From NCBI GenBank assembly GCA_020073565.1, contig JAIQEY010000011.1, forward strand, positions 62,001-126,000: a DNA stretch of 64,000 nt, read 5' to 3'. Shown here piece after piece: positions 1 to 64,000 of this stretch. A program made the translations under genes and the position numbers. The notes beneath the pieces were generated by a model, which did not search any database, was not told where the DNA came from, and saw only the letters and a list, made by a program, of their open reading frames with translations. The stretch comes from Terriglobia bacterium. GTDB lineage: Bacteria; Acidobacteriota; Terriglobia; Terriglobales; Acidobacteriaceae. Positions within the stretch are counted from its first letter, which is position 1; every line of letters begins with the position of its first letter.

Positions 1-734
1 TCGGCTCGCAGGTGATTTTGTGGGAACCCAGTTCGGACAAGCGCAGCAAGCCGGTCTATCAGCTCGACCAGTGGCCCAAGGTTCGCCTCAATGATGCGCG
101 CGCGGATCCGCGTGGTTCACTCTGGATCGGCTCGATGCGGAACAACGTAAATCCCGACGGCTCGTCCGGCGCCGCGGGTGGCCGCGATGGCGTCCTGTAT
201 CGTCTGGACCCAGACGCTGCAGTGACCCAATGGTGCAGCGACATCGGCATCTCCAACACTCTGGCCTGGAGCCCCGACGGGCGTCGGTTCTATTTTGGCG
301 ACACACTGGATAACGTCGTTTGGGTCCACGACTATGATCCCGCCACAGGTTCGATTCAGAACCGGCGGCCGTTCTTGCAAAACTTTCCGCGGGGCTTGCC
401 CGATGGTTCTTGTGTCGATGCGGACGGCTATCTCTGGAATTGCCGGTTTTTCGGAGGGTGTATCGTCAGGCTTGCGCCCGACGGACAGATTGATCGCGTG
501 GTCGAGATGCCAGTGCAAAACATCACGACGTGCGCTTTTGGCGGCGCCGATCGCAAGACGCTGTACATCACCACCGCAACCGTCGAGGCGCCTCCCTGCG
601 ACCGGCTGGCGGGCGGACTGTTCGCGATCCGTACTGAAACGGAAGGACAACCGGAGAATCGCTTCTCCATTTTCACGACCCGCCAGTTCATGTCCACTGC
701 TCAGCCCGTGAATGAACGTGGCCTTGGTGGTTAG
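1..734 (+). CDS. SMP-30/gluconolactonase/LRE family protein (5' truncated)
   Basis: The reading frame is open from the window edge (first full codon at base 3), so the true start lies upstream; about 243 residues are visible against roughly 290-300 for the family. SMP-30 proteins are six-bladed beta-propeller lactonases that hydrolyse sugar lactones such as gluconolactone using one divalent metal. The expected blades are visible: a segment with NDARADPRG and LWIGSM, then ISNTLAWSPDG followed by YFGDT, then GSCVDADGYLW, with the family's Asn and Asp metal-ligand positions. No signal peptide can be judged because the start is missing. It lies 64 bases ahead of a ROK kinase and probably shares its transcript, which suggests a role in sugar oxidation or uptake. 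The exact substrate cannot be read from sequence. Confidence 0.88.
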   Translation, partial: GSQVILWEPSSDKRSKPVYQLDQWPKVRLNDARADPRGSLWIGSMRNNVNPDGSSGAAGGRDGVLYRLDPDAAVTQWCSDIGISNTLAWSPDGRRFYFGDTLDNVVWVHDYDPATGSIQNRRPFLQNFPRGLPDGSCVDADGYLWNCRFFGGCIVRLAPDGQIDRVVEMPVQNITTCAFGGADRKTLYITTATVEAPPCDRLAGGLFAIRTETEGQPENRFSIFTTRQFMSTAQPVNERGLGG

Positions 735-798
735 GGTTTGTGGGTTGCATCGGAGATTGATCCCTTACCTGATACGCTTGTAGATCGACAAGAATCGC

Positions 799-1785
799 AT
801 GAGCAGCCCTGCAGGAAACGGACTCATCATCGGAGTGGATATCGGCGGGACGAAGGTAGCTGCCGGACTCGTTGATTATTCCGGTGAGATCCAGCGGCAA
901 ATACGCGAGCCGATGGTGTCGGACGGAGATGCCGCTACCGGACTGGCTGCGGTGCGGCGTGTGATCGACGCTCTGCTCGGCGGCGACCAGAAGAACGCAC
1001 CTGCAATCCGTGGCATCGGAATCTGCGCTCCGGGGCCGCTGGATCCGATCACCGGCTTGGTCATCAATCCGCCCAATGTGCAGTGCTGGCGTAATTTCCC
1101 GCTTTCTCGGGAGGTCGAGAAAATCTACAGCGTCAAAGTAAGAATCGATAATGACGCCAACGCTGCCGCCCTGGCAGAAGCCCGGTGGGGCGCGGGCCGA
1201 GGCTATCATCAGATCTTCTACGCCACGGTAGGTACTGGTATTGGCACGGGCATCGTTTTCGATGGCCGCATTTATCACGGTCGCACAGGCGCCGCCGGCG
1301 AAGGTGGTCATAACACCATAGATTTTCGCGGTCCGCGCTGCGGGTGCGGCAAACCCGGATGTATCGAAGCCTTTGCCTGCGGCCCGGCGATTGCCAAGCG
1401 GGCGCGCACCAAACTCGCGGAACAGTCTGCTCGTGGGACTGCACTGCTGGAACTGGCGGGCGGAGACATCGAGAGAGTAACAACCGAAATGGTCGGGCGA
1501 GCCTGTGCCGCCGGCGATCCCATCGCGAAAGAGACCATGGAGGAAACCGTGGAGCTTCTGTCGATCTGGCTGGGTAACATGATCGACCTGCTCGATCCGG
1601 ACGCGATCATCATTGGCGGAGGAGTGTCTGGAATGCTGAGTCCGTTCTTCGCAGAAATTCGCAACCGGTTGCCGAGATGGTGCATCAATTCTCGGTGTCA
1701 GGAAATCCCGCTGGTGAAAGCACGCTACGGTGCAGACGCCGGGATCGCCGGCGGCGCTGCTCTGTGCGCACAGGAATCAGGTTAG
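799..1785 (+). CDS. ROK family sugar kinase (glucokinase-like)
   Basis: This 328-residue protein matches the usual ROK length (300-330). It would phosphorylate a hexose (glucose, mannose or similar) with ATP in the cytoplasm. Visible motifs are the N-terminal phosphate-binding loop GVDIGGTKVAAG (residues 12-23), the catalytic Asp in DNDANAAA (Asp119), the glycine-rich GTGIGTG stretch (about 145-151) and the ROK zinc site made by His171 of EGGHN plus Cys181, Cys183 and Cys188 of CGCGKPGC. There is no N-terminal helix-turn-helix, so it is a kinase and not a ROK repressor. It sits between a gluconolactonase and a HAD phosphatase on the same strand and faces the mannosidase operon, so mannose or glucose are reasonable substrates. 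Specificity within ROK cannot be assigned from these motifs. Confidence 0.92.
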   Translation: MSSPAGNGLIIGVDIGGTKVAAGLVDYSGEIQRQIREPMVSDGDAATGLAAVRRVIDALLGGDQKNAPAIRGIGICAPGPLDPITGLVINPPNVQCWRNFPLSREVEKIYSVKVRIDNDANAAALAEARWGAGRGYHQIFYATVGTGIGTGIVFDGRIYHGRTGAAGEGGHNTIDFRGPRCGCGKPGCIEAFACGPAIAKRARTKLAEQSARGTALLELAGGDIERVTTEMVGRACAAGDPIAKETMEETVELLSIWLGNMIDLLDPDAIIIGGGVSGMLSPFFAEIRNRLPRWCINSRCQEIPLVKARYGADAGIAGGAALCAQESG

Positions 1786-1871
1786 GGTTGGGCGCACTCC
1801 GCGAGTTCCGATGGCATCCTCGCGATGAGTCGGCAAATGCTTTCGAGAATCGCAACAAGGGACAAAACGAG

Positions 1872-2552
1872 ATGGCGGTGAATGGCAGAGGGAAGCTATC
1901 GGACCTGAAAGCAGTCATCTTTGACTACGGCGAAGTGCTGTGCCTCCCACCTACACCGGAGGATATCGAAGGCAGCGCGCAGATCCTGGGCATCCGTTCG
2001 GATTTGTTCTGGGTTCTGTGGCACCGGCATCGTGATCCGTACGATCGCGGCGATCTTTCGGCCGAAACCTACTGGCGCAGAGTGGCGGCAGACGCTAGCC
2101 GATCCGTTGATGCGGACCAGTCCCGCGAGTTGACCGAGAGAGACCTGGTCATGTGGAGCCGCCTCAATCCTGGTATGCTCGGCTGGCGCGAAAGCCTCTC
2201 GGCGGCGGGGATGAAGACTGCGGTTCTGTCGAACATGAACGTCGAGATGGTTCAGCACGCGCGGCGGAACTTTTCATGGTTGGAGCAACTCAACTGGGCG
2301 ACGTTTTCCGCCGAAGTGAGATTAATCAAGCCGGAGCCCGCGATCTATGAGCACTGTCTGCGGGGTTTAGGGGTTGCGCCCTCGGAGACCCTGTTCATCG
2401 ACGATCGCGAAGTCAACCTCGCGGCGGCTCGGGCCATGGGGATTCATGGGATTCAATTCAAATCGGTTACCCAGCTGAGGAACGATTTGGAGGCAGCGTC
2501 ATTTCCGACCTTGCCTCCGGCCACAACAGCGCGGAATCCCCCATCGATCTGA
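1872..2552 (+). CDS. HAD-superfamily phosphatase (YihX-like)
   Basis: A 226-residue HAD hydrolase. The ATG at 1872 is preferred over the upstream in-frame codon at 1677 because the longer form would overlap the ROK gene by over 100 bases and has no domain there; AGGGA lies about 10 bases before the ATG. Motif I is FDYGEVL, the variant seen in YihX-type sugar-phosphate phosphatases, where the usual second Asp is not in the standard DxD position. Motif II is LSNMN, and motifs III/IV are KPEPAIYEHCLRGLG followed by FIDDRE. The short alpha-helical cap fits class IA. It likely dephosphorylates a sugar phosphate (YihX acts on glucose 1-phosphate), but the substrate is inferred. It is the last gene of the forward cluster and converges on the mannosidase gene 21 bases away. 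Confidence 0.85.
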   Translation: MAVNGRGKLSDLKAVIFDYGEVLCLPPTPEDIEGSAQILGIRSDLFWVLWHRHRDPYDRGDLSAETYWRRVAADASRSVDADQSRELTERDLVMWSRLNPGMLGWRESLSAAGMKTAVLSNMNVEMVQHARRNFSWLEQLNWATFSAEVRLIKPEPAIYEHCLRGLGVAPSETLFIDDREVNLAAARAMGIHGIQFKSVTQLRNDLEAASFPTLPPATTARNPPSI

Positions 2553-2573
2553 GCGTTCCTGTCCCGGTGCTGT

Positions 2574-5240
2574 TCAGGGCGTTGCGGGTTGAAAAGCCTC
2601 CGTCAGCGACGTAATCTTCAGCACGCTTTTCAGCTGATCCAGCGTGCTGGAAGTCCTGAGCGTGATCGTAACCGGCTCACCCGGAAGCAGGTCAAAGTAA
2701 TTGTCAGACGTCTGGACATCCAGGTCGCCGAATGAAACGTACACGTTCCTCGCCAATGCCGGAGTCTGCAAAGTGATGCTGTAGCCCCCATCCGCTTTGT
2801 TAAGGCTGCTCTCAATTCTTGGTGCAACCGGGAGCTCCAGGTTGTGCGTGACATCGAAGAAGATCAAGTTCCGTGACACAGGTTTTCCATCGACTTCCAG
2901 ATCAGCAACCAAGAAGGAGCGGTGCAAATCAGCCTTCGCTGCGAGATCGGCCTTCGCAAGCGTGAGATAAATTGCGCTGGAGAGAGCCGGGATCTGGATC
3001 TCCTGCGTCCGCTCCAGCAACGTCTGGCCAGCGAAGTCGAGCAGCCGCACCCGGATTTTGCCGGCGAGAGGCTGCTGCTTGTCGAAAACGACGTAGACCT
3101 CGACTTGGTCATCGTGCAGGTAAGGCGAGATCAGCACATCGTCAAAGAAGCGGCGCGCATAGTACTGCAGAGCTTTCCAGCGACCGTAGTAATCGATGCT
3201 TGCCCAGGAAGCGACCGGCCAGCAGTCATTCAACTGCCAGTACAGCGAGCCCATCGTGCGCGGCCGCTGCCTTCGCATATGCTCGGCGCCGATCTTGATG
3301 ATCTCCGCCTGCTGCACCTGGCTCAGATAAACGAACGCAGCAAAATCCTTGGGTTCGCGATACTCGCGCAGCATGTAAGTCAAGATGCGTTCGTTTCCGC
3401 CCTTGTTCTTTTGGTGTGCCTGCATGACGGTAGAACGAATGTCGAAGTCCTCAGGCTTATTGGCAAACGAACGGATGGTGCGCATCTCGGGAAAAGATTG
3501 AAATCCGTATTCCGTCATGAAGCGTGGAAATTGCAAAGTGTAGTCTTGCGCCGGCGCCTGCTGGTGCCACACCGCCCAGTAGTGCATGTCGCCGTTGTGC
3601 TGGTTGTCGGGAACTTCCTCAAAGTTGGCGCTGGGCGAACTAGGGGAATAAGGAGTTGGATCTGCGTATTGCGTGACCGCGCTCCTGAGGATGTCACCGA
3701 AGAGGATTACATAATCCTGCCAAACCCGCTCGCGCGCCGCCGCTGAGATTGACTCTTTGAATTCCTGGCGATCGCCCCAGTGGTACCATCCCGTTTCGAC
3801 CTCATTGTTCCCGCACCAGATCACGATGCTGGGATGATCGCGTAGTCGTTTGATCTGGTCGATCGCTTCCTGCCGAACATTTTCCTGGAACGCTACGTCC
3901 CCGGGAACCATGTCCCCGCCGAAACTGAATTCCTGCCAAACCATGATGCCCAGTTCGTCGCAGATATCGTAGAAATCATCGGACTCATAGTAACCGCCAC
4001 CCCATTCGCGGACCATATTCATGTGCGCGTCGCGAGCGGACTGGAGTATGTTGCGATGTATCTCAGGAGTTACTCGGTTAGGAAAGCTGTCAAACGGAAT
4101 AACATCCGCGCCCTTGGCAAATACAGGAATACCATTTACCACAAACTCGAAGCTCTTCCCCCATTGGTCGAGAACGCGGCGCAGCTCCAGAGAACGCAGT
4201 CCAGTCTTCGTCTCAGTTCGAGCTGCAACTTCGCGGCCAATACGGATCGAGGCAGAAAAGCGGTAGCGGCTCTGGGGCCCGTATCCAAGCGGATACCACA
4301 ACTTCGGCGCTTGGATGCGAATGGGAAATGAAACGTGATTCATGCCGGCGTCAAGCTGCAGCGCCTGGTTTCCATCGGCCGTCTGTGCGCCAGACATTTC
4401 ATCGTGAGCCAATGTAAGAGTAGCGGTCGTCGGTTTGCTGGCTTCGATGTCAAGCTCGGCGGTGACACTGGCTGTGTCGGCCGTGACTTTCCGTTGGTGG
4501 ATATGGAAATTGTCGATGCGCAGCACATCCCAAGTCTCCAGACGCACGGGCTGCCAGATGCCTTCCGTCATGAAACGCGGACCCCAATCCCAGCCGTATT
4601 GATACGGCGCCTTGCGTGTGTAGGGGGCGGTGGCGATGTTCTCTTCGTTTCCGTAATTGTGGGTTGAGATCGAAGGCAGAACGTAAGGCAGCGACTTAAC
4701 GTACGGCAGCATCTTCGTGATCGCAGAATAGAACTCCACGCGAAGCGTATTCGGACCGGGCTTCAGCAGCGTCTTTGCGGGAATGCGCCAACGGCGGTGC
4801 ATGTTGTCCGCGTGCAGCACCACTTGGTCGTTCAGGTAGACGTCGGCCAACGTGTCGAGTCCCTCAAACACCAGGTCGACGTGGTCATGGGCGAGGATCG
4901 CCGCGTCGAGCGTTAGCGTGGTGCGGTACTCCCAGTCGGTCAGACCGATCCACTGCAGGCGGAATTCGTTGTCCCGATCGAAGGGTTCCGGGATGAGTTT
5001 GTTGCGCAGCAGGTCGGTGTGCACTACGCCCGGAACTTGGGCCGGATGCCATTCCTTAATATCGGCGCGGTCGACATTGCCGGCTGCGCGAAATTCCCAT
5101 CCCGAGTCGAGCATGCGACTCGATGATTCCGCGGCCTCGAGGAGCGTGCTGGTCAGGGCAGAGATCACGAACAACAGGGCAAGCAGACCAAGGGCCTCCG
5201 CCAACATCCGGACTGGTCGAAACAGGTCGTTCCGTTTCAT
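2574..5240 (-). CDS. Secreted GH2 beta-mannosidase
   Basis: An 888-residue glycoside hydrolase family 2 enzyme that would remove terminal beta-1,4-mannose from manno-oligosaccharides. The start is placed at the ATG at 5240, which has an AAGGAG ribosome-binding site and is followed directly by a signal peptide (basic MKRNDLFRPVR, then a hydrophobic run to about residue 38). Domains in order are a jelly-roll sugar-binding domain (about 45-210), an immunoglobulin-like sandwich, the (beta/alpha)8 barrel (about 370-680) and C-terminal sandwiches. The acid/base is Glu480 in WCGNNEVETGW and the nucleophile is Glu577 in MTEYGFQSF, both typical of beta-mannosidases. It is the last gene of the twelve-gene reverse operon. 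With the GH5 enzyme and mannonate dehydratase nearby, mannan or glucomannan is the likely target. Confidence 0.92.
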   Translation of the reverse strand: MKRNDLFRPVRMLAEALGLLALLFVISALTSTLLEAAESSSRMLDSGWEFRAAGNVDRADIKEWHPAQVPGVVHTDLLRNKLIPEPFDRDNEFRLQWIGLTDWEYRTTLTLDAAILAHDHVDLVFEGLDTLADVYLNDQVVLHADNMHRRWRIPAKTLLKPGPNTLRVEFYSAITKMLPYVKSLPYVLPSISTHNYGNEENIATAPYTRKAPYQYGWDWGPRFMTEGIWQPVRLETWDVLRIDNFHIHQRKVTADTASVTAELDIEASKPTTATLTLAHDEMSGAQTADGNQALQLDAGMNHVSFPIRIQAPKLWYPLGYGPQSRYRFSASIRIGREVAARTETKTGLRSLELRRVLDQWGKSFEFVVNGIPVFAKGADVIPFDSFPNRVTPEIHRNILQSARDAHMNMVREWGGGYYESDDFYDICDELGIMVWQEFSFGGDMVPGDVAFQENVRQEAIDQIKRLRDHPSIVIWCGNNEVETGWYHWGDRQEFKESISAAARERVWQDYVILFGDILRSAVTQYADPTPYSPSSPSANFEEVPDNQHNGDMHYWAVWHQQAPAQDYTLQFPRFMTEYGFQSFPEMRTIRSFANKPEDFDIRSTVMQAHQKNKGGNERILTYMLREYREPKDFAAFVYLSQVQQAEIIKIGAEHMRRQRPRTMGSLYWQLNDCWPVASWASIDYYGRWKALQYYARRFFDDVLISPYLHDDQVEVYVVFDKQQPLAGKIRVRLLDFAGQTLLERTQEIQIPALSSAIYLTLAKADLAAKADLHRSFLVADLEVDGKPVSRNLIFFDVTHNLELPVAPRIESSLNKADGGYSITLQTPALARNVYVSFGDLDVQTSDNYFDLLPGEPVTITLRTSSTLDQLKSVLKITSLTEAFQPATP

Positions 5241-5259
5241 GATGAATTCTCCTTGCGAA

Positions 5260-5688
5260 TTAAGAATTGTTTCCGGTTGCGATGAGTTCCAGCCCGACGT
5301 TCGCCAACGCAATGTCTTCGGCTGAAGAAAGGCCGCTCACGCCGATGGCGCCGACCACCTCACCATTCCTCCGGATGGGAATGCCTCCGCCCCATCCGAC
5401 GAAGCGACTGTCTCCGTAAAAGGCGATGTCAAAGCCTTTTTCGGGATGACGGATCTTGTCGCCGATATCCTTCGTGGGTTTGCGCTCGCGTGCCGCGGTG
5501 TACGCCTTATTGGCGGCGACGCGAATCGAAGCGAGAGGAGCCCCGTCCATGCGGGCGAAGGCGATGAGTTCGCCATGTGCGTCGGCCACTGAAATGACCG
5601 CTGCCTTCTGAAGCTGCAGCGCCTTCTCGACGATCGCGTCAACGATCCGCTTCGCGTCCTGGTAGTCGATGGCGGGAACGGTTTTCAC
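5260..5688 (-). CDS. GlcG/HbpS-like (DUF336) small protein
   Basis: A 142-residue protein of the GlcG/HbpS family, close to the standard length. The signature is a helix-rich N-terminus (AKRIVDAIVEKALQLQKAAV), then VADAHGELIAFARMDGAPLAS, a lysine-containing segment AANKAYTAA and the C-terminal glycine-rich GGIPIRRNGEVVGAIGVSG. Family members bind haem (HbpS) or accompany glycolate and other small-acid oxidation (GlcG), but many are uncharacterised. No signal peptide is seen. An AAGGAGAG ribosome-binding site precedes the start. It sits between the GH5 and GH2 genes with only 19 bases to the GH2 start, so it is co-transcribed with carbohydrate genes; its role there is unknown. Confidence 0.85.
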   Translation of the reverse strand: MKTVPAIDYQDAKRIVDAIVEKALQLQKAAVISVADAHGELIAFARMDGAPLASIRVAANKAYTAARERKPTKDIGDKIRHPEKGFDIAFYGDSRFVGWGGGIPIRRNGEVVGAIGVSGLSSAEDIALANVGLELIATGNNS

Positions 5689-5759
5689 TGGCGTTCTCTC
5701 CTTGGGGAAGGATTATGTAACTCCCCTGGAACTGAGCAGTCAAGGTGGGCCCGGGCTAA

Positions 5760-7028
5760 CTACGACGACTTCATCTTCTGCTGCAGCAGATTCAGCAATG
5801 GGCGATCGAGTTGATGATCGTGCCACTTCTCATATTTCGTTCCAGGACGTTCGGTGTCGAGCACTCCGAAAGGACCGCGAAAGTTCCATAACGCCCAGCC
5901 TGTATGCAACTCGCCCAGCACGCTTAACGTGTCGCTGAACCAGGCAAGAACGACTTGGGGCGGAGTGTGCTTGTAACAACCCATCTCCCCGAAGTGAATC
6001 GGGACGCCCTGGCCGGCGAGTTCTCCCCACGGCTGAAAGGTGCGCGTCAGCATTTCCCGGTCAGAGATTACATTGCCCGTATTGTCCTTCAACGGCCAAG
6101 TTGGTTCTGGTTCGGAGCCGGTCAGCGTGCCGCGAGCCCATTCGCACTGGTAGTGCGTCAACTGGGCAGGGCGGTAGGTGTGGCAACTCTGCATCGCATG
6201 GGTATCGAAGAGGTCCGGAATAGCAGCGGTCCCGCCAGCGTATCCATCGACGATCACAAGTCGCTGCGGATCGTGCTTGCGAATCCCGTCGATTGCGGCT
6301 CGGGCGACCCGAACATAGTCCTTCAAGTGTCGTTGCCCCGGCTTCGTCTCTTCGGCCTTCTCGGTCTCCGCGGCAGTAGGAAGATCGAGCGGCTCATTGA
6401 CCAGGTTGAAACTCAGTTTGTCACTGGAGATGCCCTTGTAGCGGTCTGCGAAATACGTCCATTGATATACGAAGGCGTCCTGAGTTCTTGAATCTGCGAA
6501 TACGCTTGTCCTCTCCTTGGTCACATGAATCCCGGTCAAGGCTTCGTCCATGATGTCGAGAATGCAATATCCCGGCGCGCGGTGCAGGCACACGTTCACG
6601 TGGATCCCATACTTCTCACCAAGGCGGATGGCCCGATCGATGGGGACGACGTTTTCCTCATGCATATTGAAAGGATTATGGGAATCGGTCCAGAAGCGAT
6701 AGTCCATCGGCAATCGCACCCAGTTGAAGCCCCAGTCGCGAATCCAGCGGAAGTCGTCCTCGAGGAACATGCCGTCGTTCTTGTACGGGAAGTACTTCAT
6801 CCAATCCGGATCGGTGGAGAAGTACTCGAGAAGATTAAAACCGTACCACTGCGGATTTTTCGCCGGAGATGAGGCCGATCCTGATTCAGCAGGCGCCAGC
6901 GCTGAGGGTGCGCCCAGAGCCGCGACTGCTCGGGGCAGCGCGGTGGCCGCGGCCGACAAGCCAAGATACTTCAGCAAGGCACGTCGGCTAACGCCCGCCG
7001 CTTGACTGCTGAGATTCGTCGTTATCAT
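5760..7028 (-). CDS. Tat-exported GH5 endoglycanase
   Basis: A 422-residue glycoside hydrolase family 5 enzyme. The ATG at 7028 has an AGGTGG ribosome-binding site; an upstream in-frame codon at 7064 would give 434 residues. A Tat-type leader is visible: SRRALLKYLG followed by the hydrophobic AAATALPRAVAAL, so export in a folded state is likely. The barrel begins around WYGFNLLEYF. The acid/base is Glu212 in FNLVNEPLD and the nucleophile is Glu348 in IHFGEMGCY, with conserved His-Tyr before it (SCHTYRP). Family 5 includes cellulases, mannanases and related enzymes; the neighbouring beta-mannosidase makes endo-mannanase or glucomannanase attractive, but this is inference. The MFS gene ends only 44 bases upstream, so they are one transcript. 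Confidence 0.9.
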   Translation of the reverse strand: MITTNLSSQAAGVSRRALLKYLGLSAAATALPRAVAALGAPSALAPAESGSASSPAKNPQWYGFNLLEYFSTDPDWMKYFPYKNDGMFLEDDFRWIRDWGFNWVRLPMDYRFWTDSHNPFNMHEENVVPIDRAIRLGEKYGIHVNVCLHRAPGYCILDIMDEALTGIHVTKERTSVFADSRTQDAFVYQWTYFADRYKGISSDKLSFNLVNEPLDLPTAAETEKAEETKPGQRHLKDYVRVARAAIDGIRKHDPQRLVIVDGYAGGTAAIPDLFDTHAMQSCHTYRPAQLTHYQCEWARGTLTGSEPEPTWPLKDNTGNVISDREMLTRTFQPWGELAGQGVPIHFGEMGCYKHTPPQVVLAWFSDTLSVLGELHTGWALWNFRGPFGVLDTERPGTKYEKWHDHQLDRPLLNLLQQKMKSS

Positions 7029-7071
7029 CGAAATCACCACCTGTCCGGCCAATGACAACACCATGGCCCTT

Positions 7072-8517
7072 TCAGCTGCCGGGTTCTCTCGCGCCCGCCA
7101 TTTCTGGAGCGCTCACCCGGCGGCCCGAGGTCCAGAACTTCATGATCTCCTCTAGAGAACGTCCCTTGGTTTCCGGAACCAACCACAGGACACACAGGAA
7201 ATTCGCGAGCGCGGCAAAGCTGAACCACCAGAACGTGCCGTCGCTGCCGAGATGTTTCTGCATCAACGGAAAACTCTGGTTCCCAAAGTATCCAACCAGC
7301 CAGAGAGCGGTGGTTGCAATCGACATCGCGCGGCCCCGCACCTTGGTTGGATAAATTTCGGAAATGATCACCCAGCAGGCAACTCCGTTCCCGAATGCGT
7401 GCCCCGCAACGAACGTCATCACGAATAGCAAGACAGCAAGGCCGCTTCCGTGAATGTGGTAGAACCAACCGACCGACGCCAAGGATAGGCACTGCGTGAC
7501 CGTCCCAGCAAGGATCAGCGTCTTGCGTCCTACGCGATCCACGAGCCAGAGTGCGAACAGAGTGAAAGTGAGGTTGACCAGGCTGACCAGCACGGATTGG
7601 AAGAAGGCATCGGTAGTCGCCGTGCCCGCCGTTCTGAAAATCTCAGGCAGGAACGAGAAGAGCGGAGTGATTCCGCTGAGCTGCGAAAAGCCCGCCAGCA
7701 TAATCCCGAGCAAGAGTGGCCGGCGAAAGGTGCTGAAAAGCTCTGAAAGGTGCCCTTCCTCGACGAAGAGCGACGCTTCGATGGCTGCGCCTTCACGGTC
7801 GGCAACGTCCGCGGCGTTCACTCGGCTAAGAACGTCAAAAGCAGCTTCGCGCCTGCCCGCTTTCATCAACCACCTCGGGCTCTCCAGCGCCGGAACGATC
7901 ATGATGGCGAAGAGAATAGCGGGGACGATGCCCGCGAAGAACATCCATCTCCAACCCACTGACGTGTTCCAGGACTCATCCCCCAGCCGCTGGATCAGCA
8001 TGTTCACAAAGACCGCGCTCAGGATGCCCAGCACAATTCCCAGTTGATACAGGGTGACCAGTCGCCCACGCAGGCGCGTAGGTGCGATCTCGGCGATGTA
8101 CATCGGAGAAATGATGGAAGCCGCGCCGATACCAAGTCCGCCTAACAGCCTCCAAAATACAAATTGGCTGAGAGTGCCGGCGAATAACATGCCCGCCGAG
8201 GAGGCTGCGAAGCACACCGCGCACAGAGACAAGCCTTTCTTCAGGCCGACGCGGTCTACGACTGCACCTGCGCCTGCGGATCCCGCGATGCAGCCAACCA
8301 GCGCGCATCCGGCGGCCCACCCGACCCCGACCGCGTCCAGGCGGAAGCATTGGGTCAGATAATGAATGGCGCCGCTGATCACGATATTGTCGTAGCCGAA
8401 CAGCAGTCCGCCCAGCCCGGCTACGCTGGCAGCAACGATCAGGTGCCATCGATCGGGAACGGTTGACCCAGCCGGAGAGGATTTCAATGCCGCCGACCTC
8501 CGCGTTTCTTCATTCAA
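7072..8517 (-). CDS. MFS sugar porter (SP family)
   Basis: A 481-residue inner-membrane transporter of the sugar-porter branch of the major facilitator superfamily, length and twelve-helix layout as expected. It would import a hexose or pentose with protons. Family marks include GLLFGYDNIVISG in helix 1, GRLVTLYQLGIVLG, ESPRWLMKAGR before the central loop, VDRVGRKTLIL after helix 8 and the terminal PETKGRSLEEI signature. The start appears to be a TTG at 8517 preceded by GGAGGGGAG; no in-frame ATG lies close by. It lies between GH3 and GH5 genes and probably takes up the monosaccharides or short products they release. Confidence 0.92.
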   Translation of the reverse strand: MNEETRRSAALKSSPAGSTVPDRWHLIVAASVAGLGGLLFGYDNIVISGAIHYLTQCFRLDAVGVGWAAGCALVGCIAGSAGAGAVVDRVGLKKGLSLCAVCFAASSAGMLFAGTLSQFVFWRLLGGLGIGAASIISPMYIAEIAPTRLRGRLVTLYQLGIVLGILSAVFVNMLIQRLGDESWNTSVGWRWMFFAGIVPAILFAIMIVPALESPRWLMKAGRREAAFDVLSRVNAADVADREGAAIEASLFVEEGHLSELFSTFRRPLLLGIMLAGFSQLSGITPLFSFLPEIFRTAGTATTDAFFQSVLVSLVNLTFTLFALWLVDRVGRKTLILAGTVTQCLSLASVGWFYHIHGSGLAVLLFVMTFVAGHAFGNGVACWVIISEIYPTKVRGRAMSIATTALWLVGYFGNQSFPLMQKHLGSDGTFWWFSFAALANFLCVLWLVPETKGRSLEEIMKFWTSGRRVSAPEMAGAREPGS

Positions 8518-8570
8518 AAAATGGCTCCCCTCCGCGCGCTTTGCGGCGCGCCACTTCTTGCCCGAGAAGT

Positions 8571-10793
8571 CTACGGCAATTTTCCTGATGCAACGGAGAG
8601 CGTGCCGGTCAAAGGAGTGTCGCGCGAGGATCCGCCTGCATAAACACGGTAGTCGCCCGGTACAAGTTCCCAGTCATTCTTCTCCACGTTGAAGATCGAC
8701 ATCAACCGCGGATCCAGTTTCAGCGTGACCGTCTCCTCCTTATCAGGCGCCAGTTGGACTTTCTTCCAGGCCACAAGACGTTTTGGTGGTTCCCCCGCGC
8801 TCGGTGGCAGACCGAGGTAAAGCTGCGCGGTTTCCGCCCCTGCGCGTGAACCGGTGTTCTTCAGGCGAAAGCTTACCTGTGGTTGACTACCCGAAGTGAT
8901 CTTGAGTTCTGAATACGCGAAGCTGGTGTAGGAGAGTCCAAAGCCAAATGGGAAGAGCGGCTCCTTATTCTCAGCGTCGAACCAGCGATAGCCAACCTTG
9001 AGACCCTCGGTGTAGTTGGCGTCGATAAGCGCGGGCGGAGGATTGAGTTCCTCCTCGGTCGGCTCTTTCGGCGGTGTGGAGGGCGCGGGAATGGTCGCAT
9101 GGGGCAGATCTGCTTCGCTCTTTGGAAAAGAAATCGGAAGCTTGCCAGAAGGGTTCACGTCGCCGAAGAGAATGTTGGCGATGGCGTCGCCACCTCGCGC
9201 ACCGGGGTACCAGGCTTCCAGAACCGCGCTGACCTGGTCGAGCCAAGGCATGAGCACAGGATCGCCGGTCTCCAACACCACGATGGTATGGGCATTTGCA
9301 GCCGCGACTTGTTTGATCAGGGTGTCCTGATTGTCAGGCAACGACAGGTTAGGCAGATCGGCATTCTCATGCGTGTGCTGGTTGGCGAAAACGATGGCAA
9401 CATCGGATGCACGGGCCAGCTTGGCAGCGGATGCAGGATCAGCACCTTCGTTGTACTCAACCTTGGCGCTCGGCGCCTTGGAACGGATGGCCCGCAACGG
9501 CGACGACGGATCCCAGACTACGACGCTCAAGAATCCCAGAGGGCCCGGGGGCGGTGGCGTGGGGAATGCGTTTCCGCCAACGGGATCGACTTGGGCCGAG
9601 CCGCCACCCGAGATCACACCGACATCGGCGTGCGAACCAATCACCGCAATGGAATGAATCGACGACTTGCTCAGTGGCAGCTGATTCGAGGCGTTCTTCA
9701 GAAGGACGACTCCCTCCTCTTCAACCCGCTGGGCCACCGCCGCGCCTCCCTTGACATCAATGGGCTGCACCACCGGCGAATGATCGATGACGCCGACCGC
9801 GAACATGGTCCGCAGAATGCGATGAACCATGTCATCGATTCGACTGCTGGGCACCTCTCCCTTTTCCACGGCGTGTTTGAGCGGAGCGGAGAAAAACTTG
9901 CTTTCATAAAATTCCTGGTCGAGTCCCGCCAAGGCAGCGTTTACCGTGCTGTGCGTTGCTCCCCAGTCCGACATCACCCAACCTGGGAAGCCCCAGTCCT
10001 TTTTGAGTACCTGGTTCAACAGATAGTCGTTCTCACAGGAGTAGATGCCATTGACGCGGTTGTAAGCACACATTACGGTACCCACACCGGATTCCTGAAT
10101 GCCGATCTCGAAAGCGAGTAGATCCAGTTCTCGCAGCGCGCGCTTGTCGAGATTGGAGCTCACGCCCATGCGATCGGTCTCCTGGCAATTCACGGCATAG
10201 TGCTTGATGTCCGCGATGACGTTCTGATCCTGGATGGCCTTCAGCTCCGGCCCGATTATTTTCCCGGCTAGAACCGGATCTTCGCCGTGATACTCAAAGT
10301 TGCGTCCGTTGCGCGCCTCGCGCAGGATGTCATTGCCGCCGCCCAGAGAGACGTTGAAGCCCTGATCGCGAGTTTCTTTCCCGATGACGGTTCCGAATTC
10401 ATAAGCCAGCCGCGGGTTCCAGGTTGCGGTCTCGGCTAGCGAGGAGGGCAGCGGAGTGCTTTGCCCGTTGGGACGTTTCCCCAGATTTGTAACGCCCACC
10501 CCGGCGCCAATGAGATTGAGATCGGGAATCCCTAGGCGTGCGATTCCGGGAACGAATCCGTCTCCGCCCAGTGCGCGCTCCGGACGGGGATACTTCGGGA
10601 AATCGAAGGCCATGCTCCCGTGAAGCAGTTGAATTTTCTCGTCAAGAGTCATCTGCTGCAAAAGAAGGTCAGCCCGCTCGTCAGCGGATAGCCGAGTATT
10701 CATCCAAGGCTGAGACGAGGTTTGAGCAGGTGAATCCGCACGAAGCGCCAGAACGAGCATGAAGAATAAGACTTTCGTTTTCACAGGAATCAA
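8571..10793 (-). CDS. Secreted GH3 beta-glycosidase
   Basis: A 740-residue glycoside hydrolase family 3 enzyme that would trim terminal beta-linked glucose or xylose from oligosaccharides. A Sec signal peptide is visible (MIPVKTK, hydrophobic core FFMLVLAL, cut near residues 19-24). The N-terminal barrel carries KHYAVN and the nucleophile Asp276 in WVMSDWGATHS. The (alpha/beta)6 sandwich follows (VAVIGSHADVG), then a C-terminal fibronectin-III-like domain (about 640-735, with FRLKNTGSRAGAETAQLYL). The order is the usual NTD-CTD-FnIII of beta-glucosidases. It follows uxuA by 6 bases in the operon. A second, more divergent GH3 is encoded at 43617-46037. Confidence 0.92.
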   Translation of the reverse strand: MIPVKTKVLFFMLVLALRADSPAQTSSQPWMNTRLSADERADLLLQQMTLDEKIQLLHGSMAFDFPKYPRPERALGGDGFVPGIARLGIPDLNLIGAGVGVTNLGKRPNGQSTPLPSSLAETATWNPRLAYEFGTVIGKETRDQGFNVSLGGGNDILREARNGRNFEYHGEDPVLAGKIIGPELKAIQDQNVIADIKHYAVNCQETDRMGVSSNLDKRALRELDLLAFEIGIQESGVGTVMCAYNRVNGIYSCENDYLLNQVLKKDWGFPGWVMSDWGATHSTVNAALAGLDQEFYESKFFSAPLKHAVEKGEVPSSRIDDMVHRILRTMFAVGVIDHSPVVQPIDVKGGAAVAQRVEEEGVVLLKNASNQLPLSKSSIHSIAVIGSHADVGVISGGGSAQVDPVGGNAFPTPPPPGPLGFLSVVVWDPSSPLRAIRSKAPSAKVEYNEGADPASAAKLARASDVAIVFANQHTHENADLPNLSLPDNQDTLIKQVAAANAHTIVVLETGDPVLMPWLDQVSAVLEAWYPGARGGDAIANILFGDVNPSGKLPISFPKSEADLPHATIPAPSTPPKEPTEEELNPPPALIDANYTEGLKVGYRWFDAENKEPLFPFGFGLSYTSFAYSELKITSGSQPQVSFRLKNTGSRAGAETAQLYLGLPPSAGEPPKRLVAWKKVQLAPDKEETVTLKLDPRLMSIFNVEKNDWELVPGDYRVYAGGSSRDTPLTGTLSVASGKLP

Positions 10794-10799
10794 TTCCTT

Positions 10800-11876
10800 T
10801 CAATCCAATTCGAGCGCGGCCTTGGCGGCCAGCAGAAAACCTAGAGTGTGGGCCATGCCGGCGTGCCAGGGAGCGGCGCAGGTCATCTGCGGAGTATGGT
10901 CCGGGATGATGACGCCATCGAAGTTGTTGCGCTTCAGAATAGACAAGATGCGCATCATATTCACGTCCCCTTCGTCGATAAACGTTTCCCGGTAATGAGG
11001 CACCTTTCCCGATACATTCCGGAGGTGAAGGTAAGCGATCTTTCCCTGGCGGCTGTAGCGATCCACCGCATCGTATACGTCGCCCTCCGTCATCTCCGCG
11101 ATTGTACCCACGCACAGCTCCAAAGCATTGCTGCGGCTCGGAACAAGATCGATGAGCCGCTGATACATGTGTGGTTGGTAGACGAGCCGCGGCTGCCGTC
11201 GCATGGTCGGCAGCGGAGGATCATCCGGGTGCGCCGCTAAGCGGACGCCGGATTGCTCCGCGACGGGGATCACGTCCTCGAGGAACCGCTGCAACCTACG
11301 CCACAGCTCATCGCGCGGGATTGAGGGCAGTGAGCCGGCAGGCGCTTGCGGGTCGTAGATCATATTCCAAACCATTCCATTGGGAACGGGCACGTCGTCT
11401 GCGGGTCCATCCATCCCGACCGTAATCGCTCCGCCTCGTCCCGCCGGAGCCGTCACCCGCCCGCACACGCCCGCGAGGCTGAAGTTGTAGCCGAGAACAG
11501 GAATTCCGGCCTCGCCCAGGCGGCGAACCATCGTCTTCACGTTCTCCACCTGGTGAGGCCGTTGCGGTCCGTCGAGGAGAATGTCGTGCCAGTGCGCCGG
11601 GTCGAGATTCTCAACCGCGGCGAGCACCAGGCCTGCGTTCTCGATCTCCTTTCGAAGAGTTGTCAGCTCAGCCGCCGTCCATAGTTTCTCGGGGTCGCCC
11701 GCGACTCCCCAAGGTTCATACTTCGCCCCTGTGGGCTGATTGGTCCGAGGATTGGATGGGCCCTGATTGAAGTAATCGACCAGGTGTGCGACCACGTGCG
11801 TACATCCTGCCTGCCTCGCGAACGCGTAGTAGTCCGGCGTCAACATGTGCCGGTACAACCCGAGGCCGACTTTCAT
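10800..11876 (-). CDS. uxuA: D-mannonate dehydratase
   Basis: A 358-residue UxuA-family enzyme that dehydrates D-mannonate to 2-keto-3-deoxygluconate, a cytoplasmic step in glucuronate breakdown. Family features are the N-terminal MKVGLGLYRHML, the barrel segment GYNFSLAGVCGR, the metal-site stretches LAAHPDDPP and LCVGTIAEM, HLRNVSG, and IDEGDVNMM followed by IIPDHTPQM. Length is in the family range (350-400). Its start overlaps the end of the SDR gene by 4 bases (ATGA), so the two are translationally coupled. With the KDPG aldolase upstream in the same operon this gives most of the hexuronate route to pyruvate; a 2-keto-3-deoxygluconate kinase is not visible in the window. Confidence 0.9.
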   Translation of the reverse strand: MKVGLGLYRHMLTPDYYAFARQAGCTHVVAHLVDYFNQGPSNPRTNQPTGAKYEPWGVAGDPEKLWTAAELTTLRKEIENAGLVLAAVENLDPAHWHDILLDGPQRPHQVENVKTMVRRLGEAGIPVLGYNFSLAGVCGRVTAPAGRGGAITVGMDGPADDVPVPNGMVWNMIYDPQAPAGSLPSIPRDELWRRLQRFLEDVIPVAEQSGVRLAAHPDDPPLPTMRRQPRLVYQPHMYQRLIDLVPSRSNALELCVGTIAEMTEGDVYDAVDRYSRQGKIAYLHLRNVSGKVPHYRETFIDEGDVNMMRILSILKRNNFDGVIIPDHTPQMTCAAPWHAGMAHTLGFLLAAKAALELD

Positions 11877-12646
11877 AAGCGGTTCCCGATCCCGCCGCCG
11901 TAATCAGCGCTCAGGATTTGCCCGTTGATCTCGGCGGCGAGCGGCGAGCAAAGGAATACAAACGCATCGGCGATCGATTCCGGGCTGTTCCGCTTTCCCA
12001 GGGAAACGCGCAAGACGAATTCACGGTACGCCGGGTCCTCTTCGAAGACTTTCAAGGAACTGCCGGCAGCAACGTTCCCGGGAGACACGACATTCACGCG
12101 AATCCCCGTGGAGGCATACTCCAGCGCCATGCACCGGGCGAAGTTTTCTAAAGCCGCCTTGGCGGAGGCGTACGCAGGAATCAGCGTGTGCGGAACTCGG
12201 GCTACATACGACGAAGTGAAAATGAGGTGACCAGGAATCTTGCGCGCCACCCACTGGGCAAACACCGCTCGTGTCAGGTAGGTCTGCGCGAAATAATTGA
12301 ACCGGAAGATGCGTTCGTACTCGGATTCGGAAGTGGTTGCGAAGGGATGCAGTCCGCAGCCGCCCGCGTGGCCCAGCACTGTATCCATGTGCGGAAAGCG
12401 TTGGAACGATGCATCCACTACCCGGCTCAGGCTGACGGAGTCCGTAATGTCGATGGAATGGTAGACATAAGACGCAGAGGAGACGTTCCATTCCTTCAGC
12501 ATTGGCAACGCCTGCTCCGCTGGGTTGACATCCAGGAGAACCAACGTCGCACCGGCCGCCGTCAGTCTCCGAACCATGTGCTCGGCAATCGCGCCCATCG
12601 CTCCCGTGAGCAGGATGGCCTTGCCTGAGAGATCGATTGTCATCAT
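11873..12646 (-). CDS. SDR family oxidoreductase, candidate fructuronate reductase
   Basis: A 257-residue classical short-chain dehydrogenase. The cofactor loop is TGAMGAIAEHM (residues 14-24), the usual NNAG is changed to HAGG (about 93-96), and the catalytic residues are Ser145/Ser146, Tyr159 and Lys163 (YASAK). It would use NAD(P)H in the cytoplasm. Because it is coupled by a 4-base overlap to uxuA and no UxuB-type mannonate oxidoreductase is present, it may reduce fructuronate to mannonate; several SDRs are known to fill that role. The assignment to this reaction is inference from position. Either of two adjacent ATG codons (12646 or 12643) may be used. Confidence 0.87.
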   Translation of the reverse strand: MMTIDLSGKAILLTGAMGAIAEHMVRRLTAAGATLVLLDVNPAEQALPMLKEWNVSSASYVYHSIDITDSVSLSRVVDASFQRFPHMDTVLGHAGGCGLHPFATTSESEYERIFRFNYFAQTYLTRAVFAQWVARKIPGHLIFTSSYVARVPHTLIPAYASAKAALENFARCMALEYASTGIRVNVVSPGNVAAGSSLKVFEEDPAYREFVLRVSLGKRNSPESIADAFVFLCSPLAAEINGQILSADYGGGIGNRL

Positions 12647-12671
12647 CGCGGATGTCTCCGAGCTTGGGCCT

Positions 12672-13370
12672 CTACATGATTCCGTGCTTCTCGAACGCGG
12701 CCACTGCGCTGCTTCCTGCCTCCAGCGCCTTCCGCACCAGTTTTTCGCCGCGCGCTTTCTCGAGCGCTTTCGTGAACGCCTCAGTCGCGGCCTCCACCGG
12801 GATCACGCAAACTCCGTCGATGTCTCCGAAAAGGTAGTCGCCCGGTCGCACGCGAACCGCGCCAATCTCGACCGGAACTCGAAAATCGACCACCTTGTAG
12901 CGCGGAGCGGAATCCTGAGCGTACGACCCCCAGGAAAACGTCGGGAAGCTCATCTTCAGGATCGCCTTGGTGTCACGAACATATCCGTTCAGCACAGCCC
13001 CGCTGCTGCCCAACTTCCGAGCCCGGATGCTCATGAGTTCTCCCCAGAGAGCATTGCGAGGAGAGGAGCCGGTGTTGACATAGATCTCGTTGGGATGGAG
13101 ATCATCCAGCGCCTCCAGCATCAACCCGAAGGGTTTTTCCATCAACTTGTTGGCCGTGCCGGCGACCCTCTCTTCGAAAACGTCGACCGCGAGCACGGGC
13201 ATGGCTCGGCCGATGACAACCATGTCCTGTCGCAAGGGCCGTATTTGCGGTGGCAGGAACTGGTGCTGAAGATGCATCTTGTCCATCACGTCTCCCACCA
13301 CACAGGTGAACAGCTCCTTTTTCACAATCGTGAAAAGCTCGTCATCCGTCTTCCAGAGTTTCCTGCCCAC
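12672..13370 (-). CDS. RraA-like / HMG aldolase family protein
   Basis: A 232-residue protein of the RraA/4-hydroxy-4-methyl-2-oxoglutarate aldolase family. The N-terminal segment VGDVMDKMH, the middle GAVLNGYVRDTKAI (the family's G-x-x-x-x-G-x-x-R-D pattern with the metal-site Arg-Asp pair) and the closing GDYLFGDIDGVCVIP are all typical. Members of this fold either cleave or decarboxylate oxo-acids with a divalent metal, or act as regulators of RNase E (RraA). In an operon of sugar-acid genes, between the SDR and the KDPG aldolase, an aldolase or decarboxylase role on a sugar-derived keto acid is more likely than RNA regulation. Confidence 0.82.
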   Translation of the reverse strand: MGRKLWKTDDELFTIVKKELFTCVVGDVMDKMHLQHQFLPPQIRPLRQDMVVIGRAMPVLAVDVFEERVAGTANKLMEKPFGLMLEALDDLHPNEIYVNTGSSPRNALWGELMSIRARKLGSSGAVLNGYVRDTKAILKMSFPTFSWGSYAQDSAPRYKVVDFRVPVEIGAVRVRPGDYLFGDIDGVCVIPVEAATEAFTKALEKARGEKLVRKALEAGSSAVAAFEKHGIM

Positions 13371-13409
13371 TTTTCCGAGTTCCTCCGCACACGACCAGTT
13401 GCTTTTCCC

Positions 13410-14066
13410 TTACAGGGATATGCCTCGTGCCTGGCGAATCCTGGCAATGAACTGCCGAGCCAGATCAGTGATGGATTGGAAATCGCCCTTCTTCGCTCCG
13501 GCGGTCAGATTTCCACCGACTCCCACCGCCACGCAGCCTGCGTGAATCCATTCTGCGACGTTCTCCAACGCCACTCCGCCGGTCGGCATGAGCGAGGCGT
13601 AAGGAAGTGGGCCGCGCACAGCCTTTACGAAAGCTGGCCCCAGGGTTTCGCCCGGAAAAACTTTCACGATGTCGGCGCCACGCTCCATGGCCTCGACTAC
13701 TTCTTTGACCGAGCCAGCGCCGGGCATGTACGGGACTTGATAGCGATTGCACAGCCTCGCCGTTTCGAGGTTGAGACAAGGGCTGACCACAAACTGCGCG
13801 CCCGAGAGAATCGCCGCTCTCGCCGTCTCCGGGTCGAGCACCGTGCCCGCCCCGACGAGGATCTGGTCGCCGGTAAAACGTCGGGAAAGGTCTGCGATGA
13901 CGTTCGCAGCGCCCGGCACTGTGAACGTGATCTCAACCGCGGCCACGCCGCCCTGGGCGCAAGCGTCCACGATGCGCGCGGCTTGCTCCGAACTTTCGGC
14001 GCGCACCACCGCCACGAGCCCGGAGTCTACGATCTTTCCCAAAACTTTCAGTTTCATCATGGACAT
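13410..14066 (-). CDS. eda: KDPG/KHG aldolase
   Basis: A 218-residue class I aldolase that splits 2-keto-3-deoxy-6-phosphogluconate into pyruvate and glyceraldehyde 3-phosphate. Visible active-site residues are Glu45 in VEITFTVPGA, Thr75 in GAGTVLDPE and the Schiff-base Lys135 in IVKVFPGE, followed by the phosphate loop MPTGGV. Length equals the family norm (about 210). It follows the TPR gene by 15 bases on the same strand. With UxuA it completes the lower part of a hexuronate or Entner-Doudoroff-type pathway. Related enzymes act on the galactose analogue (KDPGal aldolase), and this cannot be excluded. Confidence 0.9.
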   Translation of the reverse strand: MSMMKLKVLGKIVDSGLVAVVRAESSEQAARIVDACAQGGVAAVEITFTVPGAANVIADLSRRFTGDQILVGAGTVLDPETARAAILSGAQFVVSPCLNLETARLCNRYQVPYMPGAGSVKEVVEAMERGADIVKVFPGETLGPAFVKAVRGPLPYASLMPTGGVALENVAEWIHAGCVAVGVGGNLTAGAKKGDFQSITDLARQFIARIRQARGISL

Positions 14067-14081
14067 GATCAGAACACAAAT

Positions 14082-15152
14082 CTACTGCTGTGGTCCTTCG
14101 ATCGGAGTGGCGGTGTTTTGCAGCTTCTTGAACTCTTCCATTTCGCGCGCCGCCTCTTCCGCCTTCCCCTGTTTGCGATAGAGGCCACCCAGCGAGAAAT
14201 GCGCCTGTGCAGCCAAGGAACTTGTCTTCTCGAGTTCGATCACTTTTTTCCAGCTCTTCTCCGCTGCCACGGCATCACCATCAAGCGCGGCCGCTTTCCC
14301 CAACGAGTAGAGGGTTTCAGGCATCTCGGGCTGCAGTTTGTCTGCCCTTGTGAGTTCGGCCCGTGCCTCCCGCACTTTGCCCTGCTGCAGGAGTGCGTCG
14401 CCCAGGCGGTAGGCGGCCTCGGCGTATCCCGGCTGCAACTTCGCTTCGGCTCGGAAAGCCTCTTCTGCCTGCGGCCACTGCGAAGCGGTCGCATAAACGA
14501 GTCCGAGTTCCAGATGAATCTTGGGGAGATCCGGTCGCAACCGGATCGCCTGCTGAAACTCCTTCTCGGCCTGAGGCATCTGCCGCAGAACGTAATAATT
14601 TTCGGCCATCGCCTGGTGCGCTCGCGCTGAGTCCGGATAGGCAGCGATCAGGGAATCAATCGATTGTTTGGAGAGCAACCCGCTCGCCCGACCGAAGTAG
14701 TAAAGCAGGTCGGGATCGTTCGGATTTTTCGCCAGAGCCGCTTGCAGATTGGTCACTGCATCCGGCAACTTCCCGTCTTCCAGTTGCGCGATTCCGAGCG
14801 CAGCAGTGTCCTGCGCCTCTTCCAGGTGAGGAATAGCCTCCGCGGCGTAGCCCTGAGCCAGCAGCGCATAGCCCAGCAATTGATGCGCGGGACGCAGATC
14901 GGGACTGAGTTTCAAAGCCTGTTTCAGCGACGAGATCGCCCCGCCGTAGTCACGGTTCTCAAGATACGCCTGGCCTAAACTCACAAAGCCTTCGGCAACC
15001 TTCGGTTCGAGCTCCGTCACTTTGCGGAATTCCGCAATCGCCACGTCGAAGTGCCCGTTCTTCTCGGCCTCGGCGCCGGCTTGCATGTGTTGCAGCGCTT
15101 CCGGTGATACGGTTTGCAGCGCAAAAACTAGGAGTAAGAACGCACCTATCAT
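14082..15152 (-). CDS. Exported TPR-repeat protein 1
   Basis: A 356-residue protein made almost wholly of tetratricopeptide repeats after a short N-terminal hydrophobic leader (MIGAFLLLVFALQTVSP). Repeat units such as AEFRKVTELEPKVAEGFVSLG, AISSLKQALKLSPDLRPAHQLLG and EFQQAIRLRPDLPKIHLELG recur about every 34 residues. TPR solenoids bind partner proteins or peptides, and SusD-type glycan-binding proteins are built on a TPR-like scaffold. The start overlaps the end of the CRTAC1 gene by 4 bases (15149-15152), so the two are translated together. A second TPR protein lies next to the second receptor and second CRTAC1 gene (51262-52464). No catalytic residues are seen. Confidence 0.88.
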   Translation of the reverse strand: MIGAFLLLVFALQTVSPEALQHMQAGAEAEKNGHFDVAIAEFRKVTELEPKVAEGFVSLGQAYLENRDYGGAISSLKQALKLSPDLRPAHQLLGYALLAQGYAAEAIPHLEEAQDTAALGIAQLEDGKLPDAVTNLQAALAKNPNDPDLLYYFGRASGLLSKQSIDSLIAAYPDSARAHQAMAENYYVLRQMPQAEKEFQQAIRLRPDLPKIHLELGLVYATASQWPQAEEAFRAEAKLQPGYAEAAYRLGDALLQQGKVREARAELTRADKLQPEMPETLYSLGKAAALDGDAVAAEKSWKKVIELEKTSSLAAQAHFSLGGLYRKQGKAEEAAREMEEFKKLQNTATPIEGPQQ

Positions 15153-16792
15153 TGTTTCTCCGGCTCAACCACTTCCAGGAACTGGTCCGCGTGAACATCA
15201 TTCAAAGTCTGATGAATGCCGGAAGGCCATGCGACCTCGATCTTAGCGGTACCTGCCGCTCCGAGTCCAAAGTGCAGGCGCTTGTCGCTAGCTGAAAGAT
15301 AACTCCCTGCGGTCGTCGCAAATCGTGTTTGTCCATTCACTCGAACGCGAGCCCCGAGACCGTCGCGGTTGCTGCGGGTTCCGCGCAGCGTGATAGTCAG
15401 CCAGTGCGAACTTCCGCCGCGGTTCATAAGAACTTGGGCGTGTCCTCCCAGAACGGTAGTGACCACATCGATCCAGCCATCGTTGTTCAGATCGCCGAAA
15501 GCCGCGCCTCGTGAGGCCGTCAGCGCGTCCGTTCCAGGATTCACAGACTCAAAGCGGCTATTGCGATTCAATGCCAGCAAGGTGGGCTCCAGGTAATGTA
15601 ACGATGGGTCGATTTTCTCCACGTTGTCCAGAACGTGACCTTGTGCGACAAACAGGTCTTTCTGCCCGTCATTGTCGAAATCCTCCAGGCCGACGCCCCA
15701 GCCGGAAGTCACTCCGGAAAGCATAGCCACCCCGGTTTCCCGGCCGCGATCGCTGAATGAACCGTCGCCATCGTTGTGGAACACGCCGTAAGTCTGGCGC
15801 GGCAGCGTCGTCACAAGGACGTCCGGACGGCCATCATTGTCGTAATCCTGGAATACTACGCCCATCCCTGACAACGGGCCCCCATCGACATTCAGGCCAG
15901 CGCCTGACTCCAAGCCGACCTCGGTGAACGTGCCGTCGCCACGGTTGTGCCACAAGTGCTGCTGCATGCCGTCATTGCTGACATAGATGTCAGTAAATCC
16001 GTCTCCATCGTAGTCAGCAAAAGCCACTCCCAGGCCGCGTCCTTTCTTGGCTGCGATTCCGGAACGCACGCTCACATCCTCGAATGTCCCGTCGCCGCGG
16101 TTGTGGTAAAGAATGTTGGTGGTGCGGGGAAATTCGCCGGGCGGACAGTAAGTGTGAAAGTCGCCGCCGCAGTCTTTGCTGTGCTGCGTGTCCCATTCCA
16201 TATAGCGGGTCACAAAAAGATCCAGCTTCCCGTCGTTATCGTAATCGAAAAATCCGACTGAAACCGACCACCCGCCGCCGGCGACTCCCGCTTTGGCCGT
16301 CACATCGGTAAAGGTTCCATCACCGTTGTTGTGGTACAGAATATTTTTCCCGTAGTTGGTGACAAAGAGATCGGGATAGCCGTCATTGTCATAGTCACCG
16401 ACCGCTACTCCCATGCCATAGTTTCCGTCTCCCACGTTGGCCAAGCCGGCTTGTTGCGTCACGTCCGTGAAACTTCCGTCTTTGTTTTGGCGGTAAAGCC
16501 GATTCCAGTAAAGCGGATCGTGTCGGTCGAAGTTATCGGGCACTTGGATCGGGCTGGTAATGCGCCCGCCGTTTACGAAAAAGATGTCCAGCAAGCCATC
16601 GTTGTTGTAGTCGAGAAGTGCTGCGCCGCCCGGCATGGTCTCAATCAGATATTTCTGCGGCGTCGGCGAATTCCGCAAGGTGAAGTCCAGCCCGGACTGC
16701 GGCCTTACCTCCAGCACGGGTGTAGCGACAGCCGCGGACAGCAGTACGACGATTGCGGTCTTCAGCAATGCAGAACTTCCTCGATCCCTCAA
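15149..16792 (-). CDS. CRTAC1-family FG-GAP/ASPIC-UnbV protein 1
   Basis: A 547-residue exported beta-propeller protein. After a hydrophobic leader (LLKTAIVVLLSAAVATPVL) there are at least seven calcium-loop FG-GAP repeats of the form D-x-D/N-x-D-G-x-x-D: DYNNDGLLD, DYDNDGYPD, DYDNDGKLD, DYDGDGFTD, DYDNDGRPD, DFDNDGQKD and DLNNDGWID. The C-terminus is an ASPIC/UnbV domain (about 460-540) with NRDGLGARVRV and LHFGLG...VAWPSG. Such proteins are abundant in Acidobacteria and other soil phyla and are thought to be extracellular or periplasmic, but their biochemical role is not established. It is translationally coupled to the TPR gene and lies inside a sugar-acid operon, so a carbohydrate-binding or scaffold role is inferred. 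Confidence 0.9.
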   Translation of the reverse strand: MRDRGSSALLKTAIVVLLSAAVATPVLEVRPQSGLDFTLRNSPTPQKYLIETMPGGAALLDYNNDGLLDIFFVNGGRITSPIQVPDNFDRHDPLYWNRLYRQNKDGSFTDVTQQAGLANVGDGNYGMGVAVGDYDNDGYPDLFVTNYGKNILYHNNGDGTFTDVTAKAGVAGGGWSVSVGFFDYDNDGKLDLFVTRYMEWDTQHSKDCGGDFHTYCPPGEFPRTTNILYHNRGDGTFEDVSVRSGIAAKKGRGLGVAFADYDGDGFTDIYVSNDGMQQHLWHNRGDGTFTEVGLESGAGLNVDGGPLSGMGVVFQDYDNDGRPDVLVTTLPRQTYGVFHNDGDGSFSDRGRETGVAMLSGVTSGWGVGLEDFDNDGQKDLFVAQGHVLDNVEKIDPSLHYLEPTLLALNRNSRFESVNPGTDALTASRGAAFGDLNNDGWIDVVTTVLGGHAQVLMNRGGSSHWLTITLRGTRSNRDGLGARVRVNGQTRFATTAGSYLSASDKRLHFGLGAAGTAKIEVAWPSGIHQTLNDVHADQFLEVVEPEKQ

Positions 16793-16829
16793 CCGAAGCC
16801 AGTAGGATATCCCCAGTCGTCACGCCGCG

Positions 16830-18062
16830 TCAGAAAAACGGCTCTCCCTTGCGGGCGTATTTGCGGGCAACGTCTTCGTTCAGTTGCAATCCCAAGCCCG
16901 GCTTTTCGGGTAGACGGATGAATCCATCCTGAATCAACGGCTTCTCCATGCCTTCGACCAGGTCATTCCAGAAGGGAACGTGATCGGCGTGGAATTCGAG
17001 CGCGAGGAAATTTGGAATGGCGGCGCAGTAGTGAGCCGAAGCCAGGGTCCCTACCGGACTGCTGATGTTGTGCGGCGCGACCGGAATCGTTTGTTCGTCG
17101 GCCATGTTTGCGATCTGGCATGCCACCGACAGGCCCCCGACCTTCTGCACATCAGGCGTCACGATTCCGAGAGCATGCGTCTCCACAATCTCGCGAAATC
17201 CTTCGACCAGGAAAAGGTTTTCCCCGGTGGCCACCGGGATCCTGATCCGCGAACTCACCGCACGCAGAGCATCCGCGTTGCCCGGAGGCACAGGGTCTTC
17301 CAGCCAGAGCAACCGGAAGGGCTCCAGTTCGTGAGCCATCTTGACCACGTCGCTCACGCTATATCGCCAGTGGCAATCGACCGCGAGGTCGGTGTCAAAC
17401 CCGACCGCCTCGCGAATCGCTCCCGTGAGTCCGACCATGTGATCAATCGCGCGATTTGTGAGGCAACGGTTGTACGAATCCGAACCCTGGGTGCCAGGCA
17501 CATCGAGATCGAACTTCAAAACCGTATAGCCTTTCGATCGCATGGCAAGGGCATGCTCGCGGTAGTCATCCAGTGGCGATGGCGCCTCGTCTGATTCGCC
17601 GAAGTAATCCTTCGGGGCATGCTGGATAGTTTGCGCGGTCCAGGAAGGCGCGCGCGAGCGCAGTACCTCATCCAGACTCTCTAAGGCCTCGCCTCCATGA
17701 CAATCCGCGTACACGCGAATTCGGTCGCGGAACTTGCCTCCCAGCAGTCGATAAATCGGAACCTCCAGCCATTGTCCCAGCACGTCCCAGAGGGCCGCCT
17801 CGATTCCACTGATGGCGTTGTAGACGATCCCGGCCACCGACCCCGCACCCGAGGTCGCGAGCTGTAATTTGCGAAACAACCGGTGAATGTCTCGCGGATC
17901 TTCACCCAGCAAGACATGCTCCAGCGAGCGGAGGATGGAGGTCAGCCCCGGAGCGAAGAAGCATTCCCCCAGTCCATGAATTCCCTCGTCGGTTTCAATC
18001 CTGACGAAGGTCCAGTCGAAGTTGCCTTCGACCACCGCCGTCTTCAACCGAACGATCTTCAC
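16830..18062 (-). CDS. Enolase-superfamily acid-sugar dehydratase (MR/MLE type)
   Basis: A 410-residue member of the mandelate racemase/muconate lactonising group. Metal ligands are visible at Asp229 (AVDCHWRY), Glu255 (WLEDPVPP) and Glu281 (ATGENL), with His331 in APHN as general acid. The DxH arrangement (Asp229-Cys-His231) is the one used by galactonate and mannonate dehydratases, so dehydration of a hexonate to a 2-keto-3-deoxy acid is the most likely reaction. The capping domain begins with VRIETDEGIHGLGE. It is the first gene of the reverse operon that also holds UxuA and Eda. Its substrate is not determined by sequence; galactonate, gluconate, xylonate and related acids are all possible. 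Confidence 0.9.
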   Translation of the reverse strand: MKIVRLKTAVVEGNFDWTFVRIETDEGIHGLGECFFAPGLTSILRSLEHVLLGEDPRDIHRLFRKLQLATSGAGSVAGIVYNAISGIEAALWDVLGQWLEVPIYRLLGGKFRDRIRVYADCHGGEALESLDEVLRSRAPSWTAQTIQHAPKDYFGESDEAPSPLDDYREHALAMRSKGYTVLKFDLDVPGTQGSDSYNRCLTNRAIDHMVGLTGAIREAVGFDTDLAVDCHWRYSVSDVVKMAHELEPFRLLWLEDPVPPGNADALRAVSSRIRIPVATGENLFLVEGFREIVETHALGIVTPDVQKVGGLSVACQIANMADEQTIPVAPHNISSPVGTLASAHYCAAIPNFLALEFHADHVPFWNDLVEGMEKPLIQDGFIRLPEKPGLGLQLNEDVARKYARKGEPFF

Positions 18063-18319
18063 GTGGTTCCACCTCGACAGCGCCGGTTACTGAGCTGAGT
18101 ATTCCCGAAAAATGTATCCTTGGGAGCAAATTATTCCAAGATCCACATTCCTTGCCGACTTCCAAAAAAAGAATTCTATGAAAAATTAAAACTTCGATAT
18201 GGTTTTGCGGGTACCATGCGCGCTTCGGCCGTCAGTTCTGTAAAGCTTCCGCCACCATATTTGTGATTTACTAAGTATTCGTCTGTAACTTGTGAGGATC
18301 TCCCTTACAAGTTCGACAG
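18063..18319. other. Intergenic promoter region of the reverse operon, with an inverted repeat
   Basis: This 257-base gap separates the LacI gene from the first gene of the sugar-acid operon; both are on the reverse strand. It is more AT-rich than its surroundings and must carry the operon promoter unless the operon is read through from the LacI gene. On the reverse strand TAGAAT at 18178-18173 could be a -10 box, but no convincing -35 box is seen. An inverted repeat with 9-base arms lies at 18289-18297 (CTTGTGAGG) and 18303-18311 (CCTTACAAG), with one mismatch. It has no T-run on the reverse strand and is therefore more likely an operator or an mRNA structure than a terminator. Confidence 0.4.
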
Positions 18320-19324
18320 CTACCGCCGGGTCGATTCTCGTTCCACGAGCTTAGGTGGAATCAGGATTTTTCTGGGGTGCAGTGGGCGCTTCGACGCGAT
18401 CCCCTCAATGAGAAGTTCGGCGGCGCTCACCCCGATTCGGCAAGTCCCCTGATCGACGGTGGTCAGCGGAACTACTAACACGTCAGAGTAGTGAACATTG
18501 CCGGCTCCTACCACAGAAATATCGTCGGGCACTTTCAGGCCTGCCTCCAGGATCGCCCTGATGGCTCCAATCGCAACCGGGTCGCTGTAGCAGAAAACTC
18601 CGTCTGCAACCGGACGCACCCGCAGCAACTGCCGCATGCCTTCGTAGCCTGTGTCATCTTCGTGGCCGCCTGCCACCACATAACGTGGGGACACAGACAA
18701 TCCGCGCTTGGCCAGCGCCCGGCGGTAGCCTTCGAATCGCTCGGTGGCGATTCCCATCGCAGGACCGCGCAGATGGCCGATCCGGCGGCATCCGCGCGCG
18801 ATCAGATGCTCCGTCGCCAACCTGCCGATAGCGCGGTTATCGACCCCAACAAACGATGCACGCACTCCGGCGATGGGGCGGTCAATCAAAACAAAGGGTA
18901 CCTTGCGCCTTTGAATTCGCCGGAACAGATCCAGGCAATGGACGGGTTGGGCGGACGCGATGATGAGCCCATCCACCTGCCGGGCCAACAGGGAATCAGC
19001 TTCGCTCACTTCTAATTCGGGATCTTCCTCGAAATACGAAATGATCACATGATAACCGTGCGGCCGCACGGTCTGGGCGATGGCCCTTGCAATCTCCGCA
19101 AAGAAGGGGTGGGCAAATTCGGGCAGGAGCAGCCCGATCGTGTAGGTACGCCGTGTGACCAGGCTGCGAGCCACCCAATTCATCTGATAGTGCAGCTCTT
19201 TTGCACGCCGCAGCACGCGCTTGCGTGTGGCCACGCTGATTCTGCCCTGGTTGCGCAGAACCTTGGACACCGTGACTACTGAGACCTTGAGGTCTCTCGC
19301 TATGTCCGACATGGTCACTGCCAT
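18320..19324 (-). CDS. LacI-family transcriptional regulator 1
   Basis: A 334-residue repressor-type protein. The start at 19324 (MAVTMSDIARDL) places the helix-turn-helix at the N-terminus, as in all LacI proteins, and leaves the candidate operators at 19360-19390 outside the gene; a longer form from 19375 would overlap one of them. The DNA-binding part is MSDIARDLKVSVVTVSKVL with the hinge helix near VARSL. The periplasmic-binding-protein-like sugar domain follows (GLLLPEFAHPFF, DGLIIASAQP, VLIDRPIAG, FEGYRRAL, VVPLTTVDQG). It is divergent from TonB-type receptor 1 and lies directly upstream of the reverse operon, so it probably controls one or both in response to a sugar or sugar acid. Confidence 0.92.
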   Translation of the reverse strand: MAVTMSDIARDLKVSVVTVSKVLRNQGRISVATRKRVLRRAKELHYQMNWVARSLVTRRTYTIGLLLPEFAHPFFAEIARAIAQTVRPHGYHVIISYFEEDPELEVSEADSLLARQVDGLIIASAQPVHCLDLFRRIQRRKVPFVLIDRPIAGVRASFVGVDNRAIGRLATEHLIARGCRRIGHLRGPAMGIATERFEGYRRALAKRGLSVSPRYVVAGGHEDDTGYEGMRQLLRVRPVADGVFCYSDPVAIGAIRAILEAGLKVPDDISVVGAGNVHYSDVLVVPLTTVDQGTCRIGVSAAELLIEGIASKRPLHPRKILIPPKLVERESTRR

Positions 19325-19359
19325 GGCCAGCAAAGCATAACACCACTCCACAGGTGAGA

Positions 19360-19371
19360 GTAAACGATTAC
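19360..19371 (-). promoter_or_regulatory. Candidate LacI-family operator A
   Basis: GTAAACGATTAC on the plus strand (reverse complement GTAATCGTTTAC). It is a near-palindrome centred on CG, as expected for LacI-type operators, with only the pair beside the CG unmatched. It lies between the divergent LacI 1 and receptor 1 genes, 6 bases before a second copy of the same core. Similar sites occur near receptor 2 and LacI 2. Binding is inferred from form and position. Confidence 0.5.
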
Positions 19372-19376
19372 CCACA

Positions 19377-19388
19377 GTTAACGATTAC
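19377..19388 (-). promoter_or_regulatory. Candidate LacI-family operator B
   Basis: GTTAACGATTAC, sharing the core AACGATTAC(CC) with site A in direct orientation, 17 bases from it start to start. It sits 27 bases upstream of a TTGACA box that could serve the receptor gene. The direct repetition in a short divergent intergenic region is the main evidence. Confidence 0.5.
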
Positions 19389-19414
19389 CCTAATGGAAAA
19401 GAATTATTTTTTTC

Positions 19415-19444
19415 TTGACAACGACCGCGCTGGTGTTTCAGACT
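19415..19444 (+). promoter_or_regulatory. Possible promoter of TonB-type receptor 1
   Basis: A perfect TTGACA at 19415-19420 is followed 18 bases later by CAGACT (19439-19444), a poor -10 match. The receptor ATG is 44 bases further on. The -35 box is clear and the -10 is weak, which would fit an activator-dependent or regulated promoter next to the operator pair. Confidence 0.35.
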
Positions 19445-19487
19445 TCGGGCTTCACCAATTCCAAAAATATGGTTAGCGGGGGTACGT

Positions 19488-22400
19488 ATGGCGTCTTGTA
19501 AGCCTTGGGCCTTCTTTTTCCTCTCCGCGGTTCTGGTCGTCACAGCTTCTCTTCCCCTTCACGGTCAAAGTACCTACGGCTCGATTACGGGCGCAGTGCT
19601 CGATTCCTCGGGCGCTGCCATCGTCGACGCTAAGGTCACCTTGACCAACGTAGGCACCGCTGAGAAGCACACACAATCCAGCGGCAGCGATGGGTCCTTT
19701 TCCTTCGTCAACCTGTTCCCGGGCCGGTATCGAATCGACGCGGAGAAGCCAGGATTCAAACACTTCGTACAGCAGGTTACGGTCGAAGTGCAGCAGAGCG
19801 CGCGCATTGAAGCCACCCTTCAGGTCGGCGAGGTCAGCCAGACGGTCGAAGTGACGTCGGAAACGCCGCTGCTGCAAGTTGAGACATCTTCGCTCGGCCA
19901 GGTAGTAGAACAGCGCAAGGCCGATGAACTTCCTTTGAACGGACGCAATATTTTTAACCTGATTACGATTTCCCCGGCGGCGGTTGCGCAAGGCGGATCC
20001 GGCGGTTCGCCCGTAACCCAGAACCCGTTCAGTTGGGGCAACTACCAGATCGGGGGGTCGTTCGCCAACCAGGGCGCGCAGTACCTCGATGGCCAGCCGC
20101 TGAATATCGGCTACATCAACCTGCCGATCATCATTCCAACGCAAGACTCCATTGGCGAGTACAAAGTCCAATACAACAACCTGGGCGCCGAATGGGGCAA
20201 GTTTTCCGGCGGCATCGTTAACCTGAGCACCAAGTCCGGCACAAACAGTTGGCACGGTTCCGCCTATGAATTTTTTCGCAACAAGGTGCTTAATGCCAAC
20301 GAATACTTCCACAAGCGGACCCAGTTGCAGGCCAACCCCGTCCAGAAGAACGAGCCGCCACCGTGGAGCCAGAACCAGTATGGGATCCAACTCGGCGGGC
20401 CCGTGATCAAGAATAAGACGTTCTTTTACGTGAGCTGGGAACAGTACCGGCAGCGGACAGGATCGCCGTTCACCACCACCGTTCCAGGGAACGGAATGTT
20501 GAATGGAGATTTCTCGGCGCTGTGTACGGCCGCAGGAGGGACCTTCGACACCAGCGGCCTGTGCAGTGCCGCAGCCGGCCAGGTTTACGACCCGTTCATG
20601 GGTCGCACGCCCTATGGCAAGGACGCAGGCAATCCAAATTGCCCGGGAAACTGTATTCCGGCTGCGGAGTTCAGCAAAGCCGCAACTACTATGTGGAATC
20701 AATACTTCCCGGCTCCTACGGATACGACAAAACTTCTCGACAACTTCGCGAGTGCGGCGGCATCGGGGGGTAACACCAATGAGTTCGTAGTGCGCGGGGA
20801 CCAGAACATTGGGAGTAATACCCGCTTATTCGGAAGATATGCCTATTTCGGACTGACTGATCTCCCCAAGGATCCCTTAGGAACCGGTCTCTGCTTCGAT
20901 CGTTGCGCGGAACTATACCACAGCAAGCTGCTCGCCGTGGGCATCAACCACACTTTTACACCCACAACCATTCTAGACGTGAATCTCGCGGGAAGCCGGT
21001 TCGTCTACGCGCGGGCACCCATCCTTTCAGGTTTTGATCTGACGACTTTGGGTTGGCCAGACACCTACAACAGTCCCGCAGGTTCGATGCGGACTCCTCC
21101 CACCCCGGCGTTCCCGTTCAACAATGATGTAGGGAAGTCGCAGGGCAACAGTGCCATCGGAGATCACAACACGCAGTACAATCTGACACCCGCGCTCACT
21201 ATGATCCGGGGGAAGCATACGATCCAGGTGGGCGGCCAGGTCGAGATCGGATTGGATAACTACTTCCAAACCAATATTGCCAGCGGCGCGTTCGCCTTCG
21301 GCGGAAGCTGGACAACGTCGGCTCCAGGGTCTACCAATGCTAATTTCGCATTCGCCGACTTTCTGCTGGGTCTATCGCAAAACCAGGGGCAGTTCGTAAA
21401 CCAGACCGAAGGCGTCGCGCAGGTTCCAGCGCAAACTGCGGGCAAGCAAGTGTACCGTGCTTTCTACGGCAACGACACCTGGCGTTTGACCAGTAAGCTC
21501 ACCCTGAACCTGGGGCTTCGTTATGAGCTGCAAGGAACCTGGTCCGAACGCTTCAACCGGTTTACTTACTGGGATCCGACCGCTACCAATGCTACCGTCA
21601 CGGGTTGCGGAGGAACTGCAGGCAGCCCGTGCCTGGGCGACGCATTCCTTGTAAAGACAGGCCGGAACTCCAGCCCCAACAATATCCCAATGGATAAGAA
21701 GGCGTTCTCGCCACGCTTTGGGTTTGCGTACGCCCTGAACCAGAAGACCGTAATCCGCGGCGGCTATGGCATCTTCTTCATTCCGAACTACGTCTCGTTT
21801 GGGCTCAACCCGGATAATGACCCTGTGAATCTCGCCAGCACTCCATTCACGGCTACCAAAGATGGGTTCGTAACTCCCTTCAGCACGCTGGACGGGTTCA
21901 ATTGCACGCTGACGGGAACGGCGACCGCCCCCGTTTGCGCTGAGCCTGGACCGTTCGGCGCAGCCGGAATCATTCTGCCGCCCGGGCGCAATCCGCAACC
22001 CAACCTTTCGGCTTTTATCGCGGCGAACGGTTCTCCCAACCTGGCACCCTATTTCAACCCCAAGTTCGGGTATGTGGAGCAATATAACATCAATCTCCAA
22101 CGCCAATTGCCCGCCGGCTTCTTTGTGGATGTAGCCTATGCCGGCTCACACGGTGTGCATCTGGAGCAATACAATACCAACATCAATCAAATCCCAGACT
22201 CGTTCGTTGCCCAGGCAGCTTCGCAGTTCAACCCTGACCCCGGCTGCATTTTGCCGGCGTGCAATCCGAACGCCAACGTCACGATCGCCCAAACAGTCGC
22301 GAATCCCATGGCTGGGACGAGTGCAAATCCCACGATCGGCGCGGCCACTATTACCGCCGGACAGCTTGATCGCCCATACCCGCAATACCTCGGCTTGAAC

Positions 22401-23189
22401 CTGCAGGGGTACGGTTGCTGCAGCAGCACCTACAACTCGCTGCAAGCGACCGTTCAGCGACGGTTCCAGGGTGGTGGAACCCTGCTCGTCGCCTATACCA
22501 ACGCCAAACTACTCACCAACACCGATACGTTGACGAGTTGGTTGGAAAATGGATCGACGGGTGGGGTTGGGCAGGTTCAGGACTGGAACAACCTGAAGGG
22601 AGAGAAATCTCTCTCCTCGCAGGACGTTTCGCAACGACTCGTGATCAGCTACGTGCTCGACCTTCCCTTTGGCCATGGCAAGAGGTTTGCGTCCGGACTA
22701 AGTGGAGCAGTGGACAAACTCGTTTCTGGTTGGGGAATCAACGGCGTGATCACCTTCCAGCGTGGCTTCCCGCTGAAAATCGGCTATGCCGGCTCGACCT
22801 TCCTGGGGCAAGCCAACTTGGGGGTCGCTAACATTCGGCCCAACGTAGTTGCGGGATGTAGCAAAACCGGCCCCCGTACCATTACCGAGTGGTTCAACAC
22901 CGCTTGTTTCGCTGCGCCTCCAGCTTGGGGGTTTGGGACCGAATCGCGCGTCGATCCCACACTTCGGGCGGCCGGAATCAACAACTTTGACTTCGCTTTC
23001 GTCAAGAAGACCTCACTTACCGAAAGGATGAGAATTGAGTTCCTGACGGAATTCTTTAACCTGTTCAATCACCCACAGTTTGGGTTCCCATCCCAAAATC
23101 TCGGCAGTGGCGACTTCGGTACAATCAGCTCGACTGTGCCCACGACCAACCCACGTCTGATTCAGTTTGCCCTGAAGTTGGTTTTCTGA
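19488..23189 (+). CDS. TonB-dependent-receptor-like outer-membrane protein 1 (Oar-like)
   Basis: A 1233-residue outer-membrane protein. A signal peptide (AFFFLSAVLVVTASLPLHG, cut near residue 26) is followed by a carboxypeptidase-regulatory-like beta-sandwich (about 29-110: GSITGAVLDSSGAAIVDAKV, DGSFSFVNLFPGRY), a plug-like region with PLNGRNIFNLITISP, and a very long beta-barrel (about 250-1233) rich in Asn, Gly and aromatics, ending in a terminal Phe (ALKLVF) as for BAM-assembled barrels. The form matches the large Oar-like receptors expanded in Acidobacteria, which are presumed to import glycans or oligosaccharides. No TonB box could be identified with confidence. It is divergent from LacI 1, has its own terminator, and has a homologue at 47577-51116. 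Confidence 0.9.
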   Translation: MASCKPWAFFFLSAVLVVTASLPLHGQSTYGSITGAVLDSSGAAIVDAKVTLTNVGTAEKHTQSSGSDGSFSFVNLFPGRYRIDAEKPGFKHFVQQVTVEVQQSARIEATLQVGEVSQTVEVTSETPLLQVETSSLGQVVEQRKADELPLNGRNIFNLITISPAAVAQGGSGGSPVTQNPFSWGNYQIGGSFANQGAQYLDGQPLNIGYINLPIIIPTQDSIGEYKVQYNNLGAEWGKFSGGIVNLSTKSGTNSWHGSAYEFFRNKVLNANEYFHKRTQLQANPVQKNEPPPWSQNQYGIQLGGPVIKNKTFFYVSWEQYRQRTGSPFTTTVPGNGMLNGDFSALCTAAGGTFDTSGLCSAAAGQVYDPFMGRTPYGKDAGNPNCPGNCIPAAEFSKAATTMWNQYFPAPTDTTKLLDNFASAAASGGNTNEFVVRGDQNIGSNTRLFGRYAYFGLTDLPKDPLGTGLCFDRCAELYHSKLLAVGINHTFTPTTILDVNLAGSRFVYARAPILSGFDLTTLGWPDTYNSPAGSMRTPPTPAFPFNNDVGKSQGNSAIGDHNTQYNLTPALTMIRGKHTIQVGGQVEIGLDNYFQTNIASGAFAFGGSWTTSAPGSTNANFAFADFLLGLSQNQGQFVNQTEGVAQVPAQTAGKQVYRAFYGNDTWRLTSKLTLNLGLRYELQGTWSERFNRFTYWDPTATNATVTGCGGTAGSPCLGDAFLVKTGRNSSPNNIPMDKKAFSPRFGFAYALNQKTVIRGGYGIFFIPNYVSFGLNPDNDPVNLASTPFTATKDGFVTPFSTLDGFNCTLTGTATAPVCAEPGPFGAAGIILPPGRNPQPNLSAFIAANGSPNLAPYFNPKFGYVEQYNINLQRQLPAGFFVDVAYAGSHGVHLEQYNTNINQIPDSFVAQAASQFNPDPGCILPACNPNANVTIAQTVANPMAGTSANPTIGAATITAGQLDRPYPQYLGLNLQGYGCCSSTYNSLQATVQRRFQGGGTLLVAYTNAKLLTNTDTLTSWLENGSTGGVGQVQDWNNLKGEKSLSSQDVSQRLVISYVLDLPFGHGKRFASGLSGAVDKLVSGWGINGVITFQRGFPLKIGYAGSTFLGQANLGVANIRPNVVAGCSKTGPRTITEWFNTACFAAPPAWGFGTESRVDPTLRAAGINNFDFAFVKKTSLTERMRIEFLTEFFNLFNHPQFGFPSQNLGSGDFGTISSTVPTTNPRLIQFALKLVF

Positions 23190-23206
23190 GTCGCGTGATC
23201 GGGACT

Positions 23207-23240
23207 TTTGGGCAGGCTCAGCGAGCCTGCCCAAATTTTT
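23207..23240 (+). terminator. Rho-independent terminator after receptor 1
   Basis: Twelve-base arms TTTGGGCAGGCT (23207-23218) and AGCCTGCCCAAA (23224-23235) around a CAGCG loop, followed by TTTTT. It begins 18 bases after the receptor stop codon and is the strongest intrinsic terminator in the window. Confidence 0.85.
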
Positions 23241-23337
23241 GCTCCCCGTCTCCGCGGCGAGCTTGGGACGTCCCGGTTGGTCCCCTCTCGGAGTTCGCAA
23301 ACCTGCCGGGCATTCCGCAATCCGGCCGGGGGTAAAC

Positions 23338-23367
23338 TTGACAGCGCGCCGGACCCAAGCATAGAAG
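23338..23367 (+). promoter_or_regulatory. Possible promoter of the DUF1080 gene
   Basis: TTGACA at 23338-23343 and TAGAAG at 23362-23367, 18 bases apart, about 50 bases before the ATG at 23418. It lies downstream of the receptor 1 terminator, so a new promoter is needed here. The -10 match is partial. Confidence 0.4.
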
Positions 23368-23417
23368 ATTGGAGACTGAAATCGGTTGCAGAAACAATCT
23401 TCTTGTTCGAGGACCTC

Positions 23418-24398
23418 ATGCCGCACACTCATCGATCGAAGTTCGTCCTGGTGGCTCTGACTCTCACCTTGCTAATTTCTCCGGCCTTTTCCCGCGGTTC
23501 AAGTCTCGGCAAAAATTCATCTGCCGATTCCGTTCAGCCTTTGCTTGGCCGATGGGATCTGACGTTGAAGGCCCCCGATCGGGAATATCCTTCGTGGCTG
23601 GAACTTCGCCAGGAAAACGGCCATTTGACTGCGCAGATGGTTGGACGGTGGGGCAACGCCCGTCCCCTCCCAAAAGCTGAATTTTCGGATGGACAGTTGA
23701 CGCTGGTATCGCCCAAGGAAGAAGAAGGCCTGACGGTCGATATGGTTTTTACGGGGAAGCTGAACGGTAAGACTCTGGAAGGGTCTGTCACCGGGCCAAA
23801 AGACGGGCCTTGGACTTGGTCTGGCGTGATAGCGCCGTCGCTCGACCGAAAAGGCACGCCGCAGTGGGGGAAGCCAGTTTCGTTATTCAATGGGAAGGAT
23901 CTGACCGGTTGGAAAATGAGCGATCCGAACGCCAAAGCAGTTTGGACGGTGGAAAACGGAACGCTGGTGAGTCCGACTCATGGGCCGGAAATCATTAACG
24001 ATCAGAAGTTCGAGGATTTCAAACTGCATATCGAGTTCAATTGCGCCGCCCAGTCCAACAGTGGCGTTTACTTGCGCGGCCGCTACGAAGTGCAAGTTGA
24101 AGACAACTCAACCGAGGAACCGCCGAGCCACCATACGGGTGGCGTCTATGGTTTCATCACGCCGAAGCCGGAAATGCCGCGCAAGCCGGGAGAATGGCAG
24201 ACCTACGACATCACCTTGGTGGGGCGGATGATCACGGTGGTCCAGAACGGGACCACGATTATTGACCAGCAGGAGATTCCGGGCATCACCGGTGGCGCGC
24301 TGGATAGCCACGAGGAACTACCCGGCCCGATCTATCTTCAGGGAAGCGAAGATGGCCACGTGGCCTATCGCAATATTGTTGTTACGCCAGCGAAGTAG
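23418..24398 (+). CDS. Secreted DUF1080 protein (3-keto-disaccharide hydrolase-like)
   Basis: A 326-residue exported protein. The ATG at 23418 is chosen because it has a CGAGGA site just upstream and begins a clear signal peptide (HTHRSKFVLVALTLTLLISPAFS); the frame is open further upstream but with no domain. A small N-terminal beta domain (about 38-130) precedes a C-terminal concanavalin-like DUF1080 domain (about 140-325) with the family marks SLFNGKDLTGW, NSGVYLRGRYEVQVED, GEWQTYDITLVGRMITVVQNG and GPIYLQGSEDGHVAYRNI. DUF1080 proteins include 3-keto-glycoside hydrolases that act after C3 oxidation of a sugar. The next gene, 65 bases on, is an exported Gfo/Idh oxidoreductase that could provide that oxidation. 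Confidence 0.87.
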   Translation: MPHTHRSKFVLVALTLTLLISPAFSRGSSLGKNSSADSVQPLLGRWDLTLKAPDREYPSWLELRQENGHLTAQMVGRWGNARPLPKAEFSDGQLTLVSPKEEEGLTVDMVFTGKLNGKTLEGSVTGPKDGPWTWSGVIAPSLDRKGTPQWGKPVSLFNGKDLTGWKMSDPNAKAVWTVENGTLVSPTHGPEIINDQKFEDFKLHIEFNCAAQSNSGVYLRGRYEVQVEDNSTEEPPSHHTGGVYGFITPKPEMPRKPGEWQTYDITLVGRMITVVQNGTTIIDQQEIPGITGGALDSHEELPGPIYLQGSEDGHVAYRNIVVTPAK

Positions 24399-24463
24399 CG
24401 CTCGGCGGCAGTCCCAGACGTTCAGTCTGATATGACAACAAAAACACACTGCCGGAGGACTTC

Positions 24464-25813
24464 ATGAGCAAGAACATTCTGTCACGCCGGAAATTTCTCG
24501 GAATCAGTGCTGCGGCAGCGGGGGCATCGCTGGCGGCGAAGACCATTCTGCTGGAACCGGAGCCCCTGCTGGCCTCCACGATGGCTGCGAGTGACCGCCT
24601 TCGCTTTGGCATCATTGGGATCGGAATGCAGGGGAATTGGCTGTTGAGCAGCGCCATCGAACTGCCCGGAGTGGAATGCGTCAAGGCGTGCGATCTTTAT
24701 GATGGCCGGCACACGCTGGCGCGGGAGATTACCGCGAAGCCGGACTTGCCCGTCACCCGCCGGTATCACGAACTGCTCGAGGACAAAGAGATCGACTGCC
24801 TGATCGCGGCGGTTCCGGATCACTGGCACAAGCAGATTGTGGTGGACGCGGTTTCAGCCGGCAAGGACATTTACTGCGAGAAGCCGATGTCGCACACCGC
24901 GGCCGAGGGTGCGGAGATGGCGGATGCACAAAAGCGCACGGGGCGCATCGTGCAGATCGGGTCGCAACGGGTCAGTTCGCTGATCTGCAAAAAAGCGAAG
25001 GAAATGGTGGCCCAAGGCATGATAGGCGACCTGATGCTGGTGGAAGGCTGGCTCGGAAGAAACGATCCGACGGGAGCCTGGGAGTATCCTCCTCCATTTG
25101 ATCTTTCTCCGCAAAATCTTGATTGGGACACTTGGCAAGGAACCGTGCCGAAGCGCGCCTTCAGTCCGGAAATTTTCGCGCGCTGGCGTTGCTGGAAAGA
25201 GTACGGGACGGGCGTAGCCGGAGATCTGCTGGTGCATCTGATAAGCGGCATGATGTTTGTGCTGGGCTGGAATGAACCTCCAAGGCGCGCCATGGCCATG
25301 GGTGGCATTCTGCGCTGGAAGGATGGACGCAATATGCCGGACGTGCACGCCAGCCTGTATCAGTATGGCGAGATCCCCGTTTACATGCGGCTCAACTTGG
25401 GCACGGAAATGCCGGAGGTCTACCGCTTCCAGGGCTCGAAGGGAATTCTGGAGATGACCGAGTTCGGCCTGAGCTTCACACCGCAAACGGGCAAGGACTC
25501 AGCGCCGAGTTATTACGACGGCAGTTTTCCGCATGCCATGCGCGAGGCGTATGAGAAGAAGTGGCGCGCCGAGAATACTCCCAAACTCGGAGAAGAACCG
25601 ATGCCGGAAACGGTGACGTTCAAGGCTCCGGACTACGACGATGTAAAACCGCATCTGTGGACATTCTTCGAGGCGGTCCGTTCGCGGAAGCCGGTCGTCG
25701 AAGACGCCCTTTTTGGTCATCACGCGGCGTTGGCTTGCCACATGGCGAACGAATCCTACTTCCGGCAACAGGCAGTCACCTGGGACGCGGCAACCAGAAC
25801 GATCAAGAGTTGA
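24464..25813 (+). CDS. Tat-exported Gfo/Idh/MocA family oxidoreductase
   Basis: A 449-residue NAD(P)-dependent sugar oxidoreductase. It starts with a Tat leader (SRRKFLGISAAAAGASLAA), so it is exported already folded with its cofactor, like glucose-fructose oxidoreductase. The Rossmann loop is FGIIGIGMQGN (about 49-59), the family motif CEKPMSH holds the conserved Glu-Lys-Pro, and the C-terminal alpha/beta domain follows (about 170-440). A GGAGG ribosome-binding site lies 7 bases before the ATG. It follows the secreted DUF1080 gene by 65 bases on the same strand. Together they suggest extracytoplasmic oxidation of a glycoside at C3 and then cleavage. The substrate is unknown. Confidence 0.9.
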   Translation: MSKNILSRRKFLGISAAAAGASLAAKTILLEPEPLLASTMAASDRLRFGIIGIGMQGNWLLSSAIELPGVECVKACDLYDGRHTLAREITAKPDLPVTRRYHELLEDKEIDCLIAAVPDHWHKQIVVDAVSAGKDIYCEKPMSHTAAEGAEMADAQKRTGRIVQIGSQRVSSLICKKAKEMVAQGMIGDLMLVEGWLGRNDPTGAWEYPPPFDLSPQNLDWDTWQGTVPKRAFSPEIFARWRCWKEYGTGVAGDLLVHLISGMMFVLGWNEPPRRAMAMGGILRWKDGRNMPDVHASLYQYGEIPVYMRLNLGTEMPEVYRFQGSKGILEMTEFGLSFTPQTGKDSAPSYYDGSFPHAMREAYEKKWRAENTPKLGEEPMPETVTFKAPDYDDVKPHLWTFFEAVRSRKPVVEDALFGHHAALACHMANESYFRQQAVTWDAATRTIKS

Positions 25814-25826
25814 ATCCAAACCCTGA

Positions 25827-25883
25827 ACCACAGAGGACACAGAGGTATCGGTGTCCTCTGTGCTCCTCTGTGTCCTCTGTGGT
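25827..25883. repeat. Long inverted repeat between convergent genes
   Basis: Perfect 19-base arms, ACCACAGAGGACACAGAGG at 25827-25845 and its reverse complement at 25865-25883, with a loop that itself holds another GTGTCCTCTGTG. The element sits in the 90-base gap between the convergent Gfo/Idh and glpD genes. Repeats built from ACAGAGG/CCTCTGT units are common as dispersed intergenic elements in many soil bacteria. It may also stop transcription in both directions, although there is no T-run. Confidence 0.75.
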
Positions 25884-25903
25884 AAAGACGTCGGACCAGC
25901 GAT

Positions 25904-27469
25904 TCAACTGTGAAGCACGTAATTGGAAGCAACATCGCGAAAGGCAGCCAACTGTTTCGTCCGGGTATCCTCGCCCCAATGCAACTCTGAAGCCATCAGA
26001 TCCGCGACGGCGGGCGCCATTTCAAGTGCTGCCCGCGCATTCAGGAAAAGCGCCCGCGTGCGCCGGGCAAGAATGTCTTCCACGGTGCGGGCCATTTCGT
26101 GCCGCACCGCCCAGACCACTTCTGCCTTCACGTAGGGCAGCGCGGCATGCAGCGGTTCGCTGAGCCTGGCATCAATCTCGATCAGTTTGCGAATTTTGTA
26201 CGCATCCGAACCGTAGACCGCGAGCGAGCCGAATTGTTTCGCCGCATCGTGGAAACCGTGGATGTGCAGGTGGTGCGTCACGCAAGGTTGCTCCGGCAAC
26301 TGCGCGAGCGTGCCCGCCTGATCGACGCAATCCTCGGCCATGTGGCGGTACGTCGTCCACTTCCCACCGCAGATGGTGACCAGGCCGGAACGGTCGATGT
26401 GGATGACGTGATCGCGTGACAGTGCCGCCGTGCTCGCTACCCCCGTGGCGCGCACCAGCGGCCGGATGCCTGCGAATACGCTCAACACATCGTCGCGTGT
26501 AGGCGCTTTCGTCAAGTATTGCGCAGCGGTGGCGAGGATGAAATCGATTTCCTGCTCCATGGCGACGGGCTCGAGGGTCGCGGCTGGGATAGGCGTGTCG
26601 GTGGTTCCCACCAGCGTGTGGCTGTGCCACGGAATCGCGAATAGCACGCGGCCATCGCTGGTATGGGGAACCATGATCGCGCTGTTGCCTTGCAGGAAGC
26701 TCGCATCGAATACCAGGTGAATGCCCTGGCTGGGGACAATCATCGGTGTGGCGGCAGGCTCCGCCTTGAGACGAAGCAGGTCGCTGAAAGCGCCGGTCGC
26801 GTTGACGACGACTGTGGCGGCTGCGCGAAATTCGTCTCCGGTTTCGACGTCACGTGCGCTGACGCCATCTACAAATCCTTGAGCGTCCTTAGTCAGCCCC
26901 GTAACTTCGACATAGTTCAGCAACGTGGCGCCCTGCTCGAACGCCGTGGCCACCATGTGGATGAGCAGACGGGCGTCGTCGAATTGTCCGTCGTAATACA
27001 CAGCGCCGCCGCGCAGGCCTTCGGTCTTCAATGTCGGCAGGTGTTCGAGCGTTTCTTCTCTGGTGAGGATGCGCGAGGTGCCAAAACCGTATTTACCGGC
27101 CAGCAACTGATAGAGTTTGAGGCCCAGGCCGTAGAAGGGAGCCTCCCACCAGTCGTAGTTCGGCACGACGAATGCAAGATCGCGCACCAGGTGGGGCGCG
27201 TTTTGTAGAAGCAGTCCGCGCTCCTTGAGCGCCTCCAAGACCAGGCCGATATTGCCCTGTTCCAGGTAGCGCACGCCGCCGTGTGCCAGCTTGGTGCTGC
27301 GGCTGGAGGTGCCCTTGCCGAAGTCGCTCTGCTCGAGCAGCAGCACATCGTAGCCGCGCGCCGCGGCATCGATCGCGACGCCTACTCCGGTCGCTCCGCC
27401 GCCCACGACAATCATGTCCCAAGCTTTGGGATGCGCGTCGATGCGGCGCCACATTTCGGTTCGATTCAT
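25904..27469 (-). CDS. glpD: Glycerol-3-phosphate dehydrogenase (FAD)
   Basis: A 521-residue flavoprotein that oxidises glycerol 3-phosphate to dihydroxyacetone phosphate at the inner membrane, passing electrons to quinone. The FAD loop VVGGGATGVGVAIDAAARG (about 21-39) is complete, followed by FGKGTSSRSTKLAHGGVRYLE, the GlpD signature, and the C-terminal domain with WAVRHEMARTVEDILARRTR. Length agrees with GlpD (500-570). It is the third gene of the glpK-glpF-glpD cluster, 35 bases after glpF. Confidence 0.93.
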   Translation of the reverse strand: MNRTEMWRRIDAHPKAWDMIVVGGGATGVGVAIDAAARGYDVLLLEQSDFGKGTSSRSTKLAHGGVRYLEQGNIGLVLEALKERGLLLQNAPHLVRDLAFVVPNYDWWEAPFYGLGLKLYQLLAGKYGFGTSRILTREETLEHLPTLKTEGLRGGAVYYDGQFDDARLLIHMVATAFEQGATLLNYVEVTGLTKDAQGFVDGVSARDVETGDEFRAAATVVVNATGAFSDLLRLKAEPAATPMIVPSQGIHLVFDASFLQGNSAIMVPHTSDGRVLFAIPWHSHTLVGTTDTPIPAATLEPVAMEQEIDFILATAAQYLTKAPTRDDVLSVFAGIRPLVRATGVASTAALSRDHVIHIDRSGLVTICGGKWTTYRHMAEDCVDQAGTLAQLPEQPCVTHHLHIHGFHDAAKQFGSLAVYGSDAYKIRKLIEIDARLSEPLHAALPYVKAEVVWAVRHEMARTVEDILARRTRALFLNARAALEMAPAVADLMASELHWGEDTRTKQLAAFRDVASNYVLHS

Positions 27470-27504
27470 AGCGGCACTCTAGGGTGGAGAGCCGTCCCTC
27501 CACG

Positions 27505-28230
27505 TCACTGCATTAGCTTGATAATGCCAGCGCCGATGCCACCGGCGATCAACGGGCCAACGATCGGCACGAACGCATATCCCCAGTCTGAATTCCCCTT
27601 GTCGCTGATGGGCAGGATAGCGTGGGCCATGCGCGGACCAAAGTCGCGAGCGGGGTTCATTGCGTATCCGGTCGGTCCACCCAGACTCAGGCCCAGCGAC
27701 CACACCAGGACTCCCCACAACCACGGGCCGAATCCCGCGGAAAGGCCGGTGGATGACACGGCCCGGCTCCCGAAGCTGAAACCAACCACGATCAAACACG
27801 TGGTGGCAACAATTTCGGTCAGCAAGTTGGCGGGAAGGTTGCGAATGGCCGGCGCGGTACAGAAAATTGCCAGCTTCGCTCCCGCGTCGGGCGTCACTTT
27901 CCAATGGAGCAGGTACGTCATCCAGACCAGGCTGGCGCCGGTGAACGCGCCCAAGATCTGCGCCATCCAGAAAAGGCCGACATTCGACCAGTGTCCCGAC
28001 AGAAGTGCTACCGTGAATGTGATCGCCGGATTAATGTGAGCGCCCGGGCTACCGAAGGCGATGGCCGTAAAGATGCCTGCAACCACTGCCATTCCCCATC
28101 CCGTGGCGATGACGATCCACCCGGAGTTTTCGCCTTTCGATTTCTTCAGAAGAACATTCGCGACGACGCCGTCGCCCAGCAGGATCAGTACTAGCGTGCC
28201 CATGAATTCGCCCAGAAACGGTCCATGCAT
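27505..28230 (-). CDS. glpF: Glycerol uptake facilitator (aquaglyceroporin)
   Basis: A 241-residue MIP-family channel with six membrane helices and two half-helices. Both pore motifs are present: HINPAIT (Asn67) and MNPARDFG (Asn192). The Asp directly after the pore Arg (NPARD) marks a glycerol facilitator as opposed to a strict water channel. It lets glycerol enter by diffusion so that GlpK can trap it. A GAGGAGGT ribosome-binding site precedes the ATG at 28230. It lies between glpK and glpD. Confidence 0.92.
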   Translation of the reverse strand: MHGPFLGEFMGTLVLILLGDGVVANVLLKKSKGENSGWIVIATGWGMAVVAGIFTAIAFGSPGAHINPAITFTVALLSGHWSNVGLFWMAQILGAFTGASLVWMTYLLHWKVTPDAGAKLAIFCTAPAIRNLPANLLTEIVATTCLIVVGFSFGSRAVSSTGLSAGFGPWLWGVLVWSLGLSLGGPTGYAMNPARDFGPRMAHAILPISDKGNSDWGYAFVPIVGPLIAGGIGAGIIKLMQ

Positions 28231-28252
28231 CGTGTGTGGACCTCCTCATTCT

Positions 28253-29758
<1,506 letters not shown>

Positions 29759-30212
29759 CGGATTCGCTTTCCTCCTTCAGGGAGCTAGCGGTTGCCGCCC
29801 GGCGATTGTGATCCGTCCGCGAACTCTGGATTCTATCCCCTTGTCCTAGTGTGCCGACACCTTGTCTCGCAGGCCGTGCCAGACGGACTCTGAATTGCAA
29901 ACTAGCAACGCGGGTGCTGTGCGAGGTGTCCATATGCCGCCCGGGGGGCGGAGAAGGCGGGGTTCCTGGGCATGGTCAATCGACGGCAAGTTATGAGAAT
30001 CACAGGAATTAACCACCATGTTGGGCCGGAAGGTCACCTTCCGGTAATACCCTGCGGAATCTCTCGTAACTACCCGGGTGAGGTACAACTTCCCGATAAA
30101 AGTAACACTCGATGGCACCAAGGTGGAATGTAGCTCGAAACGGCTTCGTGGCATCTTACACATATAGATGTGGGGTTTGCGGCTCCCTGGCAAACCAGAA
30201 TGTGTGGTTCCG
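29759..30212. other. Intergenic region between divergent glpK and patatin genes
   Basis: About 450 bases without a credible gene. It must hold the divergent promoters. A perfect palindrome with 9-base arms, CCGGAAGGT and ACCTTCCGG around a single C, lies at 30026-30044; it could be an operator or a hairpin. No clear -35/-10 pair was recognised on either strand. Short open frames here are overlaps of GC-rich sequence without family similarity. Confidence 0.5.
30026..30044. repeat. Perfect 19-base palindrome upstream of glpK and the patatin gene
   Basis: Arms 30026-30034 (CCGGAAGGT) and 30036-30044 (ACCTTCCGG) with a one-base centre. The symmetry and the position between two divergent genes suggest a protein-binding site, although a cruciform or hairpin is also possible. 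No family of regulator can be named. Confidence 0.5.
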
Positions 30213-31136
30213 ATGAAGAGTCTGGGCAAAGTTATACGGTCTGTGCAAGCCTTCGGCCGCGAACTGTCCCGCAAGTCGAGTGCGGCCGAACCGAAGCGCG
30301 TGCCTGCCATCGGCGTTGCCCTGGGGGGAGGCTTTGCGCGCGGCATCGCGCACATTGGGGTGCTTAAGGTTCTCGAAGAAGAGGGCATTCCGGTGCGCAT
30401 GATTGCCGGCACCAGTGTGGGCGCGCTGATTGGCGCCGCGTATTGCAGCGGACTCACGATCGCGGAACTGGAAGAAGTTGCCCACAAAGTCCGCTTTACT
30501 ACTTTTGCGCGCTGGACGCTCTCGCGCTACGGTTTCGCCAGCAACGACCGCATGGTGACATTCCTCACGCAGATTTTGAAGGTACAGAGATTTGAAGAAT
30601 TGCGCATCCCTCTCGGTGTGACGGCTACGGACTTCAACACCGGAGAAGGAGCGGTGTTCCAATCCGGCTCGATCATCGATCCGGTGCGGGCCAGTTGCGC
30701 CTACCCGGGAATGTTCCTGCCGGTAGAGATTCGCGGGCGCTGGCTGGTGGATGGCATGCTCTCGCACCCTGTGCCGGCGGTTCCCCTGCGGGAAATGGGC
30801 GCGGAGCGCGTGCTGGCCGTGCAATTGAAGGGACAATGGTCGAAGACAACCGCACCGCGTCATCTCTTCGATGTGATTGGACAGTCGTTTGCCATCGCGC
30901 AGGACATGATGAGTACGGTTTGGAGAAGCGCGGTCGATGTTGTCATCGAGCCAGACGTCGCTGGTTTCGACTATGACGACTTCAAACGCGCCGACGAATT
31001 GATGCACGTGGGCGCACAGGCGATGCGCCGGGCGCTGCCCGAAGTACGCAAATGGCTGGAGGCTCCTGTGGAAACACCCGTCGCTGCGACAGCGCCAGCG
31101 ATGGTTGCAAGACCCGCGCCTATGCCAGCCGACTGA
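30213..31136 (+). CDS. Patatin-like phospholipase (RssA/NTE type)
   Basis: A 307-residue lipid acyl hydrolase of the bacterial patatin family. The oxyanion-hole stretch ALGGGFARGIAHIGVL is followed by the nucleophile Ser68 in GTSVG, and the dyad Asp180 in VDGMLSHPVP. There is no signal peptide or membrane segment, so it acts in the cytoplasm or on the inner face of the membrane. The ATG at 30213 is preferred because the conserved domain starts soon after; an in-frame ATG at 30168 would add 15 residues, and neither has a strong ribosome-binding site. It converges with the prolyl oligopeptidase gene 53 bases away. The substrate lipid is unknown. Confidence 0.88.
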   Translation: MKSLGKVIRSVQAFGRELSRKSSAAEPKRVPAIGVALGGGFARGIAHIGVLKVLEEEGIPVRMIAGTSVGALIGAAYCSGLTIAELEEVAHKVRFTTFARWTLSRYGFASNDRMVTFLTQILKVQRFEELRIPLGVTATDFNTGEGAVFQSGSIIDPVRASCAYPGMFLPVEIRGRWLVDGMLSHPVPAVPLREMGAERVLAVQLKGQWSKTTAPRHLFDVIGQSFAIAQDMMSTVWRSAVDVVIEPDVAGFDYDDFKRADELMHVGAQAMRRALPEVRKWLEAPVETPVAATAPAMVARPAPMPAD

Positions 31137-31189
31137 GAGCCACCGCGGATATCATTACCTTCGCTCTGTTGCCGCGCAAACTAACCGGC

Positions 31190-33376
31190 CTATTTCGAGT
31201 TCGCCATTGGAACGTATTGGATTCCCAACTGATCGAACAAGAAACTGAAAACATCGGCATTCTGTTCGATCTCCTCATCGAGTGCGGTGCCCATCCCGTG
31301 GCCGGCACTCGAAGTGGTGCGCAGCAGGATGGGGTGATCGGAACTGCTTGCCGCCTGCAGGCGCGCCGTCATCTTGCGTGATTGCATCGGGTTCACCCGG
31401 TGATCGTTCTCGCCGGTAGGGAGCAGGATCGCAGGATAAGCGGTTCCATCCTTCACATGGTGATAGGGCGAGTATGCGTACAGCGCCTTGAACTGCTCAG
31501 AATCTTTCACGGTGCCGAACTCGGTGACATTGAAAGCCCCGTTCGGATCAAGTTCGACGCGCAGCATATCGTAGATGCCGACGAACGAGACCACGGCTCG
31601 GAACAGGTCAGGGCGCTGGGTGAAAGCGGCGCCCATGAGCAGGCCACCGTTGCTGCCGCCCATGATCGCCAAGTGGGCGGGTGAGGTATATTTGTGCTCG
31701 ATCAGATATTGGGCACAGCCAATAAAGTCGTCAAACACATTTTGCTTGTGGGTCAAATTGCCGGCTCTGTGCCATTCCTCGCCATATTCGCCACCGCCGC
31801 GAAGGTCGGCAGCCACGTAGACTCCGCCCTGGTCCAGCCAGGTGCGCGCGAATGCCCCCAGAAAGAACGGCTTCTCGTTGATGCCGTAGCCGCCGTACCC
31901 GTAGAGCAGCGCGGGATTGCCGGCGTCGAGTTTGATTCCTTTGCGGCGGACGATGTTGACCGGGACACGCGTACCGTCTTTGGAAACAGCGAAGTCGCGC
32001 ACAACTTCTGCGTCGTCGAACTTGACGGGCGAGGTCTCGAATAAAGCAGTGCGCGTAAATTTGCCACTGGCGGCGTCGACGCGATACCACGCGGGTGGGT
32101 CTAGATAGGTGGATGTGTAGAACAGCGCGTCGCCACCGCCGATGGAGACAACCTGACCGATGGCAGAGATCGGAGGCAAAGACGGGGCGGAAAGTGCGTG
32201 GCCCTGGGTGTCAAACAGGCGCACGCGCGAAGGCCCGCCGATGATGTCAATTACGTACAGATGACCGGAGGTGGGTACGAAATTATCAATTGAGGCGCGG
32301 GACGTCTCGTCGGAACCAGAGCCTGAGCTTTGCGGAACGACAACCTTGGCTTCGGAAAGATCCAGATGCGCAAGAGGCAGGCGAAGGATTTGGCCGCGCG
32401 CCGCATTCTTGCGCGAGAGCAGGTAGAGAGCATCATCGGCGCCGACTTTCGCGGAGACAATGCCATCTTCAAAATGTGTGACCTGGGTCCAGTGCCCGGA
32501 TGAGTTCATGAGGTAGTGGGCAAATTGCCCACCATCTCCGTTGGCGACGGCGGCGACCAGCCAGCGGCCGTCGTCGCTTGTCCGAAGCTGGATTTCGGCA
32601 ATACGGGGAAACTCCTTGCCAATCACGTAGGTGTCCTGCCTGGGATCGCCGCCCAGCGTGTGAAAGTAGACTTGCTGATAAAAGTCGGCGTCCTCGGGCG
32701 GGCGTTCGTTGCCTTGTGGATAGCGCGTGTAATAGAAATCGGAACTGTCGGCTTTCCAGGCGATGCTGCCGCCGGCGGTGGCGAAGTTGACACGCGGGAC
32801 AATGTCGGGCAGCTCCTTGCCGGTGGCAACTTCGAAGATGCGGCCGTTGCTATCCTCGGAGCCGTTCTCTGAGAGCGCGGCCGCCACGTACTTACCATCG
32901 AGCGAGGCAACGTAGAAATCGACTGCAGTGGATCCCTTGCTGCTGGCGGCATTGGGATCGAAGATGGTCTTCGCGCTAGCGGGATCGTCAGGCGAGTGCA
33001 GGGCCACCAACGTGGGTTGTTGCTGCGGTGGCTGGTACTTCATGGCAAACAGGGTTCCCCCACGAAACTGCAGACCGTAGTAGCTTGCCGAACTCGCGCT
33101 GATGAGTTGGCGGATTTGCTCCTTGATTGCCGGACGCGCGGGTAGGTGATCAAGATATTCGCGGGTGCGGACGTTCTCGGCAGCGCTCCACTGCTTGGTT
33201 GCGGGATCGTCCCAGTTCTCCAGCCAGCGATAGTCGTCGGTGACTTTGACGCCTTGATACTCATCGGTGACAGGATGCTTGGGCGCGTCGGGTGGCTTGG
33301 GGATGGACGGTCCCTGCGCCTGAGCGGCCGCGGTCAGCAATAGGATCGCGACGAGAGCGCGAAGAGAAATTCGCAT
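31190..33376 (-). CDS. Secreted prolyl oligopeptidase (S9A)
   Basis: A 728-residue serine peptidase that cuts short peptides after proline. A signal peptide (RISLRALVAILLLTAAAQAQ) shows export, as in many soil bacteria. The seven-bladed propeller covers about residues 75-440, the catalytic alpha/beta-hydrolase domain the rest. The triad is Ser575 in MGGSNGGLL, Asp658 in GENDHRV and His693 in SAGHGMG; the preceding RGGGEYGEEWH is also typical. GGAGGG lies just before the ATG. It is a single gene between the patatin and PFOR genes. Confidence 0.93.
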   Translation of the reverse strand: MRISLRALVAILLLTAAAQAQGPSIPKPPDAPKHPVTDEYQGVKVTDDYRWLENWDDPATKQWSAAENVRTREYLDHLPARPAIKEQIRQLISASSASYYGLQFRGGTLFAMKYQPPQQQPTLVALHSPDDPASAKTIFDPNAASSKGSTAVDFYVASLDGKYVAAALSENGSEDSNGRIFEVATGKELPDIVPRVNFATAGGSIAWKADSSDFYYTRYPQGNERPPEDADFYQQVYFHTLGGDPRQDTYVIGKEFPRIAEIQLRTSDDGRWLVAAVANGDGGQFAHYLMNSSGHWTQVTHFEDGIVSAKVGADDALYLLSRKNAARGQILRLPLAHLDLSEAKVVVPQSSGSGSDETSRASIDNFVPTSGHLYVIDIIGGPSRVRLFDTQGHALSAPSLPPISAIGQVVSIGGGDALFYTSTYLDPPAWYRVDAASGKFTRTALFETSPVKFDDAEVVRDFAVSKDGTRVPVNIVRRKGIKLDAGNPALLYGYGGYGINEKPFFLGAFARTWLDQGGVYVAADLRGGGEYGEEWHRAGNLTHKQNVFDDFIGCAQYLIEHKYTSPAHLAIMGGSNGGLLMGAAFTQRPDLFRAVVSFVGIYDMLRVELDPNGAFNVTEFGTVKDSEQFKALYAYSPYHHVKDGTAYPAILLPTGENDHRVNPMQSRKMTARLQAASSSDHPILLRTTSSAGHGMGTALDEEIEQNADVFSFLFDQLGIQYVPMANSK

Positions 33377-33523
33377 CGGAACACCCTCCTTGCGGGCTCG
33401 GGTATTTTGTTCCTACCTGAGGCCGTTTGGCAAATCGTAGCGAGTCTGATGCGGCCGAAGCGGAAGTGGCGGCCAATTGGACGGGGGTCTCCGCGCGTGG
33501 TCAAGCGAGCGCAGCCAGGCTCG

Positions 33524-36500
33524 TCAGGACGTTGTCGGTTGAAGAGTCTCGGGGGCCGGAGGCGTGGCTGCTTGCGAAGTTGCCGGAGCCGACGGCGGAG
33601 TGCGCCCGGCTGGCTTTGCAGACGTGGCCGCTTGCAGGCGTTCTTTCAGAAGTTGCTCGCCGCGCGCAAACAGTTCCTCTTTCGAAATCTTCCCGGCATC
33701 GACGTCGGCAAGGATCGAGCGCTGTGCCTTGTATTCTTTGTTGTCAATGCCAGCCTTGCTCTGCAGCATCCGCCACGCTTTCCGGCGCTCGACGCAAAAC
33801 AGCACGAGTTGGCGCGAAATGGCACGATACTCGGCGTCACCGTTCGTTCCCTGAATTTTGATGTAGACACCGAAGTCGGGCACGTAGGCGCGATGTTCGG
33901 GGATCAAATGGTGCCGGTACACAACATCCTGCTGGGTGATGCGGACCAGCATACTCTGCAGCGGGATCAGTTTTGCTGCCTCGTCTTTCTTGATCTTCTT
34001 CAGATGATTACGGAATCGGGCCTCGGTGGCGCACCAGTGAGCGACCGTGTAGCGGCTAACCTCGCCGGTCACTTTCGACTTCGTTTCGTACCAATCCATC
34101 TCGACCGAGGGGTTGCCCTTGAGATCGAGCGCCTCGTGATACGTCTCCCCGAGTCGCGGATTGAACACGAATTCGGGCGCTCCCCGCGAGTCGCGCACGC
34201 GCTGAGCCTGAGCCAGGGCCATGTCGTCGGCTACGCCATGTTCGGGCTGACAGGTTGTGAAGCACTGCAGGAAAGCGGTTCCACGATATTCGAGGCCGTC
34301 GAGAATGGCGCGGTAGAACTTGGGCGCGTTGGCCATTGAGACCTGCGCGACGAAAGGCGATCCGTGTCCGGCCAGGAACGTCTCGGCAACGGTCTTCTTT
34401 TCGACGCTTTTGCCCTGCGTCGCCGCTCCGAACACGTTCATATCGCTGCCACCCAGCATCGGCGTCGAATCGGAATTTTGCCCGCCGGTGTTGGAGTAAA
34501 CCTGGGTGTCGAGCATGAGCGCTTTGACGTTGGGACGATTCTGGAGAACCACTTTCGAAGTATTCTGGTAGCCGATGTCGCCCATGCCGCCATCGCCACC
34601 GACCGCCCACACCTTGGGCAGCTCAAGAACTTCCTGATCGGTCATTAACGCGTCGCTGAAGTGCGAAAGCTCGTAGTACTCGCGGGGCGTGATCACATCT
34701 TTTTCGCGACCGAGCAGCGCATCGGCAAGGCGCTCAGGAATCACAGAGCGGCGGGCGTGATCGACAATGAAGCTTTCCCCCATGAGCCACGCGACCGTAA
34801 TGCCGTCCTGAAAGAGCGAGTTCATCCACGGATAGGGGTGCGGGTTGTTGGGCGGAGTGGATCCATAAACCGTGTTGCAGCCGGTGTGCGCGCCCATCGC
34901 CATGACGCACATGCCGTTGGCGAGGCGCCCGTCGACTGCCTGCAAGCCTTTGTGGTTGAAAGCCTCTTGCAGCAGAATGGTCACAATCGCGTTGATCAGT
35001 TCCTGGTCTGAGATCGGTCCATTACGCGCGATGCGGGCCTTGGTGTCTTTCTCATCCTCTCCGCCTAGCCCCATCAGCAGATGCGCAACCGCCTGCCGCA
35101 GCAGTTCGTATTCGTCTTGATTTCTTGCTTTGAGCGCGCCCAGCTTCTGAACGCCTGATTTCTCGAGTTCGGCAGCCTTCGCCTGTAGCCGGTCGGCTTT
35201 GGCGTGGTAGAGGGGCCGCATGTAGGCTTCGGTTACCGCGGCGATCGCCCGCAGGACGCTCTTCTCGCCACAGCCCGCGCAGGCGCCGTCGCCGGAAACG
35301 AGTGCGTCATAGTTGCGCCGTACCATCAACAGGTTGCGGAGTGTCGCCGTCTTGGAGTCCTGCGGCCGCTCATCGTTGTACAGGCCGAGATATTTTTGTG
35401 GAGTATCGGGAAGAAGATTCAGGAACGCAGTGCCGGTCTCGTGTTCGGCATTGACTGCTTCCGTCTCTTGCACCATCTTCAGCGCCTCGTGCTCGCCGCA
35501 CGCCGTCACACAGGCGGCACATCCTTTGCACAGATCCGAGACGAAGATCGAGAAGACTCCCCCACCGCCCGGACTCTTTCTCTCCGGGGTTGAGAAGATT
35601 GCATTCACCTTCTGGAACGCCATCGGCACCTGGTCGATGATGGCGAAGAACTGGCGCTTGGCTTCGTCGGAGAATCCGTCAACTTCGTTGGTGACCTGGT
35701 GCAGGATCTGTGGTAGCGGCGTACCTTCATTCTTGGCGACAGCATCCCGCATCAGCTGGCGGGTACGCTGCTCGATCTCGGGCAGGGAACGCAACATCTT
35801 CTGGCGCTCGCCTGAATCGGTCACGTAATGCGCGACTGCGGTGCGGAGTATTGTCTCCAGATCCTCTGAACAGTTGGGTAGCGCCGTGTCGGGACAAACG
35901 GCAATGCATTCCATGCACTGCGTACAGTTCTCGGCGATGTAGAGGGGGGTTTCGCGGCGCGCGACATACTTGGACGCAGTGTCGCCACTTCCGGCGGCAA
36001 TGACTCCGACCGACGCAAAGGCTGAGGAAGGTTGGTTGTACCCGTAGCCTGAACGAAACTCGGCATTGAAAGTTGCGACTCGGGTCACTGGTGTACGGTC
36101 GTGCTGGGTGGCAGGAACCGGCACAGAACGGCATCCGATGTGGCAGCCGCCGGCGTCGTCTCCACTACTCATCACGGGCAGGAGCGCTTCCCCGCGCAAC
36201 GTCGAATGGTCGGGGGCCTCGAGCTCACCCACGCGAATCTCTGTGACGCGCTCGAAGCCCTGGGTCATCACTTCCATGTTCGAAGTCACGACTGCCTCGC
36301 CAAGCCGGCCAAACTTTTTCACGTACTGCTGGCGGACGACCTCGCGGAACTGCTCCGGCGTGATGCGGAAATCCGCGAGCAGCGGCGAGACCGAGAAGAA
36401 CGCACCGAGAAAAGCGTTGCCCTGCATGCGCAGTTGAAGGTCCGCGCGATCCGTCGCTTTGCGTGCGATCTCGAAGCCCGGCAAGGTGAAGACGCGGATC

Positions 36501-38305
36501 TTTTTGTCGATGATTTGCTTGCGCGCCCAAAGCGGCAGCCGCTCCCAGGCTTGCTCACCTTCTTCTTCGGATTCCCACACAAGACTGCCGCCTTCCGACA
36601 TTCCATCGAGCGGGTTGGTATGCGTGAAGGCCTTGGGATCGCAGCAGAGCACGACGTTGACGTGACGAAGATCGCAGTTCACGCGAATGCGTTCCGGCGC
36701 GGCGACCATGAAATAGGCGGTGGGAGCGCCTTTCTTTTCCGACCCATACTTGGGATTGGCGCTGACGTGAATAATCTCTTTCGGATTGCCCAGATCATCG
36801 ACAATTTTGTCGCGCTCGTAGAGCAAGTCGTTCAGATCGCCAATAATTGCTCCCAGATTCTTACCGGTCGTGATCGCACCCCAGCCCCCGATGGAATGGA
36901 AACGCACAGCGACCGCTCCCTCGGGCAGCAGCGATGGCGCCTCATCCGACTTCACTGCGTAGGGATGATCGATGCCCAGCACAAAAAACGACGTCCCGTC
37001 CGCCGCTCGCTTGCCGTCCTGGCGGTTGCGCGCACCAGTCGCAAATTCGTAGGCGCCGAGAACATGTTCCGGCCGGAAATCGCGCGACCCGAGGCCGTAG
37101 ATACCAGAGAAGAGCCGAGGCATCTGGCTGGCAGTAATCGCGGGCAGTTCCTCGGGGACCGGATTGCTATCGATTCGCAAGGCCTTATTGAGCGCGGTTC
37201 GTATGTCGCGCCCCATGGGGTTGTCGCCAGCCATTGGCTCATCGGTGCGTTCGAGGACAATGACATTCTTCTTACCCGCGAGCGCCGTGACGACTGCCGC
37301 CTCGGGAAACGGCCGGATGACGTTGAGGTGAATCGAGCCTACTTTTGCGCCCCTGCGCTCGCGCAGATAGTCGACCGCTGCTTCGATGTTCTCCGCGGCC
37401 GATCCCAACGACACGAATACCGTTTCTGCATCGTCGGTCTTGTACTGCGTAATCAAGCCGTAATAGCGGCCGGTCAGCTTACCGAACTCAACGTGCGCCT
37501 CTTCGAGGAAGCGCAGGATCGGCTCGGTAAAATTGTTCCGGCGCGCCGCGACGCCCTGCATGTAGTGTTCCTGATTCTGTACGGGCCCGAGCAGCACCGG
37601 ATTAGTGAGATCGATCATCTGCGGAACCCGGCGCCGGGTCGGCCCAAAAAGAATTCGCTGACTTTCGGTAGGACACTCGATGATGTCGTCCGGCGCACCG
37701 AGAAACTCGCGGATCAGTTCCGATTCGTGCTTGTAGAAAGTCCGCTCCAGGTGAGAAGTAAGAAAACCGTCCTGAACGTTCATGCCGGGGGTCAGGCTCA
37801 GTTCTGTCACGCGTCGCAAAATGAGTGCCTGGTCGGCGGCTTGCTGCGCATCTTTGCCGAACACGATGATCCATCCGGTATCGAGCGCGCCGTAGACGTC
37901 ATCGTGCCCGCAGTGAACATTGAGCGCGTGCTTGGTCAGCGCTCGCGCAACCACTTCCAGAACCATGGTTGAGCACTTGCCGGGCGCGTGGTAGTACTGC
38001 TCCACGCCGTACACGATTCCCTGGCCGGAGGTGAAATTGACCACCCGTTTCCCACACACGGAATGTGCGATCGCCCCGCCCTGGGCCGCATGCTCGCCTT
38101 CGGCTTCGACCGCCAAGGTGTTGCGGCCATAAACATTCAGCTTCCCTTCGGCAAACGCCTGCTGGTAGAGTTCGCCTCCTTCGGTCGAAGGCGTGATGGG
38201 ATAAAACACTCCGGCATCAGCGATGCGCGTTTCTGTGTGGTAGGAGACGAGTTGATTCCCGTTTGCCGTGACCCGTATTCCGGGGTAGCGAGGTGCGGAC
38301 GCCAT
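33524..38305 (-). CDS. Extended pyruvate:ferredoxin (flavodoxin) oxidoreductase
   Basis: A 1593-residue single-chain 2-oxoacid:acceptor oxidoreductase, about 400 residues longer than the usual 1170-1200. It would convert pyruvate and CoA to acetyl-CoA, CO2 and reduced ferredoxin. Domains in order are the pyrimidine-binding domain (1-240), domain II (about 280-400), the gamma domain with GGWGAITTGKNLG (about 473-485), a two-cluster ferredoxin domain (CTQCMECIAVCP near 794 and CKGCAACVTACG near 926, unusually far apart) and the TPP domain with CAGCGE (near 1009), GDGGMGDIGYQN (near 1237) and SNTGGQNS. A C-terminal tail of over 200 residues follows and ends in a Pro/Ala/Thr-rich stretch. GGAGGG precedes the ATG. 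No subunit is missing. Confidence 0.9.
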   Translation of the reverse strand: MASAPRYPGIRVTANGNQLVSYHTETRIADAGVFYPITPSTEGGELYQQAFAEGKLNVYGRNTLAVEAEGEHAAQGGAIAHSVCGKRVVNFTSGQGIVYGVEQYYHAPGKCSTMVLEVVARALTKHALNVHCGHDDVYGALDTGWIIVFGKDAQQAADQALILRRVTELSLTPGMNVQDGFLTSHLERTFYKHESELIREFLGAPDDIIECPTESQRILFGPTRRRVPQMIDLTNPVLLGPVQNQEHYMQGVAARRNNFTEPILRFLEEAHVEFGKLTGRYYGLITQYKTDDAETVFVSLGSAAENIEAAVDYLRERRGAKVGSIHLNVIRPFPEAAVVTALAGKKNVIVLERTDEPMAGDNPMGRDIRTALNKALRIDSNPVPEELPAITASQMPRLFSGIYGLGSRDFRPEHVLGAYEFATGARNRQDGKRAADGTSFFVLGIDHPYAVKSDEAPSLLPEGAVAVRFHSIGGWGAITTGKNLGAIIGDLNDLLYERDKIVDDLGNPKEIIHVSANPKYGSEKKGAPTAYFMVAAPERIRVNCDLRHVNVVLCCDPKAFTHTNPLDGMSEGGSLVWESEEEGEQAWERLPLWARKQIIDKKIRVFTLPGFEIARKATDRADLQLRMQGNAFLGAFFSVSPLLADFRITPEQFREVVRQQYVKKFGRLGEAVVTSNMEVMTQGFERVTEIRVGELEAPDHSTLRGEALLPVMSSGDDAGGCHIGCRSVPVPATQHDRTPVTRVATFNAEFRSGYGYNQPSSAFASVGVIAAGSGDTASKYVARRETPLYIAENCTQCMECIAVCPDTALPNCSEDLETILRTAVAHYVTDSGERQKMLRSLPEIEQRTRQLMRDAVAKNEGTPLPQILHQVTNEVDGFSDEAKRQFFAIIDQVPMAFQKVNAIFSTPERKSPGGGGVFSIFVSDLCKGCAACVTACGEHEALKMVQETEAVNAEHETGTAFLNLLPDTPQKYLGLYNDERPQDSKTATLRNLLMVRRNYDALVSGDGACAGCGEKSVLRAIAAVTEAYMRPLYHAKADRLQAKAAELEKSGVQKLGALKARNQDEYELLRQAVAHLLMGLGGEDEKDTKARIARNGPISDQELINAIVTILLQEAFNHKGLQAVDGRLANGMCVMAMGAHTGCNTVYGSTPPNNPHPYPWMNSLFQDGITVAWLMGESFIVDHARRSVIPERLADALLGREKDVITPREYYELSHFSDALMTDQEVLELPKVWAVGGDGGMGDIGYQNTSKVVLQNRPNVKALMLDTQVYSNTGGQNSDSTPMLGGSDMNVFGAATQGKSVEKKTVAETFLAGHGSPFVAQVSMANAPKFYRAILDGLEYRGTAFLQCFTTCQPEHGVADDMALAQAQRVRDSRGAPEFVFNPRLGETYHEALDLKGNPSVEMDWYETKSKVTGEVSRYTVAHWCATEARFRNHLKKIKKDEAAKLIPLQSMLVRITQQDVVYRHHLIPEHRAYVPDFGVYIKIQGTNGDAEYRAISRQLVLFCVERRKAWRMLQSKAGIDNKEYKAQRSILADVDAGKISKEELFARGEQLLKERLQAATSAKPAGRTPPSAPATSQAATPPAPETLQPTTS

Positions 38306-38561
38306 GGTTCCCTCCGCGAACGGGCACCTAAGTGATGAGGTGTCAGTCGAACCAATTTAGGCGCAATTCTAGTCTTGGATGGTCCCGCCCGCAACAGTTT
38401 CCAGCACTTTCGGCCGCTCTTCCCGGGACTGTTTCGCCTGGGGCCAAATTGGACGTTTGCAACCAATTCAAACGAGAGCAATCCCGCTAGTGTTATGTTA
38501 ATTAAATTCTTTTAACGGCAGCGTTGCTTAAGGATGACCTTGTAAGAGAAGGAGCCGCGGC

Positions 38562-39599
38562 TTGTCATTGATGCTCGAAGAAATCCGCCAACAACCCGAC
38601 GTACTGGCTCGCATTCTGCAGCAAGAGCGCGGCAAGATTCGCGAACTCGGAGAAGCGCTCCGGAAGCGATCCATCCGGCTGATTATCCTGGTGGCTCGTG
38701 GCAGCTCCGACAACGCTGCTCAGTTTGGCCGATATCTGCTCGAAATCGTCACCGGCATCCCGGTCTCTCTGGCCGCGCCTTCGGTCTACACGCTCTACGG
38801 CGCCAAATTGCGCTTGGATCAAGCCCTGGTTGTCGGCGTGTCCCAGTCCGGTGAAGGCGAAGATATCAATCGCGTGCTGGTAGAGGCGCGGGCGTGCGGC
38901 GCATTTACCATCGGCATCACGAACGAAGCCGGCTCGTCCATGGTCAGCTCGGTTGACGTGCCGCTGCTGATTCACGGCGAGCGTGAGCGCTCCGTCGCTG
39001 CGACCAAGACCCTTACCGGCCAGATGATGATTTTCTATCTGCTGGCCGAAGCGCTGGCGGGCAACTCCGCCATCACGCAGGGTTTTGAACGTGTCCCGGA
39101 ATTTTGTGCGACGACACTCGCCCACGAACCTACGATCCGCGAACTCGTGCAGCGCTACACCTTCATGGAGAACTGCGTCGTTCTCGGACGCGGGCTTCTC
39201 TATGGAAACGCGTTTGAACTCGCGCTCAAGCTGATGGAAACCTGCTACGTCGTGGCCGAACGATTCTCGACCGCAGACTTCTTCCATGGCCCCCTGGCGA
39301 TGGTGGAACGTCATTTTCCAGTGATCCTGTTTGCTGCCCCGGGGGCCATGTTGCCGGGCGTAAAGACCCTGGCCCATCGCCTGAAAGAACTGCGCGCTGA
39401 AACCGTTGCGATCACTTCGGACGCGGAGCTGGCGACCCTCTGCTCGCGCGTTATACCCATGGCTCCGGAGATCTCCGAGTTCCTCGCTCCGATCCCCTAC
39501 ATCATCCCCGGCCAGCTTTTTGCCGCGCTGCTGGCGGAGGCCAAGGGACTCGATCCGGATACACCGCGTTCGCTCTCCAAGGTGACTCGAACGCTATAA
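38562..39599 (+). CDS. SIS-domain sugar-phosphate isomerase/deaminase (GlmS C-terminal/NagB-II-like)
   Basis: A 345-residue protein with two SIS domains (about 35-165 and 195-330), like the isomerase half of glucosamine-6-phosphate synthase but without the glutaminase domain. Phosphosugar-binding residues are visible in ARGSSDNAAQFG, GVSQSGEGEDINR and VAATKTLTGQ; the second domain carries GRGLLYGNAFELALKLMET. Proteins of this size include NagB-II-type glucosamine-6-phosphate deaminases and fructosamine deglycases. A TTG start at 38562 has GAAGGAG eight bases upstream; an ATG nine bases later is possible. It is divergent from PFOR across a 256-base gap and has no co-directional partner. Confidence 0.87.
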   Translation: MSLMLEEIRQQPDVLARILQQERGKIRELGEALRKRSIRLIILVARGSSDNAAQFGRYLLEIVTGIPVSLAAPSVYTLYGAKLRLDQALVVGVSQSGEGEDINRVLVEARACGAFTIGITNEAGSSMVSSVDVPLLIHGERERSVAATKTLTGQMMIFYLLAEALAGNSAITQGFERVPEFCATTLAHEPTIRELVQRYTFMENCVVLGRGLLYGNAFELALKLMETCYVVAERFSTADFFHGPLAMVERHFPVILFAAPGAMLPGVKTLAHRLKELRAETVAITSDAELATLCSRVIPMAPEISEFLAPIPYIIPGQLFAALLAEAKGLDPDTPRSLSKVTRTL

Positions 39600-39631
39600 C
39601 AGTCTCGGGAAAAAGCCGGACTGCGGCACCA

Positions 39632-39685
39632 GCCCCTAAAGGGGCCTCGGAAGCGTGCGAATTACGTCATCGCAAAAGCGATGAC
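39632..39685. terminator. Tandem hairpins between convergent SIS and GH144-like genes
   Basis: Two perfect hairpins lie in the 137-base gap: GCCCCT/AGGGGC with an AA loop at 39632-39645, and GTCATCGC/GCGATGAC with an AAAA loop at 39666-39685. Neither has a long T-run. Because the flanking genes converge they may act as two-way transcription barriers. Confidence 0.45.
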
Positions 39686-39736
39686 CTGAGACGAACCTCA
39701 TCTGAAATGTTTCATTCGTCGAGGTCTCCAACAGAA

Positions 39737-41980
39737 TTACTTCTTCTCGGTGGCTGCGTCGAGCTTCTTGAGCATCTCGCCAATTTCCGGATTGGACATG
39801 AAGTTCTTCCACACCAGGCCCGTCCGGTAGTTCTCAATCATGACGACGATGGGCGCCTGATTCAACCCCATGTAGATAGGCGAGACCCAGTTCGCTTTCT
39901 GATTGAATGCGTCGCGCGGTCCGTAGACGTCCCACATCTGACCGCCGAAATCGCGATAGTAGTGCTTGAACGCGGCCATCGAAAACTCCGGCGTATATGG
40001 GAAAGACGCCAGCGCTCCGGTAGGCGTGAGTGTTCCACGATCACTCTGGTCGTCGGGCGCGTGTGGCACGTACCCCTCGGGGCCGTCACTGGCCGTCAGT
40101 CCCCAGGCATTGGGACCGTAGCCCGCAAAGTGCTTCGGGTTCGCGACCGAATAGGCGTGATTGATCAGCGCGATGTTGCGATTGTTGTCGAAGTAAGATT
40201 TGGTGAAGCGGTCGTGCAAGCTATGCGGATCGAAGCCCATGAAGGAGTAGTGCGTGAAGAAGAGCGGGCCACCGGTGCCGACGCCAACATCGAGCTTGAT
40301 CCCGTAGTAGGTGTGACCGTTCCCGTAGTGGTTGCCGTCTGTACTACCCGACCACCCCTGGCGGTACCCGATCGCGGTCTGCGATTGTCCGGCCCAACCT
40401 GAGTAATACATATCCGCCGCCACGCCATGCGTGGGCGACGCGATGCCGAGCAGGTAAGTAATCATCACCTCGTTGAATCCGATAAGCGGATGGTGGATCT
40501 GCCACGCCCACTGCGGCGACCAGTGCCAGTAGAGAAAATTACTGGTTGCCGTCTCGCGATACCAGTCCCATTCGACCGTGTTCCAGAGCTGGGTGATTCT
40601 GCGGTAGAGCGCCTGCTCGTTCTCGGTGGGCCCGCGGAAATACTGGCGCGCAGCCAGCAATCCCTGCACGAGAAATGAAGTCTCGACCAGGTCCCCACCG
40701 TTGTCGAACATGCCGAACACAGGCATGGTTTGACCGGTATTGCCATCCATGTAGTGCGACCACGCGCCGTGATAGCGCTGGGCGTGTTCGAGAAAGTCGA
40801 CGATTTTGGTCAAACGCTGGACGCCTTGTTCGCGCGTGATAAAACCGCGATCGACGCCTACGACGAGCGCCATGATGCCGAAGCCGCTCGCCCCGGTGGC
40901 AACCACGCGATCATCTCCGGGGATGTTTTCACGAGCCATGCCGGAATGGGGATCGGCTCCTTCCCAGTAGTAGTGGAAGCACGCTTTCTGCAGCATGGTG
41001 AGCAGTTCTTCGTCGGTCAGTTCACGGGTGGATGCGCTCGCAACATTGGAGAATACCGGTTGCTGGTACCGCCAGTCGGAGGCGGCAACTTTGTATTGCG
41101 CGCGAGCGTCAGCCTTTCCCAGAAAATCTTCGTAACGATGAACTCCGGCAAGCTGGATTCCGGCCGGAGAAAACTGGGAGCCGTCGAGCGAGCGATAGAT
41201 CACGTAGCGCACGAGTGCCGGATGTTCAACCTCATCCCATTCGATCTCGATGTGGTGGTCGTAGCCGGTGGCTCGCACGTTGGCGGGAGCGGGCAGAGCG
41301 GCCGCGGCCGCGGGATCGTCATCGACCCGAATCTCGTCGACGATCAGCGTGTGACGAACGCCGTCGGCCCGTCCCTGATGAAAGATAACGTTCTGTACGT
41401 ACTCCGGTCGGAAGGGATAAATGGATGCAGTACGACAGTCGGAAAGCGGGATGCGAACTTGTACCCAGCGGCCACCGGGCACGTCACCCGTGTACTTCCC
41501 GAGATCAAGGGGTCCGCTAAAACTGCCGGGGAATTCCGCGACCTGAAGACCTTCGCGTGCATTGGAGAGCACGATCTTTGGGAGATCGGCGGCAGCGATC
41601 GCCTGCGGCGCAAAAATCCAGAAATACAAGTTCTGCCCCGATAACCCCGGAAGGCGATTGCGCAAGTCGGCCGTCTTGATCTGCGCCACCCATCCGCCGC
41701 CCGGCGCGGACTGCCACTGAAGTCGAATCGCGTTCGGGGGCGTAAGAAATATTTTGGTCTCAACCGGCAAGCGATAGTCCTGCTGCTCAAGAAAACTTTG
41801 CCCGGAAGCATTACCGCCGCTGTAGAAGTAGAAATCCGAAGTCAGACTGTTATCGAAAACGATGTGGCGATAGTAGTCCGACGTTGCGTGCGCTAACGCA
41901 GAGAGCAGACTGAAGACTACCGCGAGAACGAAGGGATGCCACCTGCAAAAGCGACGCGATCTACCCGCAACGAACCTCAT
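39737..41980 (-). CDS. Secreted GH144-like (PF10091) glucanase with N-terminal accessory domains
   Basis: A 747-residue exported protein. The leader ([22 protein letters not shown]) is followed by a beta-sandwich of the carbohydrate-binding kind (about 35-205), a fibronectin-III-like module (about 220-310: [32 protein letters not shown]) and a C-terminal alpha/alpha-barrel (about 320-735) with the PF10091 pattern ([48 protein letters not shown]). This family contains endo-beta-1,2-glucanases (GH144) and was first labelled glucoamylase. An AAGGGGA site precedes the ATG. It is the last gene of a three-gene reverse cluster with GH39 and GH3. A smaller Tat-exported paralogue is at 54196-55521. 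Confidence 0.85.
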
Positions 41981-42021
41981 GGTTTTCGTCCCCTTTCCCT
42001 TAGCTCACCTCGATCGAAGTT

Positions 42022-42094
42022 GTAGCGCCGGCATCTTGCCCTCGCCCGTGGGGCCGGGACGCCCCCACGACAGCCGCCGGGACGGCGGCGCTAC
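42022..42094. repeat. GC-rich inverted repeat between GH39 and GH144-like genes
   Basis: The outer arms GTAGCGCCGG (42022-42031) and CCGGCGCTAC-like sequence ending at 42094 (GGCGGCGCTAC) enclose further GC-rich pairs (GGGGCCGGGACGCCCCC and CGCCGGGACGGCG). The form, starting and ending in TAGCGCC/GGCGCTA, resembles dispersed intergenic elements of acidobacterial genomes. It may also form an attenuating hairpin ahead of the GH144-like gene. Confidence 0.5.
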
Positions 42095-42097
42095 GTT

Positions 42098-43606
42098 CTA
42101 CTTCTTGAGCACTTCCAACAGCACGACGCCGTTCACGGGCAATTCCAACTTGATAGATCCTTTTGACAGGCGAAGATTTTGGATGGCCGCTTTGTCTGCC
42201 ACACGATTCAGTTCGCGGACCTGTGCTTGCGTTGGATACCTTGGACTCCCCATGCTCTTGTATGTGGCCAGCGTGTTCCCATGCTCGGAGTCGGCGCGCC
42301 TCACGCGCACCTGGCTGTCCGGAGGCACTCCCCGGATCGCGAAGTTGACGCTGCGTGCACTTCCCGTCTGATCGGGATCAACTAGATTCCATGCGGCGAT
42401 CGCGAGCGAACCGTCGCGGTGCCGGGTAACCAGGACATTTGGAGAATCGTGCGCAATCCTCTCTTCGCCTAGTTTGTGCAGCAGCGCGAATGCCGAGTAG
42501 CTGGGCTTCTTGATTCCGCCGAGCGCCATCAGGCCAAAGCTGCCGCCAAAAGGTTCCCGGCCGGGGCCGCCTTCTTCGAAGACGTCACTGAACGTCCAGA
42601 ACGACATCATATTCACGAGGCCATCGCACTGCCGGATGTCGTCGGCGAGCGCCGCACCAACGTAAGTGGTATCTCTGGCATTGAGCGGGCCAAAGGACGG
42701 GACATTCCACTCGGTCCACATCAGAGGCAGTCCGGGACGCGCGGAGGCCGCGATCTGATCGTGCACTTGCTTGATCGAAAGACAGACCCGGCGATCCATC
42801 GGAATGTCTTCCTTGGTCCCAAACAGATCTTCCACGGTGTCGTCCCCATAACTGTGGCTGGAAATAAAATCGGTGGGAACATTCTCAGCGGCTGCGTGCC
42901 GAATGAATTCGTCGACCCAGTGTGCGGACGAACTTGCGGGACCTCCGACGCGCAGACGCGGGCTCACCGATTTCAGCGCCCGCGCGGTGTGATCATAGAG
43001 TTCGAAGTAAGTGGCCTGTTTGGGATCGCCGGTCCAGAAGTCGATATTGGGTTCATTCCAGACTTCGAAGTACCATTGGGCCACCTCCTCGAGGCCATAT
43101 CGATCCACGAGATGCTGCGCCAACGCGTGGATCAGGTCGTCCCATTTCTTGTAGTCCTTCGGAGGAGCGACGATCTGCTTGTACCAGAAGGCATGCACAT
43201 CCTGGCGCAGAGCCAGCTTCTTGGGCATGAAGCTGATCTCAACGCAGGGGCGCACACCGTTCTTCAGCAGCCCATCGTAGATTTGATCGACGTAAGAAAA
43301 ATTGTAGACGGGATTTCCGTTGTCGTCTTCGTCGTAGACACCGACCTCGTCGTGCAAGAGGTTATGGAAGCGGACGTAGCGGAAGTCCGTAACTTTCTTA
43401 ACTTCGCGAAGGTCACTGCGGTAGCCTTCTCGCAAGGTGAGAATGGCGCGTCCGGAGCCGAACATCTGTTCCCAGAAGTGAGGAAAGGGATGCGCAGGTG
43501 CGTGTGCATCGATCACCACCTGCTCAGGCAACGTCTGCGTGCGGCCCGAAGCAGCAAGTAACGTCAACCCAAGCAGAACGCCGAGAGCTGGACGACACGG
43601 TCGCAT
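42098..43606 (-). CDS. Secreted GH39 beta-xylosidase-like enzyme
   Basis: A 502-residue glycoside hydrolase family 39 enzyme; its usual activity is release of xylose from xylo-oligosaccharides. The ATG at 43606 is chosen over an open frame from 43735 because AGGAAA lies just upstream, a signal peptide follows at once (ALGVLLGLTLLAASGRTQ), and the longer form would overlap the GH3 gene. The acid/base is Glu185 in FEVWNEPN and the nucleophile is Glu299 in MWTEWN, with the conserved ISSHSYG before it. A C-terminal beta-sandwich covers about 390-500. It begins 11 bases after the GH3 stop codon, so they share a transcript. Xylan side chains or arabinoxylan are plausible targets. Confidence 0.9.
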   Translation of the reverse strand: MRPCRPALGVLLGLTLLAASGRTQTLPEQVVIDAHAPAHPFPHFWEQMFGSGRAILTLREGYRSDLREVKKVTDFRYVRFHNLLHDEVGVYDEDDNGNPVYNFSYVDQIYDGLLKNGVRPCVEISFMPKKLALRQDVHAFWYKQIVAPPKDYKKWDDLIHALAQHLVDRYGLEEVAQWYFEVWNEPNIDFWTGDPKQATYFELYDHTARALKSVSPRLRVGGPASSSAHWVDEFIRHAAAENVPTDFISSHSYGDDTVEDLFGTKEDIPMDRRVCLSIKQVHDQIAASARPGLPLMWTEWNVPSFGPLNARDTTYVGAALADDIRQCDGLVNMMSFWTFSDVFEEGGPGREPFGGSFGLMALGGIKKPSYSAFALLHKLGEERIAHDSPNVLVTRHRDGSLAIAAWNLVDPDQTGSARSVNFAIRGVPPDSQVRVRRADSEHGNTLATYKSMGSPRYPTQAQVRELNRVADKAAIQNLRLSKGSIKLELPVNGVVLLEVLKK

Positions 43607-43616
43607 GGCGGTTTTC

Positions 43617-46037
43617 CTAAGGTAAGATTTCCAGCTCTGCTTTCGACCCGCTGGCGGAGTCCGGGCTGATCCACACCGTGACCTTGGCGGGCTCGGCGGC
43701 GAATTCGTTGTGGTCATTCCAGATCGCGAAAGCATCCGGTTCCAGATTGAACGTGACTTTCTTCGTTTCTCCCGGAGCCAGCGCGATCCGCTGATATCCC
43801 TTCAGCGCGCGGACAGGCTGAGCGGTACTCGTGCCTTGCAGACCAACATAGAGTTGAACCAGTTCTTCCCCTGCACGCGAGCCGGTGTTGGAGACGTCGG
43901 CCTCGACGGTCAGCGCAGCTGCCCCCGCCGGGCTCAAACCCTGATTCAAATCCGCGGCGCTAAGCTTCGTCTTGTTGACTTTGGCCGGCCCATATGAGTA
44001 CGTCGTGTAGGAGGCCCCGTACCCGAAGGGAAATTGCGGACTATTCAGCTCATCGATGTAGCGCGACACGTATCTCGTGGGTACATCGTGCGGGGGCTGC
44101 GTCAGATCAACACCATCCGGCGGTCTCCCGGTGTTCAATGCGTTGTAGTAAAGAGGTTCCTGCCCCACGCTCCGCGGCCAACTCACGACCAATCTCCCGC
44201 TAGGGTTCGATTCGCCGAATAGTGTCCGGGCCAGTGCCGGACCAGCCCCGGTCCCCGGAAGCCAAGCCGCCACAATCGCCGGCACGTGCTCAACCGCCCA
44301 CGGCACGGTAAGGGGGCGCCCACTGAAAAGAATCAGCACGACGGGTCTGCCTGTCGCAACCACCCCCTCCAGCAACTCCTGCTGTCGTCCAGGGAGACCA
44401 AGATTCGACCGCGATGCCGCCTCCCCGCTCATGTCCGGAGACTCGCCGAGCGTCAGAATCACCAAATCCGCGCGCCGGGCCGCGTCCGCCGCCGCTGTAA
44501 TTCCCTCGTTGCTGCCCTTCGTAACACCAACACCCTTAGCCCGGATTAGGTTGTTCTCACCCAACCGCCGCGCCAACTCTGCCGGGAACGACAAAACACC
44601 ACTCTTCGGCCCCGTGGACCCAAACAGAGTCCCCTCCGGGTCCGACGGGTTATCCGCGATCGGTCCTATCACCGCCACTTTCTTCACATCTGTAGAAATT
44701 GGGAGAAGAGGCTTGCCGCCGCTAGCAGGTGCGTTCTTCAGCAGAACAAAAGATCGCTCAGCAATCGTCTGCGCCAACTGGAGGCTCTCCGGCAAGAAAA
44801 ACACCTGCTTCGCGCGTCCTTCGTCCACATACGGATGCGCGAACAGTCCCAGGGCAAACTTCACGCGCAGCACTCGCCGGACACCTTCATCGACCCTCGC
44901 CTCCGGCACTGTGCCCGAATGCACCAGTTCCACCAGGTGATCGTGGTACAGGCTGCTCACCATATCCATGTCGACACCGGCCAGAAACGCCTTGCGCGCC
45001 GCCGTCTCACCATCGACGGCGATCCCGTGTGGCAGCAACTCGCCGATCGAATTCCAGTCGCTGACTACAAAACCTTTGAATCCCCACTCCTTCCGCAGCA
45101 CCTGTGTCAGTGTGAACGGATTCGCAGTAGAGGGCACGCCATTGAGCGAGTTGAACGCGCTCATCAGAGTCGCCGTGCCCGCGTTGACCGCCGCATGAAA
45201 GGGAGGAAGATAAAACTCGCGCAGCGTGTGCTCGGAGATTTCAGTCGAGTTGTAGTCACGGCCCCCTTCGGCAGCGCCGTAGCCTACGTAGTGCTTGGCG
45301 CACGCCGCCATTGTGTCCGGAGCATCCAGGCGCGTGCCCTGATATCCGTGCACATAAGCGGCCGCCATGGCCGAGCCGAGATACGGATCCTCACCTGCGC
45401 CCTCTGCCATGCGGCCCCACCGGGCATCCCGTGCGATATCCACCATGGGTGAGAACGTCCACCGAATCCCAACGGCCGACGCTTCCAGGGCAGCGACGCG
45501 CGACGCCTTCTCGACCAACGCAGGATCCCACGTGGAAGCCATTCCCAAAGGAACCGGGAACTCAGTCCGAAATCCGTGAATCACGTCGAGACCGAAGAGC
45601 AAGGGAATGTGCAGCCGCGCTTTTTCCACCGCGATGCGCTGGTACTCGTTGATCAGCGGAGTATCGACAACATTAAACAGAGACCCAATCTGTCCCCGCT
45701 CAATCATGTCTTTGTAGTCGGTTCGCCCGGTGCCGGGGCCCGTCGGCTGGCCGGCGGAGTATTGCACCAGCTGCCCAATTTTTTCTTCCAACGTCATGCT
45801 GCGGAGAAGGGATTCAACTCGCCCATCAAGACTCGGATCGGCGACCCCGGTTTTTCTCGATCCTTCCCGGCTTGCAATGGATGGACCGTTCGACACTTGC
45901 GTCGATAGCGGCGAACTGATAAAAACGGCGCAAAGGAAAGAAAAAATCAGCCGGCGAGCCGTCGAGCCTACCGGGTACCCGCGAAGGCCAGCTATGATTG
46001 AAGTAAGACTGGTCACACTTCCTGCCGGCAACTGCAT
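43617..46037 (-). CDS. Secreted GH3 beta-glucosidase/xylosidase 2
   Basis: An 806-residue GH3 enzyme of the BglX type. The ATG at 46037 has GAGG nine bases upstream; an in-frame TTG at 46055 would add six residues. A hydrophobic leader occurs around residues 29-42 (RRLIFSFLCAVFISSPL) and is unusually far from the start. The barrel has DVIHGFRTEFPVPLG, AKHYVGYGA and the nucleophile Asp327 in VVSDWNSIGE; then come the (alpha/beta)6 sandwich (VAVIGPIADNP) and an FnIII-like C-terminus (about 690-800). It is the first gene of the GH3-GH39-GH144-like cluster and is divergent from LacI 2. Operator-like sequences lie at 46074-46098. Confidence 0.92.
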   Translation of the reverse strand: MQLPAGSVTSLTSIIAGLRGYPVGSTARRLIFSFLCAVFISSPLSTQVSNGPSIASREGSRKTGVADPSLDGRVESLLRSMTLEEKIGQLVQYSAGQPTGPGTGRTDYKDMIERGQIGSLFNVVDTPLINEYQRIAVEKARLHIPLLFGLDVIHGFRTEFPVPLGMASTWDPALVEKASRVAALEASAVGIRWTFSPMVDIARDARWGRMAEGAGEDPYLGSAMAAAYVHGYQGTRLDAPDTMAACAKHYVGYGAAEGGRDYNSTEISEHTLREFYLPPFHAAVNAGTATLMSAFNSLNGVPSTANPFTLTQVLRKEWGFKGFVVSDWNSIGELLPHGIAVDGETAARKAFLAGVDMDMVSSLYHDHLVELVHSGTVPEARVDEGVRRVLRVKFALGLFAHPYVDEGRAKQVFFLPESLQLAQTIAERSFVLLKNAPASGGKPLLPISTDVKKVAVIGPIADNPSDPEGTLFGSTGPKSGVLSFPAELARRLGENNLIRAKGVGVTKGSNEGITAAADAARRADLVILTLGESPDMSGEAASRSNLGLPGRQQELLEGVVATGRPVVLILFSGRPLTVPWAVEHVPAIVAAWLPGTGAGPALARTLFGESNPSGRLVVSWPRSVGQEPLYYNALNTGRPPDGVDLTQPPHDVPTRYVSRYIDELNSPQFPFGYGASYTTYSYGPAKVNKTKLSAADLNQGLSPAGAAALTVEADVSNTGSRAGEELVQLYVGLQGTSTAQPVRALKGYQRIALAPGETKKVTFNLEPDAFAIWNDHNEFAAEPAKVTVWISPDSASGSKAELEILP

Positions 46038-46086
46038 GGGTCGTACCTCGTTCAACCGTCGTTTTGACAGCCACTAAAACGGGTTA

Positions 46087-46098
46087 GTAATCGGTATC
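46087..46098 (+). promoter_or_regulatory. Candidate LacI-family operator E
   Basis: GTAATCGGTATC matches the pattern GTAATCGTTTAC seen near receptor 1 at 9 of 12 positions. Directly beside it, CTAAAACGGGTTAG (46074-46087) is a second near-palindrome centred on CG. Both lie in the 174-base gap between the divergent GH3 and LacI 2 genes, where control of the GH3 cluster and autoregulation would act. Confidence 0.35.
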
Positions 46099-46211
46099 GC
46101 AGTGTATGAAATACGTTTTTCCCTCTGATGTCAATAGAAAGAACACGTCTGCGCGCCTGATCTTTAAGCTTGCTCCGGCGATTTCCCTGTGCGAGACTGC
46201 GCAGCGTGGCG

Positions 46212-47297
46212 ATGAGGAAGCTGAAACCAGGCAGCGATGGAACCGGGCGCACTGCACGGAAACCCATGAGCTTGAAGAAACTCGCCGAACACCTCGGACT
46301 CTCAACCGCGACCGTCTCGTTAGTCATCAATCGCTCCACCGTCGCCGATTCCATCCCCCAGGAAACCAAAGACCGGATTTTCGTGGCGGCCCGTAAATTC
46401 AAGTATCGCCCCAACTTCTTTGCCCGGTCCCTGCGCACCCAGCGCAGCTTCACCATTGGAGTGATCGTGCCCGAAGTCAGCGACGGATACTCGGCCTCGG
46501 TCATGAGTGGTGTGGAAGCTTATCTGTTGCAGGAGGGCTATTTCTATTTCGTCGCCAGCCACCGGCATCGCGCGGACCTGATCGACGAATATCCCCGCAT
46601 GTTTCTGGAACGATCGGTCGACGGCCTGATCGCCGTGGACACGCCCTGGCACCTGAACCTTTCCGTGCCGGTGGTGACCGTATCGGGCCACCACGATGTT
46701 AAGGGCGTGATCAACATTGTGCTCAACCACCAGCGCGCGGCCGAAGTCGCATTAAAGCACCTGTTTCACCTCGGTCACCGCCACATTGCGTTCATCAAGG
46801 GACAAGAGTTCAGCTCCGACACCGAAGTCCGCTGGGCCAATATCGAGCGGGTTGCCCGCCAACTGGGCGTGGCGATTAACTCCCGATTGGTTGTCCAGCT
46901 GGAAGGCGATTCGCCGTCTCCTCAACTGGGGTATCTGGCAACCAGGCGATTGCTGGCCACGGGAGAACCCTTTTCAGCGCTCTTCGCTTTTAACGATATT
47001 TCTGCCATGGGCGCCATTCGAGCCTTGCGCGAAGCGGGCCAGCAAGTGCCCGAAGACGTCTCGGTCGTCGGCTTTGACGACATTCAGAGTGCCGCCTACC
47101 AGAATCCGAGCCTCACGACTGTGCGTCAACCGCTCCGCGAGATGGGCCGGGCCGCGGCTGAAATCCTGCTGAAACGCATTAACCGTCCGGGAGTCGATCT
47201 CCACGACACGCACACCGTGGAACCTGAGCTCGTCGTCCGGGAAACAACCTGCGCCGCTCCCGACGGTCAGCGAGCGGCCAGGAAGAGTAAGCGTTAA
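46212..47297 (+). CDS. LacI-family transcriptional regulator 2
   Basis: A 361-residue LacI-type regulator. The helix-turn-helix is MSLKKLAEHLGLSTATVSLVI with a hinge near FARSL; the sugar-binding domain follows (IGVIVPEVSDGYSASVM, DGLIAVDTPW, VVTVSGHHDV, HLFHLGHRHIAFIKG, VVGFDDIQSAAYQNP, LTTVRQPLREMG). An ATG at 46212 is used here, but the one at 46266 would start directly at the helix-turn-helix and the frame is open to 46170; no choice has a strong ribosome-binding site. It is divergent from the GH3-GH39-GH144-like cluster and lies 279 bases ahead of receptor 2, so it is well placed to control both. Confidence 0.9.
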   Translation: MRKLKPGSDGTGRTARKPMSLKKLAEHLGLSTATVSLVINRSTVADSIPQETKDRIFVAARKFKYRPNFFARSLRTQRSFTIGVIVPEVSDGYSASVMSGVEAYLLQEGYFYFVASHRHRADLIDEYPRMFLERSVDGLIAVDTPWHLNLSVPVVTVSGHHDVKGVINIVLNHQRAAEVALKHLFHLGHRHIAFIKGQEFSSDTEVRWANIERVARQLGVAINSRLVVQLEGDSPSPQLGYLATRRLLATGEPFSALFAFNDISAMGAIRALREAGQQVPEDVSVVGFDDIQSAAYQNPSLTTVRQPLREMGRAAAEILLKRINRPGVDLHDTHTVEPELVVRETTCAAPDGQRAARKSKR

Positions 47298-47319
47298 GCT
47301 CGTTCGCTCAACTGGCCGC

Positions 47320-47331
47320 GTAATCGTTTCC
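47320..47331 (+). promoter_or_regulatory. Candidate LacI-family operator C
   Basis: GTAATCGTTTCC, identical at 11 of 12 positions to the reverse complement of site A near receptor 1. It lies 23 bases after the LacI 2 stop codon and about 100 bases upstream of the receptor 2 promoter, a spacing compatible with DNA looping to site D. Confidence 0.45.
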
Positions 47332-47428
47332 GCACCACAGTTCTTTCAATTTTCATAGAATCCTCGCGGCTCAGCCCTCTGTATTTTCATAGGCGTCCGC
47401 GCGGAATCAAAGCACAAATTTTAAGTGC

Positions 47429-47458
47429 TTGACTGTGGAAATTCCGCCGTGCTATAAG
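47429..47458 (+). promoter_or_regulatory. Sigma-70-type promoter of TonB-type receptor 2
   Basis: TTGACT at 47429-47434 and TATAAG at 47453-47458 with an 18-base spacer and a TGC extension just before the -10 box. Transcription would start near 47465, giving a 5' leader of about 110 bases that holds an inverted repeat and candidate operator D. Confidence 0.65.
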
Positions 47459-47484
47459 CAGCAGACGAATTGTCTAGTGCTTTT

Positions 47485-47522
47485 GTACTAAATCGCTTTT
47501 CCAGAGATTTAGTAACCGTTTA
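47485..47522 (+). promoter_or_regulatory. Inverted repeat and candidate operator D in the receptor 2 leader
   Basis: TACTAAATC (47485-47493) and GATTTAGTA (47505-47513) form perfect 9-base arms around 11 bases. The second arm runs into GTAACCGTTTAA (47511-47522), which matches the GTAATCGTTTAC pattern at 10 of 12 positions. Its place just downstream of a promoter would suit a repressor site. Confidence 0.45.
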
Positions 47523-47576
47523 AGAGCAAGTGAAAGCGAGCATTTCCGGCAAGTATTTTGGGTCCGAGGAGACGTC

Positions 47577-50500
47577 ATGAGCCGTTCGAGTTTGGCAGTC
47601 CACGTCGCACTGCTGATTGTCAGCATCGTTGCATTGACCGCGCTGGGCCAGGCGCAGTACCGCGCTTCCATTCAAGGCGTGGTAACCGATCCCACGGGCG
47701 CGGTAATTCCAGGTGCGACTATCACGCTGAAGGACAAGGAAACCAACCGTACCTTGACCGCGACCAGCGATGACAGTGGCGTTTACAACATCACTGCGCT
47801 TCCACCCAGCACTTACGAATTGACCGCGGAGAAGACGGGATTCAAGAAGAAGACAATTCAGAATTTCACCGTCCTTTCGGAACAAGCGAACGCGCTCAAC
47901 ATTCAGCTCGACCTCGGGGCTTCTAGCGAAACGGTAAACGTTTCGGCAGACCAGATACCCGCGATTGATACCGAAACCGCCCAGATTAGCGGTACGGTGG
48001 ACTCGAAGCACATCCAGGCTTTGCCTTCGTTTGGCCGCGACGTATTTCAACTCGCGCAACTCGCACCTGGCGTTTTCGGAGACGGTTCACGTAATGCCGG
48101 CGGCGATACGAACGGCCTGCAAGGTAATCAGGGACCCGGCGGTTCGGGCGGTGGTACAGGCGTGTTTGCGACGGAGAATCGCCCTCAAGTCTCCGCCAAT
48201 GGCGGCCGAACCGAAGCCAATAACGTCACTCTCGATGGTATCGGCATCACCAGCGTGTCTTGGGGCGGCGCAGCCATCGTGACTCCCAACGAAGACTCTG
48301 TTAAGGAAGTGAAAGTGGTCAGCAACAGCTATGACGCGGAAAGCGGGCGCTTCAGCGGCGCGCAGATTCAGGTCATTTCGCAGAATGGCACCAACGACTA
48401 TCACGGTAGCTTCTTCTTTAAGCGCGACACTCCGGGACTCAACGCTTTCCAGCATTGGCATGGCCCAGCGCATCAACCGCAAACACCCACGCGCAACAAC
48501 TTCCGCTATAACGATTGGGGCGGCAGCATCGGTGGACCCATCCTGAAAAACAAGCTGTTCGCATTTTTCTCTTACGAACGAATCGCCAACACTGGAATCT
48601 CCAATGCACAAGGCTGGTACGAAACCCCCAGCCTATTGGCCTCAGCCCCGGCCGGCAGCATCGCGGCTCAATATGCCGCATATCCGGGCGAGGCGGTCCA
48701 CTTCACCACGCAGGTCGATCAGACCTGTGCCTCGGTCAGCTTAGTAGAAGGCGTGAATTGCCATATGGTCGCGGGCCAGGGCTTAGATCTCGGGAGGCCC
48801 CTTGACACTTCACTTTTTCCGTTGGGGACGATGGACCCCAGTTTCTCCGGCAATCTGCACCCTGGCTTGGGCGGCGATGGAACGGGGAGCAGTGCCAATC
48901 TCGATGGTGTCGCTGATATCGTAAACGTTCTTGCCTCCGGCCCGAACAACCAGACAAATCAGCAGTTCAATGGACGCTTGGACTTCAACGCTACCAGCAG
49001 GGATCTGGTCGCTTTCAGCATCTACAGAGTGCCTGTCAGCAGCCTCTCTTACAATGGCTATCGTGCTGCAAACCTATTCCATCACGATGCCACGAACGAG
49101 GCAGAGACTGCGCTCTGGGATCACACCTTTTCGCCTTCGCTCATTAATGAATTGCGCGTTAACGCGGCGGGATGGCGTTGGAACGAGTTGAAAGGTAACC
49201 CCCAGATTCCGCTTGGCTTGCCTCAGACAGGAGCAATCGGCGATCCCAATAATGGGAACCTGATCGGAACCGCTTGCCCCGGCTGCAATGGTTTGGGAGG
49301 CCCCGCCGGCAGCATCTTCGACCAGTGGACCTATAACCTCAAAGATGTCGCTACCAAGGTCTACCATAGCCATACCATTAAGTTCGGCGGGGAAGTGACC
49401 AAGCTCCGTTTCGTGCAGGATGCCCCCTGGTCCGCCCGGCCAAACTTCTTCTTCAACAGTTATTGGGACTTCCTCAACGACGCCCCCTACAAAGAGAGCG
49501 GCACCTTTAATCCCACGAATGGTTCTCCCACAGACGTCCGCAAGGATTCACGGTCGACCATATATGGGTTCTTCGTCCAGGACGACTGGAAGGTCCGGTC
49601 CAACCTCACCGTCAATCTCGGTCTGCGCTGGGAGTATTTCGGACCCATCTCTTTCCTGCACAACCAACTCAGTACTCTGGTTCTCGGCCCTGGTGCCAAT
49701 GCGCTCACCGGCATGTCGATGCATTTGGGAGGCAATCTCTACCAAGCCGACAAGGGGAATTTTGGTCCCCAGCTTGGCTTTGCCTGGAGCCCCACGAAAT
49801 ACAATTCGAAACTCGTGCTTCGCGGCGGGTTTGGAATTAGTTATAACGGTGAACAGGAAGCCATCACGTTGAACGGTTGGCCGAACGTTCCGTTTACCGA
49901 TGGTAACGCTACTCTGTTTACTTGTCCGCCCGCGGAAGGAGGTGGTTGCGGACCATCACAAGTGGTTTATGCAATTCCCAGCGATCCCCATCAGTTCCTG
50001 CCCTATCCGGCGAATCCAAACACCATCCTGACCTTTGGTCCCAACAACCTGCCTGTGCCCGGGTCCGGAATTACGTTCTCCAATGTTGGTGTCACGGGCT
50101 TCCCGACGCGCTTCTCGACACCGTACACGTATCACTATTCGATGCAAGGCCAATACGATATCGGCGGGAACTGGATTGCCTCAATCGGCTACCAGGGCGG
50201 CATGTCGCGTCACTTCACCCAGCAGTACAACGCTAACCTTCTCTACGGAGCTCTGGGATATACATTGAATCCCGTCGTGCAGGCCGTTGATTTCTATAAC
50301 CAGAATTCCAACGCCGTGTCGAATGCGCTCCTCACCCAACTGAAACACACCTTCTCGCACTCGTTCGACTTGGACGCGCAGTACCGCTTGTCCAGATCCT
50401 ATGACAACCAGTCCGGACCCTACTCGATCAGCAACTATATTTGGAGTTCGAGAGCGAATTGGGGGCCATCCGACTTTGATGTCTCCCATGCCTTCAAGCT

Positions 50501-51116
50501 CTGGGGCATCTACTCGCCCACGATCTTCCATGGAGAGAACGGCTGGTTGGAGAAAGTAGCCGGCGGCTGGTCGATCAGCGGAATCCTCAACATGCACTCT
50601 GGCTTCCCGTGGTCGCCCGTGAGCTACCTTACCTGTAACATTGTGTATGCCAACGGCGCTTGTTACCAGGGCGGCAATCAGGTCCTGCCAGCGCAATACC
50701 TCGGTGGCGCAGGTTCGGATCATAGCAACTCCAAGTTCCTTTCCTCTGGGGGTAATTTCCCCAATGGAGGCCCTTCCTACTTCACCACGGCAATCGTTAC
50801 CGAGTGCACGCTTCCATTCCCGCAGACGTGTCCGAATCAGCTTCCGACAGCGCCTGGAATTGCACGCAACTCGCAACGTGGACCTCGTTACTTTGACATT
50901 GATGCCACCATCAGCAAATCCTTCGGCCTGCCGAAGATACCGGTGCTGGGTGAAAATGCAAAGTTCGAATTCCGCGCCAACATCTTCAATCTGACGAACA
51001 AATTGAATTTGAATCCCTCGAACATGGTCACCAATATCAACGACCCGCTTTTCGGCGAAGTGACGGGCGCTCTTGGCGGCCGCACCATCGAATTGCAGGC
51101 CCGGTTCAGCTTCTAA
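47577..51116 (+). CDS. TonB-dependent-receptor-like outer-membrane protein 2 (Oar-like)
   Basis: A 1179-residue homologue of receptor 1. A leader (LAVHVALLIVSIVALTALGQAQ, cut near residue 24) is followed by a carboxypeptidase-regulatory-like domain (about 25-110: SIQGVVTDPTGAVIPGATIT, SGVYNITALPPSTYELTAEK), a plug region (LPSFGRDVFQLAQLAPGVFG; VTLDGIGITSVSWGG) and a long barrel ending in Phe (LQARFSF). The barrel sequence differs clearly from that of receptor 1, so a different ligand is likely. GAGGAG lies about 7 bases before the ATG. It follows LacI 2 and is followed by a TPR protein and, in opposite orientation, a CRTAC1 protein, which repeats the set found around receptor 1. Confidence 0.9.
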   Translation: MSRSSLAVHVALLIVSIVALTALGQAQYRASIQGVVTDPTGAVIPGATITLKDKETNRTLTATSDDSGVYNITALPPSTYELTAEKTGFKKKTIQNFTVLSEQANALNIQLDLGASSETVNVSADQIPAIDTETAQISGTVDSKHIQALPSFGRDVFQLAQLAPGVFGDGSRNAGGDTNGLQGNQGPGGSGGGTGVFATENRPQVSANGGRTEANNVTLDGIGITSVSWGGAAIVTPNEDSVKEVKVVSNSYDAESGRFSGAQIQVISQNGTNDYHGSFFFKRDTPGLNAFQHWHGPAHQPQTPTRNNFRYNDWGGSIGGPILKNKLFAFFSYERIANTGISNAQGWYETPSLLASAPAGSIAAQYAAYPGEAVHFTTQVDQTCASVSLVEGVNCHMVAGQGLDLGRPLDTSLFPLGTMDPSFSGNLHPGLGGDGTGSSANLDGVADIVNVLASGPNNQTNQQFNGRLDFNATSRDLVAFSIYRVPVSSLSYNGYRAANLFHHDATNEAETALWDHTFSPSLINELRVNAAGWRWNELKGNPQIPLGLPQTGAIGDPNNGNLIGTACPGCNGLGGPAGSIFDQWTYNLKDVATKVYHSHTIKFGGEVTKLRFVQDAPWSARPNFFFNSYWDFLNDAPYKESGTFNPTNGSPTDVRKDSRSTIYGFFVQDDWKVRSNLTVNLGLRWEYFGPISFLHNQLSTLVLGPGANALTGMSMHLGGNLYQADKGNFGPQLGFAWSPTKYNSKLVLRGGFGISYNGEQEAITLNGWPNVPFTDGNATLFTCPPAEGGGCGPSQVVYAIPSDPHQFLPYPANPNTILTFGPNNLPVPGSGITFSNVGVTGFPTRFSTPYTYHYSMQGQYDIGGNWIASIGYQGGMSRHFTQQYNANLLYGALGYTLNPVVQAVDFYNQNSNAVSNALLTQLKHTFSHSFDLDAQYRLSRSYDNQSGPYSISNYIWSSRANWGPSDFDVSHAFKLWGIYSPTIFHGENGWLEKVAGGWSISGILNMHSGFPWSPVSYLTCNIVYANGACYQGGNQVLPAQYLGGAGSDHSNSKFLSSGGNFPNGGPSYFTTAIVTECTLPFPQTCPNQLPTAPGIARNSQRGPRYFDIDATISKSFGLPKIPVLGENAKFEFRANIFNLTNKLNLNPSNMVTNINDPLFGEVTGALGGRTIELQARFSF

Positions 51117-51131
51117 AAACTCACCAACCGT

Positions 51132-51164
51132 GCCCACTCATCGCGTTCTTTGCGATGAGTGGGC
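51132..51164. terminator. Strong hairpin after receptor 2
   Basis: Perfect 13-base arms GCCCACTCATCGC (51132-51144) and GCGATGAGTGGGC (51152-51164) with a 7-base loop, 15 bases after the receptor stop codon. No T-run follows, so it may be a weak or factor-assisted terminator or an mRNA-stabilising structure. Confidence 0.6.
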
Positions 51165-51261
51165 GCCATTCAAGTCGGTTGCTTCGACGCTTCCCGGACT
51201 CCTCCGGTTGTGACAACGCAAGCGTCTCTTCGCAGGCTGGTTTTGTTTTACACTGGGCTTC

Positions 51262-52464
51262 GTGCAGATTGTTGTCACTTCGCTTTTGCTGATCGCCCTC
51301 AGCCTGCTTTCCAGCCCTGCACTACGCGCTCAGACCACGCCAAATTCTCATTCCGGATTTGCCGCACTGGCCGCCAAGGCCGATGCCGCGCGCGACGCCG
51401 AGCGGCTCGATGAAGCACTGGCTCTTTATCGCAAAGCGCTGGCACTGCGTCCCGCATGGGCGGAGGGATGGTGGTCACTGGGCACCATCCAATACGACCG
51501 GAACGCTTATGCGGAGGCAGCCCGCGCCTTCGAAAAGGTGACCGTGCTCGCTCCCAAGAACGGGACCGCGTACGTCATGCTCGGACTTTCCGAATTCGAA
51601 CTAGGTCGTGATGAGCTTGCCCTCCAGCACATTCAAAAAGGTAAGGACGTTGGCGTGGATAAGGATGTGGGCCTCCGGCACGTGGTGCTCTATCACGAGG
51701 CAGTCCTGCTGCAGCGGAAAGGCAAGTTCGAGGCGGCGCAGGAGACCCTCGAGCAACTGTGCCGGCAAGGTGTTCAAAGCGGCGGCATCGCCAACGTACT
51801 GGGCATGACACTGTTGCGCTTGACCAGCAAAAACCCTCCACCGCCCGGGTCAGCGGACGCGAACGTCGTGGTGCGCGTTGGGCGATCGGAATGTCTGGCC
51901 GGCCAAAAGAAATACGACGAAGCACGGCCGGGTTTCGAAGCAGTTGTGAAGGAAAATCCGACTTATCCCAACATTCATTACGCCTACGGACTGTTTCTAT
52001 TGGAAGTTCGTGACCTGGCTGGCGGGGTGGAGCAACTGAAACAAGAGGTCAACAACAATCCGACCCATGTGCTCGCGCGATTGCGAATTGCCGCGGCTCA
52101 GTATAAAGAGGACTCTGCGGCGGGGATTCCGTACGCTGAGGAGGCCGTCAAACTTGCACCGCAAATGGGCTTCGCTCACTACCTTTTGGGTTTGTTGCTG
52201 CTCGACACCAACGACTACGAGAGGGCCCTTCCAGAGCTGGAAATCGCCCAGAAGGCTTTCCCACGGGAAGCAAAACTCTACATGGCCTTAGGCAGCGCGT
52301 ATTCGCGCGCCGGACGCAAGCAAGAGGCTGCACGCGCCCGGGCGATGTTCGAACGGTTGACCAAGGAAGGAGCAACATCGACCCTTAGCTCCGACGAAGC
52401 GGGACTTCGCGGCACCGTTCAGCAGAAGATTGAGAAAGACCAGACTAATCGGCCGCCGCAGTGA
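51262..52464 (+). CDS. Exported TPR-repeat protein 2
   Basis: A 400-residue protein starting with GTG at 51262 and a clear signal peptide (VVTSLLLIALSLLSSPALRAQ). The rest is tetratricopeptide-like, for example EALALYRKALALRPAWAEGWWSLG, AARAFEKVTVLAPKNGTAYVMLG and HYLLGLLLLDTNDYERALPELE. It probably works in the periplasm or at the outer membrane as a binding or assembly partner. It is 145 bases downstream of receptor 2 and converges with the CRTAC1 2 gene, the stop codons being only 3 bases apart. It corresponds in position and type to TPR protein 1 (14082-15152). Confidence 0.87.
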   Translation: MQIVVTSLLLIALSLLSSPALRAQTTPNSHSGFAALAAKADAARDAERLDEALALYRKALALRPAWAEGWWSLGTIQYDRNAYAEAARAFEKVTVLAPKNGTAYVMLGLSEFELGRDELALQHIQKGKDVGVDKDVGLRHVVLYHEAVLLQRKGKFEAAQETLEQLCRQGVQSGGIANVLGMTLLRLTSKNPPPPGSADANVVVRVGRSECLAGQKKYDEARPGFEAVVKENPTYPNIHYAYGLFLLEVRDLAGGVEQLKQEVNNNPTHVLARLRIAAAQYKEDSAAGIPYAEEAVKLAPQMGFAHYLLGLLLLDTNDYERALPELEIAQKAFPREAKLYMALGSAYSRAGRKQEAARARAMFERLTKEGATSTLSSDEAGLRGTVQQKIEKDQTNRPPQ

Positions 52465-52467
52465 GTT

Positions 52468-54162
52468 TCACTTTTTGGGTTCTTCCACCGTTATCACGCG
52501 GTCCACAGGAACGTCGTGCAGAGTTTGTTTGATGCCGCTCGGCCACCGGATCTCCAAATCCTTAATCAAGCGATTCACACCCAAACCAAAGTGCACGCGG
52601 CTATCGCTGGACGCAGCATATCCGACCGAAGTCGTAACTTCATTCCACTGCGAACGGCCATCTTCGGTCGTGACGTGAATCTGCGCGCCAATTCCCATGC
52701 GATTGCTGTTCGTGCCCACGAGTTTCAGAAGGATCCAGTGGCCGCCGCTATCGGTGATGTTGTGCAGCAGCTTCACTTGACCACCCAGTACCGTCACGAC
52801 CATGTCAACGCGCCCGTCGTTATCGAGGTCGCCGAACGCAACCCCGCGGTGCGCGCCTTCCGCCTGCAAATCCGGTCCCGCGGTCCCGCTGACCTCTTCG
52901 AACTTGCCGTTCCCCAGGTTTCGGAAGATGGAATTCGGTTCCGGGTAGTGCCGCGCTGGGGTCAGTTCGCTGATGTTGTCAAGGACGTTGGACCGGGCGA
53001 CAAAAAGATCCTTCCACCCATCGTTGTCGAAGTCGAAAATACCGTTTCCCCATCCTGACATCTCAGACGTCGCTTGCAGCCCGCTGGCTACCGTCCTGTC
53101 ATCAAAATCGCCGCCCTTGCTGTTGATCAACAAGGGGAAGCTCTGGTGTTCCACCGCCGTGTACCAGATATCCGGCGCGCCGTCATTGTTGACATCACGG
53201 AAGTCCGACCCCATGCCAGACAACGTCGAGCCATCCGGAGCATAGGCCACCCAGGTCGCCACTCCAACCTCTTTGAATTGTTTCCCGCCAAGGTTGTGAA
53301 ATAGAAAGGCGGGCGTGGTGTCGTTGGCCACAAAGGCATCCAGAAAGCCATCCCCATCGTAGTCCGCAAACGAGACACTCATCCCCTTGCCCTGGTGCGA
53401 TGCGATTCCGGTTTCCTGCGAAACATCGGTAAACGTTCCGTCTCCATTATTCCGGTAGAGAGTGTTGTGCAAGGAAGTGTAGAGCTTCGGATGGCAATAC
53501 GTGCGCACGCCGCTCTTGAGCGGGCAGTAGGGATCCTTGTCGACTTCCCACACGCAGTAATTGACCACGAACAGATCCAGGCGCCCATCGTTGTTGTAAT
53601 CGAACCAACCTCCAGCGGTCGACCACATTTTCTTGCCATCGTGTTTCGCGCCACTCAGTCCCGCCTTTTCGGTCACCTCGGTAAAAGTCCCGTCACCGTT
53701 GTTATGGAACAACTGATTGCCCGTGACGTTGGCCACGAACAGATCGGGTCGTCCGTCGTTGTCGTAGTCCCCAACCGCCACTCCCATGCCGTAGCCTGCT
53801 CCCGCCACTCCGGCTTTCTCCGTGACGTCGGTAAACGTCCCGTCGTGGTTGTTATGAAACAGCCGGTTCCAGTAGGCCGGCGACTCTTTCTTGAGCGATG
53901 GAATAGCAGCGCCGTTGACCAGGTAGATGTCAAGGTAGCCATCGCCGTCATAGTCCAGCAGCGCCACACCTGCGACCATGGTTTCGACCTGGTTCTTGTT
54001 TGGAGTCGGGGAGTTCTGCGTGATGAAATGCAGACCAGCTTTAGCAGCAATGTCCTCGAACCTGATCGGCGCTGGAGCAGGAGGCGCCGGCGCCGGAACG
54101 GAAGGGTTCGGGGCCTGCGCAAGCAACAAGTTGGTGGCTAGGACGAAAATCCAACTGCGCAT
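52468..54162 (-). CDS. CRTAC1-family FG-GAP/ASPIC-UnbV protein 2
   Basis: A 564-residue exported beta-propeller protein. The ATG at 54162 begins a signal peptide (RSWIFVLATNLLLAQA) and is followed by a Pro/Ala-rich linker; a GTG at 54186 would add 8 residues ahead of it. Calcium-type repeats include DYDGDGYLD, DYDNDGRPD, DYNNDGRLD, DYDGDGFLD, DVNNDGAPD, DFDNDGWKD and DLDNDGRVD. The ASPIC/UnbV domain closes the protein (NRMGIGAQIHV, VHFGLGVNRLIKDLEIRWPSG). It is the counterpart of the protein at 15149-16792. It follows the GH144-like gene by about 34 bases on the same strand and may be co-transcribed with it. Confidence 0.9.
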   Translation of the reverse strand: MRSWIFVLATNLLLAQAPNPSVPAPAPPAPAPIRFEDIAAKAGLHFITQNSPTPNKNQVETMVAGVALLDYDGDGYLDIYLVNGAAIPSLKKESPAYWNRLFHNNHDGTFTDVTEKAGVAGAGYGMGVAVGDYDNDGRPDLFVANVTGNQLFHNNGDGTFTEVTEKAGLSGAKHDGKKMWSTAGGWFDYNNDGRLDLFVVNYCVWEVDKDPYCPLKSGVRTYCHPKLYTSLHNTLYRNNGDGTFTDVSQETGIASHQGKGMSVSFADYDGDGFLDAFVANDTTPAFLFHNLGGKQFKEVGVATWVAYAPDGSTLSGMGSDFRDVNNDGAPDIWYTAVEHQSFPLLINSKGGDFDDRTVASGLQATSEMSGWGNGIFDFDNDGWKDLFVARSNVLDNISELTPARHYPEPNSIFRNLGNGKFEEVSGTAGPDLQAEGAHRGVAFGDLDNDGRVDMVVTVLGGQVKLLHNITDSGGHWILLKLVGTNSNRMGIGAQIHVTTEDGRSQWNEVTTSVGYAASSDSRVHFGLGVNRLIKDLEIRWPSGIKQTLHDVPVDRVITVEEPKK

Positions 54163-54195
54163 GATGATGTGTCGGTTCGATTCCACGCGGGCCCG

Positions 54196-55521
54196 CTAGG
54201 CGGTCTTGAACCCTGCTCTCTCCATTCCACTCTGCACTTCCTTGTTTTTCATGAACGTATTCCAGACCAGACCCGAGCGCGCATTCTCAGCCATTAACAT
54301 CGTGATGCCCAAATCGATTCCGATGACGTCCGGGTTGTACCAACTGTTCAGTGGATTGAAGGCGTCGACAAAACCGTATCGTCCCCACGCTTTCGGGTAG
54401 CGCTCGCGGATGGTGCGAAGGACCTGCATGCAGTCTTCCCACAGAAAGGACAGCGAGCCGCCCACCGCACAGGGAACGATGCTTCCATCCAGCCGTCCCA
54501 GCCGCGGAGGTCCGCCCCACGCCTGGTAGCCGGAGGCGGAGTCCGATGCGGAAATTCCCCACAAGTGGTCGGTGTAATCCGGAAATTCGTCGTGCAGGGA
54601 CAGACAAAAACGTTTGTGTGCCCGGGTGGCCGTCACGGAGTTCTCAAAATAGTTGGTGTAGGCATCGCGCTTACCGCGGAAATCAAACCAAGCTTGTGAA
54701 TATTGATGCGTAAACAACGGGTCGTTGCCAGAGATGTATTCGAACTCCTGGAACTTCACAGTGGGGCGCGACCACGCATCCCACGCATCTTTCGAAACAG
54801 GATGCGTGGGCGAACCCAGAGCCAGAAGGTAAATCATCATGAGTTCGCAATAGTGCTCCCACCGGCTCTTCAGGAAGCCTTCCTCCGGCTTCCACCCCAT
54901 GGAGAGAGTCTTGCCGCCGTTCAGCATCCATTGCCAGTCCACACGTTCGCAGATGGCGGTCGCGTGATCCTGGATCTCGGCATCCTGGAAGTGAGTGCGT
55001 GCCGTTAGCACGCCGCAGAGCAGGAGCGAGGTGTCGATCGAGGAGAGTTCACATCTAAAGGCCCGCTCCCCGGTTTGACAATCGATGAAGTGGTAGAAGA
55101 ACCCGTGTTCATGCGGTAGTTGCTTTCGCAGAAAGCGCAGAGTCTGCCGGACCCGGTCGCGGATGGCAGTCGCCTGCCCGTATCCTCTGGCCTCGGCGAT
55201 ACAAAGGCCCGTGAGCCCAAACCCGGTCGCCGCGATACTTGCAATCTTGTGTTGATCCTTACCATTCAACAGGGCCCGATCTTTGACTTGTCCGGTTGTG
55301 CTGATGGCCTCATTCCAAAAAAAGTCGTACGCGGTGCGCTCGATTTCATCCAGCAGCGCATCATCTGACCCTTTGTAGGGAACCCGGTCTGGTTCATGAA
55401 ACACATCGCGCGAAAGCGAGGACGTAGCGAAAGGCAAATTGGCAAGCGAAAGGACTCCGAGCGTGGTCGCCTGCAGCATTTCACGGCGTGTAATCTGCGT
55501 TTTTCCAATCAGCTCAGCCAT
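54196..55521 (-). CDS. Tat-exported GH144-like (PF10091) protein
   Basis: A 441-residue protein that is essentially the alpha/alpha-barrel of the GH144-like family without the accessory domains of its paralogue at 39737-41980. A Tat-type leader is visible (TRREMLQATTLGVLSLANLPFA). Family segments are TAYDFFWNEA, AATGFGLTGLCIAEARGYG, HEHGFFYHFID, ELSSIDTSLLLCGVL, SRWEHYCELMMIYLLALGSPTHP and LWGISASDSASGYQAWGGPP. A beta-1,2-glucan or related glucan substrate is possible but not shown. The ATG at 55521 is used here; a TTG at 55539 would add six residues. The downstream gene on the same strand is CRTAC1 2. Confidence 0.83.
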   Translation of the reverse strand: MAELIGKTQITRREMLQATTLGVLSLANLPFATSSLSRDVFHEPDRVPYKGSDDALLDEIERTAYDFFWNEAISTTGQVKDRALLNGKDQHKIASIAATGFGLTGLCIAEARGYGQATAIRDRVRQTLRFLRKQLPHEHGFFYHFIDCQTGERAFRCELSSIDTSLLLCGVLTARTHFQDAEIQDHATAICERVDWQWMLNGGKTLSMGWKPEEGFLKSRWEHYCELMMIYLLALGSPTHPVSKDAWDAWSRPTVKFQEFEYISGNDPLFTHQYSQAWFDFRGKRDAYTNYFENSVTATRAHKRFCLSLHDEFPDYTDHLWGISASDSASGYQAWGGPPRLGRLDGSIVPCAVGGSLSFLWEDCMQVLRTIRERYPKAWGRYGFVDAFNPLNSWYNPDVIGIDLGITMLMAENARSGLVWNTFMKNKEVQSGMERAGFKTA

Positions 55522-56040
55522 CGCGATGTTTCCGCACAAGATGCCCAGACAGAATTCTAAATGTCGCCCACTCTTTGAGGCGATTGAAATCCCAGCATCA
55601 TTCTAGAGCCTCATTTTGTACGCTCGCCCACGGTGGTTCACGATAAATGGATGTCCTTCCCGTACTGCACTTTCAGTCGAACCTTGGCAGAATCTCACAC
55701 CTGCTGGTGATGCTCCTCACAGCCAGATTGTTCGGCGCCACTGATACTGCAAGGTGTCCTCGCTGAACCCTCGGTCTATCGAGGGTACATACGAGGAGGG
55801 CAATCATTTGCGTTGTCTTCTCCTCCTCGGCCGCTGTCAATGTACCGCACGCGCAGGAGCGGCCGCAATCACGATGCAGGAGGGGCAAGCGAGTTCCAAG
55901 CCGTCATCCCCTTGCGATCCGGGAGGGAAAACGGTTGTTTGAGCTGCCGTGCAGAAGGGTCAGCCCGATTGCACAACCCCGACGAGTCCCAGGGCGCCCC
56001 TGCTAAGCGACTACAGCGGATCCGGAAAGAAGCAACAGCA
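55522..56040. other. Long upstream region of adhE with tandem hairpins
   Basis: About 520 bases with no recognised gene between the divergent GH144-like gene and adhE. Two inverted repeats stand one after the other: ACCCTCG/CGAGGGT (55767-55773 and 55780-55786) and CGAGGAGG/CCTCCTCG (55792-55799 and 55822-55829). They lie 210-270 bases before the adhE ATG and could belong to a regulatory leader. The adhE frame is open back to 55813 without a stop, but its translation there has no family similarity. A 62-codon open frame (55754-55942) also crosses the hairpins. No Rex-type operator was recognised. Confidence 0.45.
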
Positions 56041-58725
56041 ATGGCCAATACTTTGGAACTTGAAACTAAGGACAGAAGTATGACAGACAATCCCTCACCC
56101 CTTAGTGAAGAACGGATTGCTTACCTGGAAGGGCTAGTCGCGCAAGCCAGAACCGCCGCGGCCGTCTTTACGCAGTGCACGCAAGAAGACGTCGATCGCA
56201 TTGTCAAACCGATGGTGTTGGCTGGACTGGAACAAGCGCAAAATCTAGCCCGCCTGGCGATTGAGGAAACCAAGCTCGGAGTCATGGAAGACAAGGTCCT
56301 CAAGAACATGGTAGCAACGGAGTTTGTCTACAACTATGTCAAGGATAAACGTACCGTTGGCATCATTGGCGAGTACCCAGAACGAGGTCTGGTAGAAGTG
56401 GCGGAGCCGATCGGGGTCATCTTCTCGCTCACTCCGATTACCAATCCAACATCGACCGTCCTCTTCAAGTGCATCATGGCCATCAAGACCCGGAACGCGG
56501 TCATCTTCAGTCCCCACCCAAGTGCTTGGCGCTGTTGCTCAGAGGCAGTCAGGATCATGTATGAAACTGCCGTGAAGCATGGAGCGCCGGAAGGTGTTTT
56601 TACTTGCCTGGACTCGCACACCCTGCAGGACAACGACTACCTTATGCACCACAAAGACGTCCGCCTGATCGATGCCACCGGCGGGCCGGGCGTGGTCAAA
56701 GCCGCCTATAGCTCAGGCAAGCCAGCCTTGGGTGTAGGGTCGGGGAATACGCCCGTGTACCTGGAAAAAACCGCGGATCTGAACATGGCCGTGGTGGACA
56801 TCATCATCTCCAAAACCTTCGACAACGGCACGATTTGTGCTTCGGAGCAGACGGTGGTGATTGATGATGAGATCTATGACTCGGTGCTGAAGAAGTTCGC
56901 CGACCTCGGTGCGCACATCTGCAATGAGAAAGAGACCGAGTTGCTTTCCCGCACGGTTATCGATCCCAATACCGGTTTCATGCAACCGATGGCCGTCGGC
57001 CAGAAAGCTACCAATATTGCCCGCTTTGTCGGTCTATCCGTCAAGCCGAAAACTAAGCTTCTGATCGCGCCCATCCAAGGTGTGGGGCGCGCATATCCCT
57101 TGTCGGTAGAGAAACTGTTCCCGGTGCTCGCGGTCTATCGGGCGAAGTCCGTCGATGAGGCGCTCAAGGTGTGCTTAGACGTGAATCATGCCGGCGGCCT
57201 CGGACATACAGCGGTCATTTTCTCGCGCAACGATGAGATCATCCAGAAATTCAGTGAGGTGATCAACGCGGGCCGGATCATTGTAAATTCGCCGGGATCG
57301 ATCGGCGCGCTCGGCGCCGTCTACAACGACCTGGTGCCGACCTTCTCTTTCGGATGCGGGACCGGCGGCGGCAACAGCACAACCGATAACGTCAACATCT
57401 ATCACTACCTCAATATCAAACGCCTCGCTCGGCGGAGACAGGCCCATATGTGGTTCCGAGTTCCCAATCAAATCTACTTCAACATGAACGCTGTGGAGAA
57501 TCTGCGCCAGTTCCCATCGCGCTCCACCATCATAATCACCAGTCCGATCCTGGAGCAGATCGGCCACGTCGATATCGTCCGGCGCAATCTTCCCCCGCAA
57601 GCCTCGGTTCATGTCATGGTTATTCCGGATGCGGAGCCCGAGGTCAAGGTGGTCATGCACGGAGTGGAAACGCTCAATTTCTACAAAGCGGACCAGATCA
57701 TCGCGCTGGGCGGCGGGTCGGTCATCGATGCGGCGAAGATCATGAAGCTCAAGTACGAATCGCCGCAGGCGGACCTGGAAGAGCTGGCCGCGCCGTTTCT
57801 TGATCTCCGCAAACGCGTGGTCCAGTACCCGACCGAAAAGTCGAACCGGGCGCAGTTGATTGCCATCTCGACCACCAGCGGAACGGGCAGCGAAGTCACT
57901 CCCTTTGCCGTGCTGATCGACAAAGAGCAAGGGCGCAAGGTAACACTCGCCGACTATTCGCTGAGCCCGGATGTGGCGATCGTAGACCCGCAGTTCGTCA
58001 TGTCGATGCCGAAGGGCCTGACCGCCGATACCGGTATCGACTGTTTGACCCACGCATTGGAGGCTGCAGTCTCGACTTACGCCTCAGCTTATACCGACTC
58101 CAACGCCATGCAGGCCATTCGACTGGCGTTCAAGTACCTGCCGATTGCTTATGAGCACCCTGAAGATGAAGAAGCCCGCAGCATGATGCACAATGCTGCC
58201 TGCATCGCGGCGCTGGCCTTTTCCAACGCATCGGTCGGCATCAATCATGCGCTGGCTCACGCCTTCGGTGCGCGCTTCGGCATTCCCCATGGCCGAGCCA
58301 ACGCTCTCTTTTTGCCACACGTCATTGCGTATAACGCGGCGGTGCCCACCAAGTTCATGCCGTCGCCCTATCAGCAGGCGTTTATCGCACACAAGAAATA
58401 CGCGACGATTGCCGATTTGCTGAATCTGGGCGGTCATACGATTGACGAAAAGGTGAAGAACCTGATAACGGCGACCGAACAACTCCTCGACCAGCTGGCG
58501 GTTCCGCGTTCGATCGCCGACCTCGGGATCTCGAAGGAAGATTTCGAGCGGGCAATCCCCGATCTGGCGAAGATTGCCTTTGACGACCCTTCCTGGCGGT
58601 CGAATCCTCGCATGCCGCTGGTGAAGGAGATGGTGGAGCTGTTCTGGAGCGCTTATCGCGGCCGTGGCCTGGCGAAAGTGGCCAGCACATCTCAGCAGCA
58701 AACAGTTGAGCTACAAGTAGTCTGA
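56041..58725 (+). CDS. adhE: Bifunctional acetaldehyde-CoA/alcohol dehydrogenase
   Basis: An 894-residue AdhE, the usual length (870-890). It reduces acetyl-CoA to acetaldehyde and then to ethanol with NADH, in cytoplasmic spirosome filaments. The ATG at 56041 is used because family similarity begins there and GGAAAGAAG lies just upstream. The N-terminal aldehyde dehydrogenase (about 20-460) has the catalytic Cys266 in NGTICASEQ and PITNPTSTVLFKC. After a linker, the iron-dependent alcohol dehydrogenase (about 480-885) carries ALGGGSVIDAAK, STTSGTGSEVTPFAV, GIDCLTHALEA and the metal-site stretch NHALAHAFGARFGIPHGRANAL. It is followed after 3 bases by a STAS gene. Confidence 0.94.
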   Translation: MANTLELETKDRSMTDNPSPLSEERIAYLEGLVAQARTAAAVFTQCTQEDVDRIVKPMVLAGLEQAQNLARLAIEETKLGVMEDKVLKNMVATEFVYNYVKDKRTVGIIGEYPERGLVEVAEPIGVIFSLTPITNPTSTVLFKCIMAIKTRNAVIFSPHPSAWRCCSEAVRIMYETAVKHGAPEGVFTCLDSHTLQDNDYLMHHKDVRLIDATGGPGVVKAAYSSGKPALGVGSGNTPVYLEKTADLNMAVVDIIISKTFDNGTICASEQTVVIDDEIYDSVLKKFADLGAHICNEKETELLSRTVIDPNTGFMQPMAVGQKATNIARFVGLSVKPKTKLLIAPIQGVGRAYPLSVEKLFPVLAVYRAKSVDEALKVCLDVNHAGGLGHTAVIFSRNDEIIQKFSEVINAGRIIVNSPGSIGALGAVYNDLVPTFSFGCGTGGGNSTTDNVNIYHYLNIKRLARRRQAHMWFRVPNQIYFNMNAVENLRQFPSRSTIIITSPILEQIGHVDIVRRNLPPQASVHVMVIPDAEPEVKVVMHGVETLNFYKADQIIALGGGSVIDAAKIMKLKYESPQADLEELAAPFLDLRKRVVQYPTEKSNRAQLIAISTTSGTGSEVTPFAVLIDKEQGRKVTLADYSLSPDVAIVDPQFVMSMPKGLTADTGIDCLTHALEAAVSTYASAYTDSNAMQAIRLAFKYLPIAYEHPEDEEARSMMHNAACIAALAFSNASVGINHALAHAFGARFGIPHGRANALFLPHVIAYNAAVPTKFMPSPYQQAFIAHKKYATIADLLNLGGHTIDEKVKNLITATEQLLDQLAVPRSIADLGISKEDFERAIPDLAKIAFDDPSWRSNPRMPLVKEMVELFWSAYRGRGLAKVASTSQQQTVELQVV

Positions 58726-58728
58726 GGG

Positions 58729-59016
58729 ATGGTGATGCGTATGGATGCGGTTGCAGAGTTGCTGAAAATTGATGGAGAGCGCGTGGCCGGTGCCTTGCAA
58801 GAGGTTCGTGAAAACCTGAACGGTGCCCAGCGCGAAATAGTTTTGGATTTCTCGTCTGTGCGCCGGGTCGATCCCCATGCCCTCAGAGCGCTGGAAGACT
58901 TAGCGGGCAGCGCCGATGCAAAAGGCGTCAAGGTCGTGTTGCGCGACGTCAACATTGATATCTACAAAGTGCTCAAGCTGGCGAAGCTGGCGTCACGATT
59001 CTCCCTTCTGACCTGA
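58729..59016 (+). CDS. STAS-domain protein
   Basis: A 95-residue single STAS domain, the size of anti-sigma-factor antagonists and MlaB-type proteins. The core REIVLDFSSVRRVDPHALRALEDLA is followed by KGVKVVLRDVNIDIYKVLKLAKL. The position that carries the phosphorylated Ser in SpoIIAA-type antagonists (D-S-S-G) reads D-P-H-A here, so regulation by such a kinase is unlikely. It starts 3 bases after the adhE stop codon and is almost surely co-transcribed; no kinase, sigma factor or transporter partner is adjacent. ATG codons at 58735 and 58741 are alternative starts. Confidence 0.8.
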   Translation: MVMRMDAVAELLKIDGERVAGALQEVRENLNGAQREIVLDFSSVRRVDPHALRALEDLAGSADAKGVKVVLRDVNIDIYKVLKLAKLASRFSLLT

Positions 59017-59054
59017 GACGCGAGCCCACCACCAGCCTCACCGCACAACCCTTG

Positions 59055-59786
59055 TTAATGCGGTAAGTCTCCTGCCCCCACCACGCCAGGTTGCGCCGCA
59101 CACGAAGCCTTACAGAGTTTGATCTTGCCCGTGTAGATCGCCATCCCAACTACAGCGTCGATCTGTAGTGCATCGAGTTCATCGATCTGCTCGTTAGTTG
59201 CGATTCCCCCAGCCGCGATCAACTGTTTCTTGGTGGCATTCCGAAGGGGGCGCACCACATCCAGCGGGATGCCCTTCATCAGTCCTTCCGTGTCGATGTG
59301 CGTATATAGAAATGCGGTGCACCAGGTCTCGAGAGCCGTAATCATCTCCAGAGGAGTGGTAGGCGTGAGTTCACGCCATCCCCGGATCGCGACTCGGCCG
59401 CCTTTCGAGTCGATCGCGAAAACGAGTCTGTCCGGACCAGTTGTGCGCGCGACTTGCTCGGCGAAGGCGGCGTCCGGCCGGCCGTCGCGAATGAGACACG
59501 AACCAAGGATCACGCGCCGGGCGCCGGTCGCCAGCATCTCCTCCGCCGCTTGCAGAGAGCGAATGCCTCCGCCTACCTGGCAGGGAAGCCGGCCCGCGAA
59601 TTCCCGCACCAAATCACGATTGTTCCCGTTTCCCATGGCCGCATCCAGATCAATCAACTGCACCAGTGGATAAGAAGAGAAACGAGCAATCCACTCGTCG
59701 AAATCTTCAAACTCCAGTGCCTTACGCTCCCCTTGCACCAGTTGTACGATCTTGCCACCCATCAGATCGATCGAAGGAATCAGCAT
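59055..59786 (-). CDS. hisA: ProFAR isomerase
   Basis: A 243-residue (beta/alpha)8-barrel enzyme that isomerises ProFAR to PRFAR in histidine synthesis. Catalytic and phosphate-binding features are the first Asp in [10 protein letters not shown], the second in [27 protein letters not shown] and [10 protein letters not shown]. The ATG at 59786 is preferred because GAGGTG lies just upstream; a GTG at 59792 would add two residues. It overlaps the end of hisF by 7 bases. It is the last gene of the visible his operon. The sequence is shorter in its phosphate loop than HisF, and the lack of a HisF-type CLDV start supports HisA. Confidence 0.88.
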
Positions 59787-60547
59787 GGCCACCTCATCGG
59801 AATCCCCGCGCTTTGCAATTCTTGTTTCAGGTCGGCAAGATGGCGCAGTCCGAAGTGAAAGATCGAGGCGGCTAGCGCCGCGTCAGCCCGTCCGCGCTGA
59901 AAAACGTCAATGAAACTCTGTGTGTCCCCCCCGCCGCCCGAAGCAATGACAGGAATGCGAACCGCCTCGGAGACCACGCAAGTCAGCTCACAATCGAATC
60001 CAGCGCCTGTGCCGTCGCAATCCATCGACGTGAGCAGGATTTCGCCTGCACCCCGCTCTTCCGCTTCCCGCGCCCACTCGACCACATCGCGCCCAGTAGG
60101 TTTTCTCCCGCCGCCCGAATAGGCCTCGAATTTGGCGTTTCCCGGAATGCGTTTGGCGTCAATGGCGACGATGACCGCCTGCGCCCCGTAACGATCTCCG
60201 ATCCGTGTGATCAGAAATGGATCGGCAAGCGCAGCAGAATTGATGCTGACCTTGTCGGCGCCCGCATCAAAAACCGCCATAGCCTCATCCAGCGTGCGGA
60301 TCCCGCCTCCAACGGTGAAGGGAATGAACAGCTGCCTCGCCGTTCTGCGAACCGTGTCGACCAGCGTCGCGCGCTTTTCATGCGAAGCGGAAATATCGAG
60401 CAGCACCACCTCGTCCGCCCCTGCCGCGCTGTGTGCCGCCGCCAGTTCCGCGGGATCGCCGGCATCGCGCAGTTGCTGGAATTGCACGCCCTTAACGACG
60501 CGGCCACCGGTGACGTCCAGGCAAGCGATAATCCGTTTCGTCAGCAT
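59780..60547 (-). CDS. hisF: Imidazole glycerol phosphate synthase, cyclase subunit
   Basis: A 255-residue cyclase that, with ammonia from HisH, converts PRFAR to imidazole glycerol phosphate and AICAR. The start [20 protein letters not shown] has the catalytic Asp; the second catalytic Asp lies in [27 protein letters not shown] and [11 protein letters not shown] are phosphate-binding loops. The ATG at 60547 shares one base with the hisH stop (TGATG), a classic sign of translational coupling. An in-frame start 12 bases upstream is less likely. Confidence 0.94.
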
Positions 60548-61137
60548 CAGAGGCCGCAAAAGCTCTCTAGGATTTTCATGCCCACCGCTCCAGATTTTTC
60601 CGGATGAAACTGCACTCCAAACAAATGGTCTCGCTCGACCGCGGCGGAAAACTCGCCGCCGTACTCACAGCGCGCAACGGTTGCGCTCACCAGCGGTGCC
60701 CGATACGAATGCGTGAAGTACACAAACGAACCCGAAGCAATGCCGCGCAACAAGCGTGACCGACCGTCGCAGATGAGCGAATTCCATCCCACGTGCGGAG
60801 ACTTGAAATCTCGGCGGAAGCGGCCACACTCTCCCGGAAACCATCCCAGGCCCGGGACTGCGGGCGCCTCCTCGCTCGATTCGAACATCCACTGCATGCC
60901 GACACAAATCCCCAGAAATGGCGCGCCCCGCTTGACAGCATCCTGGATTGCGGCTCGCAACCCGGCGCGCTCTAGGGTAGTCGTCCCCGAAAAATGACCC
61001 ACGCCGGGCAAAATGATTTTGTCCGCCTTAGCAACCAGGCCAGGATCGTCGCTGACGATGGCGTTCGCGCCTACATGATCCAGTGCCTTCATGACGGAGG
61101 TAAGATTCCCGGCGCGATAGTCGACGACCGCAATCAT
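60547..61137 (-). CDS. hisH: Imidazole glycerol phosphate synthase, glutaminase subunit
   Basis: A 196-residue class I glutamine amidotransferase that supplies ammonia to HisF. It begins [15 protein letters not shown]; the nucleophile Cys lies in [12 protein letters not shown] and the His-x-Glu pair in [11 protein letters not shown]. The ATG at 61137 shares one base with the hisB stop, matching the hisH-hisF junction. A longer frame from 61194 lies within hisB and is not needed. Confidence 0.94.
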
Positions 61138-61724
61138 CAGAGCAATCCTTTCGTGCTGGGCAGAAGGCGCGCCATACGGCGATCCCGCCAGCAAGCGGCA
61201 CGTACCGCCCGAGCAAATGCTTTGAAAAGGGACTCGATCTTGTGATGGCTCGACCGCCCGTAGAGAACTCGCGCGTGCACGCTGGCGTGCGCGCCTCGGG
61301 CGAATCCGTCAAAGAAATCGTGCACCAGTTCCGCCTGCAGATCGCCCACCAGGCGCGTGCGGACTTTTGTGTCGACCACCGTCGAGGTGCGTCCGCAAAA
61401 ATCCACGGCAGAAAGCCCCAGCGTTTCATCCATCGCCATCAGGAAATAACCGGCCCGTAGAATTCCGCGCTTGCTGCCCAGAGCCTTTTCGAAAGCCTGT
61501 CCCAGCGCAATGCCCACGTCTTCCACGGTGTGATGTTGATCCACATCCAGGTCGCCCGTGGCTTTCAGTTGGAGATTGAAACCGCCGTGATGCGCGAATA
61601 GTTCCAGCATGTGGTCGAAGAACCGGATTCCAGTCGACACGTGGTAGCGCCCACGGCCGTCAATGACCAACACCGCGCGGATCTGGGTCTCGTTCGTGTT
61701 GCGTTGGATCACAGCTTTTCTCAT
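61137..61724 (-). CDS. hisB: Imidazoleglycerol-phosphate dehydratase
   Basis: A 195-residue monofunctional dehydratase (not fused to a histidinol phosphatase). It removes water from imidazole glycerol phosphate. The family motifs are present: [45 protein letters not shown] with the manganese-binding His-His-x-x-Glu, and [27 protein letters not shown] with the second. It overlaps hisC by 4 bases (ATGA). Confidence 0.95.
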
Positions 61725-62797
61725 CGTGCCCGCGCCTCTTTTGTGCCGATTTCTTCCAAAACTTCCCGGAACGCGACCAGCAGCCGCCCGGTGTGTTCAC
61801 TAGTCCCGATGGTGATGCGAACGCAGCCGTCGCAGCCATAGTCGCGCGAGCGGTCGCGAACCAGGATGCCCCGCGCCCGCATGCCCTGCACGAACGCAGA
61901 CCTCAGCGGGCCAAAGCGTGCCAATACAAAATTTGCCTCGCTCGGCCAGAAGGGAATTCCGCAACTGCGGAACTCTTCCTGGAGCTGTGCGCGCCCCTCG
62001 CGAACTTGTTCCACATATTGCTGGATATATTTCTCATCGGCCAATGCGGTCGGCAAGCACGCAAGTGCCACGCCATTCACGTTGTATGGCGAACTGACCC
62101 GACGCACCATCGTCATTTGCCCGGCGTCTCCCGCCAGTGCACCAACGCGAAACCCTGCCATCCCGTAAGCCTTCGAAAATGTCCGCGCAGCAAACAGGTT
62201 TGGCAAACTGCGGAACTGTGGGAGAACGGTTTGCCCGTAAAACTCAAGGTAAGCTTCGTCAACTAGAATCGCCGCCTGAGGTGCGCGGCGGGCGATCTCC
62301 AGCAGATCGGCCGGCTCTGCGACAGCGCCCGTCGGATTATTGGGATTGGCGACCGCGATCAGGCGAGTGCGCGGCGTCAGTCGCGCAAGCAGGCTGGAAG
62401 TTGGGAAGCAGAAGTTTTCTCCCGCTGGAACAGCGATAACCCGCGCCCCCGTCGCCGCGGCGGAAATCTCATACATCGCAAACGTCGGCACCACGATCAG
62501 GACTTCATCTTCCGGCTCAAGGAAAGTTTCACAAAGCAGATGGATCGCCTCGTCCACGCCGTTAGTCAACAGCAGTTCGCGCGGCTCGACGCCGAGATGG
62601 TCGGCCACAATAGCCTCGACTGGTTCACGCTCCGGATAGCGCGCCAGTTCTTCCGCAGTCAACTCGCGCAACCGTGCCAACACCCGGGGTGAGCAGCCCA
62701 CCGTATTTTCGTTGAAGTCGAGGCGCAGCCCGTCGCGTCCACCGAGTGGCGGATGATAAGTAGGCAGAGTGCGTACGGCCGAGCGAGCTTCAAGCAT
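61721..62797 (-). CDS. hisC: Histidinol-phosphate aminotransferase
   Basis: A 358-residue fold-type I PLP enzyme that transfers an amino group from glutamate to imidazole-acetol phosphate. Visible are the N-terminal [44 protein letters not shown] and the PLP lysine in [14 protein letters not shown], followed by the conserved Arg near the C-terminus. Length is typical (350-370). The start overlaps the hisD stop by 8 bases. Confidence 0.93.
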
Positions 62798-64000
62798 GGC
62801 CGCACCTCATTCGAATCGACTCGGCGTGTGCCCTCAATCCTTCCGTGTCGGCCAACGACTGAACTACTCCGCCAATCCGTTTCAAGCCGGGCCGCGTCAA
62901 CTTCTGAATGCTGATGAGCTTCACAAAATCCAGCACACTGAGCCCGCCGCGGAAGCGGGCAACGCCGCCGGTGGGCAGCACGTGGTTTGGGCCTGAGGCA
63001 TAATCGCCCGCCGCTTGCGGCGAATAGTCGCCTACAAAAACGGAACCGGCATTGCGAATCAGCGCGACGTCGGTGGTTTCGACCGTGATGTGCTCCGCAG
63101 CTATGTCGTTCGCCCAATCGAAACTCTCACGACGCGAGGAAGAAACGAGTATGACGCCGTTACGACGCAACGACTGCTGAGCCACTGCATTCCGACGGCT
63201 CAACTTCTCCGCAACGCGTCCGACTTGGCGGGCTAGATCGTCGCGCGTACTAATGAATACCGCGAGCGCTTCCGGATCATGCTCTGCCTGTGCAACCAGA
63301 TCGGCGGCAATGAACTCGGGCGTGCCTGTGTCGCTCACGATGACAACCTCGGTAGGACCAGCGAGCAAATCAATCGCGCAATCGAAAGCGACCAGCTTCT
63401 TGGCAGCGGTGACGAAGAGATTGCCGGGGCCGACAATTTTGTGTACGCGCGGAACGCTCTCAGTCCCGTATGCAAGGGCAGCGATCGCCTGTGCCCCGCC
63501 GATGCGATAGACTTCGCGCACACCGAGCATGGCAGCGGCCGCCAGCACCTCCGCCCGCGGCTGAGGCGAAACCACTGAGATCCGTCCCACGCCCGCAACC
63601 TGTGCCGGGATCACGGTCATCAGCAAAGTCGAAACCAGCGGATAGCGCCCGCCTGGAACGTAGCAGCCCACGGAATCCAAAGGCCGCACCAGTTGGCCGA
63701 CGGTGATCCCGTTCCGCGTGCGCTTCCATTCAGCAGGTTTTTGTCCCTCGCAGAAACGTCGGATATTAGCGCCCGCCGCTCGCAGAGAAGTTTTCAACTC
63801 TGGGCTTGCAGATTTCCACGCCTCCTGCAACTCCTCTTCACTCACCCGCAGAGACGAATCGGCGCGGAGCCCATCCCATTGCTCGGCATACTTGCGCAGA
63901 GCCCGATCGCCGCGTCGTCGCACATCGGCGATGATCCGCCGCACCACCGGCTCGACCGTGGCGAACTGCGAGCCACGTCCGGCAAGCTGGCGCACGCGCG
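62790..64000 (-). CDS. hisD: Histidinol dehydrogenase (5' truncated by window end)
   Basis: About 402 residues are visible; the frame stays open to the window edge, and alignment by eye with known HisD suggests that roughly 25 N-terminal residues lie beyond it. The enzyme oxidises histidinol to histidine in two NAD-dependent steps with zinc. Family segments are VGCYVPGGRYPLVSTLLM, GGAQAIAALAYGTESVP, KIVGPGNLFVTAAK, AEHDPEALAVF and GPNHVLPTGGVARF, which contain the zinc-site and catalytic Glu/His residues. It is the first visible gene of the his operon; hisG probably lies just beyond the window. Confidence 0.92.
   Translation of the reverse strand, partial: RVRQLAGRGSQFATVEPVVRRIIADVRRRGDRALRKYAEQWDGLRADSSLRVSEEELQEAWKSASPELKTSLRAAGANIRRFCEGQKPAEWKRTRNGITVGQLVRPLDSVGCYVPGGRYPLVSTLLMTVIPAQVAGVGRISVVSPQPRAEVLAAAAMLGVREVYRIGGAQAIAALAYGTESVPRVHKIVGPGNLFVTAAKKLVAFDCAIDLLAGPTEVVIVSDTGTPEFIAADLVAQAEHDPEALAVFISTRDDLARQVGRVAEKLSRRNAVAQQSLRRNGVILVSSSRRESFDWANDIAAEHITVETTDVALIRNAGSVFVGDYSPQAAGDYASGPNHVLPTGGVARFRGGLSVLDFVKLISIQKLTRPGLKRIGGVVQSLADTEGLRAHAESIRMRCGHA

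Follow-up and report, generated by a model that had tools for sequence, protein, structure and literature searches.

Cleavage of sugar bonds by way of 3-keto intermediates is already known from Bacteroides and other bacteria. The closest described systems are the BT2156-BT2160 pathway of B. thetaiotaomicron and the AL pathway of Alistipes, reportedly described by Nasseri et al. in Nature in 2024. Like the locus presented here, they combine a Gfo/Idh protein, in their case a 3-dehydrogenase (NCBIfam BT_2158), with DUF1080 proteins acting on 3-keto sugars. DgpA and GFOR belong to the same Gfo/Idh superfamily and work with bound cofactor and ping-pong kinetics, and the Tat-exported GFOR is a precedent for carrying NAD(P) out of the cytoplasm. 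DgpA is found in C-glycoside operons with an unrelated eliminase; unlike the present locus, these systems contain no DUF1080. The LacABC dehydrogenase is of the FAD/GMC type, and GH4 and GH109 are known examples of a single-protein NAD-dependent glycosidase cycle. According to the available part of PMC9007349, Caulobacter CCNA_01705, which works with LacABC, is a DUF1080 protein with a signal peptide, proposed to be periplasmic and paired with a glycoside 3-dehydrogenase; the same text states that the fate of 3-ketogalactose is unknown. The Agrobacterium AtOGE/AtHYD and Bacillus Lgd systems share the logic of oxidation, elimination, hydration and reduction but comprise four enzymes, as far as the available text goes (PMC10628242, PMC7676230). 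AtHYD is a putative sugar phosphate isomerase there, and that part of PMC10628242 does not mention DUF1080. Among open-licence papers, a search for DUF1080 in Acidobacteria returned only planctomycete work, one for acidobacterial 3-keto Gfo proteins only work unrelated to a 3-keto-glycoside pathway, and one for SIS domains with 3-keto glycosides nothing.

The locus described here lies in a 64,000-nucleotide stretch of DNA from a soil acidobacterium (the window) and consists of a DUF1080 gene followed by a Gfo/Idh gene (Table 1). It differs from the Bacteroides and Alistipes pathways in having two genes only, with no dedicated eliminase gene adjoining. Its neighbours in the window are a receptor gene and glpD/F/K; as no AP_endonuc_2 or second DUF1080 gene adjoins the pair, the locus is not of the four-gene 3-keto pathway kind. 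The only second DUF1080 of the home genome is on another contig, C19. Unlike Caulobacter, the locus has a dehydrogenase of the NAD-dependent Gfo/Idh type, and some of its relatives carry both types.

Table 1. Features of the DUF1080-Gfo/Idh locus and its surroundings (positions in the window)
Feature	Position	Strand	Description
Receptor 1	19488..23189	+	TonB-dependent-receptor-like outer-membrane protein; judged outside the cassette
Synteny breakpoint against G127	23190..23307	.	G127 matches from 23307 on; its upstream part corresponds to window 60335-59116 (his genes)
Intrinsic-terminator-like hairpin	23207..23235	+	13-pair stem with loop 3, followed by TTTTT; lies in the gap that separates the receptor gene from the DUF1080 gene
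Long-form DUF1080 gene	23418..24398	+	ATG to stop, 326 aa; PF06439; probable 3-keto-glycoside eliminase/hydratase
Parts of the DUF1080 protein			Sec leader, about aa 1-25; 8-strand small beta-barrel, aa 36-139; 3keto-disac_hyd domain, aa 150-326
Intergenic gap	24399..24463	+	65 bases; Shine-Dalgarno-like GGAGGA ahead of Gfo/Idh start, read from sequence
Gfo/Idh/MocA oxidoreductase gene	24464..25813	+	ATG to stop, 449 aa; Tat motif; probable glycoside 3-dehydrogenase, bound NAD(H)
glpD-glpF-glpK (glycerol genes)	25904..29758	-	Convergent with cassette; also in the conserved block of G127; link uncertain

A first-pass annotation had proposed an extracytoplasmic 3-keto-glycoside cassette, with a Sec leader on one protein and a Tat leader on the other. 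Both leader motifs are seen in the sequence. The leader types were judged from motif and conservation: the DUF1080 protein begins with MPHTHRSKFVLVALTLTLLISPAFS, a Sec type I leader in which no lipobox cysteine is found by inspection, and the Gfo/Idh protein begins with LSRRKFLGISAAAAGASLAA, which contains the Tat motif SRRKFLG. Ser-7, Arg-8, Arg-9 and Phe-11 of this motif are invariant in 20 aligned orthologs, and export through the Tat pathway is predicted from the conserved twin arginines. The close spacing on one strand is borne out by the ORF listing and the sequence and, with the GGAGGA motif, is consistent with a single transcript. The promoter suggested for the pair was not recovered: a scan for sigma-70-like sites, which leaves other promoter types aside, gave none in 23150-25960, against a mean of 1.0 in shuffled sequence.

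Both family assignments were right, with Pfam matches above the cut-off. In the DUF1080 protein, PF06439 covers residues 153-322 (E 5.2e-45, 154.2 bits against a gathering cut-off of 26.8). The predicted structure of residues 150-326 matches 9fbe (Z 12.3, rmsd 3.3, 155 aligned) and 8rr2 (Z 11.4, rmsd 3.2, 158 aligned), both 3-keto-glycoside eliminase/hydratases with 2-hydroxy-3-keto-glucal or 3-keto-glucose. It also matches the hydratases 8v31 (Alistipes AL2, Z 11.5) and 8tda (B. thetaiotaomicron BT2, Z 11.2) as well as 3osd (BT2157, Z 11.2). In the model, the catalytic domain thus shares the fold of solved 3-keto-glycoside eliminase/hydratases, by a small margin, since CBM66 and lectin-like folds are nearly as good with Z up to 10.8. 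A direct sequence match to 8rr2 (2e-7) is confined to residues 154-219. Trp-150, Asn-214, Arg-220, Glu-224, Gln-226, Glu-234, Tyr-244, Trp-260 and Gln-308 are at least 95% conserved across long (n = 19) and short (n = 23) forms of DUF1080. The N-terminal barrel, an addition relative to BT2156-BT2160, resembles in its predicted structure small beta-barrels of varied kinds with Z of about 11 (designed barrels, Cap15, quinohemoprotein amine dehydrogenase).

By its sequence, the second protein belongs to the Gfo/Idh/MocA family. PF01408 (GFO_IDH_MocA) matches residues 46-166 (E 6e-18, 66.1 bits against a cut-off of 24), and the EKP lysine and D-x3-H are present. Asp-77, Lys-140, Asp-254 and His-258 are invariant in 20 of 20 orthologs; we take Asp-77 to be the NAD-type ribose contact, and Lys-140 of EKP and Asp-254-x3-His-258 are presumably the family catalytic motifs. 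The best sequence matches among solved chains are 8tdf and 8tdh, both described as dehydrogenases; DgpA proteins rank further down. The best NCBIfam model is the BT_2158 glycoside 3-dehydrogenase (NF058561), at 110.4 bits against a curated cut-off of 750. The protein is so far under this value that it cannot be assigned as a BT_2158 equivalog; the claimed resemblance is one of presumed function, a protein that works like BT_2158.

The best reading of the locus is an extracytoplasmic 3-keto-glycoside system, because the DUF1080 domain shares the solved eliminase/hydratase fold. The exported pair probably cleaves sugar bonds after first oxidizing carbon 3, and we consider it reasonably probable, with appreciable room for doubt, that the two proteins form a redox-neutral two-enzyme periplasmic cleavage cassette. 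We infer the following catalytic steps. The Gfo/Idh protein would fold in the cytoplasm with NAD(H), be exported by Tat holding its cofactor, and oxidize the non-reducing sugar of a glycoside at C3. The DUF1080 protein would be bifunctional, acting on the 3-keto-glycoside as both eliminase and hydratase. To complete a ping-pong cycle, the Gfo/Idh protein would reduce the 3-keto-hexose to hexose, so that periplasmic NADH or an external acceptor would be unnecessary. The net reaction would be glycoside plus water to hexose plus aglycone. Within the text available for each source, D3dgpA is a precedent for bound NAD(H) and for ping-pong kinetics with a 3-oxo-sugar, 3-oxo-glucose, as acceptor (PMC11239390), and a periplasmic DUF1080 also has a precedent (PMC9007349). 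Elimination may need a separate enzyme, since some solved DUF1080 proteins (8tda, 8v31) are called hydratases only in their PDB titles.

The pair is conserved across Acidobacteriota in an arrangement beyond chance. Of 36 family regions with a Gfo/Idh ortholog, 33 also carry a DUF1080 gene in the same orientation no more than 1.6 kb away. Twenty of the regions were centred on a Gfo/Idh ortholog picked for having no long DUF1080 beside it; in 17 of the 20 a short DUF1080, 29-36% identical to the long form here, lies directly upstream in the same orientation, at most 0.2 kb away, which argues that the pair is a real unit. The gene order flips with the long form: in 16 such regions DUF1080 comes first in 5 and Gfo/Idh in 9, with a SIS gene between them in 2. 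Within the genus, a long DUF1080 occurs in 11 of 24 genomes, and in all 11 Gfo/Idh adjoins it or is one SIS gene away. In a survey of 80 named loci, grouped into phyla by hand from record titles, both genes occur within 2.5 kb in 41, and in 40 of the 49 from Acidobacteriota, leaving 9 without. "Short" was set by score in this survey, and 2 of the 23 so classed (L121, L132) appear to be long forms that are broken or truncated. The 36-region and 80-locus counts are not independent: L069 and L119 represent one contig, and further regions of the first set turn up again among the 80 loci. PF06439 (E <= 0.001) is present in 33 of 33 genomes with a Gfo/Idh ortholog, defined as above 500 bits so that partial orthologs (e.g. 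G019, G086) count as without, versus 48 of 87 others (Fisher 1.7e-7, relatedness ignored).

The pairing is not universal, as shown by Gemmatimonadota, where a same-strand DUF1080 adjoins Gfo/Idh in 0 of 28 loci; in one (L172) DUF1080 is 0.3 kb away on the opposite strand. The diverged family orthologs L102-L104 have no adjoining same-strand DUF1080, and in four of the regions with a long DUF1080 a Gfo/Idh ortholog is missing from the vicinity. A search for another conserved Gfo/Idh partner in the 33 loci without an adjoining same-strand DUF1080 (28 Gemmatimonadota and 5 others) gave only its own antisense or overlapping ORFs and clusters present in at most 6 loci. An AP_endonuc_2 gene is among these low-count clusters.

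In 13 of 49 acidobacterial loci, an unusual SIS-domain protein is encoded no more than 8 kb from the Gfo/Idh ortholog. Ten of the 13 also have a ROK kinase and 7 an MFS permease, and these partners suggest that the released sugar follows a cytoplasmic route. In Occallatibacter savannae (L196), the 21 kb of sequence covered contain the pair only. The SIS ortholog of the home genome is away from the cassette on contig C19, where its neighbours are an FAD-type GMC dehydrogenase pair and a ROK kinase. Sequence comparison places the SIS protein with GlmS and, weakly, with 6-phospho-3-hexuloisomerase; the ROK protein is closest to glucokinases. In eight SIS sequences the GlmS stretch ALKLKE aligns to RLLWEE, with Glu and His kept and the first Lys lost; the C-terminal Lys falls past the end of the alignment and was assessed visually. 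We take these four residues to be catalytic positions of GlmS, and the SIS protein appears to lack both lysines. An undescribed route in which MFS imports the 3-keto-hexose, ROK makes the 6-phosphate and SIS isomerizes it into central metabolism is distinctly unlikely; if true, it would account for the 3-keto sugar after cleavage. On a par with it, the triad may handle plain hexose or hexosamine. SIS, ROK, a FucP-like MFS, LacI and a TBDT together resemble what we take to be a NagB-II type GlcN/GlcNAc locus. NCBIfam scores are 43-53 bits for NagB-II (cut-off 430) and 58-184 for NagP (cut-off 625), and no NagA-like gene was recognized among the minority of neighbours in these loci that were domain-searched. 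As to the substrate, glycosyl-glycerol is a lead. The glp genes adjoin the cassette in the window and in G127, L098 and L106 have glpK 3' of Gfo/Idh in the same orientation, and glpD/glpK are 6-7 kb away in L097. As the last three loci have neighbouring gene clusters in common, they may represent one event and the window case another.

The cassette directly follows receptor 1 on the same strand, as had been noted, and might belong to a receptor-1/LacI locus and degrade the ligand of that receptor. Some kind of receptor link would not be odd, since other receptors and LacI genes are near the cassette in 7 of the 13 SIS loci of relatives. The proposed tie to receptor 1 itself did not hold up, and we regard it as highly improbable. 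The terminator-like hairpin separates the two; terminator-like sites are not in excess over the whole scan (3 versus 2.9 in shuffles), but the stems of the other two sites, at 6 and 5 pairs, are far shorter than this one, and the folding z of the stretch is -3.2. In G127, the closest relative (86-89% nucleotide identity), the cassette and downstream glp genes are conserved, hisF/hisA lie upstream, and a search for a receptor 1 ortholog in which 28 of 70 first-look candidates were scored gave none at E <= 1e-150. In G208, the receptor still has its LacI and TPR/FG-GAP neighbours, and the cassette is on a different contig, beside another receptor and another LacI. A PUL-like receptor-linked locus was rejected on this synteny in G127 and G208. 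Receptor 1 probably stands beside the cassette through rearrangement only; the home draft contig (assembly contamination listed as 6%) or that of G127 may be misassembled at the breakpoint. Of the cassette proposed in the first-pass annotation, the families, leader motifs, conserved pair and DUF1080 fold stand, and the receptor 1 link does not.

Other readings concern the enzymes. The Gfo/Idh protein might act mainly as a reductase or transhydrogenase on 3-keto sugars made by FAD-dependent GMC/Gluconate_2-dh3 enzymes; hydration would then fall to DUF1080 and elimination to Tat-led AP_endonuc_2 proteins. GMC and Gluconate_2-dh3 pairs and AP_endonuc_2 do adjoin DUF1080-Gfo/Idh in L097, L098, L105 and L106, an FAD-type GMC gene that could be the real oxidant lies within 8 kb in 9 of 80 named loci, and the home genome has a GMC and Gluconate_2-dh3 pair at C19:76.4-78.9 kb. 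However, the window and 71 of the 80 loci lack a GMC gene within 8 kb (some contigs end sooner). A reductase in the periplasm would also have to obtain hydride from somewhere; the ping-pong reading provides for this, and the reductase reading does not. We consider the latter unlikely, yet worth keeping in mind. That Gfo/Idh alone is an NAD-dependent glycosidase, performing oxidation, elimination, hydration and reduction in one site like GH4/GH109, with DUF1080 an accessory hydratase or binder, would suit the Gemmatimonadota loci, and a single-protein cycle is described in the available part of PMC11239390. Against this, DUF1080 is found elsewhere in 16 of 16 Gemmatimonadota genomes tested, and no GH109/GH4 match appears among the domain models or the best 60 of 63 solved-chain matches, making this very unlikely. 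A shade less probable still is an ordinary glycanase or carbohydrate binder beside an unrelated oxidation, such as a GFOR-like osmoprotectant enzyme. The accessible text of PMC9007349 cites the single-domain DUF1080 THTE_1561 as endo-xanthanase/lichenase, that of PMC7074687 interprets an acidobacterial gfo gene as GFOR, and the fold is common to CBM66 and lectins; but the best fold matches include 3-keto enzymes, and the pairing survives order flips and a change of partner, which points to consecutive steps.

The proposed two-enzyme 3-keto-glycoside cassette would bring the oxidative route worked out in gut Bacteroides to soil Acidobacteriota, in a form that is compact, has two genes only and is conserved there. 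If both purified proteins alone hydrolyse a glycoside, they would be a minimal redox-neutral glycosidase, possibly for bonds that resist normal hydrolases. The recurring SIS, ROK and MFS partners are a concrete candidate for the destination of the 3-keto or released sugar.

The window is part of contig C23 of a 6.1-Mb draft genome (listed completeness 99.97%, contamination 6%), whose nearest named relatives have acidobacterial record titles. This genome contains only two DUF1080 genes. The DUF1080 gene of the window is separated by 65 bases from a Gfo/Idh/MocA gene on the same strand, and the first-pass annotation described the coordinates, families, leader motifs, strand and spacing of the pair correctly. 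The pair had also been credited with a possible promoter of its own, but no sigma-70-like site is found in the gap downstream of the TonB-dependent-receptor-like gene (receptor 1). A terminator-like hairpin is situated between the receptor gene and DUF1080; although the terminator scan gave no more sites in total than shuffled sequences, this stem nevertheless has 13 pairs.

Features of the gene pair and its surroundings in the window
Feature	Position	Strand	Description
DUF1080 gene	23418-24398	+	326 aa, Sec-type leader, C-terminal PF06439 (DUF1080, 3keto-disac_hyd) domain
Gfo/Idh/MocA gene	24464-25813	+	449 aa, Tat motif
Terminator-like hairpin	23207-23235		Between receptor gene and DUF1080; 13-pair stem; stretch folds at z -3.2
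Inverted repeat of CACAGAGGACACAGAGG-like units	25823-25883		Separates Gfo/Idh from the convergent glpD; seen by eye, with the look of an intergenic repeat element
Glycan locus	2574-23189		GH2/mannosidase, GH5, GH3, UxuA, SDR, KDPG aldolase, galactonate-dehydratase-like enzyme, TPR and FG-GAP/ASPIC proteins, LacI, receptor
Another SIS-domain gene	38562-39599		Neighbours are glycoamylase-like and GH genes; 28% identity to the SIS family of the operon

Relatives of the long DUF1080, the form with an added N-terminal barrel found in the window, occur at E<=1e-20 in 38 of 200 family genomes (31 at 55-100% identity, 7 at 41-44%). Forty regions were selected from longer lists, 20 centred on the long DUF1080 and 20 on the Gfo/Idh ortholog, of which 16 come from genomes lacking the long form and 4 from genomes that have it on another contig. 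A six-frame HMM scan located a Gfo/Idh ortholog in 36 of the 40 regions, the exceptions being the long-form regions L072, L079, L081 and L085. A same-strand DUF1080 lies within 1.6 kb in 33 of these 36; the scan found none within that distance in L102-L104, where the Gfo/Idh orthologs are at 55-58% identity. The Gfo/Idh-centred half has DUF1080 in 17 of 20 regions, always directly upstream and always as the short form of ~220 aa, which shares 29-36% identity with the long form wherever BLAST could align the two. With the long form, the gene order in 16 regions is DUF1080 first in five, Gfo/Idh first in nine, and an SIS gene between the two in L070 and L071. Within the genus, 11 of 24 genomes contain the long DUF1080, and Gfo/Idh is adjoining or one SIS gene away in all 11. 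Because the pairing persists through order flips and a swap of the DUF1080 subfamily, the two genes are probably under selection to stay together. In L121 and L219 (genome G207), the long DUF1080 next to Gfo/Idh is split across two overlapping frames, either a pseudogene or a sequencing error.

When named genomes were scanned once with the Gfo/Idh alignment, 436 relatives came up. Among the best 80 of these, 41 have a same-strand DUF1080 within 2.5 kb: 40 of 49 in Acidobacteriota, 0 of 28 in Gemmatimonadota and 1 of 3 in others, with groups taken from record titles and some contigs stopping close to the Gfo/Idh gene. The Gemmatimonadota orthologs (L139-L195) are 67-79% identical, and none has an adjacent same-strand DUF1080; in L172 one is nearby on the opposite strand. 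DUF1080 is nevertheless present elsewhere in all 16 tested genomes of these 28, versus 4 of 14 controls. Similarly, PF06439 is found at E<=0.001 in 33 of 33 family genomes with a Gfo/Idh ortholog above 500 bits versus 48 of 87 others (n=120; Fisher 1.7e-7, ignoring relatedness). By these adjacency and co-occurrence counts, tested genomes with the ortholog as a rule also encode a DUF1080 somewhere, and having it adjacent is mainly an acidobacterial feature. In one region (L177:555-4980), three such Gfo/Idh family genes follow one another in tandem on a single strand, and none of DUF1080 type lies within 2.5 kb.

An AlphaFold2 model built from 19 long-form DUF1080 sequences has a mean pLDDT of 76. 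Residues 150-326 match 9fbe (Z 12.3) and 8rr2 (Z 11.4), titled as 3-keto-glycoside eliminase/hydratase with 2-hydroxy-3-keto-glucal and 3-keto-glucose, as well as the hydratases AL2 of Alistipes (8v31, Z 11.5) and BT2 of B. thetaiotaomicron (8tda, Z 11.2), and BT2157 (3osd, Z 11.2). The fold by itself is insufficient to settle the function, since CBM66 and lectin-like folds score Z up to 10.8, but the sequence matches concur. The N-terminal barrel is a distinct unit of 8 strands (residues 36-139), for which the matches are only generic. The nearest solved chains to the Gfo/Idh protein are 8tdf and 8tdh. Its nearest family model is the BT_2158 glycoside 3-dehydrogenase, but the score of 110 bits is below the cut-off of 750, which places it outside that equivalog; at most it works like BT_2158. 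Three features are the same in all 20 aligned orthologs: Asp-77, where the second Rossmann strand ends, Lys-140 (EKP) and Asp-254-x3-His-258; we take their roles to be those known for the superfamily.

The periplasm offers no NADH pool to NAD enzymes. D3dgpA is described as holding NAD(H) bound and handing hydride from the glycoside to a 3-oxo sugar in a ping-pong cycle (PMC11239390). We propose, as the most likely mode of action, that the window Gfo/Idh would run the same cycle with its cofactor kept bound, and that DUF1080 would act within it as eliminase/hydratase. The net outcome would be hydrolysis with no need for an outside acceptor, so that a two-gene cassette would suffice. What the sequences themselves show is the gene pairing, the leader motifs, the conservation and a predicted fold, and the mechanism is an inference beyond these. 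Some relatives are titled as hydratases and nothing more; should this also hold for the window DUF1080, the cassette would need an additional eliminase.

The position of the pair after receptor 1 had been read as a hint of a link to the receptor's ligand, and comparison of genomes speaks against this. G127, the closest relative (its contig is that of L119), conserves a block matching window 23307-33116 at 86-89% nucleotide identity, but hisF and hisA (named by inspection), matching window 60335-59116, are directly upstream of DUF1080. In G127, scoring 28 of the 70 first-look candidates gave no receptor ortholog at E<=1e-150. Outside the home genome, the receptor has orthologs (67-68% identity) in two of the 24 genus genomes, G208 and G203. 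G208 has counterparts of the window's LacI, TPR/FG-GAP and receptor genes together on a 49-kb contig, of which the 20 kb fetched (L210) contain no DUF1080 or Gfo/Idh match; its cassette is on another contig (L214), where the adjoining LacI and receptor differ from those of the window. G203, at 75% completeness, lacks the long DUF1080. These three comparisons suggest that receptor 1 is part of the glycan locus to its left, portions of which stay together in G208; rearrangement is the best explanation for the receptor's adjacency to the cassette. The points joined in G127, window 23190-23307 and ~59100, are consistent with an inversion of ~36 kb or with misassembly in one draft genome.

Of the 49 acidobacterial loci, 13 carry a gene for an SIS-domain protein no more than 8 kb from the Gfo/Idh ortholog. 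Within the same distance, these 13 contain a ROK kinase (10), a FucP/GluP-like MFS transporter (7), LacI (7) and another receptor (7), counts in which some contigs end early. By score-set class, SIS accompanies 11 of 17 long and 0 of 23 short DUF1080 loci; of the remaining two, L125 has no DUF1080 match and L135 has a long DUF1080 2.7 kb away on the opposite strand. The nearest families to SIS are GlmS isomerase domains and glucosamine-6-phosphate deaminases, at scores far below the cut-offs, and the GlmS lysine beside the catalytic glutamate is not conserved. The home genome has an SIS ortholog (59% identity) on contig C19 and no MFS ortholog was found in it (best match 26%). This SIS gene shares one strand at C19:74038-82048 (L118) with Gluconate_2-dh3, GMC oxidoreductase, Gfo/Idh and ROK kinase genes, with two other ORFs between, probably a second 3-keto-sugar cluster without adjacent DUF1080. 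In a second type of relative, the short DUF1080 and Gfo/Idh are joined to one or two GMC and Gluconate_2-dh3 pairs and Tat-led AP_endonuc_2 proteins, which matches the FAD-type 3-dehydrogenase arrangement. Both contexts support 3-keto-glycoside cleavage, and the SIS-ROK-MFS context suggests the destination of the sugar. A glycerol-containing substrate is hinted at by the glp genes: glpD-F-K adjoin the window cassette, and in L098:9173-12043 and L106:7413-10500 glpK comes immediately after Gfo/Idh in the same orientation.

The 3-keto chemistry is already known, and Nasseri et al. (2024) reportedly worked on it earlier. BT2157 is described as a 3-ketotrehalose hydrolase and CCNA_01705 as working with LacABC (PMC9007349), the levoglucosan route as having four enzymes (PMC7676230), and AtOGE is an earlier example (PMC10628242). 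Deletion of BT2157 or BT2158 is reported not to impair growth on raffinose family oligosaccharides (PMC11501099), a reminder that, with any one sugar, the role may be masked or lacking. As far as our searches of the open-licence literature reach, the compact pairing in acidobacteria, the DUF1080 form with a barrel and the association with SIS, ROK and MFS genes are new.
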